From assembly GCA_947448735.1 (NCBI GenBank), contig CANFOS010000010.1, forward strand, positions 1-64,000: a stretch of 64,000 nt of DNA, in the 5' to 3' direction. This DNA is from Comamonadaceae bacterium. GTDB taxonomy: Bacteria > Pseudomonadota > Gammaproteobacteria > Burkholderiales > Burkholderiaceae_C. Every line of letters starts with the position of its first letter. Position 1 is the first letter of the stretch. A program made the position numbers and the translations under genes. A model generated the notes under the pieces. That model did no database searches, was not told the DNA's origin, and saw only the letters and a list, made by a program, of their open reading frames with translations. Shown in pieces: positions 1 through 64,000 of this stretch.

Positions 1-264
1 AAAGTTGCGGCTCAGGTTGGCCACGCCGATAGAGGGATCTTGCTGTTGCAGTTCCCTCAAAATCCGCAGCGTACCGTCCTTGCTGCCGTCGTTAACGTAA
101 ACGACTTCCCAATTGCCGGCAAGCTCGGGGGTATTGGCCAGTGCCGCGACCAGGCGACCATGAAAAATCGGCAACACCTCTTCTTCGTTGTAGGCCGGAA
201 CAATCACGCTGAGCATGCAACCAGCGGGGGTTGCAGGGCCAAGCGTTGTGACAGTTGAATTCAT
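1..264 (-). CDS. Glycosyltransferase family 2, N-terminal part (runs off the window)
   Basis: Partial gene whose start lies in the window and whose 3' part lies beyond base 1. The visible 88 residues contain the GT-A opening motif LSVIVPAYNEEEVLP followed by VVYVNDGSKDGTL, the nucleotide-sugar binding region of family 2 transferases of the DPM1/GtrB type. Such enzymes move a sugar from a nucleotide donor to a polyprenyl phosphate or glycan at the inner membrane. The start codon overlaps the stop of the upstream GtrA-like gene (ATGA), so the two are translationally coupled. A GtrB-like prenyl-glycosyl transferase is the likeliest role, but the acceptor cannot be read. Confidence 0.85.
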   Translation of the reverse strand, partial: MNSTVTTLGPATPAGCMLSVIVPAYNEEEVLPIFHGRLVAALANTPELAGNWEVVYVNDGSKDGTLRILRELQQQDPSIGVANLSRNF

Positions 265-629
265 TGGGCAAACGTCCAGAGTCGGTTAAGTCGAAAGGTC
301 AGCCCAAGAACCATCACGGTGGCCAGCATTTGGGCGAAAAGATAGTGCCAGCCGAACTGCTGAACGCCTAGCCAGACCAGAGCACCGTTGAGGATGGCAC
401 CAAGCAGCGCTATGGCCATGAAACGGGGAAGCGCGTGGGCATGGCCGGCGTTGCTGTCAGCAAACGTCTTGCGCCGATTGAGCAGGTAAGCCACCGCCGC
501 ACCGGACAATGCGCCAATGGCAGCAGCAGGCGCAGCAGTCACGCTGGAGGACTCCACCAACGCAATCAGCACCGCGTAATGCACAGCGGTGGCGAGGCCT
601 CCTGCGACGATGTACCAAAAAAACTGCAT
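261..629 (-). CDS. GtrA family membrane protein (putative polyprenyl-sugar flippase)
   Basis: 122 residues from the ATG at 629. There are four predicted membrane helices: a hydrophobic N-terminus (QFFWYIVAGGLATAVHYAVL), an alanine-rich second helix ending at YLLNRRKTF, and two C-terminal helices ending in FRLNRLWTF. The NRRKTF and NRLWTF motifs are typical of GtrA. The family is thought to flip polyprenyl-phosphate sugars across the inner membrane. The longer frame reaching 980 was not used because the family begins at this membrane segment. The gene overlaps the following family 2 glycosyltransferase by four bases, the usual gtrA-gtrB arrangement. Confidence 0.85.
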   Translation of the reverse strand: MQFFWYIVAGGLATAVHYAVLIALVESSSVTAAPAAAIGALSGAAVAYLLNRRKTFADSNAGHAHALPRFMAIALLGAILNGALVWLGVQQFGWHYLFAQMLATVMVLGLTFRLNRLWTFAQ

Positions 630-716
630 TGCGCTCCGGGTCGGGTTGAGGTGTGATTTTAACAAGCCCGTTGTCAGCGATATGGGCGGGTCACCTTTGT
701 GGGCTATATTGAAGCC

Positions 717-1211
717 ATGTTTGAAGTCTTGGTCTACGTCTACGAAAACTATTGGCAAGGTGACGCTTGTCCGGAGCTGCCGCAACTGGGCCGTAAACTG
801 ACTGCCGCTGGTTTTGAGGCTGACGAGATTCAGGCAGCGCTGGTCTGGCTCGACGGCCTGAACACCGCCGCGCAAAGCACCCAGATTTATCTGCCGGCAA
901 ACGACGCCAGACAGCCCGGCATCGTGCAGACCCAGTCGCCCGGCAGCATGCGGGCCTACAGCGTTGCCGAGCAGGAACATATTGGCGCACAGGCGCTCGG
1001 GTTTGTGAGCTTTCTTGAGTCATCAGGCGTGCTGCCGCCACAGATGCATGAGATCGTGATCGACCGTGCGATGGCCGCCCCGGGCAACCCGCTTGAACTG
1101 GACGATCTGAAAATCATTGTGCTGATGGTCTACTGGAGCTTTGGCCAGGAGCCTGATGCGCTGGTGCTGGACGAACTTTGTGACGACGCCGCTGACCGCG
1201 TCGGTCACTGA
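717..1211 (+). CDS. smg: Smg family protein (DUF494)
   Basis: 164 residues from the ATG at 717, giving the family start MFEVLVYVYENYW. DUF494/Smg proteins are about 155-165 residues and of unclear biochemical role; in many proteobacteria smg sits between dprA and a topoisomerase gene. Neither neighbour is visible here: the gene diverges from gtrA and is followed by about 230 bases without a recognisable gene, then a DUF1631 gene on the other strand. An upstream GTG at 699 would add six residues but does not match the family N-terminus. Confidence 0.88.
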   Translation: MFEVLVYVYENYWQGDACPELPQLGRKLTAAGFEADEIQAALVWLDGLNTAAQSTQIYLPANDARQPGIVQTQSPGSMRAYSVAEQEHIGAQALGFVSFLESSGVLPPQMHEIVIDRAMAAPGNPLELDDLKIIVLMVYWSFGQEPDALVLDELCDDAADRVGH

Positions 1212-1443
1212 AGGCACAGCTATCCATTCATTTTTCGGGCCGGTTGCGGCAATTAGCGTCAGCGAACACCTGGCATTCGGCGGCGCTCGCCATCCACATG
1301 CAGACAAGTGCATTTCGGTGTGCTGTGCGCGGTCCGCCTGGCACTTCATCTCTGAAAACGCAGTTTCAGCGAAGACTAACTTGTAGCCAAGTTATGCCGA
1401 AACCAATATCTGAACCTCTTAACGTGCCTTGCAACGGCCAGCA

Positions 1444-3825
1444 TTAGCTCAATAGTCTTCCCGGATTGGCTTCGAGCTTGGCAAGCGCATCGCGGGTAGC
1501 CCGCACGGTCAAGGCTTCTTCCTCTGTTGGTTTGAGCAAGCCAGCTTGCAAGTAGGCGGCCAGCCTGCGTGCCTGAATCAAAAAAAGGCGCCCCTCAGCC
1601 GAGGCAAACAGATGCAACTGCTTGCGTTCGCTGCACCAGGCAAACTGTACATGGCCGATGCGGCCGTTATGGTCCAGGCTGAACCAGGAACCCAACTGCA
1701 GCTCTTGCGCCCAAGCCCCCATCGCCTCATTGGGCGGGCCGCCGCCGTCGGTCACCACTTCGATATCTGATGCATCGATGCCAATCATCATCACCAGCGC
1801 TTCGGTGTCCAGCGGCAAGTCGCCCACATCCTCATCAGACAGGTAATCTTCAAGATTGGTCAGGCGCTTGGCCATGGCGTCAATTCGCTCGCTCGATATC
1901 GCGCCGGTCTTGGACAGGAAGGCATCGGCCAGCGTGTCGCTGATGACCTTGAGCTGCTGCTCTTGCGACTGGATATCCAAGGCCAGCACGGTCATGCCCA
2001 TGCGCAGCACCTGTAGCAGTTTGGGGAGGTCTGAAATAACCTTGGCCCTTTCGGCGCGGTTGGGTTTGGCACTGGCGGCCCATACCAGGTCAGCTGTAGC
2101 GCGCTTCAGTGTCATGGTCTGTTCGTGCTGTGGGCCATTGCGCATGGCTGTCAGCGCCAGCACTTCGGCCCATATCTTGAACAGAAACTCGCGAATTTCT
2201 TCACGCACCGGCATGTCATTGAGCATGCTTCGCATCTCGATGGTGTACTGAATCGCCATGGTTTCTTTTTGCTCGACCTGCTGGGCAATGCTGACCACTC
2301 GGGCGGCACTGCCGTTTTCAGACAGGAACTTGGACAGAAATTTCTGGAACTCGTCGTACACCAGCTCAAACACACGGCGTCCGGTTTCAGGGTATTGCTC
2401 AATCACCTGCACAATGCGCTTGATCTCAGCGTCCATCGCGCCACCCGACACGGCGACGCCAAAACTCAGCACGCATGAACCCATGCGGTCGATCAGCCGG
2501 CGTGCAGGATGCTGCAGAGACCCAAAAAATTGCGGCTCAGAAATGGCCACGCGCAGCACCGGCATTTGCAGCCGTGCAAACCAGACCCGAACGGAGGGTG
2601 GGATCCGCTCTTCGGCCAAAATCGACTGAAACATGAGAGCCACTATTTCAATGGTGGCCTTTTCTGTTGACGTACTGGCAGCCTTCTTGAGGCTCATGGT
2701 GCGCTGGCGCAGTGCCGTGATGGCTTGCTCGATGTGTTCGGGGCCATACGCCTGACCAGGCTCGTCCACCAGGGCTGTGCCTAAATCTGCGACCTGGCTT
2801 GCCGCCATGACCGCCAGCGCCTGCGCAAGTTGCGGCGTTGCTTGCGTCCGGCGGGTGTCGTCAAAACCGGCCACCTGGCTGCTTAACAGGCGTTGGAGGT
2901 TGCCCACGACGCTTTGTGCTCGCATGCGTGCGCGGGCCAGAGGCGATGTTGTGGTTTGCGCACGGTTTTCTTCACGCGCAGAGTCAACGCCGCTACCGGC
3001 AAAAGATGACTGGTTCTGGTCATTCGCCCATGGCGAACTCGCGCTTGTAGATGTCGCTAACGGCATTTTCACGGTGCTTGAGGGCGTACGCTTGACCATC
3101 GCGCGCAAATCGATATCAGGCATCACGCCGCGTTCCACCAGAAATTCATTGGCCTTGTGATAAGCCTCCAGCAGGTGCTCGGCCAAGCGAGCCTGGATCA
3201 AGTCCTGCACAGCCAGCCAAGTGTCCCTTGACAGCCCAGCTTCTGTCCACTGCTCAACCATCAAGCGGGACAACACTTCAGGCCGAAAAATATCCCCCGC
3301 CTGAAGTTCGCAGATCTGCTCCAGGTTTTGTACCCGCAGGCGCAGGTCGCGCAGTTCCCAGGTCGCGACATCGAGCAGGTGAAGCGCCAGACGCGAAGCC
3401 AGGATTTTATTTTCCATGGCGTCGTTGTCCATCAGCTGAAAATCCCCACTGTCCAAGCTTGACAAGGCCGACATTGACCGGCTGGCTTGTCTTGTCGCCA
3501 AGCGCCAGGCTTTGTTGGTGCCGTTGGTCCAGGCTTTGCCCGCGGCCTGAAAAGCAAGCCGGGCTTCACGCCGCTCTCGGGCTACTGGCGCACTCGCGGG
3601 CTGATCCACCAACACCACGAGCTTGCCCAGAATCGCCTTGGCAATGTCAGGCAGCGCCTGGGACGCATGAGCCGTGAAAACATCACGCGCCTGCATGGCC
3701 AGGGCGCTTGGCGTGTTGTTCGAGGCGGCCACGATCTGTTGGGCGGTCAAACTGGCCTGGTTACACCGTAGCGCCCGCGTTAGGGTCGTTGGGGTCTTCG
3801 TCTTTTTTGGCGGCGACCTTGACAA
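1444..3825 (-). CDS. DUF1631 family protein
   Basis: About 793 residues if read from a TTG at 3825; the true start is uncertain. The protein is long, mostly helical and acidic, with no signal peptide or membrane helix. The segment around ASRLALHLLDVATWELRDL and the C-terminal WFSLDHNGRIGHVQFAWCSERKQLHLFA fit DUF1631, a family common in beta- and gammaproteobacteria. The C-terminal segment resembles a PilZ-like fold, so cyclic-di-GMP linked behaviour is possible but not shown. The TTG start would overlap the secF 3' end by 65 bases; a TTG at 3750 would remove the overlap. The function is unknown. Confidence 0.75.
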   Translation of the reverse strand: MSRSPPKKTKTPTTLTRALRCNQASLTAQQIVAASNNTPSALAMQARDVFTAHASQALPDIAKAILGKLVVLVDQPASAPVARERREARLAFQAAGKAWTNGTNKAWRLATRQASRSMSALSSLDSGDFQLMDNDAMENKILASRLALHLLDVATWELRDLRLRVQNLEQICELQAGDIFRPEVLSRLMVEQWTEAGLSRDTWLAVQDLIQARLAEHLLEAYHKANEFLVERGVMPDIDLRAMVKRTPSSTVKMPLATSTSASSPWANDQNQSSFAGSGVDSAREENRAQTTTSPLARARMRAQSVVGNLQRLLSSQVAGFDDTRRTQATPQLAQALAVMAASQVADLGTALVDEPGQAYGPEHIEQAITALRQRTMSLKKAASTSTEKATIEIVALMFQSILAEERIPPSVRVWFARLQMPVLRVAISEPQFFGSLQHPARRLIDRMGSCVLSFGVAVSGGAMDAEIKRIVQVIEQYPETGRRVFELVYDEFQKFLSKFLSENGSAARVVSIAQQVEQKETMAIQYTIEMRSMLNDMPVREEIREFLFKIWAEVLALTAMRNGPQHEQTMTLKRATADLVWAASAKPNRAERAKVISDLPKLLQVLRMGMTVLALDIQSQEQQLKVISDTLADAFLSKTGAISSERIDAMAKRLTNLEDYLSDEDVGDLPLDTEALVMMIGIDASDIEVVTDGGGPPNEAMGAWAQELQLGSWFSLDHNGRIGHVQFAWCSERKQLHLFASAEGRLFLIQARRLAAYLQAGLLKPTEEEALTVRATRDALAKLEANPGRLLS

Positions 3826-4714
3826 GATCTTCGCGCTTGATACCCAACCACATGGCTATTGCTGCGGCCACAAAAACAGACGAGTAAATGCCAAACAAAA
3901 TACCAATCGTCAAAGCCAGCGCAAAGTAAAACAGCGTGGGCCCACCGAACAGCAGCATCGACAGCACCATCACTTCGGTCGAACCGTGGGTGATGATGGT
4001 GCGGCTGATGGTGGACGTGATGGCGTTGTCGATGATCTCGACGGTGCTCATCTTGCGGTAGCGCCTGAAGTTCTCGCGAATCCGGTCAAAAATAACCACC
4101 GACTCGTTGACCGAATAGCCCAACACAGCCAGCACCGCCGCCAGCACCGAGAGTGAAAACTCCCACTGAAAAAATGCGAAAAAGCCAAGGATGATGATCA
4201 CGTCGTGCAAGTTGGCGATGATGGCCGCCACAGCGTATTTCCATTCAAAGCGAAACGCCAGGTAAATCATGATGCCGACAACCACCATGCCCAGCGCCTT
4301 CAGGCCGTCCTGTGCCAGCTCTTCGCCGACAGACGGGCCTACGAACTCAGTGCGGCGCAATTGCACAGTGGCCTCCTGTGCCTTCAGCGCTGCCATGACG
4401 ACCTCGCTTTGCTGCGCTGTACTGACGCCTTTTTGCGCAGGCAGGCGGATCATCACGTCACGTGAATTGCCAAAATTTTGCACTTGCACATCGGTCAAGC
4501 CCAACGAAGACACCGTAGCGCGGATTTTTTCAATTTCTGCCGGCTGGGTGTAGCTGACTTCCATCACCGTGCCGCCGGTGAATTCAACCGACAAATGCAG
4601 GCCACGCGAGAACAAAAAGAACACCGCCAGCGCAAACGTGATGAATGAAATGGCGTTAAAAATCACCGCATGCCGCATGAACGGGATGTCTTTTTTGATT
4701 TTGAAAAATTCCAT
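3761..4714 (-). CDS. secF: Protein translocase subunit SecF
   Basis: 317 residues from the ATG at 4714, preceded by GAGAG. SecF forms the SecDF complex, which uses the proton gradient to help pull secreted proteins through SecYEG. Visible features are the N-terminal helix (VIFNAISFITFALAVFFLF), the conserved VEFTGGTVMEV of the SecF family, the periplasmic P1 region, and five C-terminal helices with VLGYSVNESVVIFDRIREN. It directly follows secD and yajC on the minus strand, the normal order. The C-terminus overlaps the possible 5' end of the DUF1631 gene. Confidence 0.96.
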   Translation of the reverse strand: MEFFKIKKDIPFMRHAVIFNAISFITFALAVFFLFSRGLHLSVEFTGGTVMEVSYTQPAEIEKIRATVSSLGLTDVQVQNFGNSRDVMIRLPAQKGVSTAQQSEVVMAALKAQEATVQLRRTEFVGPSVGEELAQDGLKALGMVVVGIMIYLAFRFEWKYAVAAIIANLHDVIIILGFFAFFQWEFSLSVLAAVLAVLGYSVNESVVIFDRIRENFRRYRKMSTVEIIDNAITSTISRTIITHGSTEVMVLSMLLFGGPTLFYFALALTIGILFGIYSSVFVAAAIAMWLGIKREDLVKVAAKKDEDPNDPNAGATV

Positions 4715-4743
4715 GGCGACTCTCGTTTTTTGTTGCTTTGTTA

Positions 4744-6624
4744 TTAGGCGGTCAATTTGCCATCGCCAGTTGGCGCTGGCCGCCACACCGTACCAATTGA
4801 TACCGATTTGAGCTTCTTTTGGCGACCATAGACAAAGTTGACCAGGCCTCGCGAGAAAAACACCGCCGAGAACATGCTGGTCAGAATGCCAATGCAGTGC
4901 ACCACCGCAAATCCGCGCACCGGCCCTGAGCCAAAGGCCAGCAGGGCAAAGCCTGCAATCAGCGTGGTGATATTGGAGTCCAGAATCGTTGCCCAGGCCC
5001 GCTCGTAACCGGTGTGGATGGCCGCTTGCGGCGAGCTGCCGTTGCGCAGCTCTTCCCGGATGCGTTCGTTGATCAGCACGTTCGAGTCAATCGCCATACC
5101 GAGCGCCAGCGCCATGGCGGCCATGCCAGGCAGTGTCAGCGTGGCTTGCAACATGGACAAAATGGCAATCAGCAGCAACAGGTTAACAGCCAGTGCGACG
5201 CCTGAAATCACGCCAAACAGCATGTAGTAAATCGCCATGAACACCACGATGACCGCGAAGCCGTACGTCACGCTCTGAAAACCTTTGGCAATGTTCTCGG
5301 CACCCAGCGTTGGGCCAATGGTGCGCTCTTCGATGATCTCCATGGGCGCGGCCAGCGAGCCGGCCCGCAGCAGCAGTGCCAGGTCGTTGGCCTCAGACAC
5401 GCTCATCGAGCCAGAAATCTGGAAGCGGTTGCCCAGCTCGCCCTGAATGACCGGCGCCGTCAGCACCTCGCCCTTGCCTTTTTCGAACAGCAAGATGGCC
5501 ATGCGCTTTTTCAAATTCTCTCGGCTGGTGTCGCGCATGATGCGGCCACCTTTGGCGTCCACAGTCAAATCGACTTTGGGCTGCTGGCTTTGTGAGTCAA
5601 AGCCCGGTTGCGCGTCGGTCAGGCTTTCACCGGTGATGATCACCTGCTTCTTCACAATCACCGGGCGACCGTCACGCTCCAGAAAGCGCTCAGACCCAAA
5701 CGGCACGGAGCCTGTGTTGGTTTCAGCGGCGCGGCCTTCTGCGCTGTCATCGACCAAGCGCATCTCCAGCGTAGCAGTGCGTCCCAGAATGTCTTTGGCC
5801 TTGGCTGTGTCCTGCACGCCCGGCAGTTGCACCACGATCCGGTCGACGCCCTGCTGCGCGATCACCGGCTCGGCCACACCCAGCTCGTTGATGCGGTTGT
5901 GCAGCGTGACCATGTTTTGCTTCAGGGCCTGGTCCTGAATGCGACGCGCGGCCTCGGTCTTGATGCTGGCTGTCAGTTTGTAGTCGGTGCCGTCGGGTGC
6001 GTCGGTGCTTTGCAGGTCGGGAAACTGATCCTGAATCAGATTTTTGGCGGCCGCCAGGGTCTGGCTGTCCCGAAAGCGCACGTCAATGGTTTGCGCGTTG
6101 CGGCTGATGCCCGAATGACGAATGTTTTTCTCGCGCATCAACAAGCGCAGGTCACCCGACAGGGATTCGGCCCTTTTGGTCAGCGCGGCCTGCATGTCCA
6201 CCTGCAACATGAAATGCACGCCGCCGCGCAGGTCAAGTCCCAGGTACATCGGTGCAGCATGCAGTGCCGTCAGCCAGGCAGGTGAGCGCGACAGCAAGTT
6301 GAGGGCAACGACGTACGCCGAATCACCCGTTGCAGAGCTCAACGCTTTTTGAATCACATCTTTGGCTTTGAGCTGGTTGTCGGTGTCGCCAAAACGCGCC
6401 TTGACCGAGCTGCCATCCAGGGCAATCGCATCGGGCTTGATGCCGGCGCCTTTGAGCGCTTCTTCAACCCTGGCCACCGTCGTGCTGTCAACCTTGACGG
6501 CAGATTTGCTGCTGGACACCTGCACCGCAGGCGCCTCACCAAAGAGGTTGGGCAAGGTGTAAACAATGGCCACCAACAAGGCCAGCAGCAAGATGGCGTA
6601 CTTCCAGGCCGGGTAACGATTCAT
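4744..6624 (-). CDS. secD: Protein translocase subunit SecD
   Basis: 626 residues, the usual length. It has an N-terminal membrane anchor (WKYAILLLALLVAIVYTLPNLFG), the family motif LGLDLRGGVHFMLQVDM near residue 130, a large periplasmic domain, and a C-terminal six-helix block with MAIDSNVLINERIREELRNG, which carries the RND-type residues used in proton-coupled protein export. It lies between yajC (42 bases upstream) and secF (30 bases downstream) on the same strand, so the three are probably one transcript. Confidence 0.97.
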   Translation of the reverse strand: MNRYPAWKYAILLLALLVAIVYTLPNLFGEAPAVQVSSSKSAVKVDSTTVARVEEALKGAGIKPDAIALDGSSVKARFGDTDNQLKAKDVIQKALSSATGDSAYVVALNLLSRSPAWLTALHAAPMYLGLDLRGGVHFMLQVDMQAALTKRAESLSGDLRLLMREKNIRHSGISRNAQTIDVRFRDSQTLAAAKNLIQDQFPDLQSTDAPDGTDYKLTASIKTEAARRIQDQALKQNMVTLHNRINELGVAEPVIAQQGVDRIVVQLPGVQDTAKAKDILGRTATLEMRLVDDSAEGRAAETNTGSVPFGSERFLERDGRPVIVKKQVIITGESLTDAQPGFDSQSQQPKVDLTVDAKGGRIMRDTSRENLKKRMAILLFEKGKGEVLTAPVIQGELGNRFQISGSMSVSEANDLALLLRAGSLAAPMEIIEERTIGPTLGAENIAKGFQSVTYGFAVIVVFMAIYYMLFGVISGVALAVNLLLLIAILSMLQATLTLPGMAAMALALGMAIDSNVLINERIREELRNGSSPQAAIHTGYERAWATILDSNITTLIAGFALLAFGSGPVRGFAVVHCIGILTSMFSAVFFSRGLVNFVYGRQKKLKSVSIGTVWRPAPTGDGKLTA

Positions 6625-6665
6625 GGATGAAATTCCGTTATGTGCACGAGAGGGTCTGGACGCGA

Positions 6666-7007
6666 TTATTTGGACGTGTTGATGGCGCCTTTGGGCAGCA
6701 CCTGAACGATCGCGCTGCGTTGCAACTGCACTTCAACGCCCGCAGCCAGTTCAAGCGTCAGATAGGTGTCACCCAGTTTGCTGACCTTGCCGAGCAGACC
6801 CCCTGCGGTGGCGACTTCATCGCCCTTGGCCAGCGCGTCAATCATGGCGCGGTGTTCTTTTTGTTTTTTCATTTGCGGGCGAATCATCACGAAGTAAAGC
6901 ACCACAAACATCAACACCAGCGGCAGCATGCCAGTGAGCGAGGACATCATGTCGCCACCGCCGGCAGCGGCAGGTGCGGTTTGGGCAAAGGCAGAAGAAA
7001 TAAACAC
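6666..7007 (-). CDS. yajC: Preprotein translocase subunit YajC
   Basis: 113 residues from a GTG at 7007. This start was chosen because GGAG lies seven bases upstream and the protein then opens VFISSAFAQTAP, the usual Comamonadaceae form; a TTG at 7022 would add five residues. One membrane helix (MLPLVLMFVVLYFVMIRPQMKKQ) is followed by the conserved KGDEVATAGGLLGKV beta domain. YajC associates with SecDF in the inner membrane. It is the first gene of yajC-secD-secF here. Confidence 0.95.
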   Translation of the reverse strand: MFISSAFAQTAPAAAGGGDMMSSLTGMLPLVLMFVVLYFVMIRPQMKKQKEHRAMIDALAKGDEVATAGGLLGKVSKLGDTYLTLELAAGVEVQLQRSAIVQVLPKGAINTSK

Positions 7008-7167
7008 AGGCAGGCTCCACAACGGTTATCAGCCAAAAGGCAAGGAACGCCAGATCGAGGCCTGGCAGCAAGGTCGCATTGTAAGCGGGCAGGTCAGCTG
7101 GACAAGCTAAAAACAATCCTTGCGCGGGTATCTCCATACACAGCGCTTGGGTATCTTCTCGCCCTCG

Positions 7168-8436
7168 TCAGGCCAATCCGAAGTGGCTCAGCACACCGCC
7201 GCCCGCGATGCGTCCGCTGGCAAAACACGCCGTCAGCAAATAGCCGCCGGTAGGTGCTTCCCAGTCGAGCATTTCGCCCGCACAAAACACCGGCATGGTG
7301 AAGACTTTTTCAGCCTGCAGTTGCAAGCGCTGGTCAAGCGCATCAAAGTGCACCCCGCCTGCGCTGCTGATGGCCTCGTCCAGTGGTCGCGCAGCCACCA
7401 ATTCAATCGGCAGCGACTTGATGGCAGTCGCCAGTTGTGCCGCATCGTTCATGGCATCCTTGTTCAGCAGCTCGTGCAACAGCGCAGCCTTGACGCCGTC
7501 GAGCTTGAGCCGGCTCTTGAGGTGGCTGGACAATGAGCGCGATCCACGCGGATGACGCACTTCTTTGAGCACCTGCTCCGGCGTCATGTCTGGGCGCAAG
7601 TCGAGCCTGAAGGTCGCGCTGCCGCAGCGGGCGATTTCGTCTCTGAGCAGCGCCGATGCGGCATAAATCAGACTGCCTTCCACCCCAGTGGCCGTGGCCA
7701 CAAACTCGCCTTTGCGGCTAAAGGTTTGTCCCTTTGAATCCGTCAATGAAATCGCAACAGATTTGAAAGGCTGGCCGGCAAATTTACCCGCAAAGTGCGG
7801 CGTCCAGCCTTTGACATCAAAGCCGCAGTTCGACGGCACCAGGGGCACGACGTTCACGCCGCGCGCAGCCAGCAGCGGCACCCAGGCGCCATCAGACCCC
7901 AGCCGCGCCCAGCTGCCGCCGCCCAAGGCCAGCACCACAGCATCAGCCTGAATGCCAATTTGCCCGCTGGGCGTCTCAAACAGCAAGGCGTCAGACTCCG
8001 ACCAGCCCAGCCAGCGGTGCCGCATGCAAAAGCGTACGCCTGAGCCGCGCAGCCGATGCAGCCAGGCGCGCAGCAGCGGCGCGGCCTTCATGTCAGCCGG
8101 AAACACCCGGCCTGAGCTGCCCACAAACGTCGCTACGCCCAAGCCCTGCGCCCAATCGCGCAACTGCTGCGCGCCAAAGTCAGCCAGCATCGGCTCCAGC
8201 CGGGTGCTGGCCTGACCATAACGGCCCACAAAGGGTTCAAAGCTTTCAGCATGCGTGAGGTTCAGCCCGCCCTTGCCAGCCAGCAAAAACTTGCGCCCCA
8301 CCGACGGCATCGCGTCATACACCGTCACTTGCAGGTCACTGCCTGCACCGGCCAGCACCTCGGCAGCCATCAAGCCAGCAGGGCCGCCGCCGATGATGGC
8401 GACACGGAGGGGCTGGGGGGTAACAGCTGGGTTCAA
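7168..8436 (-). CDS. TIGR03862-type NAD(P)/FAD-dependent oxidoreductase
   Basis: 422 residues. The N-terminal dinucleotide-binding motif VAIIGGGPAGLMAAEVLAG and the HI0933/BaiN-family motif VGRKFLLAGKGGLNLTH are clear. The C-terminal FAD motif is GEMLDWEAPTGGYLLTACFASGR. Members of this group are flavoproteins of unassigned substrate; the name TIGR03862 is recalled from family knowledge and was not searched. The gene stands alone between yajC and an exported-protein gene, and a copy of the 65-bp repeat begins 16 bases upstream of the start codon. Confidence 0.88.
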   Translation of the reverse strand: MNPAVTPQPLRVAIIGGGPAGLMAAEVLAGAGSDLQVTVYDAMPSVGRKFLLAGKGGLNLTHAESFEPFVGRYGQASTRLEPMLADFGAQQLRDWAQGLGVATFVGSSGRVFPADMKAAPLLRAWLHRLRGSGVRFCMRHRWLGWSESDALLFETPSGQIGIQADAVVLALGGGSWARLGSDGAWVPLLAARGVNVVPLVPSNCGFDVKGWTPHFAGKFAGQPFKSVAISLTDSKGQTFSRKGEFVATATGVEGSLIYAASALLRDEIARCGSATFRLDLRPDMTPEQVLKEVRHPRGSRSLSSHLKSRLKLDGVKAALLHELLNKDAMNDAAQLATAIKSLPIELVAARPLDEAISSAGGVHFDALDQRLQLQAEKVFTMPVFCAGEMLDWEAPTGGYLLTACFASGRIAGGGVLSHFGLA

Positions 8437-8451
8437 AAAGGACTTTCGTTT

Positions 8452-8526
8452 GCTATTTATTCAGGAGCTGCTCGCCAAGGAATCCATTGGTCTGGATGTC
8501 TATTTGAACGCCAAAAAGGCCTGAAA
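8452..8526 (+). repeat. 65-bp interspersed repeat, copy A
   Basis: Begins GCTATTTATTCAGGAGCTGC and continues with TCGCC, then ATTGGTCTGGATG and a Tn-A-rich tail ending near CTGAAA. It aligns along its length with the reference copy at 37757. It lies directly upstream of the flavoprotein gene, where that gene's promoter would be expected. Confidence 0.7.
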
Positions 8527-8595
8527 ACTGCCCGGTGGCAGTGTTCAAGCCTTCTTCAGTGCGCTGATTATCTCAGGCGGTCCGAAAGACGACCC

Positions 8596-9228
8596 TTACA
8601 TGGGCGGCGCAAAGCCGTTGCGGCCAACCACCATGCGCAGTGCAACAGGCTTGCCGCCCTGCTCTTGCGCCGTGATCAGGACTTTGGCACCGGGCACCAG
8701 CAAGGCAGCTTCGTCGTGCTTGCCGGGCTTGAACGTCACAACCGGTGCGCCAGCCGGCACGATCACGACTTTTTCACCGTCTTTGTACTTCAGCGTCATC
8801 TTTTGACCGCCGGGCACGGTCGATGGCGCAGCGGCCAGGTCAGCCACCGTGGCGTTTGTCATGGTGCTTTGGGGCTGCAAATCCCAAGGACGGTGGCCTT
8901 CGCCCGTACCGCGCATGGTTTCCGGAAAGATCAACACTTCCAGGGCCAGCTGCGTGCCATCGGCCTGCGGCATGGCGGCAGTGCCAATGTAGCTTCCGGG
9001 CTTGATGTCTGACAGGGCAATCGGGTAGACCTCGGTCACGTCCATGGCTGCAGGACGCATCAAGGTGATGATCTCCCCGCTGCGCTCCTTGACGGTGATG
9101 CTGGTGGCGTCGATTTTTTCAATCACGGCGCGAAGCCGGACTTGCGGGGAAGCCGACGCTGGCGTCTGGGCCAACAAGCTGGCGCTGGTGGCCAGAACAG
9201 CCAAAAAAAGGGCAATGCGTTTAAACAT
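8596..9228 (-). CDS. Exported protein of unknown function
   Basis: 210 residues with a clear signal peptide (FKRIALFLAVLATSASLLAQ, cleavage probably after LLAQ). The mature part has a small beta domain (VRLRAVIEKIDATSITVKER) resembling DUF5666-like or OB-type repeats, and a second beta region (VVIVPAGAPVVTFKPGKHDE). No catalytic motif or cysteine pair is visible. It is likely periplasmic. The DUF5666 likeness is only an impression. It sits alone between the flavoprotein and the helicase operon. Confidence 0.75.
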   Translation of the reverse strand: MFKRIALFLAVLATSASLLAQTPASASPQVRLRAVIEKIDATSITVKERSGEIITLMRPAAMDVTEVYPIALSDIKPGSYIGTAAMPQADGTQLALEVLIFPETMRGTGEGHRPWDLQPQSTMTNATVADLAAAPSTVPGGQKMTLKYKDGEKVVIVPAGAPVVTFKPGKHDEAALLVPGAKVLITAQEQGGKPVALRMVVGRNGFAPPM

Positions 9229-9321
9229 ATGAATTCCCGTCGTTATGAAATTGGAGGAAAAAGGCCGAGCCCCAGTTTTGCAGAAATCGGTCAGCTGCGC
9301 TTGAGCCGGCTCACCTGGCCT

Positions 9322-12300
9322 TCAATCGACCATCACCACCTGGCCATCGCCCGTCAGGAAGGCCGCTTTGACAGTCTCGCCCGGGTAGATGGCCTGCACG
9401 GCGGCGATGTAGGTTTTCATTTTTGTCACCAGGTTCGGTTGCCGCTGTGGGCTGAAGGCTGACTTGTAGTCGAGCACCCACCATTGACCGTTTTTGCCCG
9501 TATCGCCTGCGTCCCGGCGCTGCACCAGCCGGTCCAGCCTGAAGGTGTCGCCCTGATGCGTCAGCTCGACCTCGTTGCCCTGCCACTGCACCACCGATGG
9601 ATCCCATGCCCAGTCAGCCGCACCGTGGCGGATGCGGTGCGCCATCGTCTGGGCCTGGCTGGCTTGCTCAGGGTTCAAACCAAATTCAAGCGCGACCCGG
9701 CGCACCGCTGGCTCTGACAAGTCGCTGAATTCCAGCAGGCGGTGCATGGCTTTGCCGATGCGGGCGGTCACGGAATCAGGCTCAACAACTTGCTCTGGCG
9801 CGGGGCTGTTGCTGATCACAAAAGCAGGCAATTCAGACAGGTTAAAGCCGCCCGACGCCATCTGTTCGTTGGCAACGGCTTGAGCCGGCAAGGTTTCAGC
9901 ATTTGCCAAACCATGCAGGCGCTGCCACCAGCTGCCAGGCGCTTGCCGGTGCGACTCGATGGATGACACGGCCAGCGTGTTTTTGGCGCGGGTGATGGCC
10001 ACATACAAGGCATTGAGTTCTTCGCGCCCTCTGGCCGCCTGCTCCTGGGCCAGTGCCTCTGTCGCGCAGGCGGGCGGCGCGCTTTCGCTGATCAAAAACA
10101 CAAACTTCTGCGGCGCCAGCGCCTGGCCCGGCCAGTCGACCAGCACGCTCATGCTGTCGGCGTTGCGCGGTGCGGTGTCGGTGTCCAGCAGCAACACGGC
10201 CTTGGCTTCCAGGCCCTTGGCACCATGAATGGTGAGCAGCCGAACCGCGTCCGGGTTAACTGCGGCAGGCGCCTTCAGGCCGCCGGCCTTCAGGGCGCGA
10301 ACAAAGGCATACGGTGTGGCATAGCGCCCACCATCGACCTGCAAGGCCGCTGCCAGCAGTGCCCGCAGATTGGACAGCACCGCGCCCCGGCTGGCAGCCG
10401 GTGCTGCAGCGGCAAAGCGGGCCAGCACGTCGCCACGGTCGTAAATCGCTTGCAAGGCATCATGCGGTGGCAAGGCGTCCAAAAGTGCTTTGTAGCGCGT
10501 CAAAGTGGCCCCCAGGCCAATCAATTCCTTTGCAGAGTGCTCCTTTTTTTGAAGCACCTCAAACCATGACAGTTTTGAATCCGCTTTGGCTAAAACGATT
10601 TGAACCAGCCCCTCGTCGGACAGATTGAACAGCGGCGAGCGCAGCGCGCGGGCCAGCGACAAGTCATGCTGGGGTGACACCAGCACATCCAGCAGCGCCA
10701 CGATGTCGAGCACTTCACAGCAGTCGATCAGCTCGGTTTTTTCGCCAATCTGCGCCGGGATATGCAGGGCGCGCAGCTCGTCCAGCAGCGGCAGCAGGCC
10801 GACACGTTTGCGGCACAGCACCATGATGTCTGACGGCTTGGATGTTTTGTCGCCGGGCTGCCCCAAGCGCAAATTCGCCTCTTCGGGTGGTAGCGCATCA
10901 CGCGAAGCAACAAGCGAGGGGGCCATTACGCTGTCCGTCTGGCTGGCCAGCTGGCTGGCGATCCAGCTGGCCGCTTGTCTGGCTTCCAGGGTGCGAAGCG
11001 TTTCTTCAGGCAGCTCACGCGGCGTGGTCAAGCTGTCGCGCCATTCCAAAGCCCCAGGTGCCTGGCTTTTTTCAGCCCGCTGGATGGCCGGCAAGCGCAG
11101 CACCCTGCCCTCGTCATCCGATGCACTGGTGTGGGTCCGAAAGCCCTCATACCCATCGCTGGCCGCTGCCTGGCCCATCACAGCATTGACAGCGCCAACC
11201 ACGGCCTGGCTGCTGCGCCGGGTATGGTCACAGGCCAGCAACTCACCTTTGAGCGCGTCACGCACAAAAGCCTGCGCCGCGATAAACACCTGCGGCTCGG
11301 CCCGGCGAAAGCGGTAAATGCTCTGCTTGGGGTCCCCCACGATGAAGACACTGGGTGCGGTGCCCCCCGCGCCGGCATAGCCACTGAGCCAACTGGACAG
11401 CGCCTGCCATTGCAACGGGTTGGTGTCCTGAAATTCGTCAATCATCAAATGCCGGATGCGCGCGTCCAGCCGCTCCTGCACCCAGCCCGACAGCACAGCG
11501 TCGCTCAGCATCACTTGCCCGGCGCGTTCCACATCGTTCATGTCGACCCAGCCGCGCTCACGCTTGAGCGCAGCAAACTCGGCCAGCAGCAGACGAGACA
11601 GGCGAGCCATGCGCTGCTGGTAGTTCCAGGCTTCGTGCTGGGCGATGGCCGCTTTGACGCGCAGCGCCAGGTCTTGCGCTTCTCGCACGGTGGCGATGCC
11701 GATGATTTTTTCACCAAACTTGCGCGGCGTGCCCTTCTCGGTCAGCAGCGCCAGCAGCGTGGCCGATACATCCCCCTTAGACAAGGCGTGTTCAAGTTCA
11801 ACGCCCTTGGCTGAATAGGTGGCAGCGCTGGCGCCGCCAAGAGCTTTGGCCGCAGCCAGCAGCAGCGCCATGGCTGCGCTGGTGCGCAAGCCTTCGTCGG
11901 GATACGCCAGTGCTGAAAATTCAGGATACTGGTCGGTAAAGTGCCGCACCGAACGGTCCACCACACCGGCTGCATCAGCCAGCAAAAACTCGGTGCGTTT
12001 GTCCAGCGCACCTTGCAGCGCTTTGTCGGTTTGAAAGCGGCCATGCGCCAGCACCACCGCTTCAAAGTCGGCTTTCAGCTCGGGCTGCTTCAAAAGAGCT
12101 GCATAAAACCGCCGCCAGACCAGTGCCTTGGCCGGGCCGTCGTCTTCCAGCAGCTCATAGCTAGCTGGCAGTCCCATCTGCTGCAAGACGGCCATGGGCG
12201 CGCTGCGCAGCAAGGCAGCAAACCAGCCGTGGAAGGTTTTGATCTGCACCGGACGGCCGTGGGCAAGCATCTGCTGATATAAATTTGATAGCTGCTTGCC

Positions 12301-12681
12301 CATGGATTGATTGGCCTGCAGGCTACTTTGACCCTCAACACCGCGGTTTTTAAGCTCTCTTTGAAGCGTTTCATCGTCTGCATTGGCAAACTCGGCCAGC
12401 CACTCGTACAAGCGTTCGCGCATTTCACCCGCCGCTTTTTTGGTGAAAGTGATCGCCAAAATTTCATGCGGCTGCACGGCGCCACCAGGCCCGCCTTCCA
12501 GCAGAGCGCGCACCATGCGGGACACCAGCATCCAGGTTTTGCCAGCACCAGCGCAGGCCTCCACTGCCACGCTGCGGGCCGGGTCGCAGGCAATCGCGTA
12601 GAAGGCTTCGGCAGACACGGCGTTCCCATTGTGTTCATAGGCTGCAAGAAGCGGCGTGACAAGCGCGGGGGGACTGTTCAT
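9322..12681 (-). CDS. UvrD/AddA-type helicase-nuclease (exonuclease V beta-like)
   Basis: 1119 residues from the ATG at 12681, which overlaps the upstream gene's stop as ATGA. It is a superfamily 1A helicase: Walker A AGAGKT at 44-49, the DEXX box LMIDEFQDTNPLQW, QSIYRFRRAEP (motif IV), LLTIHGAKGLEA (motif V) and ALYVAITRAKNTL (motif VI). The C-terminus has a RecB-type nuclease motif, LDRLVQRR followed by WWVLDYKSAF. With its partner it should process double-strand DNA ends for RecA loading, as AddA does. Two segments (about residues 115-136 and 709-727) are encoded by copies of the 65-bp repeat without breaking the frame. Confidence 0.92.
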   Translation of the reverse strand: MNSPPALVTPLLAAYEHNGNAVSAEAFYAIACDPARSVAVEACAGAGKTWMLVSRMVRALLEGGPGGAVQPHEILAITFTKKAAGEMRERLYEWLAEFANADDETLQRELKNRGVEGQSSLQANQSMGKQLSNLYQQMLAHGRPVQIKTFHGWFAALLRSAPMAVLQQMGLPASYELLEDDGPAKALVWRRFYAALLKQPELKADFEAVVLAHGRFQTDKALQGALDKRTEFLLADAAGVVDRSVRHFTDQYPEFSALAYPDEGLRTSAAMALLLAAAKALGGASAATYSAKGVELEHALSKGDVSATLLALLTEKGTPRKFGEKIIGIATVREAQDLALRVKAAIAQHEAWNYQQRMARLSRLLLAEFAALKRERGWVDMNDVERAGQVMLSDAVLSGWVQERLDARIRHLMIDEFQDTNPLQWQALSSWLSGYAGAGGTAPSVFIVGDPKQSIYRFRRAEPQVFIAAQAFVRDALKGELLACDHTRRSSQAVVGAVNAVMGQAAASDGYEGFRTHTSASDDEGRVLRLPAIQRAEKSQAPGALEWRDSLTTPRELPEETLRTLEARQAASWIASQLASQTDSVMAPSLVASRDALPPEEANLRLGQPGDKTSKPSDIMVLCRKRVGLLPLLDELRALHIPAQIGEKTELIDCCEVLDIVALLDVLVSPQHDLSLARALRSPLFNLSDEGLVQIVLAKADSKLSWFEVLQKKEHSAKELIGLGATLTRYKALLDALPPHDALQAIYDRGDVLARFAAAAPAASRGAVLSNLRALLAAALQVDGGRYATPYAFVRALKAGGLKAPAAVNPDAVRLLTIHGAKGLEAKAVLLLDTDTAPRNADSMSVLVDWPGQALAPQKFVFLISESAPPACATEALAQEQAARGREELNALYVAITRAKNTLAVSSIESHRQAPGSWWQRLHGLANAETLPAQAVANEQMASGGFNLSELPAFVISNSPAPEQVVEPDSVTARIGKAMHRLLEFSDLSEPAVRRVALEFGLNPEQASQAQTMAHRIRHGAADWAWDPSVVQWQGNEVELTHQGDTFRLDRLVQRRDAGDTGKNGQWWVLDYKSAFSPQRQPNLVTKMKTYIAAVQAIYPGETVKAAFLTGDGQVVMVD
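10501..10563 (-). repeat. 65-bp interspersed repeat, degenerate copy K inside the AddA-like gene
   Basis: Read on the minus strand this segment goes GTGCTTCAAAAAAAGGAGC and then, after a short A-rich stretch, ATTGGCCTGGGGGCCACTTTG. The second block matches the ATTGGCCTCAAGCCACTTTTG block of the reference copy at 37757. The 5' half is poorly conserved, so this is a weaker member. It is in frame and encodes about residues 709-727. Confidence 0.45.
12276..12338 (+). repeat. 65-bp interspersed repeat, copy B inside the AddA-like gene
   Basis: Sequence GATATAAATTTGATAGCTGC, then TTGCCCATGG and ATTGGCCTGCAGGCTACTTTG, aligns over its whole length with the copy at 37757. It lies on the opposite strand sense to the gene and keeps the reading frame open, encoding roughly residues 115-136 (QSSLQANQSMGKQLSNLY region), between helicase motifs. 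Confidence 0.75.
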
Positions 12682-15242
12682 GACCAAAAGTCTTTCCGGC
12701 ACAGGCCTCTGGCGGCACAAAATTCGCAAGCCTTGCCCTCCCCCAGCGCTGGCAAGGGCGCACCTTCTGCGATCCTTGCCATGTCGCTCAAGATGCCGCC
12801 AATCAGTTCGTCGCGCAAAGCCACAACCTCAGGCTGCGGGTAGGTTTTGGTCACTTCTTTTTCGCCGAGGTTCACGTAGGCAGCCGCCAGGGTGTCGTCT
12901 TCCAGCAGCGCTGCATAAAAAGCCAGTTGCGTGTCTTCGCCCGCGTCATCAATCCGCGCTCTGGTGGCGCTGGCAGACTCGGTTTTGTAATCCATCACCA
13001 AACGGCTGCCGTCGGGCAGGTGGTCGATGCGGTCGATTTTTCCGACCAGGTCGATCGTGCCCAGCGGCATGCGTTTCCACACCTCACCCTCGGCGTAGCG
13101 GGCGCCGCTGGCTTCGTGTGTGGTCAGCCAGTCGAGGTAACCGGCGCGCACCCGGGGCCAGATCGCGGCGAATGGCAAAAATTCCTCAGCGCTCAGGCCA
13201 AGCGTTTTTGTTGCTTCATCAGCCGCTATATTTATCATAGCTTCTCGCCCATTTATTTGTTGGTCTACAGCCGTATTTTGCGTCTCTAAAGCTGCATTTC
13301 TCAGGGCATTTTGAAAGAGATGAAGCAGCAAATGCAGCCAGTTGCCAAAGTCGCGCTTGCCCAGCTCGGTGTCCAGCTCGTCAGCTTCTTGCAGCTTGAG
13401 TTGGCGCAGGGCAAAAAACCGGTAGGGGCAGCGGCGCAGGTCTTCATAGGCGCTGGCCGACAGTGTGCTGATCGCCAAGGCCTGCCCGGTTGGCGCGGGC
13501 TGCGGCGTAGGCTGGGCGGGCAGCAGGCGCTGCGGGCGCGGGTCGGGGCTCAAAGCAGACTTGCGCGAGAGTCCTTTGGCCAGCAGGATTTCTTGCACAA
13601 AGCCACTGGGCATCAGGCTTTCACCGCCCTCGCTCAGCCGCCACAGCAGGTCCAGGTGCGGCGCGGTCTGGGCATGCTGCCAGGCCGCGCGTTGGGCCTG
13701 GGCCAGTTCGGCTCTGCCAGGCAAGCCCAGCAAGGCGCGCTGCGCCGGTGTCCAAGGGCCAGCGGGTTCGGGCGAGACGGCCAGCCGCACGTCGTCACAG
13801 CCCGGCAGCACCACCGCCTGCACGGGCCGACCGAGCAATTGGCTGAGCGGCAGCAACACCACCTGGGCCTGCGCGGGATGCGGCGGCGCAAAGCTGGCGG
13901 CCTCCAGGGTCTGGTTGGCCCATTGGCTGAAGTCTTGCAGGCTCATGCGCGGATTGATGGGCAGCGCGACGTCATCGTTCATGTGCAGGGCGGCCAAAAC
14001 GGCCATTCCTGCCGCATCACCGGCCAAGGGCATCCATTGGCCCGATGTTTGCAGTGCACTGCGCAGGTCTTGCAGCCAATCGGTCAAAGAACGGCTGCGC
14101 ACCATCGCTTCGCGGTACGACGCGGTCTGTTCAACAACATCGGCAAGCTCTGGCAGGGCAGTTGCCAGCGCGCGCCAGTCACGAACACCGAGCTTGCGCA
14201 GTGCTGTCTCAGCCAGGGTCACGGCCGATGCATCAAAGGCGGGCGCGTTTTTGAGCCAGTCGAGCACGGTATCGGTTGATGCGTCCCAGTGCATGGCACG
14301 CAGCAGGCCCATCAGGGTGGCCGCAGCCCGGGTGGTCGACAGCTTCCAGCCGGTTTCGTCACGCACGGCCACGCCTTTGCTGTCCAGCATGGCGCTCACG
14401 CGGCGGGTCAACAGGCGGTCTTGCGCAATCAGCGCTACCGGGCTGCGGCCAGAGGCCAGATGCGACAGCACGCAGGCGGCCGCTAGGTGCGCTTCGTCCT
14501 CCAGATCGCGAGCGGTGTGCAAGGCCAGCGCTCCTTGCCCGGTTGGCGCTTCAAGCTTGATGGACGCCGCACGATCAGCGTGATGACGCTTCAAGGCTTC
14601 GGTCAGAGGCTCGATCTGAAAGCCTTCGAGCACCACCAGAAGGTCAAGCGTCGCAACAAGTTGGCGATCAAACAGGACATCCGTTGCGTAACCGGAGGCT
14701 GCCGCCCAGGCCAGAGCAATGCGGGCAATCGCCAGCTCAAACGCCAGCGCCGGTGAGTCCATGCCTACACCCAGCTCCTGGCCTTTGGCAGCCCCCCAAG
14801 CCAGGCGCTGGCTCGGGGGTTGGGCGGCGGCCAGGCGGGCAATCCCCCAGGCCGCTTCGACCAGGCGGCCGACCAGCATCTGTTGCTGCGCGCCCAGCCC
14901 GGCACGATTCAGCAGGCTGGCAGCGGTGAGCGCGTCAATCGCAGCATCCATGCGAATGTCTTCTGGCAACACCTCAAAGCCGGGCGTGGCGCTGGCCCAG
15001 TTCATGGTGGTTTCAAAGCGCGGCACGAAGGCCGTTACAAGCCCCAGGCTGCGCGCATGAGCAGCCCAGGCAGTGCGCGCCTGCTGCATCAATTGGGCAT
15101 AGGGCAACAGCACCACGGTGCGTGAGGCATGCGCGCCTTTTTGCTTTAAAAACGACGCCACTTGCCCCATGACAGCTTGCCATTGAACATCACTTGGCGT
15201 GTCTATTGGCGTCTGGGCTTCGGGGGTCACGATCAGGGTCAT
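12678..15242 (-). CDS. AddB-like PD-(D/E)XK nuclease/helicase-like subunit with Fe-S cysteines
   Basis: 854 residues. The N-terminal half is a degenerate helicase-like region. The C-terminal third is a RecB-type nuclease with GTIDLVGKIDRID and GSRLVMDYKTES. Four cysteines match the AddB iron-sulphur pattern: one in RRCPYRFFAL near residue 607, and C839, C842 and C848 in CEFCAARGLC (C-x2-C-x5-C). The family cuts the 3'/5' strand and recognises Chi together with AddA. The gene overlaps the helicase gene by four bases, indicating stoichiometric production. Residues of about 650-672 come from a 65-bp repeat. It is shorter than Bacillus AddB. Confidence 0.88.
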   Translation of the reverse strand: MTLIVTPEAQTPIDTPSDVQWQAVMGQVASFLKQKGAHASRTVVLLPYAQLMQQARTAWAAHARSLGLVTAFVPRFETTMNWASATPGFEVLPEDIRMDAAIDALTAASLLNRAGLGAQQQMLVGRLVEAAWGIARLAAAQPPSQRLAWGAAKGQELGVGMDSPALAFELAIARIALAWAAASGYATDVLFDRQLVATLDLLVVLEGFQIEPLTEALKRHHADRAASIKLEAPTGQGALALHTARDLEDEAHLAAACVLSHLASGRSPVALIAQDRLLTRRVSAMLDSKGVAVRDETGWKLSTTRAAATLMGLLRAMHWDASTDTVLDWLKNAPAFDASAVTLAETALRKLGVRDWRALATALPELADVVEQTASYREAMVRSRSLTDWLQDLRSALQTSGQWMPLAGDAAGMAVLAALHMNDDVALPINPRMSLQDFSQWANQTLEAASFAPPHPAQAQVVLLPLSQLLGRPVQAVVLPGCDDVRLAVSPEPAGPWTPAQRALLGLPGRAELAQAQRAAWQHAQTAPHLDLLWRLSEGGESLMPSGFVQEILLAKGLSRKSALSPDPRPQRLLPAQPTPQPAPTGQALAISTLSASAYEDLRRCPYRFFALRQLKLQEADELDTELGKRDFGNWLHLLLHLFQNALRNAALETQNTAVDQQINGREAMINIAADEATKTLGLSAEEFLPFAAIWPRVRAGYLDWLTTHEASGARYAEGEVWKRMPLGTIDLVGKIDRIDHLPDGSRLVMDYKTESASATRARIDDAGEDTQLAFYAALLEDDTLAAAYVNLGEKEVTKTYPQPEVVALRDELIGGILSDMARIAEGAPLPALGEGKACEFCAARGLCRKDFWS
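13225..13293 (+). repeat. 65-bp interspersed repeat, copy C inside the AddB-like gene
   Basis: GCTATATTTATCATAGCTTC followed by TCGCCCATTTATTTGTTGG and ACAGCCGTATTTTGCGTCTC aligns with the reference copy at 37757 over about 69 bases, with few changes. It is antisense to the gene and in frame, encoding the TQNTAVDQQINGREAMINI stretch. The high similarity suggests a recent insertion. Confidence 0.82.
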
Positions 15243-15337
15243 AGGTGATGCGGGGAGGCGATAAGCAACGGCGGGACTTGGTTTCTGACAAAATACCCAA
15301 AACTCTTAGCCCTTGCAACCCCATAGAAGGAGCCAAC

Positions 15338-15670
15338 ATGGCCAGCGAACTGATCAAACATACCACCGATGCGACATTTGAAGCCGATGTCCTGAAATCA
15401 TCGCATCCTGTGCTGGTGGACTACTGGGCTGAATGGTGTGGCCCTTGCAAAATGATTGCCCCTATTCTTGACGAAGTGGCCACCAGCTACGAAGGCAAAT
15501 TGCAAATTGCCAAAATGAATGTCGATGAAAACCGCGACATTCCTGCCAAGTTCGGCATTCGCGGCATCCCGACGCTGATGATTTTTAAAAATGGTGAACT
15601 GGCCGCCACCAAGGTCGGCGCGATGAGCAAGTCGCAACTCACCGCTTTTATCGACCAGCAACTGGTTTAA
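15338..15670 (+). CDS. trxA: Thioredoxin
   Basis: 110 residues from the ATG at 15338, with AAGGAG nine bases upstream. The active site is WCGPCK near residue 35, with the cis-proline loop [11 protein letters not shown]. It is a cytosolic dithiol reductant for ribonucleotide reductase and others, and a possible electron donor for the thioredoxin-type arsenate reductase at 47.8 kb. It is followed by a long perfect hairpin and then rho, a conserved betaproteobacterial order. Confidence 0.97.
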
Positions 15671-15682
15671 AGATCATCAAAT

Positions 15683-15717
15683 GTCAGGAATGGGGACGCA
15701 AGGTCCCCATTCCTGAC
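15683..15717. terminator. Perfect 15-bp hairpin downstream of trxA
   Basis: Inverted repeat GTCAGGAATGGGGAC / GTCCCCATTCCTGAC with a five-base GCAAG loop. It begins 12 bases after the trxA stop. There is no U-tract directly after it on the plus strand (CCCCGTTCG follows), so a classical terminator is doubtful. It may instead protect the trxA mRNA 3' end, or be a REP-like palindrome. Confidence 0.6.
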
Positions 15718-15909
15718 CCCGTTCGAAGCCGCTTTTTTTCCTGTCATAATCAAAATTCGCAGGTCAACCATCCCTGACTTGCTCGAACCCCGGTTTGCGA
15801 AGCCACCACACTGACTGGCTTGCCTTCAAACCTCCCCCGATTTTCAATTGACACTCCAAAGAGTTGTCTTTTTACGCAATACCCTCTCGTCAAACTAGCA
15901 GGTTAATCC

Positions 15910-17172
15910 ATGCACTTAAATGAACTCAAGGCACTCCATGTGTCTGAAGTCCTCAAGCAAGCCGAAGCCCTTGAGATAGAAAACGTCGGTCGCATGCGCA
16001 AGCAGGAGCTGATGTTTGCCATCATCAAAAAGCGCTCAAAAACCGGCGAAACCATCGTTGCCGACGGCGTATTGGAAGTGCTGCCCGACGGTTTTGGCTT
16101 TTTGCGTGCGCCAGACTCCAGCTACACCGCATCAACCGACGACATTTACATCAGCCCGAGCCAGATTCGCCGCTTCAACCTTCACACCGGGGACATGATT
16201 GAAGGCGAAGTGCGCACACCCAAAGACGGCGAGCGTTACTTTGCGCTCAACAAGCTCGACAAGGTCAACGACGGCGCGCCCGAGGCGAACAAACACAAGG
16301 TGATGTTTGAGAATTTGACACCCCTCTTCCCGCGCGAGCAGTACAAGCTTGAGCGCGATATCAAGGGTGAAGAAAACCTGACGAGCCGGATCATTGACAT
16401 CATTGCGCCGATAGGCAAAGGCCAGCGCGCGCTGCTGGTCGCGCCGCCCAAGTCTGGCAAGACGGTGATGATGCAGCACATTGCGCACGCCATCACTGCC
16501 AACTACCCCGAGGCCGTGATGATGGTGCTGCTGGTTGACGAGCGCCCGGAAGAAGTGACAGAAATGCAGCGCAGCGTGCGCGGCGAGGTGATTTCGTCAA
16601 CCTTTGACGAACCCGCTGCGCGCCACGTGCATGTGGCAGAAATGGTGATTGAACGCGCCAAACGGCTGGTTGAACTGGGCAAGGACGTGGTGATTTTGCT
16701 CGATTCGATCACCCGACTGGCACGTGCCTACAACAACGTGTTGCCGTCATCTGGCAAGGTTTTGTCGGGCGGCGTGGACGCCAACGCGTTGCAGCGGCCC
16801 AAGCGCTTTTTTGGCGCGGCCCGAAAAATTGAAGAAGGCGGCAGCCTGACCATCATCGGAACCGCGCTGGTCGATACGGGCAGCCGCATGGACGAGGTGA
16901 TCTTTGAAGAGTTCAAAGGCACGGGTAACTGCGAAATTCACCTGGATCGCCGCCTGTATGAAAAGCGCGTCTTCCCGGCGATTCAACTCAACCGCAGTGG
17001 CACCCGCAAGGAAGAACTGCTGCTGGCCCCTGAAATCCTGCAAAAGTCGCGGATTTTGCGCCAGTTCATGTACAACATGGACGAAATCGAGTCGATGGAG
17101 CTGATGCTGAAAAACATGAAAGCCACGAAAAATAATCACGAGTTTTTCGACATGATGAGGCGCGGCGGCTAG
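15910..17172 (+). CDS. rho: Transcription termination factor Rho
   Basis: 420 residues, normal length. The N-terminal RNA-binding domain carries [13 protein letters not shown] (RNP motif). The ATPase domain has Walker [13 protein letters not shown], the Q-loop/Walker B region [16 protein letters not shown], and the R-loop [21 protein letters not shown]. It is a hexameric RNA helicase that ends transcription at C-rich sites. About 190 bases separate it from the trxA hairpin, a leader length that would allow autoregulation by attenuation as in E. coli; a CATAAT at 15745 could be a -10 element but its -35 is poor. Confidence 0.98.
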
Positions 17173-17253
17173 CCGCGCTATAATGAGAGGCTAAACGGAA
17201 AGTGCTCGAAATGGTTTTGAGTGGCTACCGAAACGATACCCAAGGACAGAAAA

Positions 17254-17535
17254 ATGAAAGACGGCATTCACCCTAACTACCGCGAAGTTTGCTTTTTGGA
17301 CTTGTCCAACAACTTCAAGTTCGTGACCCGCTCATGCGTCAGCACCAAAGAAATGGTCAAGATGGACGACGGCCGCGAGTTGCCTTTGTACAAACTGGAC
17401 ACGTCCAGCGAATCACATCCGTTTTATACCGGCACACAAAAATCCGTGGACAACATGGGCGGTCGGGTTGAGAAATTCCGCAATCGTTTCGGCAAAACAG
17501 CTGCCAAAGACGCAGCACCAGCTGCTGCTGCCTGA
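17254..17535 (+). CDS. rpmE2: 50S ribosomal protein L31, type B
   Basis: 93 residues from the ATG at 17254 (an upstream in-frame GTG at 17221 was not used because L31 begins [12 protein letters not shown]). It lacks the zinc-binding cysteines of the C+ type, having [15 protein letters not shown], which marks the type B paralogue that tolerates zinc shortage. The tail [19 protein letters not shown] is alanine-rich. It follows rho by about 80 bases and ends in a strong terminator. Confidence 0.95.
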
Positions 17536-17563
17536 AGTCAGATTCAATCGCAATTTGAATTGC

Positions 17564-17598
17564 AAAAAGCAGCCTGAATTTCAGGCTGCTTTTTTTTC
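17564..17598 (+). terminator. Rho-independent terminator after rpmE2
   Basis: Perfect stem GCAGCCTGA / TCAGGCTGC with a three-base ATT loop, preceded by AAAAA and followed by nine T. It should end the rho-rpmE2 transcript. Confidence 0.93.
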
Positions 17599-17643
17599 GT
17601 CTGTTATGGCGTCAACATCAGTGACTTTAAAATTCCCGTTGTT

Positions 17644-19413
17644 TTGAACAAACCCTCACCTGCCATCATTGCCCAGTCCGCCGTACGCCGCTTGCCCCGG
17701 CTGGCGCTGTGGCTGTTTTGCCTGGCCTATGTGCTGCCAGGTTTTTTTGGCCGTGCGCCCTGGAAAAACGACGACATTGCCGCCTTCGGCGTGATGCATG
17801 ACTTGGCATCGAACGCCAGCGACTGGCTCGCGCCGCAGTTTCTGGGCACAGCCAATGGCTTTGACGCGCTGGTGCCCTACTGGTTGGGAGCGCTCGCCAT
17901 CAAAGGCCTGCCTTTTTTGGACCCGGCTTTTGCCGTACGCATTCCTTTCATCTTGCTGCTGGCATTGAGTCTGCTGGCGACCTGGTACGCCACTTACCAT
18001 TTGGCACAAAGCCCACAAGCCCAGCCGGTGGCCTTTGCCTTCGGGGGTGAAGCCAACCCCGCCGACTATGCCCGTGCGGTAGCTGACGCAGGTGTGCTGG
18101 CGCTGATCGCCAGTCTGGGACTGGCACAGCTGTCGCACGAGACCACGCCCGCGCTGGCGCAACTGGGCTTTACCGCGTTGCTGTTTTACGCCATGGCCGC
18201 CAGGCCATACCGCCGTGCAAACACCGTCATGGGTTCTTCATTCGTCCTTTTGGTCGGCTTGACGGGACTTGCGCTGAGCGGCGCACCCACGCTGGCTGTG
18301 CTGCTGGGCCTTGGCGGGGCGCTGGTGGAATGGACCCACGCGCGCTGGGGCAGCAGCAGCGCAAAAGACACGGATAAACACACCGCTCAAGAGGGCTCGA
18401 TGCCATGGGTGTTGCTGATCGTCGGCATCACCACGTTTGTGGCCTGGCTTGCCTTTATGCTGGACCTGTGGCGCTGGCGCATTCATCTGCCGGGCACAGG
18501 TGGGCATAACGCGTTAAGCGATTGGCGCAAGCTGGGCCGCCTGCTGCTGTGGTTTACCTGGCCCGCCTGGCCACTGGCACTGTGGACGCTGTGGCGCTGG
18601 CGCAGGCAACTGGCCAGTCGCCATGTTGCACTGCCCCTGTGGTTTGCAGCCATGCCATTGCTGGCCACCTTGACAACACCCGGTGCTGACCGAAGCCTGC
18701 TTCTGAGCTTGCCGCCCCTTGCGACGCTGGCAGCCTTTGCGCTTCCTACGCTCAAGCGCAGCGTTGCCTCGCTGGTGGACTGGTTCACATTGCTGTTTTT
18801 TACCAGTTGCGGCATCATCATTTGGGTCGTCTGGATAGCCATGCAAACCGGTGTGCCACGCCAACCCGCCGCCAATGTGGCCAAGCTGGCACCGGGGTTT
18901 GAACCGAGTTTTTCATGGCTGGCGTTTTTAATCGCCGGCGCGGCGACGCTGGCTTGGGCCTGGCTGGTCAAGTGGCGGGCCGGCAGGCACCGGGCGGCGG
19001 TCTGGAAGTCACTGGTGCTACCGGCTGGTGGTGCAACGCTTTGCTGGCTGCTCCTGATGACTCTGTGGCTGCCGCTGCTGGACCACGCCCGCAGCTATGC
19101 ACCCCTGTCGCGCGAGGTGGCCAAACTGGTGGGCAGCAACTCCTGCGTTGAAATTTACGGTGTCAGCACCGCGCAGGCAGCTGCATTGCGCTACCACGGG
19201 CAGCTCAAGCTGCAACGGGCAACACCAAGGCCTGTGTGCCCCTATCTGTTGGTCGAGGCTACCTTTCAGTCCACTTTGGGAGGCACGGTTCATTTGCCTG
19301 ACTGGGTGTTGGTGACCACGGTGCGCCGTCCGGCCGACAGAAATGAAAATGTCCTTCTCTACAAAAGGTCAGACGATAAAGCCAACAAATCCAGCGGGCC
19401 GCTCGCTCCGTGA
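17644..19413 (+). CDS. ArnT/GT39-like integral membrane glycosyltransferase
   Basis: 589 residues from a TTG at 17644. It has an N-terminal membrane helix followed by APWKNDDIAAFG, which holds the acidic residues of the GT-C first periplasmic loop, then about ten more hydrophobic segments and a small C-terminal soluble domain ending RPADRNENVLLYKRSDD. GT-C enzymes of this group use polyprenyl-phosphate sugars to modify lipid A or proteins at the periplasmic face. The substrate is not readable. It overlaps the MATE gene by four bases, so both are probably co-expressed. Confidence 0.8.
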   Translation: MNKPSPAIIAQSAVRRLPRLALWLFCLAYVLPGFFGRAPWKNDDIAAFGVMHDLASNASDWLAPQFLGTANGFDALVPYWLGALAIKGLPFLDPAFAVRIPFILLLALSLLATWYATYHLAQSPQAQPVAFAFGGEANPADYARAVADAGVLALIASLGLAQLSHETTPALAQLGFTALLFYAMAARPYRRANTVMGSSFVLLVGLTGLALSGAPTLAVLLGLGGALVEWTHARWGSSSAKDTDKHTAQEGSMPWVLLIVGITTFVAWLAFMLDLWRWRIHLPGTGGHNALSDWRKLGRLLLWFTWPAWPLALWTLWRWRRQLASRHVALPLWFAAMPLLATLTTPGADRSLLLSLPPLATLAAFALPTLKRSVASLVDWFTLLFFTSCGIIIWVVWIAMQTGVPRQPAANVAKLAPGFEPSFSWLAFLIAGAATLAWAWLVKWRAGRHRAAVWKSLVLPAGGATLCWLLLMTLWLPLLDHARSYAPLSREVAKLVGSNSCVEIYGVSTAQAAALRYHGQLKLQRATPRPVCPYLLVEATFQSTLGGTVHLPDWVLVTTVRRPADRNENVLLYKRSDDKANKSSGPLAP

Positions 19414-20777
19414 GCGAGCTGAGGGTGATTGTCCGGCACGCTGGCACAGTGCTTGTGGGTCAGCTTGCCGTGATGGCCTTTGGTGTGGCCGACACCATGA
19501 TTGCCGGACGCTACAGCGACACCGCCCTTGCGGCCCTGTCGGTGGGCTCAGCCATTTACATCAGCGTGTATGTAGGCTTGATTGGCATTGTGCAGGCGCT
19601 GCTGCCCATATGGGCTGAAATGCTGGGCGCTGGCAAGAAAGCAGCCATTGGGCGATCACTCCGCCAAAGCCTGTACCTGTGCGTTTTCATCACGCTGGCA
19701 GGTATGGCAGCGCTGCTGTTTCCAGGGGCTTTGCTGCGCTGGGCGAAGGTACCGGCCAGCATGCTGGTGGAAGTTCAAAATTACTTAACAGTGTTGGCAT
19801 TCGCTTTTGCGCCATCGATCTTGTTTCGCCTTTACAGCACCTTCAGCCAGTCGCTTGGCAAGCCGCTGCTGGTGACATGGCTACAGGTGGGTGCGCTGGC
19901 TGTCAAGATTCCGCTGTCGATCTGGCTGGTAGCTGGCGGGGCCGGCGTAGAGCCCATGGGGGCAGTCGGCTGCGCATGGGCCACGCTGGTTGTCAATTAC
20001 CTGCTGGTCCTGCTGGCGTTTGTGATGCTGCGTACCCAGCCGCCTTACCATGGCTTTGAACTATGGCGGCCAATGGAACGACCCGATTGGACAACCATTG
20101 GCCACTTTGCCCGGCTCGGGCTTCCAGGTGGGCTGGCTTATTTGGTGGAAGTGACATCGTTCACCCTCATGGCATTGTTCATCGCAAGGCTGGGCATTGA
20201 AGCGTCAGCCGGCCACCAGATTGCGGCCAGCATGGCCGCCGTTTTGTACATGATGCCGTTGTCGATGGCCATTGCCTGTAGCGCAAGAGTGTCGTTTTGG
20301 CTAGGTGCAGGCAAGCCAGAATCAGCCAAACGCGTGGTGATCCTGGGGTTAAAGCTCACAGCCGCGGTTTCAATCACGCTAGCGGTTTCACTTTTGACAG
20401 CCAACAGCTACGTTGCCAGTCTTTATTCCAGCAATCCGGCCATCATCACGATCGCGGCATCCTTACTGGGATGGGTCGCTTTTTATCACCTGGCCGACAG
20501 CGTGCAAGCCGTGTGTGCATTTTTGTTGCGCAGCTACGGCGTCACGGTTGCCCCGTTGGTGCTTTACGGCGTGCTGCTGTGGGGCCTGGGTTTGTATGGT
20601 GGCTACCAGCTGACGTATCAAGGCATTGCAGGCTTTGCAGCGCGGCCCCAGCCAGCCAGTTTTTGGACCGTCAGCACCATTGCACTGGGGCTGGTGGCCT
20701 TGGGGTTTTTAGGCTTACTCTGGCGTGCAGTCAGTCAAAGTCAGGGTGCAAGCCAGGCAAAAACTCAAAGCGCCTGA
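19410..20777 (+). CDS. MATE family multidrug/metabolite exporter
   Basis: 455 residues from a GTG at 19410 (GTGA overlap with the previous stop). It has twelve predicted membrane helices in two pseudo-repeats, with typical MATE segments AFGVADTMIAGRYSDTALAA near the N-terminus and GLPGGLAYLVEVTSFTLMA at the start of the second half. It is a cation-coupled exporter of the inner membrane, nearer NorM than DinF by general appearance. Its last 13 bases overlap the 3' end of the convergent phoR gene. Confidence 0.9.
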   Translation: MSELRVIVRHAGTVLVGQLAVMAFGVADTMIAGRYSDTALAALSVGSAIYISVYVGLIGIVQALLPIWAEMLGAGKKAAIGRSLRQSLYLCVFITLAGMAALLFPGALLRWAKVPASMLVEVQNYLTVLAFAFAPSILFRLYSTFSQSLGKPLLVTWLQVGALAVKIPLSIWLVAGGAGVEPMGAVGCAWATLVVNYLLVLLAFVMLRTQPPYHGFELWRPMERPDWTTIGHFARLGLPGGLAYLVEVTSFTLMALFIARLGIEASAGHQIAASMAAVLYMMPLSMAIACSARVSFWLGAGKPESAKRVVILGLKLTAAVSITLAVSLLTANSYVASLYSSNPAIITIAASLLGWVAFYHLADSVQAVCAFLLRSYGVTVAPLVLYGVLLWGLGLYGGYQLTYQGIAGFAARPQPASFWTVSTIALGLVALGFLGLLWRAVSQSQGASQAKTQSA

Positions 20778-22108
20778 CTGCTGCGCACCCGCGCCGGCGG
20801 AAACACCATGGTGAACACAGATCCTTGCCCCAGCACGCTTTCAATTTGCAGCTCTGCGCCATGGCGCTGCGACACATGCTTGACGATGGCCAGGCCCAGA
20901 CCCGTACCACCCGTCTCGCGCGACCTGCTTCGGTCTACCCGATAAAACCGTTCGGTCAGCCGGGGCAGATGCTCAGGCGCAATACCGGCTCCACTGTCTT
21001 TGACCGAGAACCGTCCACGTCCATCGTCAAGCACTGTCCAGCTGACGTGAATCACACCCGCGACGGGCGTGTAGCGCACGGCGTTGGTCACCAGGTTGGA
21101 CATGGCGCTGTAAAGCTCGCTTTGCGCGCCAGCGATGTCGCTGGCTGGGCCTGCATCAAAAACAAGGTTGTGACCGTTCGGGGTCAGTAAAGCCGACATC
21201 GCGCGGGCTTCCTGCTCGCATTGCGCCATCAAGCTCTGGGTAGTCACCCAGTCATTGCCGCCAGGCTGAGGGCTGCCTTCAAGGCGCGACAGGGTCAGCA
21301 GGTCGTTCACCAGCGTTTGCATGCGTTGAGACTGCTGCGCCATCAGCGTCAGATAGCGTTCGCGTTCGGGTTGTTTCAGGGGCAGTGTTTGCAAAGTCTC
21401 GATAAAACCCGACAACACTGTCAGGGGGGTGCGAATCTCATGCGACACATTGGCGACAAAGTCGCGCCGCATCGCCTCGGCCAGTTCCACGGCAGTGATG
21501 TCGCGCGACAGCAGCAGTTTGCGGTCGGCCCCATAAGCATGTGCGTGTACCGACAGATTCACTGGTCGCCCCGGCGTGCTGCCACTGCCTGGTATCGACA
21601 CATCATGCGAGAAGTCATTACTCGCCATATAGGCCTTGAACGCAGGCGCCCTCACCAAGTTGGTCACATGCTGAAGTACATCGCGCCGGGCATCAAGACC
21701 AAAGTGCTGCGTGGCCATCTGGTTGCACCATTCAATGCGGTCTTGGGCATCGAGCAACACCACTCCGCTGGGAGATGCCTGCATGGCCGCCAGAAATTCA
21801 TCCAGCCGCAATTGCCCTTCTTGCAGCATGCGATCCCGCTTGACCAGCAATCTGCTCACACGGTCAGTTGCCAGGCCCCATACACCAGGCAGCGTGGGTA
21901 TGGCATCGGTGGCGGTGCCGTTTGACTCGTTACCGAGTTCGTGGCGTAGCCAGGTCAAAAACCGGCCGGCACGCAGGCTGTCCAGTGTCAGCCACCAAAG
22001 CACAGCGATCAGGCCCCCCACCACCAGACCATCTGTGGATGCGACCCAATACCCCACGCCATTGCCAACCATCACGAAAACCAGAAACAAAAACCAGCGA
22101 TTGATCAT
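20765..22108 (-). CDS. phoR: Phosphate regulon sensor histidine kinase PhoR
   Basis: 447 residues. Two N-terminal membrane helices are followed by a PAS domain (EFLAAMQASPSGVVLLDAQDRIEWCN) and the dimerisation/phosphoacceptor box with His223 in NVSHEIRTPL. The ATP-binding domain has NAVRYTP (N box), VKDSGAGIAPEHLPRLTERFYR (G1/F box) and GGTGLGLAIVKH (G2). It phosphorylates PhoB when phosphate is low. It overlaps phoB by four bases (ATGA) and is the last gene of the pst-pho operon. Confidence 0.96.
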   Translation of the reverse strand: MINRWFLFLVFVMVGNGVGYWVASTDGLVVGGLIAVLWWLTLDSLRAGRFLTWLRHELGNESNGTATDAIPTLPGVWGLATDRVSRLLVKRDRMLQEGQLRLDEFLAAMQASPSGVVLLDAQDRIEWCNQMATQHFGLDARRDVLQHVTNLVRAPAFKAYMASNDFSHDVSIPGSGSTPGRPVNLSVHAHAYGADRKLLLSRDITAVELAEAMRRDFVANVSHEIRTPLTVLSGFIETLQTLPLKQPERERYLTLMAQQSQRMQTLVNDLLTLSRLEGSPQPGGNDWVTTQSLMAQCEQEARAMSALLTPNGHNLVFDAGPASDIAGAQSELYSAMSNLVTNAVRYTPVAGVIHVSWTVLDDGRGRFSVKDSGAGIAPEHLPRLTERFYRVDRSRSRETGGTGLGLAIVKHVSQRHGAELQIESVLGQGSVFTMVFPPARVRSSQAL

Positions 22109-22821
22109 CTACCAGATTGTGCCTCAGGGCTTGCTGCCATGGCGGTCAGTCTGTAGCCTGACCCACGTACGGTTTCCACCATCGCACCGGCCGCGCCAAG
22201 TGCTTCCCTCAAGCGTTTGACATGAACATCAACCGTACGCTCTTCAATGAAAACATGGTCTCCCCAGACTTTGTCCAGTAAAGAGCTTCTGCTGTGAACG
22301 CGTTCCACATGTTTCATGAAATAGTGAAGGAGCTTGAACTCGGTCGGGCCCAGTCTGAGGTCCTGATTCTTAAAAGAAATGCGGTGCGTGTCGGGGTCCA
22401 GTACCAGGTCGCCAACCGCTACAACGTCGCTTGACGAAGCAGGTGCACGCCGGCGCAGCACCGCACGAATGCGGGCCAGCATTTCCTGTGTAGAAAACGG
22501 CTTGGTGATGTAGTCGTCAGCACCGGCGTCCAGACCTGCCACCCGGTCGGGCTCGTCGCCACGCGCAGTCAACATCAAGATCGGAATATTTTGAGTGCGT
22601 TCCTGTTTGCGCCACTGGCGTGCCAAAGACAGGCCACTTTGCCCAGGCAGCATCCAGTCCAGCAAAATGGCGTCAGGCAGAGCTGCGTCCAGCTCTCGCT
22701 GCGCCGTCACACTGTCTTGCGCCACCACGGCATGAAAGCCGCCGTGCTGCAAGTTGACGACAATCAGTTCAGCGATAGCCGGTTCGTCTTCCACCACCAA
22801 AATTCGGGGCTTGTGCTTCAT
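22105..22821 (-). CDS. phoB: Phosphate regulon response regulator PhoB
   Basis: 238 residues. The receiver domain has acidic pocket residues E11 and D12, phosphoacceptor D55 in LLDWMLPG, T in LMLTARG and K in ITKPFS. The OmpR-type winged helix has LGPTEFKLLHYFM and RTVDVHVKRLREAL. It binds Pho boxes such as those found here in front of pstS and the fasciclin gene. It is 13 bases downstream of phoU. Confidence 0.96.
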   Translation of the reverse strand: MKHKPRILVVEDEPAIAELIVVNLQHGGFHAVVAQDSVTAQRELDAALPDAILLDWMLPGQSGLSLARQWRKQERTQNIPILMLTARGDEPDRVAGLDAGADDYITKPFSTQEMLARIRAVLRRRAPASSSDVVAVGDLVLDPDTHRISFKNQDLRLGPTEFKLLHYFMKHVERVHSRSSLLDKVWGDHVFIEERTVDVHVKRLREALGAAGAMVETVRGSGYRLTAMAASPEAQSGR

Positions 22822-22834
22822 TTGCTTTGGTCGC

Positions 22835-23536
22835 TCAGTTCACTGTGGACTCAATTTGTGCCATCGGCGTATGCCGGACATCTTCACCCTTGACGATATA
22901 GATGATGAATTCCGCAATATTTTTGGCATGGTCACCAATGCGTTCGATGGCCTTGGCGACAAAAAGCAGGTCCAGACTGGGCGAAATGGTGCGCGGGTCT
23001 TCCATCATGTAGGTGATGAGCTTGCGCACAAACCCATCGAATTCCTGGTCGATCTCATCGTCTTCCTTGAGGATTGACAAAGCAACCGATGTGTCCAAGC
23101 GAGCGAAAGCATCCAGCGCTTTTCGCAACAAGCCTGAGGCCAGCTCAGCGGCAACGCGCAGGTCAGACGACGGGATGGCACGAGCCGAACCACTTTCAAT
23201 GATCGATTTGACCATTCGGGCGATTTTTTCGGCCTCGTCTCCAGCACGCTCGAGGTTAGCAGTGGTTTTTGAAATCGCTATCAGCAAACGAAGGTCTCGG
23301 GCTGTGGGCTGACGGCGCGCAATGATGGACGACAGTTCGCGGTCAATATCAACTTCCATGGCGTTGACGCGCGCTTCGGCCTCGATAACCTGATTCGCGC
23401 TTTCAGTGCTGAACTGCGACAAAGCAAAAATTGCCAGGCGAATCTGTGACTCCACCAGACCGCCAAGCTCCATCACGCGCGAGGAAACGCCGTTCAGCTC
23501 ACTGTCGAATTGGCTGGATAAATGTTTATCGGGCAT
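22835..23536 (-). CDS. phoU: Phosphate transport/regulation protein PhoU
   Basis: 233 residues forming two three-helix repeats. The acidic E/DxxxD metal-binding motifs appear in NLERAGDEAEKIAR and AIERIGDHAKNIAE. PhoU connects the Pst transporter with PhoR and keeps PhoR inactive when phosphate is plentiful. It lies 28 bases after pstB and before phoB on the same strand. Confidence 0.97.
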   Translation of the reverse strand: MPDKHLSSQFDSELNGVSSRVMELGGLVESQIRLAIFALSQFSTESANQVIEAEARVNAMEVDIDRELSSIIARRQPTARDLRLLIAISKTTANLERAGDEAEKIARMVKSIIESGSARAIPSSDLRVAAELASGLLRKALDAFARLDTSVALSILKEDDEIDQEFDGFVRKLITYMMEDPRTISPSLDLLFVAKAIERIGDHAKNIAEFIIYIVKGEDVRHTPMAQIESTVN

Positions 23537-23564
23537 ACATTCTTTCTATTTGCTGATTCAGGGA

Positions 23565-24344
23565 TTAGCCGAAACGGCCTGTGATGTAGTCTTCGGTCTC
23601 TTTGCGTTTGGGCTTGAAGAACAACTCTTCTGTCACGCCAAACTCCACCAGGTCGCCCAGGTACATATAGGCGGTGTAATCGCTGCAACGCGCGGCCTGT
23701 TGCATGTTGTGCGTCACGATCACGACCGTGTAGTCGTTCTTGAGCTCCGTGATCAAATCTTCAACTTTGGCTGTCGAGATCGGATCCAGCGCCGAGCAAG
23801 GTTCGTCCAGCAACAGAACTTCAGGCTTGATCGCAATGCCTCGGGCAATACACAGCCGCTGCTGCTGCCCGCCTGACAGGCTCGAACCGTTCTGGTTCAG
23901 TTTGTCCTTGACCTCACCCCACAGCGCTGCCTTGCGAAGTGCCCACTCCACCCGTTCGTCCATATCGGTACTGCTCAAATTTTCAAACAATTTGACGCCA
24001 AAAGAAATATTGTCATAAATCGACATTGGAAACGGCGTGGGCTTTTGAAACACCATTCCAACTTTGGAACGAATCAAAGCCACGTCTTTTTTAGATGTGA
24101 GCAGGTTTTCACCTTCAAACATGATTTCGCCCTCGGCGCGCTGTTCAGGATACAGCTCGTACATGCGATTGAAAATCCGCAACAAGGTGGATTTTCCACA
24201 GCCCGACGGGCCAATAAAGGCGGTCACTTTTTTCTCTGGAATTTCAAGATTGATGTTTTTAAGGGCGTGAAATTTGCCATAGTAAAAGTCCAGATTCTTG
24301 ACCGAAATCTTGGCCGCCGGCGTTGGGTTCATAGTTGCTTGCAT
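23565..24344 (-). CDS. pstB: Phosphate ABC transporter ATP-binding protein PstB
   Basis: 259 residues; ATG at 24344 with GGAAAG upstream. Walker [13 protein letters not shown], the signature [14 protein letters not shown], Walker [14 protein letters not shown], and the H-loop [30 protein letters not shown], which is specific to PstB. The protein energises phosphate uptake through PstA and PstC. Confidence 0.98.
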
Positions 24345-24377
24345 TGATCGCTTTCCGTTGATGTTGACGGTTATCCG

Positions 24378-25238
24378 TCAGTTCTTGCTGCGTGTCAAAA
24401 CACGCGCCAGGATGTTCAGGCCAAGTACCGCGACCGTGATCAGAAACACGCCCGCCCATGCCAGTTGTTGCCAGTTTTCGTAAGGACTCATGGCGAATTT
24501 AAAGATGGTGACCGGCAGACTGGCCATCGGCTGGCTCAGGTCAGATGTCCAGAACTGGTTGTTCAGCGCCGTAAACAACAAAGGCGCTGTTTCGCCTGCA
24601 ATCCTGGCAACCGCCAGCAAAACACCTGTGACAACGCCGGAACGCGCAGCTTTCAATGTGATGCTGATGATCACTTTCCATTTGGGTGCGCCCAGCGCGT
24701 AGGCAGCCTCGCGCAAACCAGCCGATACCAGTTGCAGCATGTTTTCGGTCGTCCTGATTACCACCGGAATAACGATCAGCGCCAACGCCATCACCCCTGC
24801 CCAGCCTGAAAACGATTTGAAACGCGAGACCACAACGGCATAAACGAACAGTCCGATCACAATGGAGGGCGCAGACAACAAAATGTCGTTGACGAACCGC
24901 GTCACAGAAGCGAGCCATCCCTTGGTGTCGTATTCAGCCAGATAAATGCCCGCCATGATGCCGATGGGCGTACCCACGAAGGTGGCCAGTAGCACCATCA
25001 AAATCGAGCCATAAATGGCGTTGGCAATGCCGCCCGGGTCGTTCGGTGCAGGCGTCATCTGGGTAAATGTGGCGATTGAAATTCCCCCCAGGCCCAGCCT
25101 GACGGTTTCCCACAAAATCCAAAATAGCCAAAACAGACCGAACGACATGGCTGCAAGCGAAAGAACCAAAGCGATCTGGTTGGTGCGCTTGCGCCGTGCG
25201 AATTTTGCAAGTCGCGGGTCTTTCATCACGGCGCTCAT
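24378..25238 (-). CDS. pstA: Phosphate ABC transporter permease PstA
   Basis: 286 residues with six predicted membrane helices and the EAA loop [22 protein letters not shown] that contacts PstB. The start codon overlaps the pstC stop (ATGA), so the two permease subunits are coupled. It forms the transmembrane channel with PstC. Confidence 0.97.
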
Positions 25239-26266
25239 GTTTTTTCTCCTTCGCCTTTTTGCAATTGTGCAAGCATCAGCTTGGACAAAGCCAGCACGAC
25301 AAAGGTGATGAAAAAGAGCACAAGTCCCAGATAAATCAGTGCCGCTTGGTGCAGGCCCTCTGCAGCCTCGGCAAATTCGTTTGCCAGTGCTGAGGTGATG
25401 CTGTTGGCCGCCTGAAACAGGCTGAGCGAGTCAAGCTGGTTGAAATTGCCAATCACAAAAGTGATGGCCATGGTCTCACCCAGTGCACGACCCAAACCCA
25501 ACATAATGCCGCCAACCACACCCGCTTTCGTATACGGCAACACCACCTTGAAAACAACTTCCCAGGTGGTAGAACCCAGCGCGTAGGCAGATTCTTTGAG
25601 CATCACCGGGGTGACATCAAAGACGTCACGCATCACGGATGCAATGAATGGAATGATCATGATGGCCAGAATAATGCCGGCCGACAAAATACCAATGCCC
25701 ACAGGCGGACCAGAGACCAGCGCACCCAGGTACGGGACCGAGCCGAACGCGTTTTGAAGTGGCTGCTGGACATAAGTCGCCAGAATGGGGCCAAACACCA
25801 GCAAGCCCCACATACCGTAAACAATCGACGGCACGGCGGCCAAAAGCTCAATGGCAGTGCCCAAGGGCCTTTTCAACCATGCAGGCGACAGTTCCGTCAA
25901 AAACAGGGCAATGCCAAAGCTGACCGGCACCGCAATCACCAAAGCAATCAGCGATGTCGCCAGCGTGCCGTAGATCATGACCAGACCGCCGTACTCGTTC
26001 TTCACCGGGTCCCAAGTGGTGCTGGTCAAAAACCCGAGACCGTATTTGCTGATAGCCGGCCAAGCACCCGCGACCAGCGACAGCAAAATGCCAACCAGCA
26101 ACAAGAGCGTTAGCCAGGCGGCACCTTTGGCAGCCCAGCCAAAAATCTGGTCTGCCCAAGGGCTTCTGCGTACTGTGTTTTCAGGCGGTGGATTGGTCAT
26201 GTGGCGAAGGCCCGTCTTGGACGATGCGTCAAAGGTAGTCGTGTTGGCAGATAAAGTTGAAGACAC
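25235..26266 (-). CDS. pstC: Phosphate ABC transporter permease PstC
   Basis: 343 residues from a GTG at 26266, chosen because AAAGG lies six bases upstream; the alternative ATG at 26200 has a poorer site. It has six or more membrane helices and the EAA loop [25 protein letters not shown]. The N-terminal tail before the first helix is about 55 residues, with a proline-rich [13 protein letters not shown]. It lies 62 bases downstream of pstS. Confidence 0.96.
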
Positions 26267-26328
26267 GTCAGGCCTTTGAAGTTTAATGATCTACTGCGCG
26301 GACTGAATGCATTGCAAATCAATCATGC

Positions 26329-27375
26329 TTACTTGAAGGCAACTGCTTTGCCTGATGCATCCTTGATTTCACCCCACGCTTTTTCAATGAAGGGCTTCAC
26401 ACTCGCGGGCATGGGCACATAGTCAAGCTCGTCAGCCGTTTTGTCGCCGCTTTTGTAAGCCCAGTCGAAAAACTTCAGCGATGCAGTTGCTTGACCAGGT
26501 TTGTCCTGCACTTTTTGCATCAGGATGAACGTAGCGCCGGTGATGGGCCAGGAATCCTTGCCGGGCTGCTCCGTCAGAATCTGGTAGAAGCTTTTGGACC
26601 ATTCAGCACCCGCAGCGGCAGCCTTGAAGGCGGTGTCGTCTGGCGAGACAAAGTTACCTGCCGCATTGCGCATCTGTGCAAATGTCATTTTATTTTGCTT
26701 GACGTAAGCGTATTCAACATAACCAATTGAATTGGGCAAACGGCCCACAAAAGCAGCAACACCTTCATTGCCCTTGCCGCCGGCACCAACTGGCCAGTTC
26801 ACCGCTGTGCCCTCGCCCACTTTGGTTTTCCACTCTGGGTTGACCTTGCTCAAATAGTTGGTGAAGATAAAGCTGGTGCCAGAGCCATCCGCACGGCGAA
26901 CTGGTGCGATGGACGCATCTGGCAAAGCTAGGCTAGGGTTCAGTGCCTTGATGGCGGGGTCAGTCCACTTGGTGATCTTGCCAAGGTAAATGTCACCCAG
27001 AATTTGTCCGCTCAGCTTGAGTTGGCCTGGGTTGATGCCCTTGATATTCACTACGGGGACCACGCCACCGATCACGGTAGGAAACTGAACCAGGCCTTTC
27101 TTTGCCAGCTCGTCGTCCTTCAAAGGCGCATCCGATGCCCCGAAATCCACGGTTTTTGCTTCGATCTGGCGCAGGCCAGCACCTGAACCCACCGACTGGT
27201 AATTGATTTTGACGCCCGTCGCCTTGTTGTAGTCAGCAGCCCACTTCGAATAAAGGGGTGCTGGAAAGCTGGCACCCGCACCCGTCACGTCCTGAGCCAT
27301 CGACAGCGCTGGGCAAGCAGCCACGCCAAAAGCAGTCATGGCGCCGATCAGGGGAAATTTGAAATTCAGTTTCAT
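26329..27375 (-). CDS. pstS: Phosphate-binding periplasmic protein PstS
   Basis: 348 residues from the ATG at 27375 (AAAGGT upstream). Signal peptide [24 protein letters not shown]. The mature start [21 protein letters not shown] and the binding residues in [17 protein letters not shown] and [10 protein letters not shown] are typical. It captures phosphate for PstCA. It is the first gene of pstSCAB-phoU-phoBR and has a Pho box about 50 bases upstream of its start. Confidence 0.98.
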
Positions 27376-27426
27376 GGGTTTACCTTTGGAGTTGGTTGCA
27401 GATATGCACACACTGTAGAAAGCTTG

Positions 27427-27445
27427 TATGACAAAACCGTGACAG
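27427..27445 (-). promoter_or_regulatory. Pho box upstream of pstS
   Basis: On the minus strand CTGTCACGGTTTTGTCATA: two TGTCA half sites at an 11-base period, matching the PhoB consensus (CTGTCAT-A-A-CTGTCA type). It is placed about 50 bases before the pstS start, where a -35-replacing PhoB site is expected. Confidence 0.85.
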
Positions 27446-27466
27446 TCCAAGTGGCAGGACTTGACC

Positions 27467-27485
27467 CTGTCATATTTTTGTCACG
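27467..27485 (+). promoter_or_regulatory. Pho box upstream of the fasciclin-domain gene
   Basis: On the plus strand CTGTCATATTTTTGTCACG: TGTCA half sites at an 11-base period, pointing away from pstS and 45 bases before the fasciclin gene start. It is separate from the pstS box, so both divergent genes appear to have their own PhoB site. Confidence 0.8.
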
Positions 27486-27529
27486 CGGTTCTTTTACGCT
27501 TGCGAGGTTTTAATCAAGGAGTCTCCCGA

Positions 27530-28021
27530 ATGTCAACTTTCCACGCCAATCGCCGTTCCATTTTGCTTGCTGCGGCCATCGCCGTTTTGTCTGGCTACGC
27601 CACAGCGTCCGGACCGGTTTCCGTTGCCGACACGATGGCAGCCACAGCAGAACTGAGCACGCTCAGCAGTCTGGTCGCCAAAGCTGGACTGACAGACACG
27701 CTCAAGGGCACCGGTCCCTTCACCGTGTTTGCACCCACCAACGCGGCTTTTGCCAAGGTTCCCGCCAAAACCATGGATGAGCTGGCCAAGGATCCTGAAA
27801 AACTCAAGGCTGTGCTGACGTATCACGTCATCCCCGGCAAGGTCATGGCTGGCGATGTGAAGAACGGTAACGTCAAGACCGTCAACGGTGCCAACCTGGC
27901 ACTGTCCAAAGCCGGCGACTTCGTCACGGTCGAAGACGGTCTGGTTCAAAAAGCCGACGTTGCAGCAACCAACGGCGTGGTGCATGTCGTTGACAGCGTT
28001 TTTATTCCGCCCGCACGCTGA
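27530..28021 (+). CDS. Exported fasciclin (FAS1) domain protein
   Basis: 163 residues from the ATG at 27530, with AAGGAG nine bases upstream. A signal peptide (RRSILLAAAIAVLSGYATASG) precedes a single FAS1 domain with its two conserved boxes, TGPFTVFAPTNAAFAKVP and NGVVHVVDSVFIPP, and the YH motif in LTYHVIPGK. FAS1 domains mediate adhesion or bind small ligands outside the cytoplasm. The gene diverges from pstS and carries its own Pho box, so it is predicted to be induced by phosphate starvation. Confidence 0.9.
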   Translation: MSTFHANRRSILLAAAIAVLSGYATASGPVSVADTMAATAELSTLSSLVAKAGLTDTLKGTGPFTVFAPTNAAFAKVPAKTMDELAKDPEKLKAVLTYHVIPGKVMAGDVKNGNVKTVNGANLALSKAGDFVTVEDGLVQKADVAATNGVVHVVDSVFIPPAR

Positions 28022-28042
28022 TCCTTTCTCAATCTAGCCCTG

Positions 28043-28076
28043 CGCGATGCAGCAGTTTGCGGCATCGCGTTTTTTA
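28043..28076 (+). terminator. Rho-independent terminator after the fasciclin gene
   Basis: Stem CGCGATGC / GCATCGCG with an 11-base loop, followed by TTTTTTATT. It starts about 20 bases after the stop codon. Confidence 0.85.
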
Positions 28077-28144
28077 TTGCGACGCCCTCTTTGCAAGCTG
28101 CACGGCGGCACTTGACGCACACTTTCAACTGGAGGCATAAAGCC

Positions 28145-29317
28145 ATGACAGGTCCAACATCCGTCGCGACGCGCCGACGATGGCTGTGCGGCACAAGCCT
28201 GATGGCTGCGGCAGTAGCCGTGCCAAGCATCGCGCAGACTGCCAAGTCGTTGGCGCTAAAAAATCCTGTGGTGGCGCAAATCGTCGACGTGTCGCAATAG
28301 CAGCAGGACGTCTCAAAAGACTTCCTGATTGGTTCGCGTGCAGCCTGGCAGGACATCAATCTGCGTGGCGGCATACGGGGCAAGCAGATCCAGCACTTGA
28401 CGCTCGAAACCGACGGCACCCCGAACAGTGTCCGGGCAGCGCTCGACAGTATCAAAAACAATCCCTTGTGCGTGGCGCTTTCTGGCAGTGCTGGAGATGC
28501 GTTAGCCACACAGGTGGTGACACAAGCACGGCAAAGTGGCCTCAATATCGCGCACGCAGCGCCGTGGCTGCAAAACTCAAGCCTTGAACTGGACAACAAC
28601 ACCTTTGCGATATTTGCTGCCCGTCAGGAGCAAATCACCTACGCCCTGAAAACCTTGTCTGTCATGGGTCTGAACGAGCTGGGAGTCATTTTCGGCTCGG
28701 CACGTGACCAGAATTTGTACGCTACTGAAGTCGAACGGATTGCAGCGAGCATGCAATTGAAGCTGCAAGCTTTTCATGCAGGCGTCGAATTGAGATTGCT
28801 GGGTCAAAAAATGACGCCACGCACGCCCGCCGTGCTGCTGTTTGTCGGCGGTACGCCCGAGTTGGCAGAATTTACGCAAGGGCTTGATCAACAGTCACGC
28901 CAGCGCTACATCGTTGCCTTGGCAGATGTCAATCTTCAGACCATGCTGCAGATGGGCGCAGCACGTCACACGCCGATCATTGCAACCCAGCCGGTACCGG
29001 TCGTGAGTTCCAGTACACCTGTGGTGCGCAGCTACCGCGAAACCCTGGCGCGCCTGTTTGATGAACCCCCCACGTCTTTGAGTCTGGCGGGCTTTATTGC
29101 CGCGCGTTACACCTTTGAGGTGCTCAGCGAAGTGGCGGCTGCATTGACGCGCCAAAGCGCGCTGGCAGCGTTTCAAAAACGCAGCCCCATGGATATTGGT
29201 GGCTTCAGGATCAGTTTTAATCAGCAGCGCCGCAGCAGCACCTACGTGACCCAGACCATGATGACCCTTGATGGACGACTGATTGGTCAGCGCCAGAACC
29301 ATGAGATGGCCGCTTGA
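28145..29317 (+). pseudogene. ABC-type substrate-binding protein gene interrupted by an in-frame TAG
   Basis: From the ATG at 28145 (GGAGG upstream) the frame encodes a signal peptide (RRRWLCGTSLMAAAVAVPSIAQ) and about 50 residues. It then meets TAG at 28298-28300 inside CAATAGCAGCAG and continues in the same frame, uninterrupted, to 29317. The 339-residue remainder looks like a type 1 periplasmic binding protein (leucine/branched-chain receptor class): GLNELGVIFGS, VLLFVGGTPELAEF, LSLAGFIAARYTFEVL. A single CAG-to-TAG change explains the break. It is either a recent pseudogene, a sequencing error, or read through. It sits directly before ppx. Confidence 0.8.
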
Positions 29318-29356
29318 ATGCTATGCTGAGCGGATTCATAGAAAACAAATTCAGCC

Positions 29357-30856
29357 ATGCAAAATGGAACGCTATTGGCGGCTGTGGACTTAGGATCCAA
29401 CAGCTTTCGCCTCGAGATTGGTCGCTTTGACCAGGGCCATATCAACCGAACCGAATACCTCAAGGAAACCGTCCGTCAGGGCAACGGCCTGGACGCTGAC
29501 CGCAACCTGACCCTGGAGGCCATGCAGCGCGGCTGGGACTGTCTGGCACGATTTGGTGAGCGGCTGGCCGGCTTTAAAAAAAGCCAGGTCAGGGCAGTCG
29601 CCACCCAAACGCTTCGCGAAGCCCGTAACCGTCATGAGTTTTTAGACAGAGCGCACAACATTCTGGGCTTTCCTATCGACGTGATCCCAGGGCGTGAAGA
29701 GGCCCGGCTGATTTATCAGGGCGTGGCGCACATGCTGCCCCAGTCCGATGAACGCCGTCTGGTCGTGGACATTGGCGGTAGGTCGACAGAAATGATTGTC
29801 GGCAAGGGTCTGGACGCGCTTGACATGGAGTCTTACAGGGTGGGCAGCGTAGCCTGGTCGATGAAGTATTTTGCGGACGGGCAGTTCAGCCTGCGTGCTT
29901 TCAAGGCGGCCGAAGTCGCTGCCAAAGCCGTACTCGACCAAGCCGTCAATACTTACGAGGCGGGCTCGTGGGACGTGGCCTATGGTTCGTCTGGCACGAT
30001 TGGCGCTGTCAGTGATGTCTTGACCGCGGGCGGCTGGCCAGCCGGCATTGTCAGTCAGGCCGGACTCGACTGGCTGCTGGACCGACTGGTGAAAGCTCAA
30101 GGCGCTGACCGCCTGAAAATCGACGGTATGAAAGAAGACCGCCGCGCCGTGATTGGTGGCGGGGTGAGCGTCCTGCGCGCGGTGTTTGACCTGCTGAGGA
30201 TCGAGCAGATGCAGGCAGCACAAGGCGCACTGCGGCACGGCGTACTGTACGACCTGATAGACCGCGAACAGGTCCAAACCGATTTGCGTTCGATCAGCGT
30301 CGCACGTCTTGCGGCACGATTTGATGTCGATGCAGCTCAGGCTGGCCGTGTCAGCAAAGTGGCGCAGCATCTTTTTTTAAAGACCAGCCCGGACGTGTCG
30401 GTGCCCGATACAGAACGCCGCCTGCGAAAATTGCAGTGGGCCGCACAACTGCATGAGATCGGCAGCCGCATTTCACACAGCGATTACCACAAGCACGGCG
30501 CCTATATTCTGGACAACGCCGATGCGCCCGGCTTTGCACAACCCGAGCTGCACCGCCTGAGCCTGCTGGTACTGGGCCACCGGGGCAAGCTGCGCAAACT
30601 GGAGGTTGATTTTGAAGACGCCCTTTTTGTTCAGCAACTGATGTGTCTGAGAATTGCTGTCATTTTGTGCCACGCCAGGCGAGAACCCGACATCAGGGGA
30701 CTTCAGTTTAGGGTCAGTGACACCGCTGAAAAAACCTTTTTGCTAACCTGCCGTCTTGGCTGGTCTGACGGATTTCCCCAGTCGGTGCATTTGTTGAAAG
30801 AAGAAGTGCTGGCCTGGCAAAAAACGCCCTGGACGCTGACCTTTGCCAGCAGCTAA
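29357..30856 (+). CDS. ppx: Exopolyphosphatase (Ppx/GppA family)
   Basis: 499 residues. The sugar-kinase/Hsp70-type ATPase fold is visible as AAVDLGSNSFRLEIGRF at the start, GREEARLIYQGVAH and VVDIGGRSTEMIVG. The C-terminal HD-like domain includes QLHEIGSRISHSDYHKHGAYIL. It degrades polyphosphate from its ends, opposing Ppk. It converges on sixA with only 16 bases between, without a visible terminator. Confidence 0.95.
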   Translation: MQNGTLLAAVDLGSNSFRLEIGRFDQGHINRTEYLKETVRQGNGLDADRNLTLEAMQRGWDCLARFGERLAGFKKSQVRAVATQTLREARNRHEFLDRAHNILGFPIDVIPGREEARLIYQGVAHMLPQSDERRLVVDIGGRSTEMIVGKGLDALDMESYRVGSVAWSMKYFADGQFSLRAFKAAEVAAKAVLDQAVNTYEAGSWDVAYGSSGTIGAVSDVLTAGGWPAGIVSQAGLDWLLDRLVKAQGADRLKIDGMKEDRRAVIGGGVSVLRAVFDLLRIEQMQAAQGALRHGVLYDLIDREQVQTDLRSISVARLAARFDVDAAQAGRVSKVAQHLFLKTSPDVSVPDTERRLRKLQWAAQLHEIGSRISHSDYHKHGAYILDNADAPGFAQPELHRLSLLVLGHRGKLRKLEVDFEDALFVQQLMCLRIAVILCHARREPDIRGLQFRVSDTAEKTFLLTCRLGWSDGFPQSVHLLKEEVLAWQKTPWTLTFASS

Positions 30857-30872
30857 ACGCCAAGACCCACAA

Positions 30873-31346
30873 CTAAAGCAATTCTGGTGATTGCACGGTC
30901 ACGATCACCGTCTGACTCTGGCCGTCGCGTTCCCGGTTGCGCAGCCACCATAGCGCGCCCTTTTTAACCGCACATTGGGCCTCTTTCATCCCCAGCAGTT
31001 GCGCAATGGTTTGCCCCAGAACCGGCTGATGACCAACGACCAGAACTGGGTATTTGTGGGCGGGCCATTGCACCAGTTCTAGCAGTTGTTCGGCCTTGGC
31101 GTCGGGTGCCAGCTCTGGCCGCACTTTGTACTTGCGTCCCAGTGCCAGAGCCGTTTGCTCACAGCGGCGGGCCGGACTGACCCAGATGCGTGCCCCTTCC
31201 GGCAACTGCCTGTCCAGCCAAGCGGCCATGCGCAACGCCTGTTTTTCTCCACGCTGGGTCAGGGAACGATTCAGATCAAGCGGGGTTTTCGTCTCATCGA
31301 CCAAGCCGTCCTCAGCTTCTGCATGGCGCCACAAAATCAGGTCCAC
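30873..31346 (-). CDS. sixA: SixA-type phosphohistidine phosphatase
   Basis: 157 residues from a GTG at 31346. The histidine phosphatase motif is LILWRHAEAED and the second histidine is in VLVVGHQPVLG. SixA removes phosphate from histidine residues of phosphotransfer or PTS proteins. It lies 18 bases downstream of ppk on the same strand, so it is probably co-transcribed; a link to phosphate or polyphosphate signalling is suggested only by position. Confidence 0.88.
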   Translation of the reverse strand: MDLILWRHAEAEDGLVDETKTPLDLNRSLTQRGEKQALRMAAWLDRQLPEGARIWVSPARRCEQTALALGRKYKVRPELAPDAKAEQLLELVQWPAHKYPVLVVGHQPVLGQTIAQLLGMKEAQCAVKKGALWWLRNRERDGQSQTVIVTVQSPELL

Positions 31347-31364
31347 AGCTTCGGCTCCCCGGCA

Positions 31365-33479
31365 TTATTTTTTACGCCGTTCGGGCAAGGCGTAGCGTGC
31401 CACCAGTGCAGCCTGTGCGCCATGGCCATGGCCAGGCTGGCCCGCATTGACGCGAGTGTATTGCCCGCTACTTTGCAATTCCCAGGCGTCCACACCGTCA
31501 TGCAGATACGCCACCAGACACTCGTCAATGATGCGCTGTCGAATTTTGACGTCTGTCACAGGCCAGGCCAGCTCGATGCGCCGCAGCATGTTGCGATTCA
31601 TCCAGTCGGCGCTGGACAAATACACCTCTTCAACCGCTTCACAGCGGAAGTAAAACACCCGCGAATGCTCCAGAAAGCGGCCAATGATGGACCGCACGCG
31701 AATGTTATCTGTCATGCCCGGCACCTGCGCAGGGAGCATGCAGGCGCCACGCACAATCAGGTCAATCTTCACGCCGCTCTGCCCCGCCCTGACGAGCGCC
31801 AGCATCAAGTCTTCGTCGGTCAGCGCGTTCATTTTGGCAACAATACGGGTGGCCTTGCCCTTCAAGGCGGCCGCTCCCAAAGCATCAATTTTCTCGATCA
31901 GTTTGCGCTGCAACTGAAAAGGTGCCATCAACAGGTGGTGCAACTTGGGTAGCCTGCTTTGACTGGCCAGGTGCACAAACACGTTGTCCATATCCAGTGT
32001 GAGTTGCGGCTCGCAGCTCAGATAACTCACATCGGTGTACAGGCGTGCCGTGCGCGGGTTGTAGTTACCGGTCGACAAGTGTCCGTAGCGCACCAGGTGG
32101 CGGCCTTCACGCCGTGTAACGAGCAGCATTTTGGCGTGGGTTTTTAAACCCACCACGCCGTAAACCACCTGCGCGCCTATCGACTCCAGCATTTCCGCCC
32201 AGTTGATGTTGGCTTCTTCATCAAAGCGCGCTTTGAGTTCCACCACCACCGTCACTTCCTTGCCTCGCCGCACCGCCTCGCGCAGCAGCAGCATCAACTC
32301 TGAATCAGAGCCTGTGCGATAGATGGTTTGCTTGATCGCCAGGACCGCGGGGTCATTGACGGCCTCACGTAAAAAGTCGAGCACGCCATCAAAACTTTCA
32401 AACGGCTGATGGATCGACACATCGCCCTGCTTGAGGCGTTCAAAAAACGACTGTCCCTGGACCAACTGCGTGGGATAGCTGGGCTTGTGAGCAGGAAACA
32501 GCAGCCTGGGCTCGTCGACCAAATCAACAATCTGTGTCAAACGCACCAAATTCACTGGGCCATGCACGCGGTACAGGGCCAGCTCCGGCAGGTTGAACTG
32601 CCTGAGCAAAAAAGACGACAAATAATCAGAGCAGTCCGCCGACACTTCCAGTCGCACCGCTTGGCCATAGTGGCGCTGCTCCAGTCCCTGGCGCAAGGCA
32701 GTGCGCAGGTTTTGCACATCGTCCTCATCGACTGCCAGGTCGGAATGGCGGGTCACGCGAAACTGTGAAAATTGCCCCACGTCCCTGCCAGGGAACAGGT
32801 CGGCAAGGTGGGAACGAATCACACTGGACAGCGATACAAACAGCATGCCCTTGTTGATGCTTTTACTGCTTTTATCCGGCATGTGAATAAAGCGCGGCAA
32901 CACCCGCGGCACTTTCACAATGGCGATCTCGTTTTCTCGGCCAAATGCATCGTGGCCGCTGAGACGCACGATAAAGTTCAAAGACTTGTTGGCCACCTGC
33001 GGGAACGGGTGTGATGGGTCCAGCCCAACGGGTATCAGCAGTGGCCGTACTTCACGTTCAAAGTAGGATTTGACCCATCTGCGCTGGTCAGCATTGCGTT
33101 CACCATGCGAGACGATGCGGATACCTTGCTTTTCGAACTCAGGCAAAAGGTTGTCGTTGTACAGCGCGTACTGACGCGCCACCATGTCATGTGCCAGCAC
33201 AGACAGCGCCTCAAATGACTCGACCGTGTACAGCCCTTTTTGTTCGCTGGTTTGTGCGGCCGTCAGGTGGGGTGCTGCACGCACCTCAAAGAATTCATCC
33301 AGGTTGGACGACACAATGCACAAATAGCGCAACCGTTCCAGCAAAGGCACGTCAGCACGCCGAGCCCAGTCCAGCACCCGCTCGTTAAAAGCCAGGATGC
33401 TGTGGTCGCGGTCCAGAAACTGAACCGGTTTGGCTGCGGGCTGTTTTGGCAAAGTGGAGGTTGTGGTCAAGGAAGTCAA
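31365..33479 (-). CDS. ppk1: Polyphosphate kinase 1
   Basis: 704 residues, typical length. It begins from a TTG at 33479; the exact start is uncertain, but FLDRDHSILAFNERVLDWA is the conserved N-domain opening. The autophosphorylated histidine lies in VRYGHLSTGNYNPRTARLYTD; other Ppk motifs are ALKARFDEEANINWAE and RRIELAWPV. It makes polyphosphate from ATP at the membrane. No Pho box is visible upstream. Confidence 0.96.
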   Translation of the reverse strand: MTSLTTTSTLPKQPAAKPVQFLDRDHSILAFNERVLDWARRADVPLLERLRYLCIVSSNLDEFFEVRAAPHLTAAQTSEQKGLYTVESFEALSVLAHDMVARQYALYNDNLLPEFEKQGIRIVSHGERNADQRRWVKSYFEREVRPLLIPVGLDPSHPFPQVANKSLNFIVRLSGHDAFGRENEIAIVKVPRVLPRFIHMPDKSSKSINKGMLFVSLSSVIRSHLADLFPGRDVGQFSQFRVTRHSDLAVDEDDVQNLRTALRQGLEQRHYGQAVRLEVSADCSDYLSSFLLRQFNLPELALYRVHGPVNLVRLTQIVDLVDEPRLLFPAHKPSYPTQLVQGQSFFERLKQGDVSIHQPFESFDGVLDFLREAVNDPAVLAIKQTIYRTGSDSELMLLLREAVRRGKEVTVVVELKARFDEEANINWAEMLESIGAQVVYGVVGLKTHAKMLLVTRREGRHLVRYGHLSTGNYNPRTARLYTDVSYLSCEPQLTLDMDNVFVHLASQSRLPKLHHLLMAPFQLQRKLIEKIDALGAAALKGKATRIVAKMNALTDEDLMLALVRAGQSGVKIDLIVRGACMLPAQVPGMTDNIRVRSIIGRFLEHSRVFYFRCEAVEEVYLSSADWMNRNMLRRIELAWPVTDVKIRQRIIDECLVAYLHDGVDAWELQSSGQYTRVNAGQPGHGHGAQAALVARYALPERRKK

Positions 33480-33524
33480 GGCGTGTGCAGTTGTCGTGAA
33501 TGGTGTGGGGTTACACGTCAGTGT

Positions 33525-34625
33525 TTACAAGTTTGATGACAGTGGTGTGACAGCCGCACCGGCTGGCCCCATGTTACTTGCCTTGTGAGGCTGGGCGTTG
33601 ACCAGAAACCCTTCAAACAACTGAGCTGCTTGCGACCAGCTGAAGTCAAGCGCACGCAAGCGGGCTTCGTGGCGCGGTACGGCCAGCGCCTGATAACAAG
33701 CCTGCTGCAAGTCAGCATGCATAACACCGCCCTCATGCACGCCATCGTCCGTTCCACCAGCCTTGCACAGCACCTCCAGCGGCCCGTCAACCGGGTAGGC
33801 CGCTACCGGTGTGCCGGTGGCCATCGCCTCCAGCATCACCAGGCCAAAGGTTTCAGACCGGCTGGGAAACACAAACACATCGGCGGCTGAATAGACTCTG
33901 GCCAGCTCTTGGCGGGGCAGCACGCCCATCCAGCGCACCTGCGGGTAGCGCTGCTTGAGCGATGCCTGCAGCGGCCCCACGCCGCAGACCACCTTGGTGC
34001 CCGGTATGTCGAGGTTCAAAAAGGCATCAATGTTTTTTTCATACGACACACGGCCCACAAACAACGACACAGGCCGCACCAGTGTGCCCATCGGTGGGTA
34101 CGACATGGGTTGGGGCTGGTAGGCAAAGAGGTCGGTGTCAACACCGTGCGTCCATCCCCGCAGGTTTTTAAAGCCGCGCTGGGACAGCATGCGCAGAACA
34201 CCGTTGGTGGGCACCATCACAGCCGCGGAGGGCTTGTGAAAGTACCTGAACAGCGCATAGCCCCATGACAATGGAATCTTCAGTGCGGCCTGCAAAATTT
34301 CAGGAAACTTGGTGTGAAATGCGGTGGTGAACCTGAGCGCTCGTTTGGTGCAGTAGCGGCGCGCAGCCCAGCCCAGCGGCCCCTCGGTGGCAATATGAAT
34401 CGCCTCGGGTGCGAACGCGTCAAGCTTTTCTGTCAGCACCCGTTTGGGTGACACAGCCAGGTCAATGCCCGCGTAGCCAGGGCAGGGCCGGGTTTTGAAC
34501 AGGCCGGGGTGTATCACGTCAACGTTGTGGCCCAGCGCCTCCAGTTCGCGCACCAGTTCAACCAGTGTGGTGACGACGCCATTGACCTGAGGCAGCCATG
34601 CGTCGGTGATGAGTGCAATTTTCAT
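33525..34625 (-). CDS. GT4 family glycosyltransferase (GT1-like mannosyl/glucosyl type)
   Basis: 366 residues from the ATG at 34625; the longer frame to 34871 is not supported. It opens KIALITDAWLPQVNGVVTTL, the acceptor-side domain of GT4 enzymes, and has the donor-binding EX7E motif in SETFGLVMLEAMATGTPV. Related proteins include alpha-mannosyltransferases that glycosylate lipids. It is the last gene of a three-gene operon with a metallophosphoesterase and an acyltransferase, suggesting a role in envelope lipid or glycolipid synthesis. Confidence 0.88.
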   Translation of the reverse strand: MKIALITDAWLPQVNGVVTTLVELVRELEALGHNVDVIHPGLFKTRPCPGYAGIDLAVSPKRVLTEKLDAFAPEAIHIATEGPLGWAARRYCTKRALRFTTAFHTKFPEILQAALKIPLSWGYALFRYFHKPSAAVMVPTNGVLRMLSQRGFKNLRGWTHGVDTDLFAYQPQPMSYPPMGTLVRPVSLFVGRVSYEKNIDAFLNLDIPGTKVVCGVGPLQASLKQRYPQVRWMGVLPRQELARVYSAADVFVFPSRSETFGLVMLEAMATGTPVAAYPVDGPLEVLCKAGGTDDGVHEGGVMHADLQQACYQALAVPRHEARLRALDFSWSQAAQLFEGFLVNAQPHKASNMGPAGAAVTPLSSNL

Positions 34626-34650
34626 GTGTATTGAGTTCAGTGATGTGCCA

Positions 34651-35520
34651 TCAAGCGGTAGCAGTGTTGCCCACTTGTGCACGGCCTTGGGTTTCAGGCG
34701 ACGGGGCCCAGTGCAGCAGTTCCAGCGTGCCGTCAAAGTGTTCAACCAGAGCGGTTCGGCTTTCCACCCAGTCGCCATCGTTGCAATACAGCACACCGTC
34801 AATGTCGCGCATCTCGGCGCGATGGATATGCCCGCACACCACGCCCTGGTGACCGCGCCGGCGTGCCTCATTAGCCACGGCCACCTCGAAATCAGTCACG
34901 TAGTTAAGTGCGGTTTTGACCTTTTGCTTCAGGTACGCCGACAGTGACCAATATGGCAAGCCCAGACGGGCGCGCAAGCTGTTCAGGTAGCGATTCAATT
35001 TGAGCGTGAATTCATACAGGTTGTCGCCCACGATGGCCAGCCACTTGGCGCATTGCACCACCGCATCGAAGTAGTCACCATGAATAACCCACAACTGGCG
35101 CCCGTCAGCGGTGGTGTGTACCGCCTCCTCCATGACCTCGATGTCGCCAAAACGCAGGCCGATAAATTCACGTGCAAACTCATCATGGTTGCCTGGAATG
35201 AACACCACACGGCAGCCCTTGCGTGCACGCTTGAGCAGCTTTTGCACCACGTCGTTGTGCGCCTGGGGCCAATACCATTTGCGGCGCAATTGCCAGCCGT
35301 CAATGATATCGCCGACCAGGTACAGGTTGTCGCTGGGGTGGGCTTTTAAAAAATCCAGCAGCGCGTCGGCCTGGCAGCCTGGCGTGCCCAGATGCAGATC
35401 AGAGATGAAAACCGTGCGATAACGTTTGCGCAGCGAATCATCATCGTTATCAGACGGCTCCTGAGCAGCTGCGCCTGATGCACTGCCCATAAAACCCAAG
35501 GCGTCAAACCTCGTACGCAT
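34651..35520 (-). CDS. LpxH-like calcineurin-type metallophosphoesterase
   Basis: 289 residues from the ATG at 35520, which overlaps the upstream stop (TGATG). Metal-binding motifs in order: SDLHLG, GDIIDGW, GNHDEF, VIHGDYFD and CGHIHR. This is the UDP-2,3-diacylglucosamine pyrophosphatase type. It is longer than E. coli LpxH (about 240), with an extra Asp-rich N-terminal tail, and its neighbours are not lipid A genes, so it may be a paralogue acting on another nucleotide-linked lipid. Confidence 0.85.
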   Translation of the reverse strand: MRTRFDALGFMGSASGAAAQEPSDNDDDSLRKRYRTVFISDLHLGTPGCQADALLDFLKAHPSDNLYLVGDIIDGWQLRRKWYWPQAHNDVVQKLLKRARKGCRVVFIPGNHDEFAREFIGLRFGDIEVMEEAVHTTADGRQLWVIHGDYFDAVVQCAKWLAIVGDNLYEFTLKLNRYLNSLRARLGLPYWSLSAYLKQKVKTALNYVTDFEVAVANEARRRGHQGVVCGHIHRAEMRDIDGVLYCNDGDWVESRTALVEHFDGTLELLHWAPSPETQGRAQVGNTATA

Positions 35521-36392
35521 CACACAAGCGCAGGTTTGCGGGCAGGTTGCGCCGTGAAGTGCTTCAGATAGCGTGGCGGCAGATCGGCAATGCGCATCAT
35601 CATCGGCAGGTCAGCAGAATTAAAGTCAGGGTCCCAGGCCGGCGCACCCAGCACCTTGGCACCCAAGCGCAAGTAGCCGCGAATCAGCGCGGGCGGCTCA
35701 ATGTTCAGTGAGCCATCAAGCTTGTCAACCGGTAGCGCCAGGCGCGGGGTGACGTGATAGTCAATCGGCGCCAAATGCGTCTGCCTGACCTGCCGCCAAA
35801 TGCTGGCCGCCGCCTGGCCGCTGTTCGCGCCAGGCGTTTGCATCGGGATGCTGGCGCAGCCAATCATCGTGTCCAGCTGGTTGCGCGCCATAAATTCAGC
35901 CAGCGCACCCCACAGCGCCAGGATGACGCCACCCGAGCGGTGGTCTGCATGCACGCAGCTGCGGCCCAGCTCAACCATGCGCTCACGCAGGCTGCGCAAG
36001 CGCGTCAAGTCGAACTCGGTGTCACTGTAGGTGCTGCCCGCACGCTTGGCCTGGGTAGGTGTCAGCACGCGGTAGGTGCCAATCACATCACCACTGGCCT
36101 CGTCACGAACCAGCAGGTGCTCGCAGTAGTCGTCGAACAGGTCAATATCATGGCCGGGCACGGTCACGGGCAATGTGGCACCCATTTCAAGCGCAAAAAC
36201 CTGGTACCTCAGGCGCTGCGCCGCCCGGACCTCGTCTTGATGCCGGGCCCAGCTGACCGAGATTTTGCCCACGGCAGGCCTTTGAACAACATCGGAAACG
36301 ACAGTTTGACCGCTTGGACAAAGTGACCCCCGGATAACTTGTGGCATCGCCACGGGGGACAGGGCAAAGGTGGGGTTGGGCAGTTCTTTCAT
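35520..36392 (-). CDS. GNAT-fold N-acyltransferase (OlsB/hemolysin-like)
   Basis: 290 residues. The core RAAQRLRYQVFALEMGA, DLFDDYCEHLLVRDEASGDVIGTYRVL and VELGRSCVHADHRSGGVI matches the autoinducer-synthase/OlsB-like acyltransferases, which use acyl-ACP to N-acylate ornithine or similar. It is the first gene of a coupled operon with the metallophosphoesterase and GT4 genes, so an ornithine- or amino-lipid that is later glycosylated is a reasonable hypothesis. It starts about 50 bases downstream of a terminator-like hairpin. Confidence 0.82.
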   Translation of the reverse strand: MKELPNPTFALSPVAMPQVIRGSLCPSGQTVVSDVVQRPAVGKISVSWARHQDEVRAAQRLRYQVFALEMGATLPVTVPGHDIDLFDDYCEHLLVRDEASGDVIGTYRVLTPTQAKRAGSTYSDTEFDLTRLRSLRERMVELGRSCVHADHRSGGVILALWGALAEFMARNQLDTMIGCASIPMQTPGANSGQAAASIWRQVRQTHLAPIDYHVTPRLALPVDKLDGSLNIEPPALIRGYLRLGAKVLGAPAWDPDFNSADLPMMMRIADLPPRYLKHFTAQPARKPALV

Positions 36393-36443
36393 CGCGGGCT
36401 CCTTGGGTTTATCGCTGTCGGTTCACTGTTCAAAATTTGCTGT

Positions 36444-36466
36444 AAAAAAGCCCCGGGGTCGGGGCT
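36444..36466 (-). terminator. Rho-independent terminator (minus strand)
   Basis: On the minus strand AGCCCCG / CGGGGCT with a four-base ACCC loop, followed by six T. It lies between a possible 60-residue gene (ending at 36479) and the acyltransferase start at 36392. It is either the terminator of the small gene or an attenuator for the acyltransferase operon. Confidence 0.8.
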
Positions 36467-36478
36467 GCTGATAGGGGG

Positions 36479-36661
36479 TCATTTGCCAACGCTCGGAAGC
36501 ATGGGGCGAATGCTTTGAAGTCCCTCCAGCCAGGGCCTGGCTCCCGGCTGGAAACGCAACCCCCCCGGGCTGCTGGCCAGTGCCTTGGCGGTGCAGCGCA
36601 AAATGCGCAGGCACTGCTGGTTGAAACTCAGGCTTGGTGTGGGTTGTTCAGCTTTTTGCAT
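36479..36661 (-). CDS. Possible small protein (60 residues) of unknown function
   Basis: The frame starts at an ATG at 36661 without a strong ribosome-binding site and ends 13 bases before a good minus-strand terminator, the main argument that it is real. The product is basic, with no signal peptide or membrane helix (RILRCTAKALASSPGGLRFQ in the middle, two cysteines absent from any motif). I do not recognise it. The rest of the 36393-36818 interval holds only the terminator and no other gene I can support. Confidence 0.4.
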   Translation of the reverse strand: MQKAEQPTPSLSFNQQCLRILRCTAKALASSPGGLRFQPGARPWLEGLQSIRPMLPSVGK

Positions 36662-36818
36662 ACATGGATTGTGAGAGTCCAGGGTGACGTGCTTGTGTCA
36701 GTTAAGTGGCAGTTGCGTGACAGGACAAGGCCGCGATGCGCTCGGCTTGCCCGCATGGACTGGCCGTGAATGCGCAGCGCGCCCTGCAAGCCAGCCGCCG
36801 CTCTGGCAACATCCTGAC

Positions 36819-37745
36819 ATGTTCCAATTGACCCCAGACAGTTGCCCCACCCTGACCGCCAATCTGACCGTCTTGTACGACGGCGGCTGCCCCCTGTGCC
36901 GCCGCGAAATCGGCGTTTACCAAGGCCTTCAGCCGATCGATGCTGGTCAGACACTGACGTTTTCAGACATCAGCCGGGCGGACTCAGCGCTGCCAGCGGG
37001 CGGCGTGCGCAGCGACTACCTGGCGCGCTTTCATGTGCAGCGCGGTGATGGGCGAGTGCTCAGTGGTGCAGCAGCTTTTGTGGCGCTGTGGGCCACCCTG
37101 CCAGGCTGGCGCTACCTGGCATATGCAGCCCGACTGCCTGGCGCCACACCCCTTCTGGAAATGGTGTATCGCGGCTTTTTGCGCATCAGGCCGCAAATGC
37201 AGGGCATCGCCAGGGCGTTTGAAGCGCCGCGCGTGTCAAAAGCACTGGCTGGCGACTTGCGGTCAGACCAGGCCGGAGAAACCGGTGCGGTGTGGATCTA
37301 CCGCGGCCTGCTGGCCGTCTCAGGCGACGCAGGTGTGCGCGAATTTGCCCAGCGCCATCTGAAAACCGAGCAAGACCACTTGAGCAAAATCAACGCCGTC
37401 TTGCCATGGCCCCAGCGCAGCCGCCTGCTGCCCGGCTGGCGCGTGGCTGGTTTTGCCACCGGCGCCCTGCCTGCGCTGTTTGGCCCACGTGCGGTTTACG
37501 CCACCATCGCGGCGGTTGAAACCTTTGTCGACCAGCACTACCAGCACCAGATCGACAAGCTGCAAAACCAGCCCGAACACGCTGATCTGCTGGGCCTGCT
37601 GCGCCAATGCCAGCAAGACGAATGCGAGCACCGTGACGAAGCCCTGGCAATGCAAACCCAGCCGCCCGGCTGGCCACTGCGCGCCTGGTGCAAGCTGGTC
37701 GGTCGTGGGTCCAGTGCGGCGGTAGAACTGGCGCGGCTTATCTAG
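36819..37745 (+). CDS. Fused DCC (DUF393) thiol oxidoreductase-like and COQ7 diiron domain protein
   Basis: 308 residues from the ATG at 36819. Residues 1-135 are a DCC/DUF393 domain with LYDGGCPLCRREI (C24-x2-C27) and the partner region GAAAFVALW. Residues 150-308 are a COQ7-like ferritin fold with all six diiron ligands visible: E154, E184, H187 (EQDH), E234, and E268/H271 (ECEH context). COQ7 hydroxylates demethoxyubiquinone at C6 of the ring in ubiquinone synthesis. Fusion to a DCC domain suggests a redox or electron-supply role for the N-terminal half. A longer frame from 36684 is not supported. Confidence 0.87.
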   Translation: MFQLTPDSCPTLTANLTVLYDGGCPLCRREIGVYQGLQPIDAGQTLTFSDISRADSALPAGGVRSDYLARFHVQRGDGRVLSGAAAFVALWATLPGWRYLAYAARLPGATPLLEMVYRGFLRIRPQMQGIARAFEAPRVSKALAGDLRSDQAGETGAVWIYRGLLAVSGDAGVREFAQRHLKTEQDHLSKINAVLPWPQRSRLLPGWRVAGFATGALPALFGPRAVYATIAAVETFVDQHYQHQIDKLQNQPEHADLLGLLRQCQQDECEHRDEALAMQTQPPGWPLRAWCKLVGRGSSAAVELARLI

Positions 37746-37756
37746 TCTTTCGAAAC

Positions 37757-37825
37757 GCTATATTTTTAATAGCTGCTCGCCCAATTTTTTATTGGCCTCA
37801 AGCCACTTTTGTATCTGAAAACAGC
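37757..37825 (+). repeat. 65-bp interspersed repeat, copy D (reference copy)
   Basis: GCTATATTTTTAATAGCTGC, TCGCCCAATTTTTTATTGG and CCTCAAGCCACTTTTG, ending TATCTGAAAACAGC. The 5' part is a short inverted repeat (GCTAT-N-ATAGC). It stands in intergenic DNA just after the COQ7 fusion gene, and I use it as the reference for the family. Confidence 0.82.
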
Positions 37826-37940
37826 TACTTTTTTCTGTCAGGCTGTCGCCAGAAGGCACAGGTTTTGGCTTGTGGGCGCCAGGCAAAAGCGTGCCACCTG
37901 AGCGCAATGCAGGGCCCGACTAAATTGACATGACCCGTGC

Positions 37941-38129
37941 TCATTGTTTGAAATCAAGCAACGCGTCTGACAGGAATCCATCGTTGACGAACCGGTCTTG
38001 ACGTTCACAGGGGTCCTCGCGCGTGTAAAGCAGTCCACCTGAAAAGCCGGCGCGCGATTCTCCGGGTCGATTGACGCTGGACCTCAATGCCGGTCCGATT
38101 GCACCAGCTTGTGCAGACTTCGATACCAA
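37941..38129 (-). other. Short open frame, possible gene remnant
   Basis: A 62-codon minus-strand frame ends at 37941. Its C-terminal part (GGLLYTREDPCERQDRFVND, then GFLSDALLDFKQ) looks protein-like, and its 5' part overlaps the end of the hydrolase gene. It could be the tail of a decayed catabolic gene. I cannot assign it to a family. Between copy D and this frame (37826-37940) I see no other feature. Confidence 0.25.
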
Positions 38130-38962
38130 GAGTGCTCTGGGTCACTGAGCCTGGTGTGGGTCTGGAAGTGGTCGCTACCTGTTTCCACGCGGCCAACCGC
38201 AGGTCCGCTTTGCAGTTGAAGCAATGCCAACAAGCGCTGGTTAGAGCGCACCACGCGCTCGCTGTCACGCTCGCCATAACTCAGCAGCATGGGAAGGCGG
38301 TTGCCCGCGGCCCAGCAGAGGGGACTCATGACAGCGTCTTCGACGCCTTTTCGCAAAACCATCGAATAGACGCGCTCTTCAAGCGTTCCCGGCGCGGGTG
38401 CGGGGTGGTGCAGGTCCATGATGCCGCTGATGGGCAGACAGCCGCGAACCGCGTGTTCCGGCAGCCCGGCCTTTCGCCGGTCGCCCTCGCGCAACGCAAC
38501 CAGAGCCGACAGATGTCCCCCAGCCGAATGGCCAGCCAGATAAAGCCGCTCTGGTGCGCCACCCAGGCCCGCAATATCTGCGGTCAGCGCCTTTAACAGC
38601 GCAAGACCATCTTCAAAGGCTGCGGGCAACGGGTTCTCAGGCGCCAGCCGGTAAGACGGCGCAACCAGCACCATGCCCAGACGTGTGATGTATGGTGCCA
38701 TGAACGTTGTGTAGTCGCGATAACCATTGGTCCAGCCGCCACCGTGCCAGAACACCAGCACCGGGGCATTGCGGAAATGGCGTGGGGCGAACACGTTGTA
38801 ACGCTGCAGGCGATGCTCCCCGTATGGCAGATCGCGTGTGGCTACAACGTCGGATGGCAACGGCGCCTGAGCCCATGCCATGACAGTCTGGGCATAGTCT
38901 TGCGCCGCCTGAAAAGGCAAGGGCATCTGGTCGTCGGGGTCAAAGATGGACTTGTCGAGCAT
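38084..38962 (-). CDS. Alpha/beta hydrolase (esterase/kynurenine-formamidase-like)
   Basis: 292 residues. The oxyanion-hole motif HGGGW near residue 73 and the nucleophile elbow GHSAGGH (Ser) near residue 145 mark the hormone-sensitive-lipase/BD-FAE type; the acid is probably in YGERDSERV and the histidine in GSDHFQTH. No signal peptide, so it is cytoplasmic. It is last in a minus-strand cluster with an epimerase, an SDR and a Bug receptor, suggesting it opens an ester or amide intermediate in a catabolic path. Confidence 0.85.
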   Translation of the reverse strand: MLDKSIFDPDDQMPLPFQAAQDYAQTVMAWAQAPLPSDVVATRDLPYGEHRLQRYNVFAPRHFRNAPVLVFWHGGGWTNGYRDYTTFMAPYITRLGMVLVAPSYRLAPENPLPAAFEDGLALLKALTADIAGLGGAPERLYLAGHSAGGHLSALVALREGDRRKAGLPEHAVRGCLPISGIMDLHHPAPAPGTLEERVYSMVLRKGVEDAVMSPLCWAAGNRLPMLLSYGERDSERVVRSNQRLLALLQLQSGPAVGRVETGSDHFQTHTRLSDPEHSWYRSLHKLVQSDRH

Positions 38963-39010
38963 GCGCAGCTGATGAATGTGAATACATGGGCTTCGGGCGA
39001 TCAGGCTGAC

Positions 39011-39988
39011 TCAGCCCAGCAAAGGGGCGAAATAACGCACCGAATCCGTCAGCGAATAACTCGGCGTCCAGGAGAGTTCGCGTGCAGCTGCGGAAATGTC
39101 GGATGCAGCCTCCCGAACATACGCAAACCCGGCAAAGCCGCCGGCCGGTTGCACAGCGAAGGCCACTTCTAGACCCGGGTACAGCTGACTGACCGCGGTC
39201 ACGAACTCGTCGAAACTGGTCAGCGTGCCAAGGCCAATATGGTAGACGCCTTGCGCCGGTGACCGTGCGTCCAACGCCGCCACATTGGCCAGTGCGCAGT
39301 CGCGGGCATCGATGAACTCTTCTCCCCCCTTCCACATGGCGTAGGGGTCGTCCAGAACGGCGGGTTCTTTGCGTCGAGCTGGCCCAAGCAGCGATGAAAG
39401 CACCTTACCTGGCACGGAAGTACCCGGTCCGCTCCAGGCACCTATCACCGCCGCATAACGCAGCACGGCCACACTTGTGCCGTAAAGGTCGCGGTACAGC
39501 AGCGCCAGATGCTCGCCCATCACTTTGGTAGCTGCATAGATCGAGCCAGGCCGATGGGTCAAGGCTCGCAATTCAAAGTCTTCAGGAAAAGCGTTGCCGT
39601 GGAAATCACCGAAAGTCGAGTAGCCCACGGTGGTCGAACTGGCAATCACCACACGCGCCAGCTTCAGTTGCCGGGCCGCCTCCAGCACATGGGCCGTCCC
39701 CATGACATTGACTTGTATGCCTGCCAGAGGATCCTGTCGAATCGCGGTGGACAACAGCGCGGCCGTGTGCACGATCTGGTTGACGCCTTGATCACGAGCC
39801 AGAGTCATCAAGCCCTGAAAGTCCGTCACATCAGCCTGCACGATGGACACCAACGGGTGGTCAATGATGCAAGCAATTGCCGCACGCGCAGGACGCCTGT
39901 CCATCAGGATGGAGCGCATGCCCCTTTCAGCCAGCAGCCGCGCCGTGTGGCAACCAATGATGCCAGCCCCCGTGATCAGTGTTGTCAT
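39011..39988 (-). CDS. NAD-dependent epimerase/dehydratase family protein
   Basis: 325 residues of the extended SDR type. NAD motif TLITGAGIIGCHTAR at the start; the active-site pair is YAATK (Tyr-x3-Lys) with the serine in VVIASSTTVGYS. Such proteins act on nucleotide sugars or related hydroxy-ketone substrates. The gene lies between an SDR and a hydrolase, so a catabolic dehydrogenase is more likely here than envelope sugar synthesis, but this is inference. Confidence 0.87.
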   Translation of the reverse strand: MTTLITGAGIIGCHTARLLAERGMRSILMDRRPARAAIACIIDHPLVSIVQADVTDFQGLMTLARDQGVNQIVHTAALLSTAIRQDPLAGIQVNVMGTAHVLEAARQLKLARVVIASSTTVGYSTFGDFHGNAFPEDFELRALTHRPGSIYAATKVMGEHLALLYRDLYGTSVAVLRYAAVIGAWSGPGTSVPGKVLSSLLGPARRKEPAVLDDPYAMWKGGEEFIDARDCALANVAALDARSPAQGVYHIGLGTLTSFDEFVTAVSQLYPGLEVAFAVQPAGGFAGFAYVREAASDISAAARELSWTPSYSLTDSVRYFAPLLG

Positions 39989-40037
39989 GTTGTTTGGCCC
40001 CTGACGTCCAACGCGAACTGCAGGCGCGGACAGTTAT

Positions 40038-40784
40038 TCAAATGCTCAGGCCGCCCAGCGACTTTCCGCCATCCACGAAGAGAGTCTGGCCGGTGATGAA
40101 ATGGGTCGAGGCAGAAGCCAGGAAGGCGATGGCGTTGGCAATGATGTCTGGCGTGGCTGCCTTGCCCCCGGGCTCCAGTTCCTCCCAGGCAGCAAACATC
40201 TCCGCCGGAGCAGAGCGTGTCATGGGTGTGTCGGTAAAACCCGGCGCAACCGAGTTGACGGCGATCTGTCGACTGCGCAGCTCCATCGCCATCGCGCGTG
40301 TCAGCCCTATCACTGCGGCCTTCGATGCCACATAGTGGGCGAACCGGGTGCCGCCAAGCGCGCCACGGGAAGAAATCGTGACAATGCGCCCGCCTGGCTT
40401 CATACGGCGCGCCGCCTCTTGCGCGGGAATGAAGGTGCCAATCACGTTGACATCCAGCATGGTGCGAAAGGCGTCTTCGGTCAGGTCCAGCAACTGTGCA
40501 TCGTTATAGATGCCGGCGGCGCAGACCATGGCATCCACGCGTGGCTGCGCATCGAGCGCAGCCACAACCGAGGCCCGGTCACAGACGTCCACGACAGCGG
40601 CGGTCACGTCCAGCGCCTTAGCCGTCAACGCTGCAACCGCCTCTTCGAGCCGGCTGGCGTTTCGGTCCATGGCCACCACGCGAAAGCCGTCTGAGGCCAA
40701 ACGGCTGACCGTTGCAAGGCCAATGCCCTGGGCAGCGCCGGTGACGAATGCAACCGGCTTGTCAAAAGAGGTGGGTGTCTGCAT
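40038..40784 (-). CDS. Classical short-chain dehydrogenase/reductase
   Basis: 248 residues. Cofactor motif TGAAQGIG at the N-terminus, NNAG-type position replaced by CAAGIY, catalytic Ser in TISSRGALGG and YVASK. The aspartate at MDRNAS suggests NAD rather than NADP. The C-terminal FVDGGKSLGG is typical of the FabG-like group. It is 31 bases downstream of the Bug receptor gene on the same strand. Confidence 0.92.
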   Translation of the reverse strand: MQTPTSFDKPVAFVTGAAQGIGLATVSRLASDGFRVVAMDRNASRLEEAVAALTAKALDVTAAVVDVCDRASVVAALDAQPRVDAMVCAAGIYNDAQLLDLTEDAFRTMLDVNVIGTFIPAQEAARRMKPGGRIVTISSRGALGGTRFAHYVASKAAVIGLTRAMAMELRSRQIAVNSVAPGFTDTPMTRSAPAEMFAAWEELEPGGKAATPDIIANAIAFLASASTHFITGQTLFVDGGKSLGGLSI

Positions 40785-40814
40785 GAGGATGGGTGCGTTG
40801 CGAGGGATAACGCT

Positions 40815-41801
40815 TCAGTCGGCCTGAATGCCGAACTCCTTGACCACTTTGCCGTAACGCGCGTAATCGCTCGCGACCAGTTTGCCCAGTTTGTCTGGAT
40901 CCCCTCCAACTGGGGACGCCGAAAGCGCGTTCATCTTTGCAGCAACATCGGGCATCTTGAGAATCTCATTGCAATGGGTGTTGAGCAGTTTCACCGCATC
41001 GGCCGGCATTCCCTTGGGACCGAGCAGGGCTTGCCACGCGCCCAGGTCGGAATCCTTGAAGCCTTGCTCAATCAGCGTGGGTACCTTGGGCATGAAGGGT
41101 GAACGCTGCGGGTCGGCAACGGCCAGCACAGCCAGCTTGCCCGTCGCGATGTGTTGCGAAGCTGGACCGAGCGTTCCGTACATCATCGGTACTTGGCCGC
41201 CGATCATGTCCGCAACCGCGGGGACGCTTCCGCGGTAGGGGATCTGTTCGATCTTCACGCCGGCTGACTTGTTGAACAGTTCCGCAAGGATGTGCATGGG
41301 AGATCCGTTGCCGGGACTGGCATACGACTTGATCTTTCCGGATTTCACCGCTGCCACCAGTTCTTTCATGTTGGTCACACCAGAAGCGGTGGTGACAATC
41401 ACGAACAATGACTGGCTGGCCAACTGGATGATGGGCGTGAAGTCATTGACTGCGTCGTAGCGAGAGCCGGTTCCTTCTTTCAGAACGTGCGGCACGATGG
41501 ACAAGGTGTTGGGTGCCAGCAGCAGCGAGTAGCCATCCGGTGCCGCTTTGGCGACATAAGCAGTCCCTATGGTTCCGCCCGCCCCTGTACGGTTGTCTAT
41601 GAGCACCGGAACCCCGAGGCGTTCTGACAGCTTTTGGCCAACGATTCGCGCCAGCACGTCGGTGTCTCCGCCGGCAGGATAGGCCACCGTGATGGTGATC
41701 GGCTTGTTGGGAAAAGCGCCCTGTGCGAAGGCAGGCACTGAGAGGGACGTTGCTGCGCCTGAGCCGGCAAGGGCGAGGAGGTGGCGGCGGGAGAGTGGCA
41801 T
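40815..41801 (-). CDS. Bug/TctC family tripartite tricarboxylate-type solute receptor
   Basis: 328 residues. A signal sequence (SRRHLLALAGSGAATSLSVPAFAQ) with an RR pair, then the family motifs PITITVAYPAGGDTDVLARIV and IDNRTGAGGTIGTAYVAKAAPDGYSLL. Bug proteins bind organic acids or amides in the periplasm. No TctA/TctB membrane genes are present here. It is the first gene of the cluster and diverges from a GntR regulator, so its expression is likely controlled by that regulator. Confidence 0.93.
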   Translation of the reverse strand: MPLSRRHLLALAGSGAATSLSVPAFAQGAFPNKPITITVAYPAGGDTDVLARIVGQKLSERLGVPVLIDNRTGAGGTIGTAYVAKAAPDGYSLLLAPNTLSIVPHVLKEGTGSRYDAVNDFTPIIQLASQSLFVIVTTASGVTNMKELVAAVKSGKIKSYASPGNGSPMHILAELFNKSAGVKIEQIPYRGSVPAVADMIGGQVPMMYGTLGPASQHIATGKLAVLAVADPQRSPFMPKVPTLIEQGFKDSDLGAWQALLGPKGMPADAVKLLNTHCNEILKMPDVAAKMNALSASPVGGDPDKLGKLVASDYARYGKVVKEFGIQAD

Positions 41802-41877
41802 GAAGTGCTCCTGGGTGGTCTCAAACGTGGGTGGGGATGGAGAAGACAGTTCAATGTATTCAAATTAATTTCTTACG

Positions 41878-41906
41878 TCAACATAAATTTTGTCCTTTGA
41901 TACAAT
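41878..41906 (+). promoter_or_regulatory. Candidate promoter of the GntR regulator gene
   Basis: -35 TCAACA and -10 TACAAT separated by 17 bases, 15 bases before the ATG at 41921. The AT-rich stretch between the divergent starts is the only place for an operator of the regulator. Confidence 0.45.
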
Positions 41907-41920
41907 TTATTGATCCCATC

Positions 41921-42700
41921 ATGAATCATCTCGCCATGACAAAGTCCGCCGGACCTACTGCCGCCAATGAGCTGTTGGTGGAAGCTCAGGATCCCACCGG
42001 TACGCCTGTCGACAAGACACTGGCTGAACGGGCGTTTCGGCTGTTGCGCGATGACATCCTCAACGGGAGCTTGGCGCCCGAGACACGATTGCGCGTGAAC
42101 CTGCTGCAAAAGCGTTATGGGATCGGCTTGAGCCCGCTGCGCGAGGCCTTGCTGCTTCTGCTCAGCGAAGGTCTGTTGGTGGCCGAGGGCCAGCGCGGCT
42201 TTATGGTGGCGCCGGTTTCGTTCGCCGAGTTGCAGGATCTGACGCGCGCGCGAACCGCCCTTGACATTGCCGCACTGACGCAAGCCATGGCGTTTGGCGG
42301 TGCAGACTGGGAGGCACGGGTCGTTTCGGCCAATCACCTTTTGTCGCGTACACCCTTACCCCTGGATGCCAGCGACGTACAGGCTGCCAAGCTTTGGGAG
42401 CAGAGACACCGGGCTTTCCATGTGGCATTGATTTCCGGGTGTGGCTCAAACTGGCTGATGCGTCTGCATGGCCAGTTGGCCGATCATTCGGAGCGTTACC
42501 GCACGATTCGAATCCTGCATCACCGAGAAAAAGCGTCTCAGGTGCGCGATGTGGTGGCCGAACATGCCGCGATCACCGACGCGGTGCTGCGCCGTGACCT
42601 GGTTTTGGCCACGGCGTTGGTGACGGGGCACATCGCGGCCACGGCCGTTGCGATGGGAAACTTTTTCGACACAAAGCCGCGCGAGCGACACACGACCTGA
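41921..42700 (+). CDS. GntR family (FadR/FCD subgroup) transcriptional regulator
   Basis: 259 residues from the ATG at 41921 (or 41936). The winged helix holds AFRLLRDDILNGSLAPETRL and YGIGLSPLREALLLLLSEG, followed by an all-helical FCD effector domain with LTRARTALDIAAL and the metal-binding histidines in HRAFHVALI and HAAITDAVL. Regulators of this group usually repress the adjacent catabolic operon and respond to its substrate. It diverges from the Bug-SDR-epimerase-hydrolase cluster. Confidence 0.9.
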   Translation: MNHLAMTKSAGPTAANELLVEAQDPTGTPVDKTLAERAFRLLRDDILNGSLAPETRLRVNLLQKRYGIGLSPLREALLLLLSEGLLVAEGQRGFMVAPVSFAELQDLTRARTALDIAALTQAMAFGGADWEARVVSANHLLSRTPLPLDASDVQAAKLWEQRHRAFHVALISGCGSNWLMRLHGQLADHSERYRTIRILHHREKASQVRDVVAEHAAITDAVLRRDLVLATALVTGHIAATAVAMGNFFDTKPRERHTT

Positions 42701-43011
42701 TCGAACGCTTGCCCACGTTTGTTTTGCACTGGCATGACAAGAAGATGGCCAGCAACATGGGTCTGTATTCAAGCGTCCAGAGCACTCACGCAGTGCGCCG
42801 CACCAAGCCTTGCCTGATCTGTCGACCTGCAAAACGGCTCGACGCCATCCAGCTGATTGAAGGCTGCGCGAAGTTGCAGGCCGCGGCGCGGCATCTTGGG
42901 ATGGGTGATTCGCCGACCCTGGACATCGAACACTTCCCACAGAGCTGGCTCGCTGGCGCACCATACATTGATCGTGGGACGCAATCTTGCTCTCTCACCA
43001 AGGACATTCAG
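42701..43011. other. Intergenic stretch without a recognisable gene
   Basis: Between the regulator and the dehydrogenase. It is open in the dehydrogenase frame, but the encoded residues do not resemble the family and the good start is at 43012. No repeat, RNA or terminator was seen. Confidence 0.5.
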
Positions 43012-44109
43012 ATGATTAAAGCGCGCGGTTATGCGACAAAACACTCTTTCAGCGGACTGAAGCCTTTCGACTTCGAACGGGAAGAAGCCGGAGCGAAGGA
43101 AGTTGAAATCGAAGTGCTTTTTTGCGGGGTATGCCACTCTGACATTCACCAGGCAAGAAATGAATGGCACAACACGGTCTATCCCAGCGTACCCGGCCAT
43201 GAAGTGGTCGGTCGTGTGACAAAAGTCGGGCAAGCGGTGTCGCTTCATCACGTGGGCGACCTGGTTGGCGTCGGCTGCATGATTGACAGTTGTCGGCAGT
43301 GCCAACCCTGCAAAAGCGGTGAAGAAAACTACTGTGAGGGGCCCAACAGCTGGCTGGCAACCTACAACGGTCCCATGGTGCCTGCAAGTATGGCACCCGA
43401 AGGGGTCAACAGCTACGGCCGCAGCAATACCTTCGGCGGTTATTCCAATGTGCTGGTTGTGAAAGAAGACTTTGTACTCAAGATTCCCAAGGCCCTGAAG
43501 CCCGAGGTGGCTGCGCCGATTCTTTGCGCCGGCGTCACGACTTATTCTGCAATGAAGCAATTCAAAGTGACAGCCGGCCAAAAAGTAGGCATTGTCGGTT
43601 TCGGCGGATTGGGCAACATGGCAGCCAAGATCGCCAAGGCGCTTGGTGCAGAAGTCATCGTCTTTACAAGCACCCCAGAAAAAGTCGAGGAAGCTAAAAA
43701 ACTGGGGTTTCATGCGGTCGTTGAAAACGACAAAGAGGCGTTAAAAAAACTCAAGTCCAGCTTCGACTTCATCCTCTCAACCGTCCCGCAAAAGCATGAC
43801 ATCAACCCCTTTATTCTTTTGCTAAAACGTGACTGCACGATTGTGGTGTGCGGCGCCTTAGAGCCTATGGCATCTGTGAACAACATGGAACTGGCCGCCC
43901 ACCGCAAGCGTGTGACGGGCTCACTCATTGGAAGCATTGCCGATACGCAGGAAATTTTGGACTTTTGTGCAAAGCATGCGATCGGCCCGGATGTGGAGCT
44001 CATCAACATTGAGGACATCAACAGTGCCTACGACAAAATCGAAAGCGGCGACGTACGGTTTCGGTATGTCATCGATATGTCCTCGATCAACAAGGGTTCG
44101 TCACACTGA
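43012..44109 (+). CDS. Zinc-dependent NAD(P) alcohol dehydrogenase (YahK/cinnamyl alcohol type)
   Basis: 365 residues from the ATG at 43012, with AAGGA eight bases upstream. Catalytic zinc ligands in FCGVCHSDIHQ and GHEVVGRV; the structural zinc site CRQCQPCKSGEENYC keeps all four cysteines. The cofactor motif is VGIVGFGGLGNMAAK. The family reduces a range of aldehydes, usually with NADPH. The codon use is visibly more A/T-rich than its neighbours, which may indicate separate acquisition. Confidence 0.92.
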   Translation: MIKARGYATKHSFSGLKPFDFEREEAGAKEVEIEVLFCGVCHSDIHQARNEWHNTVYPSVPGHEVVGRVTKVGQAVSLHHVGDLVGVGCMIDSCRQCQPCKSGEENYCEGPNSWLATYNGPMVPASMAPEGVNSYGRSNTFGGYSNVLVVKEDFVLKIPKALKPEVAAPILCAGVTTYSAMKQFKVTAGQKVGIVGFGGLGNMAAKIAKALGAEVIVFTSTPEKVEEAKKLGFHAVVENDKEALKKLKSSFDFILSTVPQKHDINPFILLLKRDCTIVVCGALEPMASVNNMELAAHRKRVTGSLIGSIADTQEILDFCAKHAIGPDVELINIEDINSAYDKIESGDVRFRYVIDMSSINKGSSH

Positions 44110-44184
44110 CATTTTTTGCCGAGCCGTGGCGTGACAGGCAAAAACCAAGGCGGGTCGAAGCTGCTCAGCGCAAACTTGATCGGC

Positions 44185-45081
44185 TCAGGCTTTATCTCCC
44201 GCCATCCGCGCCAGCACTTCGGCCGTGGCGGCGGTGTCTGCCTGGCCAAGCCCCAAAGCCATCGCGGCCGTGTAAATAGAGTGGCAGGTGTCCAGCAGCG
44301 GGGTGGGGCAATGCACCGAACGCGCCATTTCGCTGATGATCTGCATGTCTTTTTGCCACAGCAGAATCTTCATGCTGGCAGGCTCATAGTTGCGCTCAAT
44401 CATCATCGGCATGCGCAGCCGCATCGCACCCGTGCCGATGTAGGGGCTGTGGCCCATCTGCGCCAGCGCCACGGCTGGATCCAGCTTCATGCGGCGACAC
44501 AAGGTCACCATCTCGGCATAAGCCACGTTGTAAATGGCCACGAGGTGGTTGGCAGCAAGTTTGAGCTTCGTGCCCGCACCCAGCGCGCCCACGCGTGGGG
44601 CTTGCAGTGTGAACGCTTGCGCCAGCGCCGCTGCCTCGCGGCAAGCACTTGGCGAGCCGCTCAGGTAAATGATCCAGTTTTGCTGTGGTGCGGGCACGGC
44701 CGTTCCGCTGATAGGCGCATCGACCATCTGTCGCCCCTGCTTGCGCAACGCCGCTGCCGCTGCGAGCTTGTCGGCCAACGGCAAGGTGCTGGTCTCGATC
44801 ACGATCTGCCCTGCCTTGGGGCGACCCGCCTGCTGCAGATCAGCTACGACATCATGCAGCGCAGCGGCGCTTGGCAGGGAGCAGATCAGCGTATCGGCCT
44901 GCTTGGCCACCTCCGTGCCAGAGGCTAGAACCCGCCCCCCACTGCGGCGCAGTCGCGCGCGAGCCGCAGGCATTGGGTCATAACCCACAACCTCATGCCC
45001 CGCTGCTACCAAAGCGCGAGCAATGATGCTGCCCATGATGCCCAAGCCGATGATGCCGACGCGTTTGGTGTGTTGCTTCAT
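44185..45081 (-). CDS. 3-hydroxyisobutyrate dehydrogenase family oxidoreductase
   Basis: 298 residues. The N-terminal Rossmann motif VGIIGLGIMGSIIARAL, the substrate-binding DAPISGTAVPAPQQ, and the catalytic lysine region GAGTKLKLAANHLVAIYN are clear. The family oxidises beta-hydroxyacids such as 3-hydroxyisobutyrate or tartronate semialdehyde relatives. It is convergent with the alcohol dehydrogenase and has no same-strand partner in close contact. Confidence 0.9.
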   Translation of the reverse strand: MKQHTKRVGIIGLGIMGSIIARALVAAGHEVVGYDPMPAARARLRRSGGRVLASGTEVAKQADTLICSLPSAAALHDVVADLQQAGRPKAGQIVIETSTLPLADKLAAAAALRKQGRQMVDAPISGTAVPAPQQNWIIYLSGSPSACREAAALAQAFTLQAPRVGALGAGTKLKLAANHLVAIYNVAYAEMVTLCRRMKLDPAVALAQMGHSPYIGTGAMRLRMPMMIERNYEPASMKILLWQKDMQIISEMARSVHCPTPLLDTCHSIYTAAMALGLGQADTAATAEVLARMAGDKA

Positions 45082-45180
45082 AAGAAGGCTGGCCGTTTGC
45101 AGGAAACCGCCAAGAGCTTTAAATCTGTTTTATACCCCAGCCATACCAAGGCCAAAGCAAGATAAACAATTGGAATCTGA

Positions 45181-45210
45181 CCCAATTTTTCTCAATTTTT
45201 CTCAATTTTT
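45181..45210. repeat. Three tandem 10-bp units
   Basis: CCCAATTTTT followed by two exact CTCAATTTTT units. It is too short and regular for CRISPR and is probably slippage-derived. Confidence 0.8.
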
Positions 45211-45270
45211 CCTGTCGTTTCGACTTGCAGACCAATGAATACAAAGGCAAGCAGATCCTGAATTGATAGC
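45211..45270 (-). repeat. 65-bp interspersed repeat, copy E
   Basis: On the minus strand GCTATCAATTCAGGATCTGC then TTGCC, ATTCATTGGTCTGCAAG. It aligns with the reference copy at 37757 and is closest to copy A at 8452 in its 5' part. Confidence 0.7.
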
Positions 45271-45429
45271 GACTGGGCATTAACTGGAATCTGACCGCCA
45301 TTTTTTGCCCCTCGTTTCTAGGGCGGCAATTACTTTCAAAATCGTAGCAAACGCAGGATTGACTGAGGGCCACAGGGTGTCATACGAACTTTCGCTTGAT
45401 AAGTTTGCGCACGCACGGTCCGCTTTAAT

Positions 45430-46617
45430 TTACCTCTGGCGCAGCGCCAGCAGCGCCGCAAACGCAGCCAACCCCAAAGCAATTGAAAACCACAGTGCGG
45501 ATGCGCCAAAGCGCTCTATCGCCAGGCCAAAAACATAGGGTGCCAGCGCCTGGGCAAAGCGTGCGGGCATCATCAGCTTGCCTTGCCGGGCGCCGTAACC
45601 GCCGGGGCCGAAGAACAGCAGGGGCAAGGTACCGTTGGCAATCGTCATCACGCCGTTGCCGGCACCATGCAAGACCGTAAAAACAACACCTGCCGGCACA
45701 CCCAGGGCCAAAAACAAAAGCGCGCCGACGGCGTGGGCGGTGGACGCGATGCGGGCAGAAACCAGGGCGCTGATGTTGCGCAGCAGGCTGTATTCAAGCA
45801 GCCGGCCTGCCACCTGAGCCGGGCCGACCAGCGACGCCAAGGCAATCGCACTGGCAAGGCCCACACCATGGGCCTGCAGCAGCTCGGGCAGATGCGCTGC
45901 CATGGCGGTGCTGGTGAACCAGGTGGCACCAAAAACAAAGGCCAGCAGCCATGATGTGGACGGCGGCGCAGACTTGGCGGGCAGCTGGTTGGCCACTGGC
46001 GTGCTGGCAGGCACTGCGGCATCCACTTTTTGCGCCTTGTTTGCTGGCGGCAGCGACAAGTTCAAAGGCAAGGCTATCAGCACATGAATCGCCGCCCATG
46101 TCAGGCAGGCACCGCGCCAACCGAACGCCAAGTTCAGCCAAGTGGTGAGCGGCCAGCCAATGGTGCTGGCAAAGCCGGCAATCAGCGTGATGCCAGTGAT
46201 GGCCGAGCGTGCCGTGGCGCCATACATCCTGACCAGGGCTGAAAACGCGCCTTCGTAAAAACCTGCGGACATCGCCACGCCTATCAGCATCCAGGCGGCA
46301 AACAGACCAACCGGCCCCTGCACTGCCGACAAAGCCGCCAGCCCGGCTGCAAAAACAAGGCTGTTGCAAGACAACACCAGCCGCCCGCCGTAGTGGTCGA
46401 CCAGCCGCCCTGCTATCGGCCCCAACGCAGCCGACACCAGCAATGCCACCGAAAAAGCCAAAAATACGGTTGAGACGGCAAGACCCAGACTTTGCGCGAT
46501 GTCCTTGGCCAAAATAGCCACGATGTAATAGGTCGACGCGTAGGCGATGGTGACGGCCGAGCCCAGTTTGGCGACCGTGATGACCCGTTCATTGGGTGCC
46601 ATGTGCAGCAGCCGCAT
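45430..46617 (-). CDS. MFS transporter in the arsenic cluster
   Basis: 395 residues with twelve predicted membrane helices, and the MFS loop motif GRLVDHYGGRLVLS between helices 2 and 3. The start overlaps the arsH stop (TGATG), so it is co-translated with arsH. MFS proteins in this position have been described as exporters of arsenite or organoarsenicals (ArsK and ArsJ types); I cannot tell which from sequence. No ArsB or Acr3 pump is present in the cluster. Confidence 0.85.
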   Translation of the reverse strand: MRLLHMAPNERVITVAKLGSAVTIAYASTYYIVAILAKDIAQSLGLAVSTVFLAFSVALLVSAALGPIAGRLVDHYGGRLVLSCNSLVFAAGLAALSAVQGPVGLFAAWMLIGVAMSAGFYEGAFSALVRMYGATARSAITGITLIAGFASTIGWPLTTWLNLAFGWRGACLTWAAIHVLIALPLNLSLPPANKAQKVDAAVPASTPVANQLPAKSAPPSTSWLLAFVFGATWFTSTAMAAHLPELLQAHGVGLASAIALASLVGPAQVAGRLLEYSLLRNISALVSARIASTAHAVGALLFLALGVPAGVVFTVLHGAGNGVMTIANGTLPLLFFGPGGYGARQGKLMMPARFAQALAPYVFGLAIERFGASALWFSIALGLAAFAALLALRQR

Positions 46618-47327
46618 CAGATGCTTTTTTGGTTCACGCGTTTTGACAAAGCCTCAGCACTTTCTTTGCGCTCGCTGTAGCGGTCTGTCAGCCAGCTTGA
46701 TGCGCCCCGCGTGAGCAGCGTGAACTTGACCAGCTCTTCCATCACATCAACGATGCGGTCGTAATAGGCTGATGGCTTCATTCGCCCTGCTTCGTCGAAC
46801 TCTAAAAAAGCTTTGGCCACTGACGACTGATTGGGGATGGTGAGCATGCGCATCCAGCGCCCCAAAACGCGCATCTGGTTGACGGCGTTGAACGACTGGC
46901 TGCCGCCGCTGACTTGCATCAGTGCCAGGGTTTTGCCCTGCGTGGGCCGCACCGCGCCAAGGGCCAGCGGTATCCAGTCGATTTGTGACTTCATGATGCC
47001 GGTCATGGCGCCGTGGCGCTCGGGCGATGTCCAGACCATGCCTTCGGCCCATTCGGCCAGGGCGCGCAGTTCGGCGACCTTGGGGTGGGTGTCGGGTGCG
47101 TCGTCTGGCAGGGGCAGGCCGCTCGGGTTGAAGGTTTTGGTTTCGCAGCCCATGGCCTCAAGCAACCGCGCGGCTTCTTCGCTGGCCAGACGGCTGTAAG
47201 AGCGCTCGCGTACCGAGCCGTAAAGCAGCAAGATACGGGGTGGGCTGGGCGGCGGGTGGCTGGGCTGGGCCGCATCTGCCAGCGCCGGAACGTTGAAAAG
47301 CGCTCGGTCGAGGTTAGGAAGTTGCAT
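46617..47327 (-). CDS. arsH: ArsH organoarsenical oxidase (NADPH-dependent FMN reductase)
   Basis: 236 residues. The flavodoxin-like fold has [21 protein letters not shown] (FMN phosphate loop), [25 protein letters not shown] and [19 protein letters not shown], all ArsH hallmarks. ArsH oxidises trivalent methyl- and aromatic arsenicals. It diverges from arsR over a 52-base interval that contains the ArsR palindrome. Confidence 0.95.
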
Positions 47328-47344
47328 AAAAAATAGGGGCCGCC

Positions 47345-47381
47345 TTGTTTTAATTCAATAGTTCAATTATATTTGAACTAT
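47345..47381 (+). promoter_or_regulatory. arsR promoter and ArsR operator palindrome
   Basis: A perfect 9-bp inverted repeat ATAGTTCAA / TTGAACTAT (47358-47366 and 47373-47381) with a six-base centre. A -35 TTGTTT (47345-47350) and -10 TATATT (47368-47373) at 17-base spacing put the expected transcript start at about 47380, the A of the arsR ATG. The palindrome covers the -10 and the start codon, so ArsR bound here would block both arsR and probably arsH. Confidence 0.75.
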
Positions 47382-47745
47382 GGAAACAATTGAACAAACC
47401 ACGCAGCTGATGGACGAGATGGACGAGGCAAGCGCCGTCAAAGCCCTGGCCGCCCTGGCCCAAGCCCAGCGGCTGCGCGCTTTTCGGGCGCTGGTAGCGG
47501 CTGGCCCTGGCGGGTTGACGCCAGGGGTGATGGCTGAGCAACTGGCCGTAGCGCCCAGTGCCTTGTCGTTCCATTTGAAAGAACTTTCACATTCGGGCCT
47601 GGTAAGCGCCGAGGCGCGTGGCCGCAACCTGATTTACCGCGCCAACTTTGACCACATGACCGCCCTGCTCGGGTATCTGACGGCGCATTGCTGCCAGGGT
47701 CAGCCATGTGAGGTCAGCAGCCTGGCCGAATGCCTGGACTGCTAG
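47380..47745 (+). CDS. arsR: ArsR family arsenic-responsive repressor
   Basis: 121 residues from the ATG at 47380 (alternatives at 47410 and 47419 lack a good ribosome site). Winged helix: KALAALAQAQRLRAFRALVA, then GVMAEQLAVAPSALSFHLKEL and the wing GLVSAEARGRNLIYRANF. There is no CVC motif in the recognition helix; instead the C-terminus has C104, C105, C110, C118 and C121 (HCCQGQPC), like the C-terminal arsenite site of the Acidithiobacillus-type ArsR. Confidence 0.93.
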   Translation: METIEQTTQLMDEMDEASAVKALAALAQAQRLRAFRALVAAGPGGLTPGVMAEQLAVAPSALSFHLKELSHSGLVSAEARGRNLIYRANFDHMTALLGYLTAHCCQGQPCEVSSLAECLDC

Positions 47746-47750
47746 TTTTG

Positions 47751-47820
47751 ACTCTTTTTACCTATGTTTTAGGTCCATAGCCCAACAAATTCAAGGGCAA
47801 GCAGCTATAAATTTAATAGT
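47751..47820 (-). repeat. 65-bp interspersed repeat, copy F
   Basis: On the minus strand ACTATTAAATTTATAGCTGC, TTGCCCTTGAATTTGTTGGG, then CTATGGACCTAAAAC. It fills most of the gap between arsR and arsC, so it is transcribed if the two genes share an mRNA. Confidence 0.72.
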
Positions 47821-47847
47821 AATTTTATTTTAACCAAGAGGCATCTC

Positions 47848-48348
47848 ATGACAACCGATCCAATCAATGTGCTGTTTTTATGCACCCACAACTCGGCCCG
47901 CAGCATCTTGGCCGAGGCGCTGTTAAACCACATCAGCAAAGGCCGCTTCAAGGCCTATTCAGCCGGCAGCAGCCCGCGTGATAACCAGCAGCCCAACCCG
48001 ATTGGCATTGAGGTGTTGACATCTGCGGGCATTGCCACTGAGGGGCTGTTCAGCAAAAGCTGGGACGACTTTGCAAAACCCACTGCTCCTGTGATGAACC
48101 TGGTGATCACGGTGTGCGACAACGCCGCTGGCGAGGTCTGCCCCTACTGGCCCGGCCAGCCCGCCACCGCACATTGGGGCTACCCCGACCCATCCGAAGG
48201 TGACGGTGATGATGCCCACAAACGTGAAGCCTTTAAGCAAACGCTTTACGCGCTGCGCCGCAGGCTGGAGCTGCTGGTCAATCTGCCAGAAGCCAGCGTC
48301 AGCCGGTTGATGCTGGAAACCACCGCGCGCAATCTGGCCAAGTCTTGA
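47848..48348 (+). CDS. arsC: Arsenate reductase, low-molecular-weight phosphatase type
   Basis: 166 residues. The P-loop CTHNSARS (C12-x5-R) is at the N-terminus and a second cysteine pair lies in VITVCDNAAGEVCPYW, so this is the thioredoxin-coupled (Staphylococcus pI258-like) ArsC rather than the glutaredoxin type. It reduces arsenate to arsenite in the cytoplasm. The ribosome site is AAGAGG. Four bases separate it from the aquaporin gene. Confidence 0.93.
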   Translation: MTTDPINVLFLCTHNSARSILAEALLNHISKGRFKAYSAGSSPRDNQQPNPIGIEVLTSAGIATEGLFSKSWDDFAKPTAPVMNLVITVCDNAAGEVCPYWPGQPATAHWGYPDPSEGDGDDAHKREAFKQTLYALRRRLELLVNLPEASVSRLMLETTARNLAKS

Positions 48349-48352
48349 CACC

Positions 48353-49030
48353 ATGAGCCAGCCGTCTTTAAAAAACCAACTGTTCGCAGAATTTGTCGGC
48401 ACTGCCGCCCTGCTCTGCGCGGTGATTGGCTCGGGCATCATGGCCGTGAATTTGAGCGGTGGCAACAACGGCGTGGCGCTGCTGGCCAACACGCTGGCCA
48501 CTGTGTTTGCGCTGTATGTGTTGATCGAGCTGCTGGGGCCCGTCAGTGGCGCGCACTTTAACCCGCTGGTGACGCTGATGGTCCTTTTCAGGACATCAAA
48601 AGAGGCTGCAGGCCAACAAAATCCTGGGCAAGCAGCTTCTCTTTTTATAGCATTTCAGTTGTTGGGGGCGATCGCTGGCGCATGGCTGGCCAACGCCATG
48701 TTTGACCTGAGCGTGTTGCAGTTCAGCGCCAAGGCACGGGGCGGCTGGGGCCAGTGGCTCGGTGAGATGGTGGCCACTGCCGGCTTGATTCTGGTGGTGC
48801 TGCGCGCCCCTGCTGGCAAGGCCGCTGGCCTGGTGGCCTGCTACATCGGCGCGGCCTACTGGTTCACGTCCAGCACCTCCTTTGCCAACCCGGCAGCGGT
48901 GATGGGACGCATGTTCAGCGACAGCTTTGCGGGCATTGCGCCGGGCAGTGCTTTGGGCTTTGTAGCGGCGCAGTGTGTGGGCGCGCTGGTGGGCGTAGCG
49001 CTGCACCGCGCGCTGGGAAAACCCGTTTAA
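48353..49030 (+). CDS. Aquaglyceroporin-like MIP channel (AqpS-like)
   Basis: 225 residues with six membrane helices and two half-helix loops. The first loop motif is altered to NPL (residues 70-72, SGAHFNPLVTLM) and the second is NPA (179-181, SFANPAAVMG). In arsenic clusters such channels (as in Sinorhizobium AqpS) let arsenite leave the cell down its gradient after reduction by ArsC. Residues 78-100, between helices 2 and 3, are encoded by a copy of the 65-bp repeat in frame. The stop overlaps the convergent gene by four bases. Confidence 0.88.
   Translation: MSQPSLKNQLFAEFVGTAALLCAVIGSGIMAVNLSGGNNGVALLANTLATVFALYVLIELLGPVSGAHFNPLVTLMVLFRTSKEAAGQQNPGQAASLFIAFQLLGAIAGAWLANAMFDLSVLQFSAKARGGWGQWLGEMVATAGLILVVLRAPAGKAAGLVACYIGAAYWFTSSTSFANPAAVMGRMFSDSFAGIAPGSALGFVAAQCVGALVGVALHRALGKPV
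48585..48651 (-). repeat. 65-bp interspersed repeat, copy G inside the aquaglyceroporin gene
   Basis: On the minus strand GCTATAAAAAGAGAAGCTGC, TTGCCCAGGATTTTGTTGG, CCTGCAGCCTCTTTTGATG, ending CCTGAAAAG. It matches copy D across about 67 bases. It is in frame and encodes the loop after the first NP-x motif (TSKEAAGQQNPGQAASLF). Confidence 0.83.
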
Positions 49031-49779
49031 AACCTTGTACCCACCGACAGCCGCAACATGTCCTGCGGCGTGAAGTTAACCTGCGGATCCCAGGCTGCGC
49101 GCACAAAGTAACGAGGCCAGTCATAGCCCACTGACAGACCAAATCGGCTGATGGGCGCACCGCTGACCAAGCCCTTTTTTTGCAGCAAGTCCAACGTCAA
49201 ACGGTGGTTGCCATTGACGGGGCCGCGGTACACCAGATGCATGTTTTGCTGGTCGGGGTTCAGCCGGTTGTCGCGCACCACTTGCAGCGCCAGCGACTGG
49301 TTGTCGGCCCAGCGGTAGCCACCAGACAGCATCCATGCGTCGTTTGGGTCAAAGTTCAAATTGGCGTAGTTGCGCAAGTTGGTGCGGCCTGCGCCGACGC
49401 CCACGAACCAGGTCTGGCCCGTCTCCACCATGGCGCTGCCGCCCGCAAAGCCGCCTGAGGCGATTTGCAATGACGGCACAAAGCGCACAGGCCCGAGTGG
49501 ATAGCTGCTGTCCCAACCGGCACGCAGCTGTTTGACGTCTTGCGAGGCCGAGCCGTACCAGCCCAGCCACGCATTGCCAAAGCTGCCGGTGGCGCGCACA
49601 TTCACGTCGAGTCCAGACGCTGCAGGCAAACCGCCACCAGACAGCTGGTATTGCCCAACAGTAAGTTTGTACGAGACCGGTTGCAAAGCCCCATCAGCGG
49701 CACGGGCAGGCCCGAACCCAGCCATCAGCAAGCAAGCCACGGCAGATAAACGCAGGAACACCGGAGAAAAAAACGTCAT
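49027..49779 (-). CDS. Putative outer-membrane beta-barrel protein
   Basis: 250 residues with a signal peptide (RLSAVACLLMAGFGPARA). The mature protein is rich in alternating polar/aromatic beta segments (FGNAWLGWYGS, TWFVGVGAG, WMLSGGYRWADNQSLALQVV) and ends in LSVGTRF, with a terminal phenylalanine as preferred by the BAM machinery. No family name can be given. It converges on the aquaporin gene with a four-base overlap. Confidence 0.72.
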   Translation of the reverse strand: MTFFSPVFLRLSAVACLLMAGFGPARAADGALQPVSYKLTVGQYQLSGGGLPAASGLDVNVRATGSFGNAWLGWYGSASQDVKQLRAGWDSSYPLGPVRFVPSLQIASGGFAGGSAMVETGQTWFVGVGAGRTNLRNYANLNFDPNDAWMLSGGYRWADNQSLALQVVRDNRLNPDQQNMHLVYRGPVNGNHRLTLDLLQKKGLVSGAPISRFGLSVGYDWPRYFVRAAWDPQVNFTPQDMLRLSVGTRF

Positions 49780-49811
49780 CGGGCTAGTTTAAGCCGAGTG
49801 AGCGGCGCGGC

Positions 49812-50300
49812 TCAAAGCCACTTTTGTAAAAACAGCGCGCTACCCATCGTCGGGTCCAGCTGGTAGGCACCAAAGCCGATACGTTCATACAGCCTGATGG
49901 CACTGTGGTTGCCGCTGAGGACTTCGAGCGTGAGCTTGCAGGCACCTCGCGCACTGGCGATTTGTTCGACCACGGCCAGCATCTGTTCACCTACCCGCTG
50001 ACCTCTGTGGCTGGCCAGCACCACCACATCGTGGACATTGACCAGTGGCTTGCAGGCAAAAGTTGAAAAACCTTCGATGCAGTTGACAAGGCCCACAGGC
50101 ACATCGCCAAGAGCTGTGCCAACAAAGGCCAGCACGCTGAAAGCTTGCGGCCGTTTGTCCAGTTCTCGCACCAGATTCGCTTTGGCAAAATCACTGAGTG
50201 GCGCACCGCCGCCCCCCGGGTCTTGCGCATAGGCGTCCAGCAGCGCCACGATGGCCTGGGCGTGCAAAGCGTCGCTGTAGTTGGCTTGCAAAATTCGCAT
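49812..50300 (-). CDS. GNAT family N-acetyltransferase
   Basis: 162 residues from the ATG at 50300. Acetyl-CoA binding motif A is ASHRGQRVGEQML and motif B is LEVLSGNHSAIRLYERIGFGAY, both well kept. The acceptor substrate is not predictable. It diverges from the TRAP transporter genes. Confidence 0.88.
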   Translation of the reverse strand: MRILQANYSDALHAQAIVALLDAYAQDPGGGGAPLSDFAKANLVRELDKRPQAFSVLAFVGTALGDVPVGLVNCIEGFSTFACKPLVNVHDVVVLASHRGQRVGEQMLAVVEQIASARGACKLTLEVLSGNHSAIRLYERIGFGAYQLDPTMGSALFLQKWL

Positions 50301-50378
50301 AGGTTCAAGTGCCGGGGCACCGGATGGCAAAGTAAGCTTCCATGATAATTGCCCGCAACAACAACCCAGGAGACAGAC

Positions 50379-51392
50379 ATGACAACACCAAGAACATCGA
50401 CCGCCCGCCGTGGCCTGCTGGCCGCTGGTGCCGCAACTGTCTTGACCAGCGCCTTGCCGGCAGCCTTTGCGCAATCCAAAGTGCTGCTGCGCATCTCCAC
50501 CCCAGCAGTGCCGGACGACTGGCACGCCAAAATGTGGACCGTTTTCAAAGACTCCTTGGATAAAAGCGCCCCGGGTGAGTTTGACGTGCAGATCAACCTG
50601 AATGCCTCGCTCTTCAAACAGGGTGCAGAGCCTGCCGCCATGGCGCGAGGCAACCTGGAGCTGACGACCATTTCAGCCTTTGACATTGCCAAGCTGGTGC
50701 CCGAGTTTTCAGTGTTCACGGCCGGTTACATCGTGCGTGACCCGGCGCACCAGCAAAAGGTGTTCAACGGCCCCATCGGCACCGACATGTTCAAGACCGT
50801 GGCTGAAAAAATGGACATCACGCCACTGGCCACCGCCTACCTGGGCACGCGCCAGGTCAATTTGCGAGAGGTGCGCAATGTCAAAACCCCGGCCGACCTG
50901 AAAGGCGTGAAGCTGCGCATGCCCGGCAGCAAGGAATGGCTGTTTTTGGGCGAAGCCTTGGGCGTGACGCCCACACCGCTGGCCTTTGGTGAGGTGTACC
51001 TGGGTCTGAAAACCGGCACGATCGACGGCCAGGACAACCCCCTGCCCACGGTGCGTGCCGCCAAGTTTTATGAAGTGACCAAACAGATCGTGCTGACCAG
51101 CCACCTGGTCGACAGCCTGTTCATTGCCATTTCGAACAAGGCACTGGCCAGCATGACCCCGGCGCAGCGCCAGAAAGTAAAAGCCGCTGCCGAGCTGGCT
51201 GTCGCCTACAACAACGACAACCGCATCAAGGAAGAAGCCCAGTCCGTGGACTACTTCAAACAGCAAGGCCTGCAAGTGACCACGCCCGATGTGGAGGCAT
51301 TTCGCAAAACAGTGCAAACGGCGTACTTGAACTCGGACTACGCCAAGGTGTGGCCCAAAGGCTTGCTTGAGCGCATCAACGCAACAAAGTAA
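50379..51392 (+). CDS. TRAP transporter solute-binding protein (DctP family)
   Basis: 337 residues from the ATG at 50379, with AGGAGA upstream. A twin-arginine-like signal (TARRGLLAAGAATVLTSALPAAFA) precedes the DctP fold: GVKLRMPGSKEWLFLGEALG contains the arginine that grips the ligand carboxylate, and FGEVYLGLKTGTIDGQDNP is the family signature. It delivers an organic acid to the DctQM membrane parts downstream. Confidence 0.93.
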   Translation: MTTPRTSTARRGLLAAGAATVLTSALPAAFAQSKVLLRISTPAVPDDWHAKMWTVFKDSLDKSAPGEFDVQINLNASLFKQGAEPAAMARGNLELTTISAFDIAKLVPEFSVFTAGYIVRDPAHQQKVFNGPIGTDMFKTVAEKMDITPLATAYLGTRQVNLREVRNVKTPADLKGVKLRMPGSKEWLFLGEALGVTPTPLAFGEVYLGLKTGTIDGQDNPLPTVRAAKFYEVTKQIVLTSHLVDSLFIAISNKALASMTPAQRQKVKAAAELAVAYNNDNRIKEEAQSVDYFKQQGLQVTTPDVEAFRKTVQTAYLNSDYAKVWPKGLLERINATK

Positions 51393-51397
51393 AACCG

Positions 51398-51871
51398 ATG
51401 TGGTTTAAAAAAACCGCCAACGCGATTGGCGGGGGCCTGTTTTTGGCCTTGTTTATCGTCTTCGTGATTCAAGTCATGGCGCGCTTTGGCTTGAACAAGC
51501 CGCTGGCCTGGACCGACGAGCTGGCGGTGATTTTGTATGTGTGGATTATTTTGTGGGCCGCCGCCTTTGTGGTGCCCGAGCGTGAACATGTGGCGTTTGA
51601 CCTGCTGTGGAACAGCGCTGGGCCACGCACCCGCCGCGCCATGCAGATGGTGGGCCATACGTTGATTGGCGGCCTGGCTCTGTGTGCTGTTCCGGCCACC
51701 TGGGACTATGTTTACTTCATGAAGCGTGAAGGCACGCCGGTGTTGGGCTTGCCTTTCATGGCGGTGTTTTTACCGTTTGTGTTTTTGCTGGTGGCGCTGG
51801 TGGTCCGCTCGGCCTGGGCGATTTGGCGGGCCATCAAGGGCCAAGGCCTAGACTCGGAGTTGCGGCTTTGA
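51398..51871 (+). CDS. TRAP transporter small permease (DctQ family)
   Basis: 157 residues with four predicted membrane helices and the DctQ signature WTDELAVILYVWIILWAAAFV. It bridges the receptor and the large permease. It starts five bases after the dctP stop, and its stop overlaps the large-permease start. Confidence 0.92.
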   Translation: MWFKKTANAIGGGLFLALFIVFVIQVMARFGLNKPLAWTDELAVILYVWIILWAAAFVVPEREHVAFDLLWNSAGPRTRRAMQMVGHTLIGGLALCAVPATWDYVYFMKREGTPVLGLPFMAVFLPFVFLLVALVVRSAWAIWRAIKGQGLDSELRL

Positions 51872-53166
51872 GCGGCGCACTCACCGTGCTGGTGCTGGTG
51901 CTCGTCGGGGCCATGCTGCTGCGCATGCCGATTGGCTTTTCCATGATCGCGTCCGGCATTGCCTACCTGCTGGTCAAGCGGCAAGACCTGGGCCTGGTGG
52001 CTGAGCAAATTGGCAACGGCCTGTACAACAGCTACGTGCTGCTGGCCGTGCCGCTGTTTGTGTTTGCGGCCAACATCATGAATGCGGGCACCGTCAGCGA
52101 GCGCATTTTTGACTTCTGCCGTATTTTGGTGGGCCGCATGCGCGGCGGGCTGGCGCAAGTTGACATTCTGGTCAGCGTGATTTTTTCAGGCATGAGCGGC
52201 AGCGCCATTGCCGATGCCGCCGGGCCGGGTTTGGTCACCATCAAGCAGATGCTGAAAAAGCCCGAATACACGCGCGGCTTTGCTGGTGCAGTGGTGGTAG
52301 CCAGTGCCACACTGGGGCCCATCATTCCGCCATCGATCCCGATGGTGATTTACGCCATGGTGTCGGGTGCTTCGGTCGGGGCGCTGTTTTTGGGAGGTGT
52401 GGTGCCGGGCTTTTTGATGGCGGCGCTGATGATGCTCGTCGTGCACCTGATGGCCGTCAAGCGCAACATGCCGCGTGAAGACGCCATCCCGCTGCGCGAC
52501 TGGCCGGCCATCATTTATCGCGGTGCGCTGCCGCTGTCGATGCCGATGGTGCTTTTGGGCGGCATCTATTCAGGCGCCTTCACGCCGACTGAAGCGGCTG
52601 CGGTGGCTGCGCTGCATGCTTTGATTCTGGCAGGCGTGGTGTACCGGGCCTTGAGCTGGCGCAGCTTTTGGGGCGTGGTGATGGAGTCGACTCGCGGCAG
52701 CGCGGTGATCACGCTCATTTTGGCGGGCTCTTTCATCCTCAATTACGCCTTCACATCCGAAGGTGTGCCGCAGGCGATGGCGCAGTGGGTAGACAGCATG
52801 CACTTGAGTCAAATCAGGTTTTTGCTGCTGGTCAATCTGATGTTTCTGGTGCTCGGCTGCTTTTTGGATGTGTCCGTGCTGCTGCTGGTGTTCGTGCCCA
52901 TGCTGCTGCCTGCGGCCAAGCTGCTCGGCGTGGACCTGGTGCATTTTGGCGTGCTGGTGGTGTTGAACATGATGATTGGCCTGATTCACCCGCCGTTTGG
53001 CATGCTGCTGTTTGTGACCAAGGCACTGACAGGCATACCGATTGGCGAGATGATGAAAGAAGGCTGGCCGTTTCTGGTCATGCTGCTGCTGCTCTTGCTG
53101 GCGATGACGTTTTTCCCTCAAATCGTGCTGTGGCTGCCGCAAACCATGGGTTACGGGGGCAAATAG
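51868..53166 (+). CDS. TRAP transporter large permease (DctM family)
   Basis: 432 residues from a TTG at 51868, chosen because it overlaps the small-permease stop (TTGA) and gives the usual short N-terminus; the frame is open further upstream. Eleven or twelve membrane helices, with DctM motifs VSVIFSGMSGSAIADAAGPG and GPIIPPSIPMVIYAMVSG. It uses a sodium gradient for uptake. The substrate is unknown. Confidence 0.92.
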   Translation: MSGALTVLVLVLVGAMLLRMPIGFSMIASGIAYLLVKRQDLGLVAEQIGNGLYNSYVLLAVPLFVFAANIMNAGTVSERIFDFCRILVGRMRGGLAQVDILVSVIFSGMSGSAIADAAGPGLVTIKQMLKKPEYTRGFAGAVVVASATLGPIIPPSIPMVIYAMVSGASVGALFLGGVVPGFLMAALMMLVVHLMAVKRNMPREDAIPLRDWPAIIYRGALPLSMPMVLLGGIYSGAFTPTEAAAVAALHALILAGVVYRALSWRSFWGVVMESTRGSAVITLILAGSFILNYAFTSEGVPQAMAQWVDSMHLSQIRFLLLVNLMFLVLGCFLDVSVLLLVFVPMLLPAAKLLGVDLVHFGVLVVLNMMIGLIHPPFGMLLFVTKALTGIPIGEMMKEGWPFLVMLLLLLLAMTFFPQIVLWLPQTMGYGGK

Positions 53167-53250
53167 CAGGCGCAAAAAAGAGCCCGGGAGGCAGGCCCGT
53201 CTGACACCCAATCGGCCGCAGTATGTTGCCTCGCCGTCATCCAAGATCCA

Positions 53251-53281
53251 AGCCTGCTTGACTCATCAGCTGGGCTTTTTG
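53251..53281 (+). terminator. Possible terminator downstream of the TRAP operon
   Basis: AGCCTGCT / AGCTGGGCT imperfect stem with a nine-base loop and TTTTT after it, about 85 bases past the dctM stop. The remaining interval 53167-53598 has no gene; its last 200 bases are markedly A/T-rich and include the promoter region of the H-NS-like gene. Confidence 0.4.
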
Positions 53282-53598
53282 TAGCGATGGGAAGCTCGGG
53301 TTCTGGCCACCCGTTCATGAACTGCCTACCCAAAAAAGAGAGCGGCCAAATACCTGGCATCAGCTGATGTCGGCGTTTCAAAGTCATGCTTGGAGTGACA
53401 TTTAATGGTGATCCTGATTTTTGACATTCATTATCAAACCAATAAAATTTAGATAGGAGTTTTGAGATTTCAAATCAACAGAATGCAAAGATCGGGATAG
53501 CCATACAGGTATTTACCATTTGAGATTCAAAACTTTTTGAAAAAATGATAAACTAAAATTTGAAAGTTTATTCAACCCTAACCATAAAGGAAACGACT

Positions 53599-53910
53599 GT
53601 GGACGATCTTGAGCAGCTATATAAGCAAATTTCTGAACTTCAATCCAAAGCCAAAAACTTGGCTGAAAAAAAGAAAGCGCCCATCATTAAAGATATCAAG
53701 TCGAAAATGAAACTGTATGGCATTACGGCCAAAGAACTGGGCTTTGGAACTTCAACAACTTCAACCGAAAGCAAGCCCCAAAAAGCACCTGTAGCGATCA
53801 AATATCGTCATGGTGAAAACACGTGGACTGGCAGAGGTAAACGGCCTCTGTGGATTGCAGACTATCTCGCCAAAGGCGGAAAAATTGACGAACTGCTTGT
53901 CAAAGCATAA
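53599..53910 (+). CDS. H-NS family nucleoid protein
   Basis: 103 residues from a GTG at 53599, preferred over a TTG at 53560 because AAAGGAAA lies just upstream. An N-terminal coiled coil (LEQLYKQISELQSKAKNLAE) is followed by a linker and the C-terminal DNA-binding box YRHGENTWTGRGKRPLW, the usual betaproteobacterial form. It silences A/T-rich DNA, and its own A/T-rich upstream region could be a binding target. Confidence 0.9.
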   Translation: MDDLEQLYKQISELQSKAKNLAEKKKAPIIKDIKSKMKLYGITAKELGFGTSTTSTESKPQKAPVAIKYRHGENTWTGRGKRPLWIADYLAKGGKIDELLVKA

Positions 53911-53913
53911 GCC

Positions 53914-53944
53914 GCAAACAAGTCATTCCCAATGACCTGTTTGC
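53914..53944 (+). other. Long hairpin just after the H-NS-like gene
   Basis: GCAAACAAGTCATT pairs with AATGACCTGTTTGC (one mismatch) across a three-base loop, beginning three bases after the stop. No T-run follows, so it is more likely an mRNA 3'-end stabiliser or a Rho-dependent end than a classical terminator. Confidence 0.7.
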
Positions 53945-54031
53945 ACATGGCCAACTGAGGCCTTCAAAGAGATGGGATCTGCTGGTTGGGTTGACTTCTG
54001 ACCAAGCCAGCAGAGTTAGGCCTTTTTAAAC

Positions 54032-54078
54032 GCTATTAAAAATAGCTGCTTGTGCTTTTATACATCGTTTAAAAGCCG
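54032..54078 (+). repeat. 65-bp interspersed repeat, copy H (shortened)
   Basis: GCTATTAAAAATAGCTGCTT then GTGCTTTTATACATCG and TTTAAAAGCC. The 5' palindromic half is well conserved while the 3' half is worn. Confidence 0.6.
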
Positions 54079-54103
54079 ATTAAAAAACCAATAACTGGCC
54101 CTG

Positions 54104-55006
54104 TCAGGCTTTTTTGGACGCTTCGATCAACTGATCGGCATAGTCCTGCCAGCGCGCCGCCTTGCCCACGCCGTCAAACACACCCGAGCTGGCTTGGCTG
54201 GCCACCCACTGCTGTTTATCGGCAATCGCAGTGGTCATCAGAGGCTCAAAGCCTGCTTCTTTGACGGTATTGGCGGCTTCGCGCATTTCCTCGGCGCGGC
54301 GCTGGCCGTGCTGCACAACACGGCTGAAAAAGTAGGCGCCGGTTTGGGCCCAGTCGATGCTCGGGAAAGTTTCTGCCAGCGTCGGCAACACATGGTCTTC
54401 TACGCCGTAGGCTCTGGCGGTGGTGTAGCTTTCAATCACCAGCGCCTCCAGGCCCTTGATCATCACGCTGCGGCACATTTTGATGGCGCTGGCCACGCCC
54501 AGTTTGTCGCTGACGACTTTGGCGTCCATGCCCCAGCTGACGAGCAAAGGAGCCAGTGCGGCGGCTTGCGGGCCACCCAGCAACATGGGCGTTTTGATGC
54601 CGTAGGGCGGCACCGATGTCATAACGCCTGCTTCAACATAATGAGCGCCGCGTTGTTCAATCAGGGCTGCGCATTGCTGCTTGGTGCCCGGCGATGCAGA
54701 GTTCAAATCAAGAAAAACACTGCCTGCCTTCAGATGCTGCGCAGCCTCTTGCGCAACCGCCAGCGTGCTCGATGCGGTGACGGCTGAAATGACCAGCTCA
54801 CTGGCGCCGCACAGCGCCTGCATGGACAGGCAGGCCTGAACGCCCGCTTGCTCGGCATGCACAAGCTCAACATGCTTGACTGTGGGGTGAACGAATTTCA
54901 GGTCCCAGGCGCTCATGCGGGCCACGCCTGAGGGCGCTTTGAGCCCCGCACTGAAGGTTTTTCCGACTTCCCCGTAGCCGATCAGGCCAATCGATGTGAA
55001 CTGCAT
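54104..55006 (-). CDS. NAD(P)-dependent oxidoreductase, 6PGDH-like with DUF1932 domain
   Basis: 300 residues. The Rossmann motif IGLIGYGEVGKTFSAGL opens the protein; ASPGTKQQCAALIEQRGAHYVEAGVM is the substrate loop, and the C-terminal all-helical domain (SAIKMCRSVMIKGLEALVIES) fits DUF1932. It is related to beta-hydroxyacid dehydrogenases. It lies 19 bases downstream of a Bug receptor gene, suggesting they serve one organic-acid pathway. Confidence 0.87.
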   Translation of the reverse strand: MQFTSIGLIGYGEVGKTFSAGLKAPSGVARMSAWDLKFVHPTVKHVELVHAEQAGVQACLSMQALCGASELVISAVTASSTLAVAQEAAQHLKAGSVFLDLNSASPGTKQQCAALIEQRGAHYVEAGVMTSVPPYGIKTPMLLGGPQAAALAPLLVSWGMDAKVVSDKLGVASAIKMCRSVMIKGLEALVIESYTTARAYGVEDHVLPTLAETFPSIDWAQTGAYFFSRVVQHGQRRAEEMREAANTVKEAGFEPLMTTAIADKQQWVASQASSGVFDGVGKAARWQDYADQLIEASKKA

Positions 55007-55025
55007 GCCAAAACCTGTCTTGAAT

Positions 55026-56003
55026 TTATTGTGTCGGGATTTTGGCCCGCACGATCACTTCAGACCAGCGGCGAATTTCGGCATTCAGCAAATTGGCCAG
55101 TTGCTCTGGGGTGCTGGATGTCGCGTCAATGTTCAAGTCCAATAAACGCTTTTTAACGTCAGGGGAATCCAGTGCGGCTTTGACTTCACGGTTCAGCCGG
55201 GCCACGACGTCTTTGGGTGTTTTGGCAGGTGCAGCCAGCGCATTCCATGATGCGGCGCTGAAGTTGGCCAGCCCGCTTTGTGCCGCAGTGGGCACGTCTT
55301 TGAGCACCACCGAGCGCTTGTCGCCCAACACGGCCAAGGCTGAAATAGCATTGGCCTGGATTTGCGGCAGCATGGGGCTCAAAATTTCGACAGCTGCGTC
55401 AATCTGTCCACCGCGCAAGGCGGTGATGACAGCCGGCGTGCCGTTGAACGGCACAATTTGCGCCTGAATATTGGCCGTGGATTTGAACAACTCGGCAGCC
55501 AGGTTCTGTGTGCTGCCCACATTGATGGTGCCAATGTTCAGCTTGCCAGGATTGGCGCGCGCAAACGCCAGCAACTCGGTCAGCGTTTTATAGGGCGAGT
55601 TTTGCGGTACAGCCACTGCAATGTCAAAAAAACCAAGGGTTGAAATCGGCGCAAAGTCTTTCACCGTGTCGTAGGGCAGCGCCTTGAACAGGCCGGCGCT
55701 GACCGCCGTACCGTTGGACATCAGCAGCAGGGTGTAGCCGTCGGCATCCGCCTTGGCCACCGTATCGCCAGCCACCACACCGCCTGCGCCGGGTTTGTTT
55801 TCAATCACCACCGGCTGGCCCATGTTGTCGGACATTTTTTGCGCCACGATGCGGGCCGTCAGGTCGGCCACACCGCCGGCGCCAAATGGCACCACGATCT
55901 TGATGGCGCGATTGGTCAGCGGCTGCGCATGCGCTGGCAAAGCCCATGTGCTGATGGCCAGTGCAGCAAGAATGAAAGAACGGCGCAGGTGTGTTTGATT
56001 CAT
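55026..56003 (-). CDS. Bug/TctC family tripartite tricarboxylate-type solute receptor
   Basis: 325 residues with a signal peptide (RRSFILAALAISTWALPAHAQ) and the Bug motifs IKIVVPFGAGGVADLTARIVA and IENKPGAGGVVAGDTVAKADADGYTLL. It is a second orphan receptor in the window, without TctA/TctB genes nearby, as is common in Comamonadaceae and Bordetella relatives. Confidence 0.93.
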   Translation of the reverse strand: MNQTHLRRSFILAALAISTWALPAHAQPLTNRAIKIVVPFGAGGVADLTARIVAQKMSDNMGQPVVIENKPGAGGVVAGDTVAKADADGYTLLLMSNGTAVSAGLFKALPYDTVKDFAPISTLGFFDIAVAVPQNSPYKTLTELLAFARANPGKLNIGTINVGSTQNLAAELFKSTANIQAQIVPFNGTPAVITALRGGQIDAAVEILSPMLPQIQANAISALAVLGDKRSVVLKDVPTAAQSGLANFSAASWNALAAPAKTPKDVVARLNREVKAALDSPDVKKRLLDLNIDATSSTPEQLANLLNAEIRRWSEVIVRAKIPTQ

Positions 56004-56089
56004 CTTTCGACTATGCGCGGTTTTTGGTCATGCCGCAAGCAGCGGTAGCGCCAAGTTGCTATCTGATTTTGTTATGGCCAGGCGGGCGC

Positions 56090-56761
56090 TCATGCCGTCT
56101 GGGCGGCAATCTGGCGCAACGCCTGCTCAAAAACTTCAACCGGCTGACCGCCTGAAATCAGATGCCTGTCGTTGATGATGACCGCAGGCACCGAGTGAAT
56201 ACCCTGCCCGGTGTAGAACTGTTCTTGCATCCGTACAGCATCGGCAAATTGGTCAGAGCTCAAAACCGCTTGAGCCTGAGCCGCATCCAGCCCCGCCTGC
56301 CCCGCCAAACGCACCAGCACCTCGTGCGACCCCGGACTTTGCCCGTCGGTAAAGTAGCTTGAAAACAGCGCTTCCTTCAGGGCCTTTTGTTTGGCGAGGC
56401 TGACGGTTTGCGCCCAATGCAGCAGTCGGTGGGCGTCAAAAGTGTTGTACACGCGGCTGCGGCCGCCACCCGGCTCGCTGGCCGTCGCAAACTTAAAGCC
56501 GACCTGCGCGCCGCGTTGGCGGATGTTCTCGCGGTTGGCGTTGGCCTGTTCGGCGCTGATGCCGTACTTCTGCGTGATGTGCTCGGTGATGTCCTGGCCT
56601 TCAGCGGCCATGTGAGGGTTCAGCTCAAACGGCTGAAAGTGAATCTCGGCGGTGATGTCGGCCTTGACGTTGGCCAGCGCCTGATCAAGCGCCTTCAGGC
56701 CAATGATGCACCAGGGGCACGACACGTCAGAAACAAAATCAATTTTTAAAGCAGTGGTCAT
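56090..56761 (-). CDS. DsbA-family FrnE-like thioredoxin-fold oxidoreductase
   Basis: 223 residues from the ATG at 56761; there is no signal peptide, so it is cytoplasmic. The active site is SCPWC (C15, C18), followed by FQPFELNPHMAAEGQD and a helical insert with NTFDAHRLLHWA, both typical of FrnE/2-hydroxychromene-isomerase-type DsbA proteins. The cis-proline loop is GIHSVPAVIIND. The longer frame to 56935 is not supported. The interval 56762-57054 holds nothing I recognise. Confidence 0.92.
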   Translation of the reverse strand: MTTALKIDFVSDVSCPWCIIGLKALDQALANVKADITAEIHFQPFELNPHMAAEGQDITEHITQKYGISAEQANANRENIRQRGAQVGFKFATASEPGGGRSRVYNTFDAHRLLHWAQTVSLAKQKALKEALFSSYFTDGQSPGSHEVLVRLAGQAGLDAAQAQAVLSSDQFADAVRMQEQFYTGQGIHSVPAVIINDRHLISGGQPVEVFEQALRQIAAQTA

Positions 56762-57054
56762 GGCAACTCCGGTGGCTAAAAGGATGGCTGAGCACGCTAT
56801 TTTCAGCCATGACCGCTGTTCTTGCTTTTGGCCTTGCTTTTGAATGTGATGTTGACCCCGCACAGACATGCTGTGGCGGCTCTCGGCAGCCTGCTGCAAG
56901 CGGTCAATCCCGATATCCCCAGGCCGGGACGGCATTTATGGGCGTCGTGAAATTATTTTCAAATCTCATGCGGTGGCTTCAGTTAAAAATTTAACCTGCC
57001 CTGTTGCTTTTGACTTGCAACCGGCAAGTCAGGGCCCACAGAGATAATGCAGCC

Positions 57055-57630
57055 ATGACCCTTCCAACACATGAGCCCCGTGCGCAGCCTCAGTCACTGA
57101 CCGATCTGTTTGTATCTTTCAGCCTGCTGGCTTTGCAAGGTTTTGGCGGTGTTTTGACGGTTGTCCAGCGCGAGCTGGTTGAGAAAAAACGCTGGATGAC
57201 GCGGGAAGAATTTGTTGAGGAATGGGCGGTAGCGCAAATCATGCCGGGGCCTAATGTGGTGAACCTGTCATTGATGATTGGTGCACGTTACTTTGGTTTT
57301 AAGGGCGCGGTGGCGGCGCTTGCAGGCATGCTGACCGCGCCACTGGTGATTGTGCTGCTGCTGGCGCTGGTGTATGCACATTTTGCAGGCCACCCTGGTG
57401 TGCAGGGCGCGCTGCGGGGGATGGCGGCCGTGGCGGCAGGCTTGATAACGGCGACCGGCTTAAAGCTAGTTGGCGCGCTGCAAAAAAACGTGCTGGGCTT
57501 GCCCGTGTGCAGCACTCTGGGCGTACTGTGCTTCCTGGCCGTTGCAATGCTGCGCTGGCCGCTGGCGTATGTGTTGCTCGGGCTGGGTATTGCGGCCTGC
57601 GCTCTGGCCTACAGGAAACTTGAGCCGTGA
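57055..57630 (+). CDS. Chromate transporter, N-terminal half type
   Basis: 191 residues from the ATG at 57055. The CHR signature FGGVLTVVQRELVEKKRWMT and AQIMPGPNVVNLSLMIG are present, with about six hydrophobic segments. Short-chain CHR proteins work as pairs of half-size subunits to export chromate or move sulphate. The next gene is the partner, overlapping by four bases. Confidence 0.92.
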   Translation: MTLPTHEPRAQPQSLTDLFVSFSLLALQGFGGVLTVVQRELVEKKRWMTREEFVEEWAVAQIMPGPNVVNLSLMIGARYFGFKGAVAALAGMLTAPLVIVLLLALVYAHFAGHPGVQGALRGMAAVAAGLITATGLKLVGALQKNVLGLPVCSTLGVLCFLAVAMLRWPLAYVLLGLGIAACALAYRKLEP

Positions 57631-58235
57631 CCCCAGCGTCACAACTGGCGCCTGAACTGGCACCTCAACTGCTGCTGGCGTGGCAAGACTGGGCATCGCT
57701 GTTTACTCATTACCTGTCGCTGTCCTTGCTGGCGATTGGCGGGGCGATCAGCACCGCATCGGACATGCATCGCTTTTTGGTGGATGAGCAGCACTGGCTG
57801 ACCGATGCACAGTTCAATGCCTCCATTGCGATTGCGCAAGCTGCGCCGGGGCCGAATGTGCTATTCGTCGCCCTGATGGGCTGGAATGTGGGCCTGAACG
57901 CCGGCGGCATGCTGACGGGCCTGCTCGGCGTTTTCACCGCCATGCTGGGCATGTTGATCCCCAGCACAACGTTGACTTACCTGGCGGCGCAGTGGGGACA
58001 CCGCAATCGCGAGCTGCGGGCCGTGCGTGCCTTCAAGCAAGGCATGGCACCGATCGTGGTGGCGTTGCTGATCGCCATCGGCTGGGTGCTGACCGCCGCC
58101 AATGGCAGCAGCGTGAGCAGCTGGCCGCTCTGGCTGTTGACGGCAATCAGCAGCCTGATCGTCTGGCGCAGCAAAATCCATTTGTTGTGGCTGTTGGGTG
58201 CTGGCGCCTTGCTGGGCTGGTTTGGGCTGGTTTGA
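57627..58235 (+). CDS. Chromate transporter, C-terminal half type
   Basis: 202 residues from a GTG at 57627 (GTGA overlap). It carries its own CHR motif, AIGGAISTASDMHRFLVDEQHWLTDAQF and AQAAPGPNVLFVALMGWNVG. Together with the previous gene it makes a complete two-subunit transporter, expected to sit in opposite membrane orientation. No chrB-type regulator is visible. Confidence 0.92.
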   Translation: MTPASQLAPELAPQLLLAWQDWASLFTHYLSLSLLAIGGAISTASDMHRFLVDEQHWLTDAQFNASIAIAQAAPGPNVLFVALMGWNVGLNAGGMLTGLLGVFTAMLGMLIPSTTLTYLAAQWGHRNRELRAVRAFKQGMAPIVVALLIAIGWVLTAANGSSVSSWPLWLLTAISSLIVWRSKIHLLWLLGAGALLGWFGLV

Positions 58236-58307
58236 CGCCAACGCAGATCAAACTGAAAGCAAAGAACATTTGGATACAATTCCCTTGAAAATCGACAAGG
58301 GATATCC

Positions 58308-60299
58308 ATGCAGAACCCCGACAGCGAAACGATTTATTCCGCCGTTCCCCTCTTTGATGTGGTGATCAGCATGCCGTCCACGGCCACGCTGGAAACCATT
58401 CAGGAGCTTGCCACCACCCAGGCCGCCATGCCGCTCGACCGGGTGCACCGCCTCATCAATGTCTTGCGCAGCTCACCTCATGCCAAGGTCGGCTCAGCCA
58501 TCACGCTGGAGCGCGCAGAAGAAGAAAAAATCCGTTTCACCAAAGCAGGGCTGCAGGTTGACATCACCCCAGTATTGACGCTTCAAACCACCACCTCTGC
58601 CAGCTACGACGGGATGGAGACTTGCCCTGCCTGCGGCAAGCGCTCTGCGATGCCCGAAAGCCGCCAATGTCCTTCGTGCGGCGTTTTCATTGACAAGCTG
58701 ACCGACGACTACCTGGTCAGGAAAAAGCTGATAGAGCATGAGCGTGAGTTGATCGAGATCCAGCAGTCCCAAGCCGCCAGCAACTCGGAAAAAAGCGCAC
58801 GCGAGTCGGTAGAAGCGGCCATTCGCGAGCAGATCAAAAAAGAATTTGAAAAAAAGTACGGCCTGAGCAAAGGCAGTCTGATCGAAGGCAAGTCAGGTTT
58901 TTTGATTGGCATTTCGCTGGCGGCAGTGGCTGGCTTGGCGTACATGAATGAAAAAAGCGTCACCGTTGCAGGCATATCGCTGCCTTGGGGCAAGAAAGAG
59001 ACAGTTGCGGTTGCCAACATGAGCGCATCAAGCCCGCAGCAAGCGTCTGGCGGTTCCGCAGCCGGGGCTGCCGACGCAAGCGAGCCGACAGGCGATGTGG
59101 ACGTGGATGACCCGCTGATTCAGGCCGCAGGCGGCAAAAAGATGGGGGCGAAGGGCCTGACGACGCAAGAAGCTGCGGCAGCAGCCCATGTTTTGGGTAA
59201 ATCTGTGGGCAACACCACCGCTGAGCGCCCACGCGCAGGCGGGGCTGCTGCGGTCGGCACATCAGAGCCCCTGACAGGTGCAGCGGCTATCCCCAAACAG
59301 ACCCGACAAGTGCTGACGGCCGAATTTGCCACTGTGCTGGCCGAGCTGGGCCAGGGCGTACGGGCCAACGAAGTGCTGCGTTCGCTGGGTGCCAGCATTG
59401 ACCCAGCTGCCGAGGCGCCAGCTGCTGTGGCCCTTCAGGCGGCACAATTAAAAACCCAGGCCTGGTCTGTGCAGCGTATGGACAGCGCGCAAGCCCGTCA
59501 GGCTGCGGAGGACCTGAAGACAAAAACACAGGCCATCACCAATGCAAGGGAGCGGACGCGTTTGCAAGGCGCAGTGGCGGCCATCCTGAGCCGCAGCACA
59601 CAGCTCCCGGCCGAGGTGCCGCGCCAGTTTTTGTCGCTGGCAGCCGAATCACTGAAGGCGGTGAGTGGCGAGGGTTCGGCTGCACTGGGGGATTTGGCGG
59701 TGTCCATGGCGGAAGTGTTTTTGCATGAAACCACAGCCCGAGCCAAGGCCGGCGCGTGGTCTAAAGCCAAAGCCAGTGCAGCCCAGATAGAAGACCTGCT
59801 CAAACAAGCTCCTGATGCCCAAGCTCAGGCCAACCTGTACGCGGTCGACCATCAGGCCAAGCTGCAAACCGGCCAAGCCGACAAGGCCACCAAAAGTCTG
59901 GAGGCGTCGCTGGCGCTGGCCGCCAAAAACAGCAACCTGCTGGAGCGCGCCATCTGGTTGCGCAACATCGCCAGGCTGTCTGACGCAGCAAGCCAGGAGC
60001 AGTTTGATGCAGCTACGGCCACCCTGCTGGCCCAACTGGGCAGCAAGTCGGGCATGGAAAAGGCGCAGGCGCTGACCGAGCTGTCGCTGCTGTACACCGC
60101 TGCAGGTTTGCCTGCCAAGTCGTCCCAGTACCGCACGCTGGCACAGGCCACCTCTGGCCTGAGCGCTGCCGACACCACCGCCATCAACACCGATCTGGCG
60201 GTGCGGGGCGACATGGCCATGGCCAAAATGCTGCATGGCCTGGGGCGCTATGCAGAAGCCGAAGCCCTGCTGCAGCGCGTCGGCGCCTACCTTTTTTAA
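58308..60299 (+). CDS. Unrecognised zinc-ribbon, coiled-coil, single-membrane-helix protein
   Basis: 663 residues that I cannot assign to a named family. Residues 10-90 form a small alpha/beta domain (TIQELATTQAAMPLDRVHRL) that faintly recalls ribosomal L7/L12 C-domain folds. C106, C109, C121 and C124 make a zinc ribbon (CPACG-N-CPSCG). Residues 135-190 are a charged coiled coil, 197-213 one membrane helix, about 225-320 an Ala/Gly-rich linker, and 330-663 an all-helical, TPR-like region. The topology would put the large C-terminal part in the periplasm if the zinc ribbon is cytoplasmic. It stands alone, 72 bases after the chromate genes. Confidence 0.8.
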   Translation: MQNPDSETIYSAVPLFDVVISMPSTATLETIQELATTQAAMPLDRVHRLINVLRSSPHAKVGSAITLERAEEEKIRFTKAGLQVDITPVLTLQTTTSASYDGMETCPACGKRSAMPESRQCPSCGVFIDKLTDDYLVRKKLIEHERELIEIQQSQAASNSEKSARESVEAAIREQIKKEFEKKYGLSKGSLIEGKSGFLIGISLAAVAGLAYMNEKSVTVAGISLPWGKKETVAVANMSASSPQQASGGSAAGAADASEPTGDVDVDDPLIQAAGGKKMGAKGLTTQEAAAAAHVLGKSVGNTTAERPRAGGAAAVGTSEPLTGAAAIPKQTRQVLTAEFATVLAELGQGVRANEVLRSLGASIDPAAEAPAAVALQAAQLKTQAWSVQRMDSAQARQAAEDLKTKTQAITNARERTRLQGAVAAILSRSTQLPAEVPRQFLSLAAESLKAVSGEGSAALGDLAVSMAEVFLHETTARAKAGAWSKAKASAAQIEDLLKQAPDAQAQANLYAVDHQAKLQTGQADKATKSLEASLALAAKNSNLLERAIWLRNIARLSDAASQEQFDAATATLLAQLGSKSGMEKAQALTELSLLYTAAGLPAKSSQYRTLAQATSGLSAADTTAINTDLAVRGDMAMAKMLHGLGRYAEAEALLQRVGAYLF

Positions 60300-60305
60300 A
60301 GTTGT

Positions 60306-61061
60306 TTAAGCCTGGCGGCGCTGCCTGAGCGCCTCATACAAACAAACGCCACTGGCCACGGACACGTTCAGGCTCTCCACCGCGCCTTGCATCGGAATGC
60401 TGACCAGCTGGTCGCAGGTCTTGCGGGTCAGCTGGCGCATGCCCTCGCCTTCGGCGCCCAGCACCAGCGCCACCGGGCCTTTGAGGTCCACGTCGTAAAT
60501 GGTTTTTTCGGCATCGTCAGACGTACCTATGCACCAGATGTTGCGCTCTTTCAACTCGCCCAGCGTGCGCGCCAGGTTGGTGACCATGAAGTAAGGCATG
60601 GTTTCTGCGGCACCGCTGGCCACTTTTGACACGATGGCGCTGATGCCTGCCGCATGGTCTTTGGGGGCGATCACGGCATGCGCGCCCGCGCCGTCGGCCA
60701 CCCGCAGGCAAGCCCCCAGGTTGTGCGGGTCGGTCACGCCGTCCAGCACCAACAGCAAAGGGTTTTTAACGCCCGAGGCCTCCAGGTTTTCAAGCAGCTC
60801 ATCGAGCGACGTGACTTGCGCCAGCGCATCCACTCTCGCCACCACGCCCTGATGACCGTGGCTGCCGCACATCTTGGCCAAGCGCAGCCCGTCAGATTCG
60901 ACCAGCTTGATGCCGCTGTCACGCGCCCGGTCCAGAAAAGAGCGCATGCGCAGGTCACGCCGCTGGACGTCATAAAACACTTCGAAGACAGACTTGGGGG
61001 CGGTTTTGATGCGCACGCCGACAGCGTGGAAACCGAAAAGATTTTTGGAGGAAGAGGACAT
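60306..61061 (-). CDS. rlmB: 23S rRNA (guanosine-2251-2'-O)-methyltransferase RlmB
   Basis: 251 residues. The N-terminal substrate domain begins LFGFHAVGVRIKTAP. The SpoU catalytic domain has the trefoil-knot motifs VTDPHNLGACLRVADGAGAHAV, LVLGAEGEGMRQLTR and SLNVSVASGVCLYEALRQR. It methylates the peptidyl-transferase P loop of 23S rRNA. It is convergent with the previous gene, with six bases between stops. Confidence 0.96.
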   Translation of the reverse strand: MSSSSKNLFGFHAVGVRIKTAPKSVFEVFYDVQRRDLRMRSFLDRARDSGIKLVESDGLRLAKMCGSHGHQGVVARVDALAQVTSLDELLENLEASGVKNPLLLVLDGVTDPHNLGACLRVADGAGAHAVIAPKDHAAGISAIVSKVASGAAETMPYFMVTNLARTLGELKERNIWCIGTSDDAEKTIYDVDLKGPVALVLGAEGEGMRQLTRKTCDQLVSIPMQGAVESLNVSVASGVCLYEALRQRRQA

Positions 61062-61098
61062 GCGCTGATTATCGACGCATGATGTATCTGACTCGTCT

Positions 61099-61153
61099 GC
61101 TATTTAAAAAATAGCTACTTGCCTATGTAAACGTGGGCCTGCAGCTGTATTGA
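61099..61153 (+). repeat. 65-bp interspersed repeat, copy I
   Basis: GCTATTTAAAAAATAGCTAC, TTGCCTATG and GGGCCTGCAGCTGTATTG match the family. It lies between rlmB and the ABC ATPase gene. Confidence 0.72.
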
Positions 61154-61158
61154 TGCCC

Positions 61159-61863
61159 TCAATCGGACTTGATCTGCCCCGCCTCAATCACAATGCGCCG
61201 CTCGCAGCGCGCGGCAATAGCCTTGTCGTGCGTGACCAGCACCAGCGTCGTGCCTAACTCGCGGTTCAGCTCAAACATCAGTTGCATCACCGTTTCGCCG
61301 GTTGCAAAGTCCAGGCTGCCGGTGGGTTCATCGGCCAGCAACACGGCCGGTTGCACCACAAAGGCCCGGGCCAGCGCCACTCTTTGCTGCTCGCCGCCGG
61401 ACAGCACCTTGGGGTAATGCGCAAGCCGCTCGCCCAGGCCGACGCGCTTGAGCATTTCTGTGGCCAGCGTGCGGGCGCTTTGGGTGCCAGACAATTCCAG
61501 CGGCAGCATGACGTTTTCCAGCGCCGTCAAGTTGCCCATCAACTGAAAGCTTTGGAACACAAAACCCACTTTTTGTGCGCGCAGTGCAGCCCGGTCATCC
61601 TCGCTGATGGCAAAAATATCCTGCCCCGCCAGACGCACCGTACCGCTGGTGGGCGTATCCAGGCCGGCAATGATGGACAACAGTGTGCTCTTGCCTGACC
61701 CAGATGCGCCGACAATGGCTGCGGTCTCGCGCGGGGCGAGCGCAAAATCAATATCACGCAGAATGGTCAAGGTGCCTGTCGAGTCGCTGACTGACTTGAA
61801 AATATGCTGAACGGCAACAATTGAATCGCTGCAAACCAAGCTAGAAACTTCAGAAACAGACAT
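61159..61863 (-). CDS. YbbA-like ABC transporter ATP-binding protein
   Basis: 234 residues from the ATG at 61863, with AGGG upstream. Walker A GASGSGKSTLLS, the signature LSGGEQQRVALARA, Walker B VLLADEPTGSLD, and the H-loop LVLVTHDKAIA place it with the LolD/MacB/YbbA group. It diverges from a TesA-like esterase as in E. coli ybbA-tesA, but no YbbP-like permease follows; the next minus-strand gene is rlmB. Confidence 0.9.
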   Translation of the reverse strand: MSVSEVSSLVCSDSIVAVQHIFKSVSDSTGTLTILRDIDFALAPRETAAIVGASGSGKSTLLSIIAGLDTPTSGTVRLAGQDIFAISEDDRAALRAQKVGFVFQSFQLMGNLTALENVMLPLELSGTQSARTLATEMLKRVGLGERLAHYPKVLSGGEQQRVALARAFVVQPAVLLADEPTGSLDFATGETVMQLMFELNRELGTTLVLVTHDKAIAARCERRIVIEAGQIKSD

Positions 61864-62581
61864 GACGGCCCTATCAAAAAACTTTGAATCGAATGCCTCG
61901 CATTCTTTTGATGACTTTACCAAGCTATGGTTGCAGCTTGCGGCGAAAGGTCTAATCGCCATACTGGCGCCGCTGGCCTTTTCAACGTTGGTGACGCTGG
62001 CCCTGCCCGTGCAGGCGGCGGGCGCCGACATCATTTTGGTGGTCGGCGATTCACTGAGTGCTGAATACGGCTTAAAGCGCGGCACAGGCTGGGTGCCCTT
62101 GCTGGAAAAGCAATTGGCCACTGACAAGAAACCCGCCAAAGTCATCAACGCCAGCATCAGCGGCGACACCACCTCGGGGGGGCGCTCGCGCATGGGTGCG
62201 CTGCTGACCACGCACAAGCCCACGGTGGTGGTCATTGAGCTGGGCGGCAACGACGCACTGCGCGGCTTGCCGCTGGACATGACCGAGGCCAATCTGGCGG
62301 CGATGACACAAGCGGCCAAAAAAGGGGGCGCCAAAGTGCTGCTGCTGGGCATGCAGGTACCGCCCAACTACGGCGGTGCGTATGGCGCGACTTTTTCAGG
62401 ACTGTTCACCAAGGTGGCAAAAGCGGAAAACGTTGCATTGATGCCATTCTTTTTAAAAGGCATTGCCGATGTCCCCGATGTAGCCAGCCAATTTCAGGCT
62501 GACCGCATCCACCCCAACGAGCAGGCACAGCCCAAAATGCTGGCCAATGTGTGGCCTGAATTGAAAAAGCTCCTCCGATGA
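61862..62581 (+). CDS. TesA-like GDSL esterase/arylesterase
   Basis: 239 residues. There is a long N-terminal tail and then a signal-like hydrophobic segment (LIAILAPLAFSTLVTLALPV). The SGNH blocks are VVGDSLSAEYG (Ser), ASISGDTTSGG, ELGGNDALRG, and DRIHPNEQAQ (Asp-x2-His). It is a periplasmic lysophospholipase/thioesterase of the TesA type. The ATG overlaps the divergent ABC gene's start codon (CATG), leaving no separate leader; the start may really be further in. Confidence 0.9.
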   Translation: MTALSKNFESNASHSFDDFTKLWLQLAAKGLIAILAPLAFSTLVTLALPVQAAGADIILVVGDSLSAEYGLKRGTGWVPLLEKQLATDKKPAKVINASISGDTTSGGRSRMGALLTTHKPTVVVIELGGNDALRGLPLDMTEANLAAMTQAAKKGGAKVLLLGMQVPPNYGGAYGATFSGLFTKVAKAENVALMPFFLKGIADVPDVASQFQADRIHPNEQAQPKMLANVWPELKKLLR

Positions 62582-63636
62582 GTCTGATCAAAATTTCAGC
62601 CGAAGAGGCATTGAACCGGCTAGGCGAATTCTCGGATGTGATTGACGCACGCAGCGAAGGCGAATATGCCGAAGACCACTTGCCGGGTGCGATCAACTGG
62701 CCCAGCCTGAACAACGAAGAGCGCAAGCTGGTGGGAACCGAGTACAAGCAGATCAGCGCCTTTGATGCGAAAAAACGCGGCGCTGCGCTGGTCGCCAAAA
62801 ACATTGCACGCCACCTGGAGCGTGACGTGATTGACAAACCACGCAACTGGCAGCCTCTGGTGTACTGCTGGCGTGGCGGCAAGCGCAGTGGCTCGCTGGC
62901 CCTGATACTTGACCAGATTGGCTTTAACGTCACCCTGGTCGATGGTGGCTACAAAGCCTTCAGGGCAGCACTGGTTGAAGCTTTGCCGCAACTGGCCAGC
63001 CGGTTTGATTACCGCGTGATTTGCGGCACCACCGGCTCGGGCAAGACACGCTTGCTGCAAGCCTTGGCGGCACTTGGCGCCCAAGTGCTTGATCTGGAGG
63101 CGCTGGCGAATCACCGTTCGTCGGTGCTGGGCGTGATTCCTGGCACACCGCAGCCCACCCAAAAAGCCTACGACAGCCTGATTTGGGCGGCTTTAAGAAG
63201 TTTTGATGCATCGCGGCCCGTCTACATTGAAAGCGAGAGCAAAAAAGTCGGCAATGTCGCGATACCCGAAGGGCTGATCACCGCCATGCGTGCTGCGCCT
63301 TGCCTGCAGCTGGATTTGAGTGAGGACCAGCGGGTGGAACTGCTGCTCGAAGACTATGATTTTTTCGTCAAGGACGTCGCGTTTTTCTGCGACCGTCTGG
63401 CTGCCCTGACGCAAGCACGCGGCAAGGATGTGGTGACTGGCTGGCAAACGCGGGCGAGAAGCGGCGACATCGCGTCAGTCGTGCGCGAGTTACTGGTGGA
63501 TCACTATGACCCGGTGTATTTGCAGTCGATGAAGCGCAATTTTGCGCAATACCCAACCAGAACCAGCATTGCACCGACCAACCGAAGCGTTGAAGCCATG
63601 CAGCGGTTGGCCAAAGAAATGCTATCGAAAAAGTAG
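62578..63636 (+). CDS. mnmH: tRNA 2-selenouridine synthase
   Basis: 352 residues, ATGA overlap with tesA. The rhodanese domain holds catalytic C97 in VYCWRGGKRSGS; the P-loop GTTGSGKTRLL is at 150-160. It replaces sulphur by selenium, through a geranylated intermediate, at the wobble uridine of several tRNAs. No selenophosphate synthase gene is in the window. The last residues and the TAG stop lie inside copy J of the 65-bp repeat. Confidence 0.95.
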   Translation: MSLIKISAEEALNRLGEFSDVIDARSEGEYAEDHLPGAINWPSLNNEERKLVGTEYKQISAFDAKKRGAALVAKNIARHLERDVIDKPRNWQPLVYCWRGGKRSGSLALILDQIGFNVTLVDGGYKAFRAALVEALPQLASRFDYRVICGTTGSGKTRLLQALAALGAQVLDLEALANHRSSVLGVIPGTPQPTQKAYDSLIWAALRSFDASRPVYIESESKKVGNVAIPEGLITAMRAAPCLQLDLSEDQRVELLLEDYDFFVKDVAFFCDRLAALTQARGKDVVTGWQTRARSGDIASVVRELLVDHYDPVYLQSMKRNFAQYPTRTSIAPTNRSVEAMQRLAKEMLSKK

Positions 63637-63674
63637 CATCTAGCCTACGCAATGATTAGCCTACAGGCTTTTTT
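63621..63674 (+). repeat. 65-bp interspersed repeat, copy J over the mnmH stop
   Basis: GCTATCGAAAAAGTAGCATC, TAGCCTACGCAATGATTAGC, CTACAGGCTTTTTTGA. It is a diverged member that starts 16 bases before the end of mnmH and supplies its final codons and stop. Confidence 0.6.
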
Positions 63675-63685
63675 GAGAATTTAAA

Positions 63686-63868
63686 TCAGGCTTGTGGCTC
63701 GGTTGGCGGTACGCCGTCAGCCGGTGTGCTGCCATCGCCATCACCATCCGTGGCGTCTTCAGGCTCGTCAGGCTTGCCTTCGGCTTTGCGTTTGAGCTTG
63801 TCTTCTTTTTTGCGCTTTTTGGCAAGCTCTTTTTGACGCTTTTCGTAACCATAATTGGGAGTTGCCAC
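63686..63868 (-). CDS. Small basic conserved protein of unknown function
   Basis: 60 residues beginning MATPNYGYEKRQKELAKKRK, a lysine-rich helix, and ending in an acidic, proline-rich tail (DATDGDGDGSTPADGVPP). Small proteins with this NY-YEKRQKELAKK opening are, as I recall, widespread in betaproteobacteria; their role is unknown. The frame is open upstream, but this start gives the familiar N-terminus. Confidence 0.75.
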   Translation of the reverse strand: MATPNYGYEKRQKELAKKRKKEDKLKRKAEGKPDEPEDATDGDGDGSTPADGVPPTEPQA

Positions 63869-63912
63869 AGGCTGCTTTCGTTTGAATGTTGCCCCAACTG
63901 TAATGCATCGCT

Positions 63913-64000
63913 CTAAGACATTTTTGAGAGTGCCTGAGCCAGGTCAGCCTGCAGGTCTTGTACCGCCTCCAGACCGACTGAAAAGCGCACCAAACCACCT
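63913..64000 (-). CDS. C-terminus of a Cys/Met-metabolism PLP-dependent enzyme (partial)
   Basis: The last 28 residues before a TAG stop read GGLVRFSVGLEAVQDLQADL and end in ALSKMS. The (G)LVRFSVGLE motif is the conserved C-terminal strand and helix of cystathionine gamma-synthase/beta-lyase and O-succinylhomoserine sulfhydrylase enzymes. The rest lies beyond the window, so the exact enzyme cannot be named. Confidence 0.8.
   Translation of the reverse strand, partial: GGLVRFSVGLEAVQDLQADLAQALSKMS

Follow-up and report, generated by a model that had tools for sequence, protein, structure and literature searches.

How does a repeat that is scattered through a genome come to lie inside both genes of an AddAB-like operon, and does it bring new protein segments with it when it does so? 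The question is raised by the window analysed here (the whole 64-kb stretch of DNA), for which an earlier note had described repeat copies within both subunits, each said to insert about 20 residues. The two genes and three copies are as follows, with scores from a profile HMM of the repeat.

9322..12681, minus strand: addA-like helicase gene, an open frame; best NCBIfam model addA_alphas, 344 bits, below its cut-off
12678..15242, minus strand: addB-like nuclease gene, an open frame; best NCBIfam model addB_alphas, 77.5 bits, below its cut-off
12274..12342, minus strand: copy B, inside addA in the gene sense; 52.1 bits, E 1.8e-15
13221..13292, minus strand: copy C, inside addB in the gene sense; 39.5 bits, E 1.6e-11
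10488..10530, plus strand: copy K, inside addA and opposite to the gene; 14.6 bits, E 1.1e-3

The Pfam domains UvrD-helicase and PDDEXK_1 were recognised in the AddA-like and AddB-like products, respectively, and the AddA N-termini of the nearest genus members, G085 and G068, are 97% and 95% identical to that of the window. Copy B carries the exact core GGGCAAGCAGCTATCAAA at 12284-12301 and encodes ..QANQSMGKQLSNLY, while copy C encodes ..DQQINGREAMINIA and is 8 residues longer than in most relatives. Copy K is partial, with only the left half of the HMM matched, and is weak here and conserved in relatives. The frames of both genes stay open across B, C and K, which bears out the description of repeat copies in both subunits.

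The HMM was trained on 38 copies from this genome with the addAB copies left out and, owing to this origin, may miss copies in distant species; an earlier seed profile that held B, C and K was left out of the evidence. The best score among 20 shuffled windows sets a background ceiling of 8.6 bits, and B, C and the weaker K all exceed it; the copies are real and more than chance. The window holds 11 matches at E ≤0.01, and those outside addAB are listed here.

8449..8521, minus strand: copy at a frame end or intergenic; E 1.2e-11
37753..37825, minus strand: copy in no long frame; E 1.4e-13
45203..45275, plus strand: copy in no long frame, not in the sister contig; E 9.3e-9
47754..47823, plus strand: copy overlapping the start of an open frame; E 1.2e-12
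48584..48652, plus strand: copy within an open frame of uncertain status; E 1.1e-10
54032..54098, minus strand: weak copy; E 2.2e-3
61096..61167, minus strand: copy in no long frame; E 3.7e-10
63619..63682, minus strand: copy at a frame end; E 1.8e-6

Only B, C, K and possibly the copy at 48584-48652 fall wholly within a long open frame. As B, C and K make up most of the matches within long frames, their clustering in addAB is suggestive, the count being post hoc; the three members in one operon are confirmed. At 15685-15725, downstream of a thioredoxin-like frame, the window also holds a palindrome, GGAATGGGGAC..GTCCCCATTCC, perhaps of another repeat family.

Genome-wide, the core GGGCAAGCAGCTATNAAA gave 39 matches with up to 2 mismatches (16 forward and 23 reverse), against none for its reversed pattern at the same tolerance. 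The motif is therefore over-represented in both orientations, a property by which DNA uptake sequences are recognised. Around GCAAGCAGCTATTAAATTTATAGC, the profile of 41 copies from this genome extends from a T-run near -41 as far as about +23 and resembles GCCTnTAGcCCAAtaAATACATGGGC on its left side; the motif spans some 55-66 bp, is strongest in a 25-bp core, and contains two inverted repeats. No Rfam family matched the window at gathering score. Across the genus, core matches with up to 1 mismatch number 0 to 201 per genome and are present in 67 of 87 genomes, where the reversed control gives 0-1 on each strand. G005, which we take to be Polaromonas naphthalenivorans CJ2, has 26 HMM matches within 200 kb. 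In a family-wide draw of 399 genomes, at least one core match was seen in 144 genomes and 64 of 141 genera, although lone matches can be chance because controls there reach 2. Several family members, G090 and G095 included, are rich in core matches and give no AddA match at E 1e-20, indicating that the motif does not need AddAB.

The in-gene copies at B, C and K follow the repeat load, which was defined as the core count at up to 1 mismatch and may therefore overlook diverged copies in genomes called repeat-poor. The profile survey covered genus loci L061-L130 and compared repeat-rich genomes (at least 10 core matches) with repeat-poor ones (at most 4), those with 5-9 falling outside both classes. 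Copy B was found in 44/46 repeat-rich and 0/20 repeat-poor loci, copy C in 23/43 and 0/17, and copy K in 37/46 and 1/19; the denominators 43, 17 and 19 arise because loci without a found anchor were left out per site. The distribution of K also led us to reject the idea that this weak copy is a chance match reflecting similar residues in relatives. A codon-based score, with classes split at 10 core matches, separated the genomes in the same direction: at B, 39/46 against 3/24 in the genus and 25/38 against 7/27 in other genera, and at C, 28/43 against 3/23 in the genus, with no association at C in other genera (5/33 against 5/26). In those other genera, 13 of the 38 genomes with at least 10 core matches score low at B, and five with at least 30 score very low. 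GC content was rejected as a confounder, as the association stays when GC3 is a covariate in a regression that ignores phylogeny.

Related species share history, and the association at B was also assessed on a tree built without the site columns. Among at most 6 independent supported pairs, an average of 2.8 changed the same way, 0.2 the other way and 3.0 showed no difference (median p 0.25, where a sign test with 6 supported pairs cannot reach 0.05). Polaromonas sp. JS666 (G062) and CF318 (G007) are nested among repeat-rich species and have 2-3 core matches. Neither has a profile match at B, C or K; both have ordinary codons at the first ProA site described below, as does JS666 at the TruB site.

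Does the motif, then, lengthen the proteins? Segment lengths were compared as residues between conserved anchors, together with homologue alignments; the duplicate genomes L132, L133, L135 and L136 were dropped before this comparison, the codon score, the profile survey of relatives and the codon-rarity scan. The B segment is 49 aa long in the window, in 30/46 repeat-rich and in 18/20 repeat-poor genus members, the remainder being longer. In other genera 45 aa is commonest (25/38 repeat-rich, 15/25 repeat-poor), so the genus segment exceeds that of most of them by about 4 residues. Among the loci with 45 aa are L161, L166 and L169, which have the core, and L139, L144 and L190, which do not, showing that the core itself costs no length. 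The K segment is 52 aa in the window and 43/46 repeat-rich members; among repeat-poor members it is 52 aa in 5/19 and 59-61 aa in 14/19. The C segment is 41 aa in 38/43 repeat-rich and 15/16 repeat-poor members, and reaches 49 aa (+8) in three repeat-rich loci, comprising the window's clade, with the window itself, and one further relative.

By a codon-usage score, 11 of 42 copies in this genome, B among them, fall within a likely gene. From their translations, we take the likely and some of the borderline in-gene copies to belong to ProA (two copies), TruB, TilS, Pgi and ThiL. The ProA gene of this genome (L230) thus bears the motif twice. At ProA copy 1 and at TruB the alignment is gap-free at the motif in 40/40 loci each, and Lys-Asn is found inside the motif of ProA copy 1 in most of the 40. 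At TruB, the genome studied here reads GCA GCT ATT AAA ATA ATA GTG (AAIKIIV), where repeat-poor L300 reads GCC GCC ATT CGC ATC ATC GTG (AAIRIIV). Length does change at other sites, as seen from the loop gains in ProA copy 2, TilS and Pgi. The loop at ProA copy 2 exceeds that of motif-free relatives by 2-4 residues. The TilS segment has 29 residues without the motif and 33 or 41 with it (+4 or +12), or 46 in one case. TilS lacks the motif in the repeat-rich genomes G002, G005, G021, G060 and G072, and carries a motif-like stretch in G065, although that genome has no core match. In the short loop of Pgi, the ten loci fetched for their low load have 23-29 residues, and the other 30 have 33 (26 loci) or 34-37 (4 loci), a gain of +4 to +10; G049, with 4 core matches, is among these 30. 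Compared with repeat-poor genus members, then, there is no gain at B, K, ProA copy 1 or TruB and a short one at C, ProA copy 2, TilS and Pgi. The +22 residues of a whole 66-bp insertion were seen at none of the sites compared (B, K, C, ProA, TruB, TilS, Pgi).

These lengths do not agree with the proposed insertion of some 20 residues per copy. The earlier note had also held that the same residues in homologues from distant genera would refute its reading, and other genera do have the same residues at B (REQLQNLY, REPLSNLY), many without length change. The motif is usually missing from the addAB genes of relatives without the repeat, but comparable residues are present there at B, C and K. The suggestion that the element is a source of new protein segments holds for modest gains (C by 8 residues, B by about 4 against most other genera, and the short gains in ProA copy 2, TilS and Pgi); to judge from the sequences compared, the motif is mostly spelled in pre-existing positions and new residues are only modest. 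In short, the earlier note is partly supported, its observation being largely real and its interpretation mostly not.

The choice of codons differs with the motif. Repeat-rich members mostly spell the QLSNLY of copy B as CAG CTA TCA AAT TTA followed by TAC or TAT, with CTA in 36 and TTA in 37 of the 42 loci with a high core score. Repeat-poor relatives have QLQGLY, or QLSNLY by other codons, such as CAG CTG TCC AAT CTC TAC in JS666. When codon rarity was scanned over aa 41-290 of addA, the QLSNLY windows ranked first to third, both in the genus (233 windows) and in other genera (223 windows). CTA is used at B in 36/70 genus loci and 36/65 from other genera, and TTA in 39/70 and 16/65, where the two together account for only about 1-3% of Leu codons elsewhere. 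In the part of addB that was scanned, codon rarity peaks at site C, and does so in the genus alone.

Synonymous differences within repeat-rich genomes are low at B (0.24, against 0.39 in the rest of the gene), ProA copy 1 (0.15 against 0.36) and TruB (0.27 against 0.42), ranking 19/246, 7/415 and 14/307 windows, respectively. Between repeat-rich and repeat-poor genomes they rise to 0.68, 0.65 and 0.74, and between-class differences are the higher at all four sites, C included. At C there is no synonymous conservation within repeat-rich genomes (0.44 against 0.38; rank 162/246), and the TruB site is equally conserved synonymously within repeat-poor ones. The motif is broken where the protein needs it to be, with a Tyr codon in AddA against the consensus TAG, and with the Asn of ProA kept.

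Rare codons held across genera, conserved residues that persist within the motif, and the absence of in-gene and dispersed copies from the same genomes together point to maintenance at the DNA level. With moderate confidence, we favour the reading that some DNA-level process maintains the motif, which is accommodated mostly in place, in protein-permissive codons, with short loop expansions. Such a process would keep a long motif at many places in the genome; codons already present would come to spell it where the protein tolerates this, and at some sites a loop would expand slightly, the whole element not being inserted. We infer that the in-gene and the dispersed copies are maintained by a single process; the copies may spread through point mutation plus recombination. 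This process would most likely be a sequence-specific recognition of DNA, by a binding protein or through a bias in uptake or recombination. A more specific form of this proposal, which we consider rather doubtful, is that the motif serves the Comamonadaceae for self-recognition, as an uptake-type or recombination-type sequence that is longer than the known ones and partly palindromic. Molecular drive would then write it into conserved genes, among them those for recombination, and loss of the putative recogniser would let it erode throughout the genome, as in JS666 and CF318.

The main rival, to which we assign a real but minor chance, is patch conversion by a selfish repeat, mobile now or formerly. 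Here short homeologous recombination or template switching would let the dispersed repeat overwrite similar gene stretches, and the in-gene copies would be kept alike until the dispersed ones die out. This accounts for full-length motif patches, for the link to repeat load and for small length changes. It also fits a search with an 87-base addA piece from another genus, which found further matches in 12/12 genomes of 11 genera at E values up to 1, the best match outside addA having E ~1e-6. Patch conversion sits less easily with the conserved residues that stand in register, without gaps, inside the motif of ProA copy 1, or with the failure to find a mobiliser. A RAYT-type mobiliser, and with it a REP element, was rejected, as Y1_Tnp occurs in 84/87 genomes irrespective of load and a core copy was near 0/20 Y1_Tnp loci. 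The Y1_Tnp protein, of about 240 residues (L310-L329), is found in nearly every genus genome.

Less probable again is in-frame insertion of a mobile palindromic element that was later trimmed by deletions. The gains at C, TilS and Pgi are in its favour, as is the copy at 45203, which lies in a stretch absent from the sister genome; the missing +22 and the lack of any gain at B, K, ProA copy 1 and TruB over repeat-poor genus members count against it. The sister contig (~94% identity) has counterparts for 7/8 window copies within the covered span, and the eighth, at 45203, lies in a stretch that was replaced rather than interrupted by a clean 66-bp gap; a clean insertion between the sister genomes was therefore rejected. 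Window positions 45155-45412, which bear this copy, are intergenic and largely different in the sister, G085. Elsewhere, about 5.9 kb of the window (37825-43737) stand opposite about 0.3 kb of that contig, with a motif copy at the edge in both and another inside the sister's short stretch.

An origin of the motif family from addA is possible, although the copies in ProA, TruB and AddB are read in a frame other than that of addA. Local constraint alone, such as an mRNA structure or a rare-codon pause with the likeness to the repeat coincidental, is very improbable despite the two inverted repeats and the rare in-gene codons: in a search for signs of hairpin selection, no convincing covariation was seen for 12 candidate pairs in 41 copies (lowest permutation P 0.048), the same sequence turns up in several genes and frames, and B matches the profile at E 1.8e-15.

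Whatever maintains it, the motif offers a testable case of a DNA sequence competing with protein coding, as residues are largely kept and codons vary with motif load, and a comparison of species that differ in it is a route to a putative recogniser. There is also a caution here: before a repeat that stays in frame is taken as evidence for a new protein segment, relatives lacking that repeat need to be compared.

Among known systems, the Rickettsia protein-coding palindromic elements (RPE) are insertions of extra residues. They share with the present motif the occurrence of a repeat inside genes whose frames stay open; unlike RPE, the motif adds little or no length at most sites. The enterobacterial RU are likewise small repeats read in frame within genes, but are described as mobile sequences fused to genes (PMC2759123). 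BRE elements resemble the motif in being dispersed in Comamonadaceae with some copies coding, and the two are set apart by description: BRE are ~90 bp long with 69% G+C in Bordetella and are reported to be most numerous (29) in JS666 (PMC3110155), where we find only 2 core matches. JS666 thus has the most BRE and almost none of the motif, and one repeat family may have replaced another.

For P. naphthalenivorans CJ2, the accessible portion of one paper gives an unexplained motif pair, ATAGCT(N)22CAAAAG, with 125 copies, 18 of them in genes, and treats neither the in-gene copies further nor relatives (PMC5217627). Within 200 kb of G005, each of the 7 instances of this pair falls on a profile match, and one ThiL copy of the present genome fits it. 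The pair and our motif are probably the same family, noted before without explanation. Among open-licence full texts, we found no report of the in-place behaviour.

The DNA uptake sequences of Neisseriaceae (DUS) and Pasteurellaceae (USS) are, like the motif, dispersed in both orientations and both genic and intergenic; they differ in being ~9-12 bp long and non-palindromic with thousands of copies per genome, compared with a partly palindromic motif of 55-66 bp in far fewer copies. They are said to arise in place by point mutation and not by insertion (PMC1939737), and uptake sequences may degenerate when specificity is lost (PMC3630211). Within the Comamonadaceae, competition data for Verminephrobacter suggested sequence-specific uptake (PMC4212676). 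On our best reading of these comparisons, the motif would resemble DNA-uptake sequences more than in-frame palindromic insertions.
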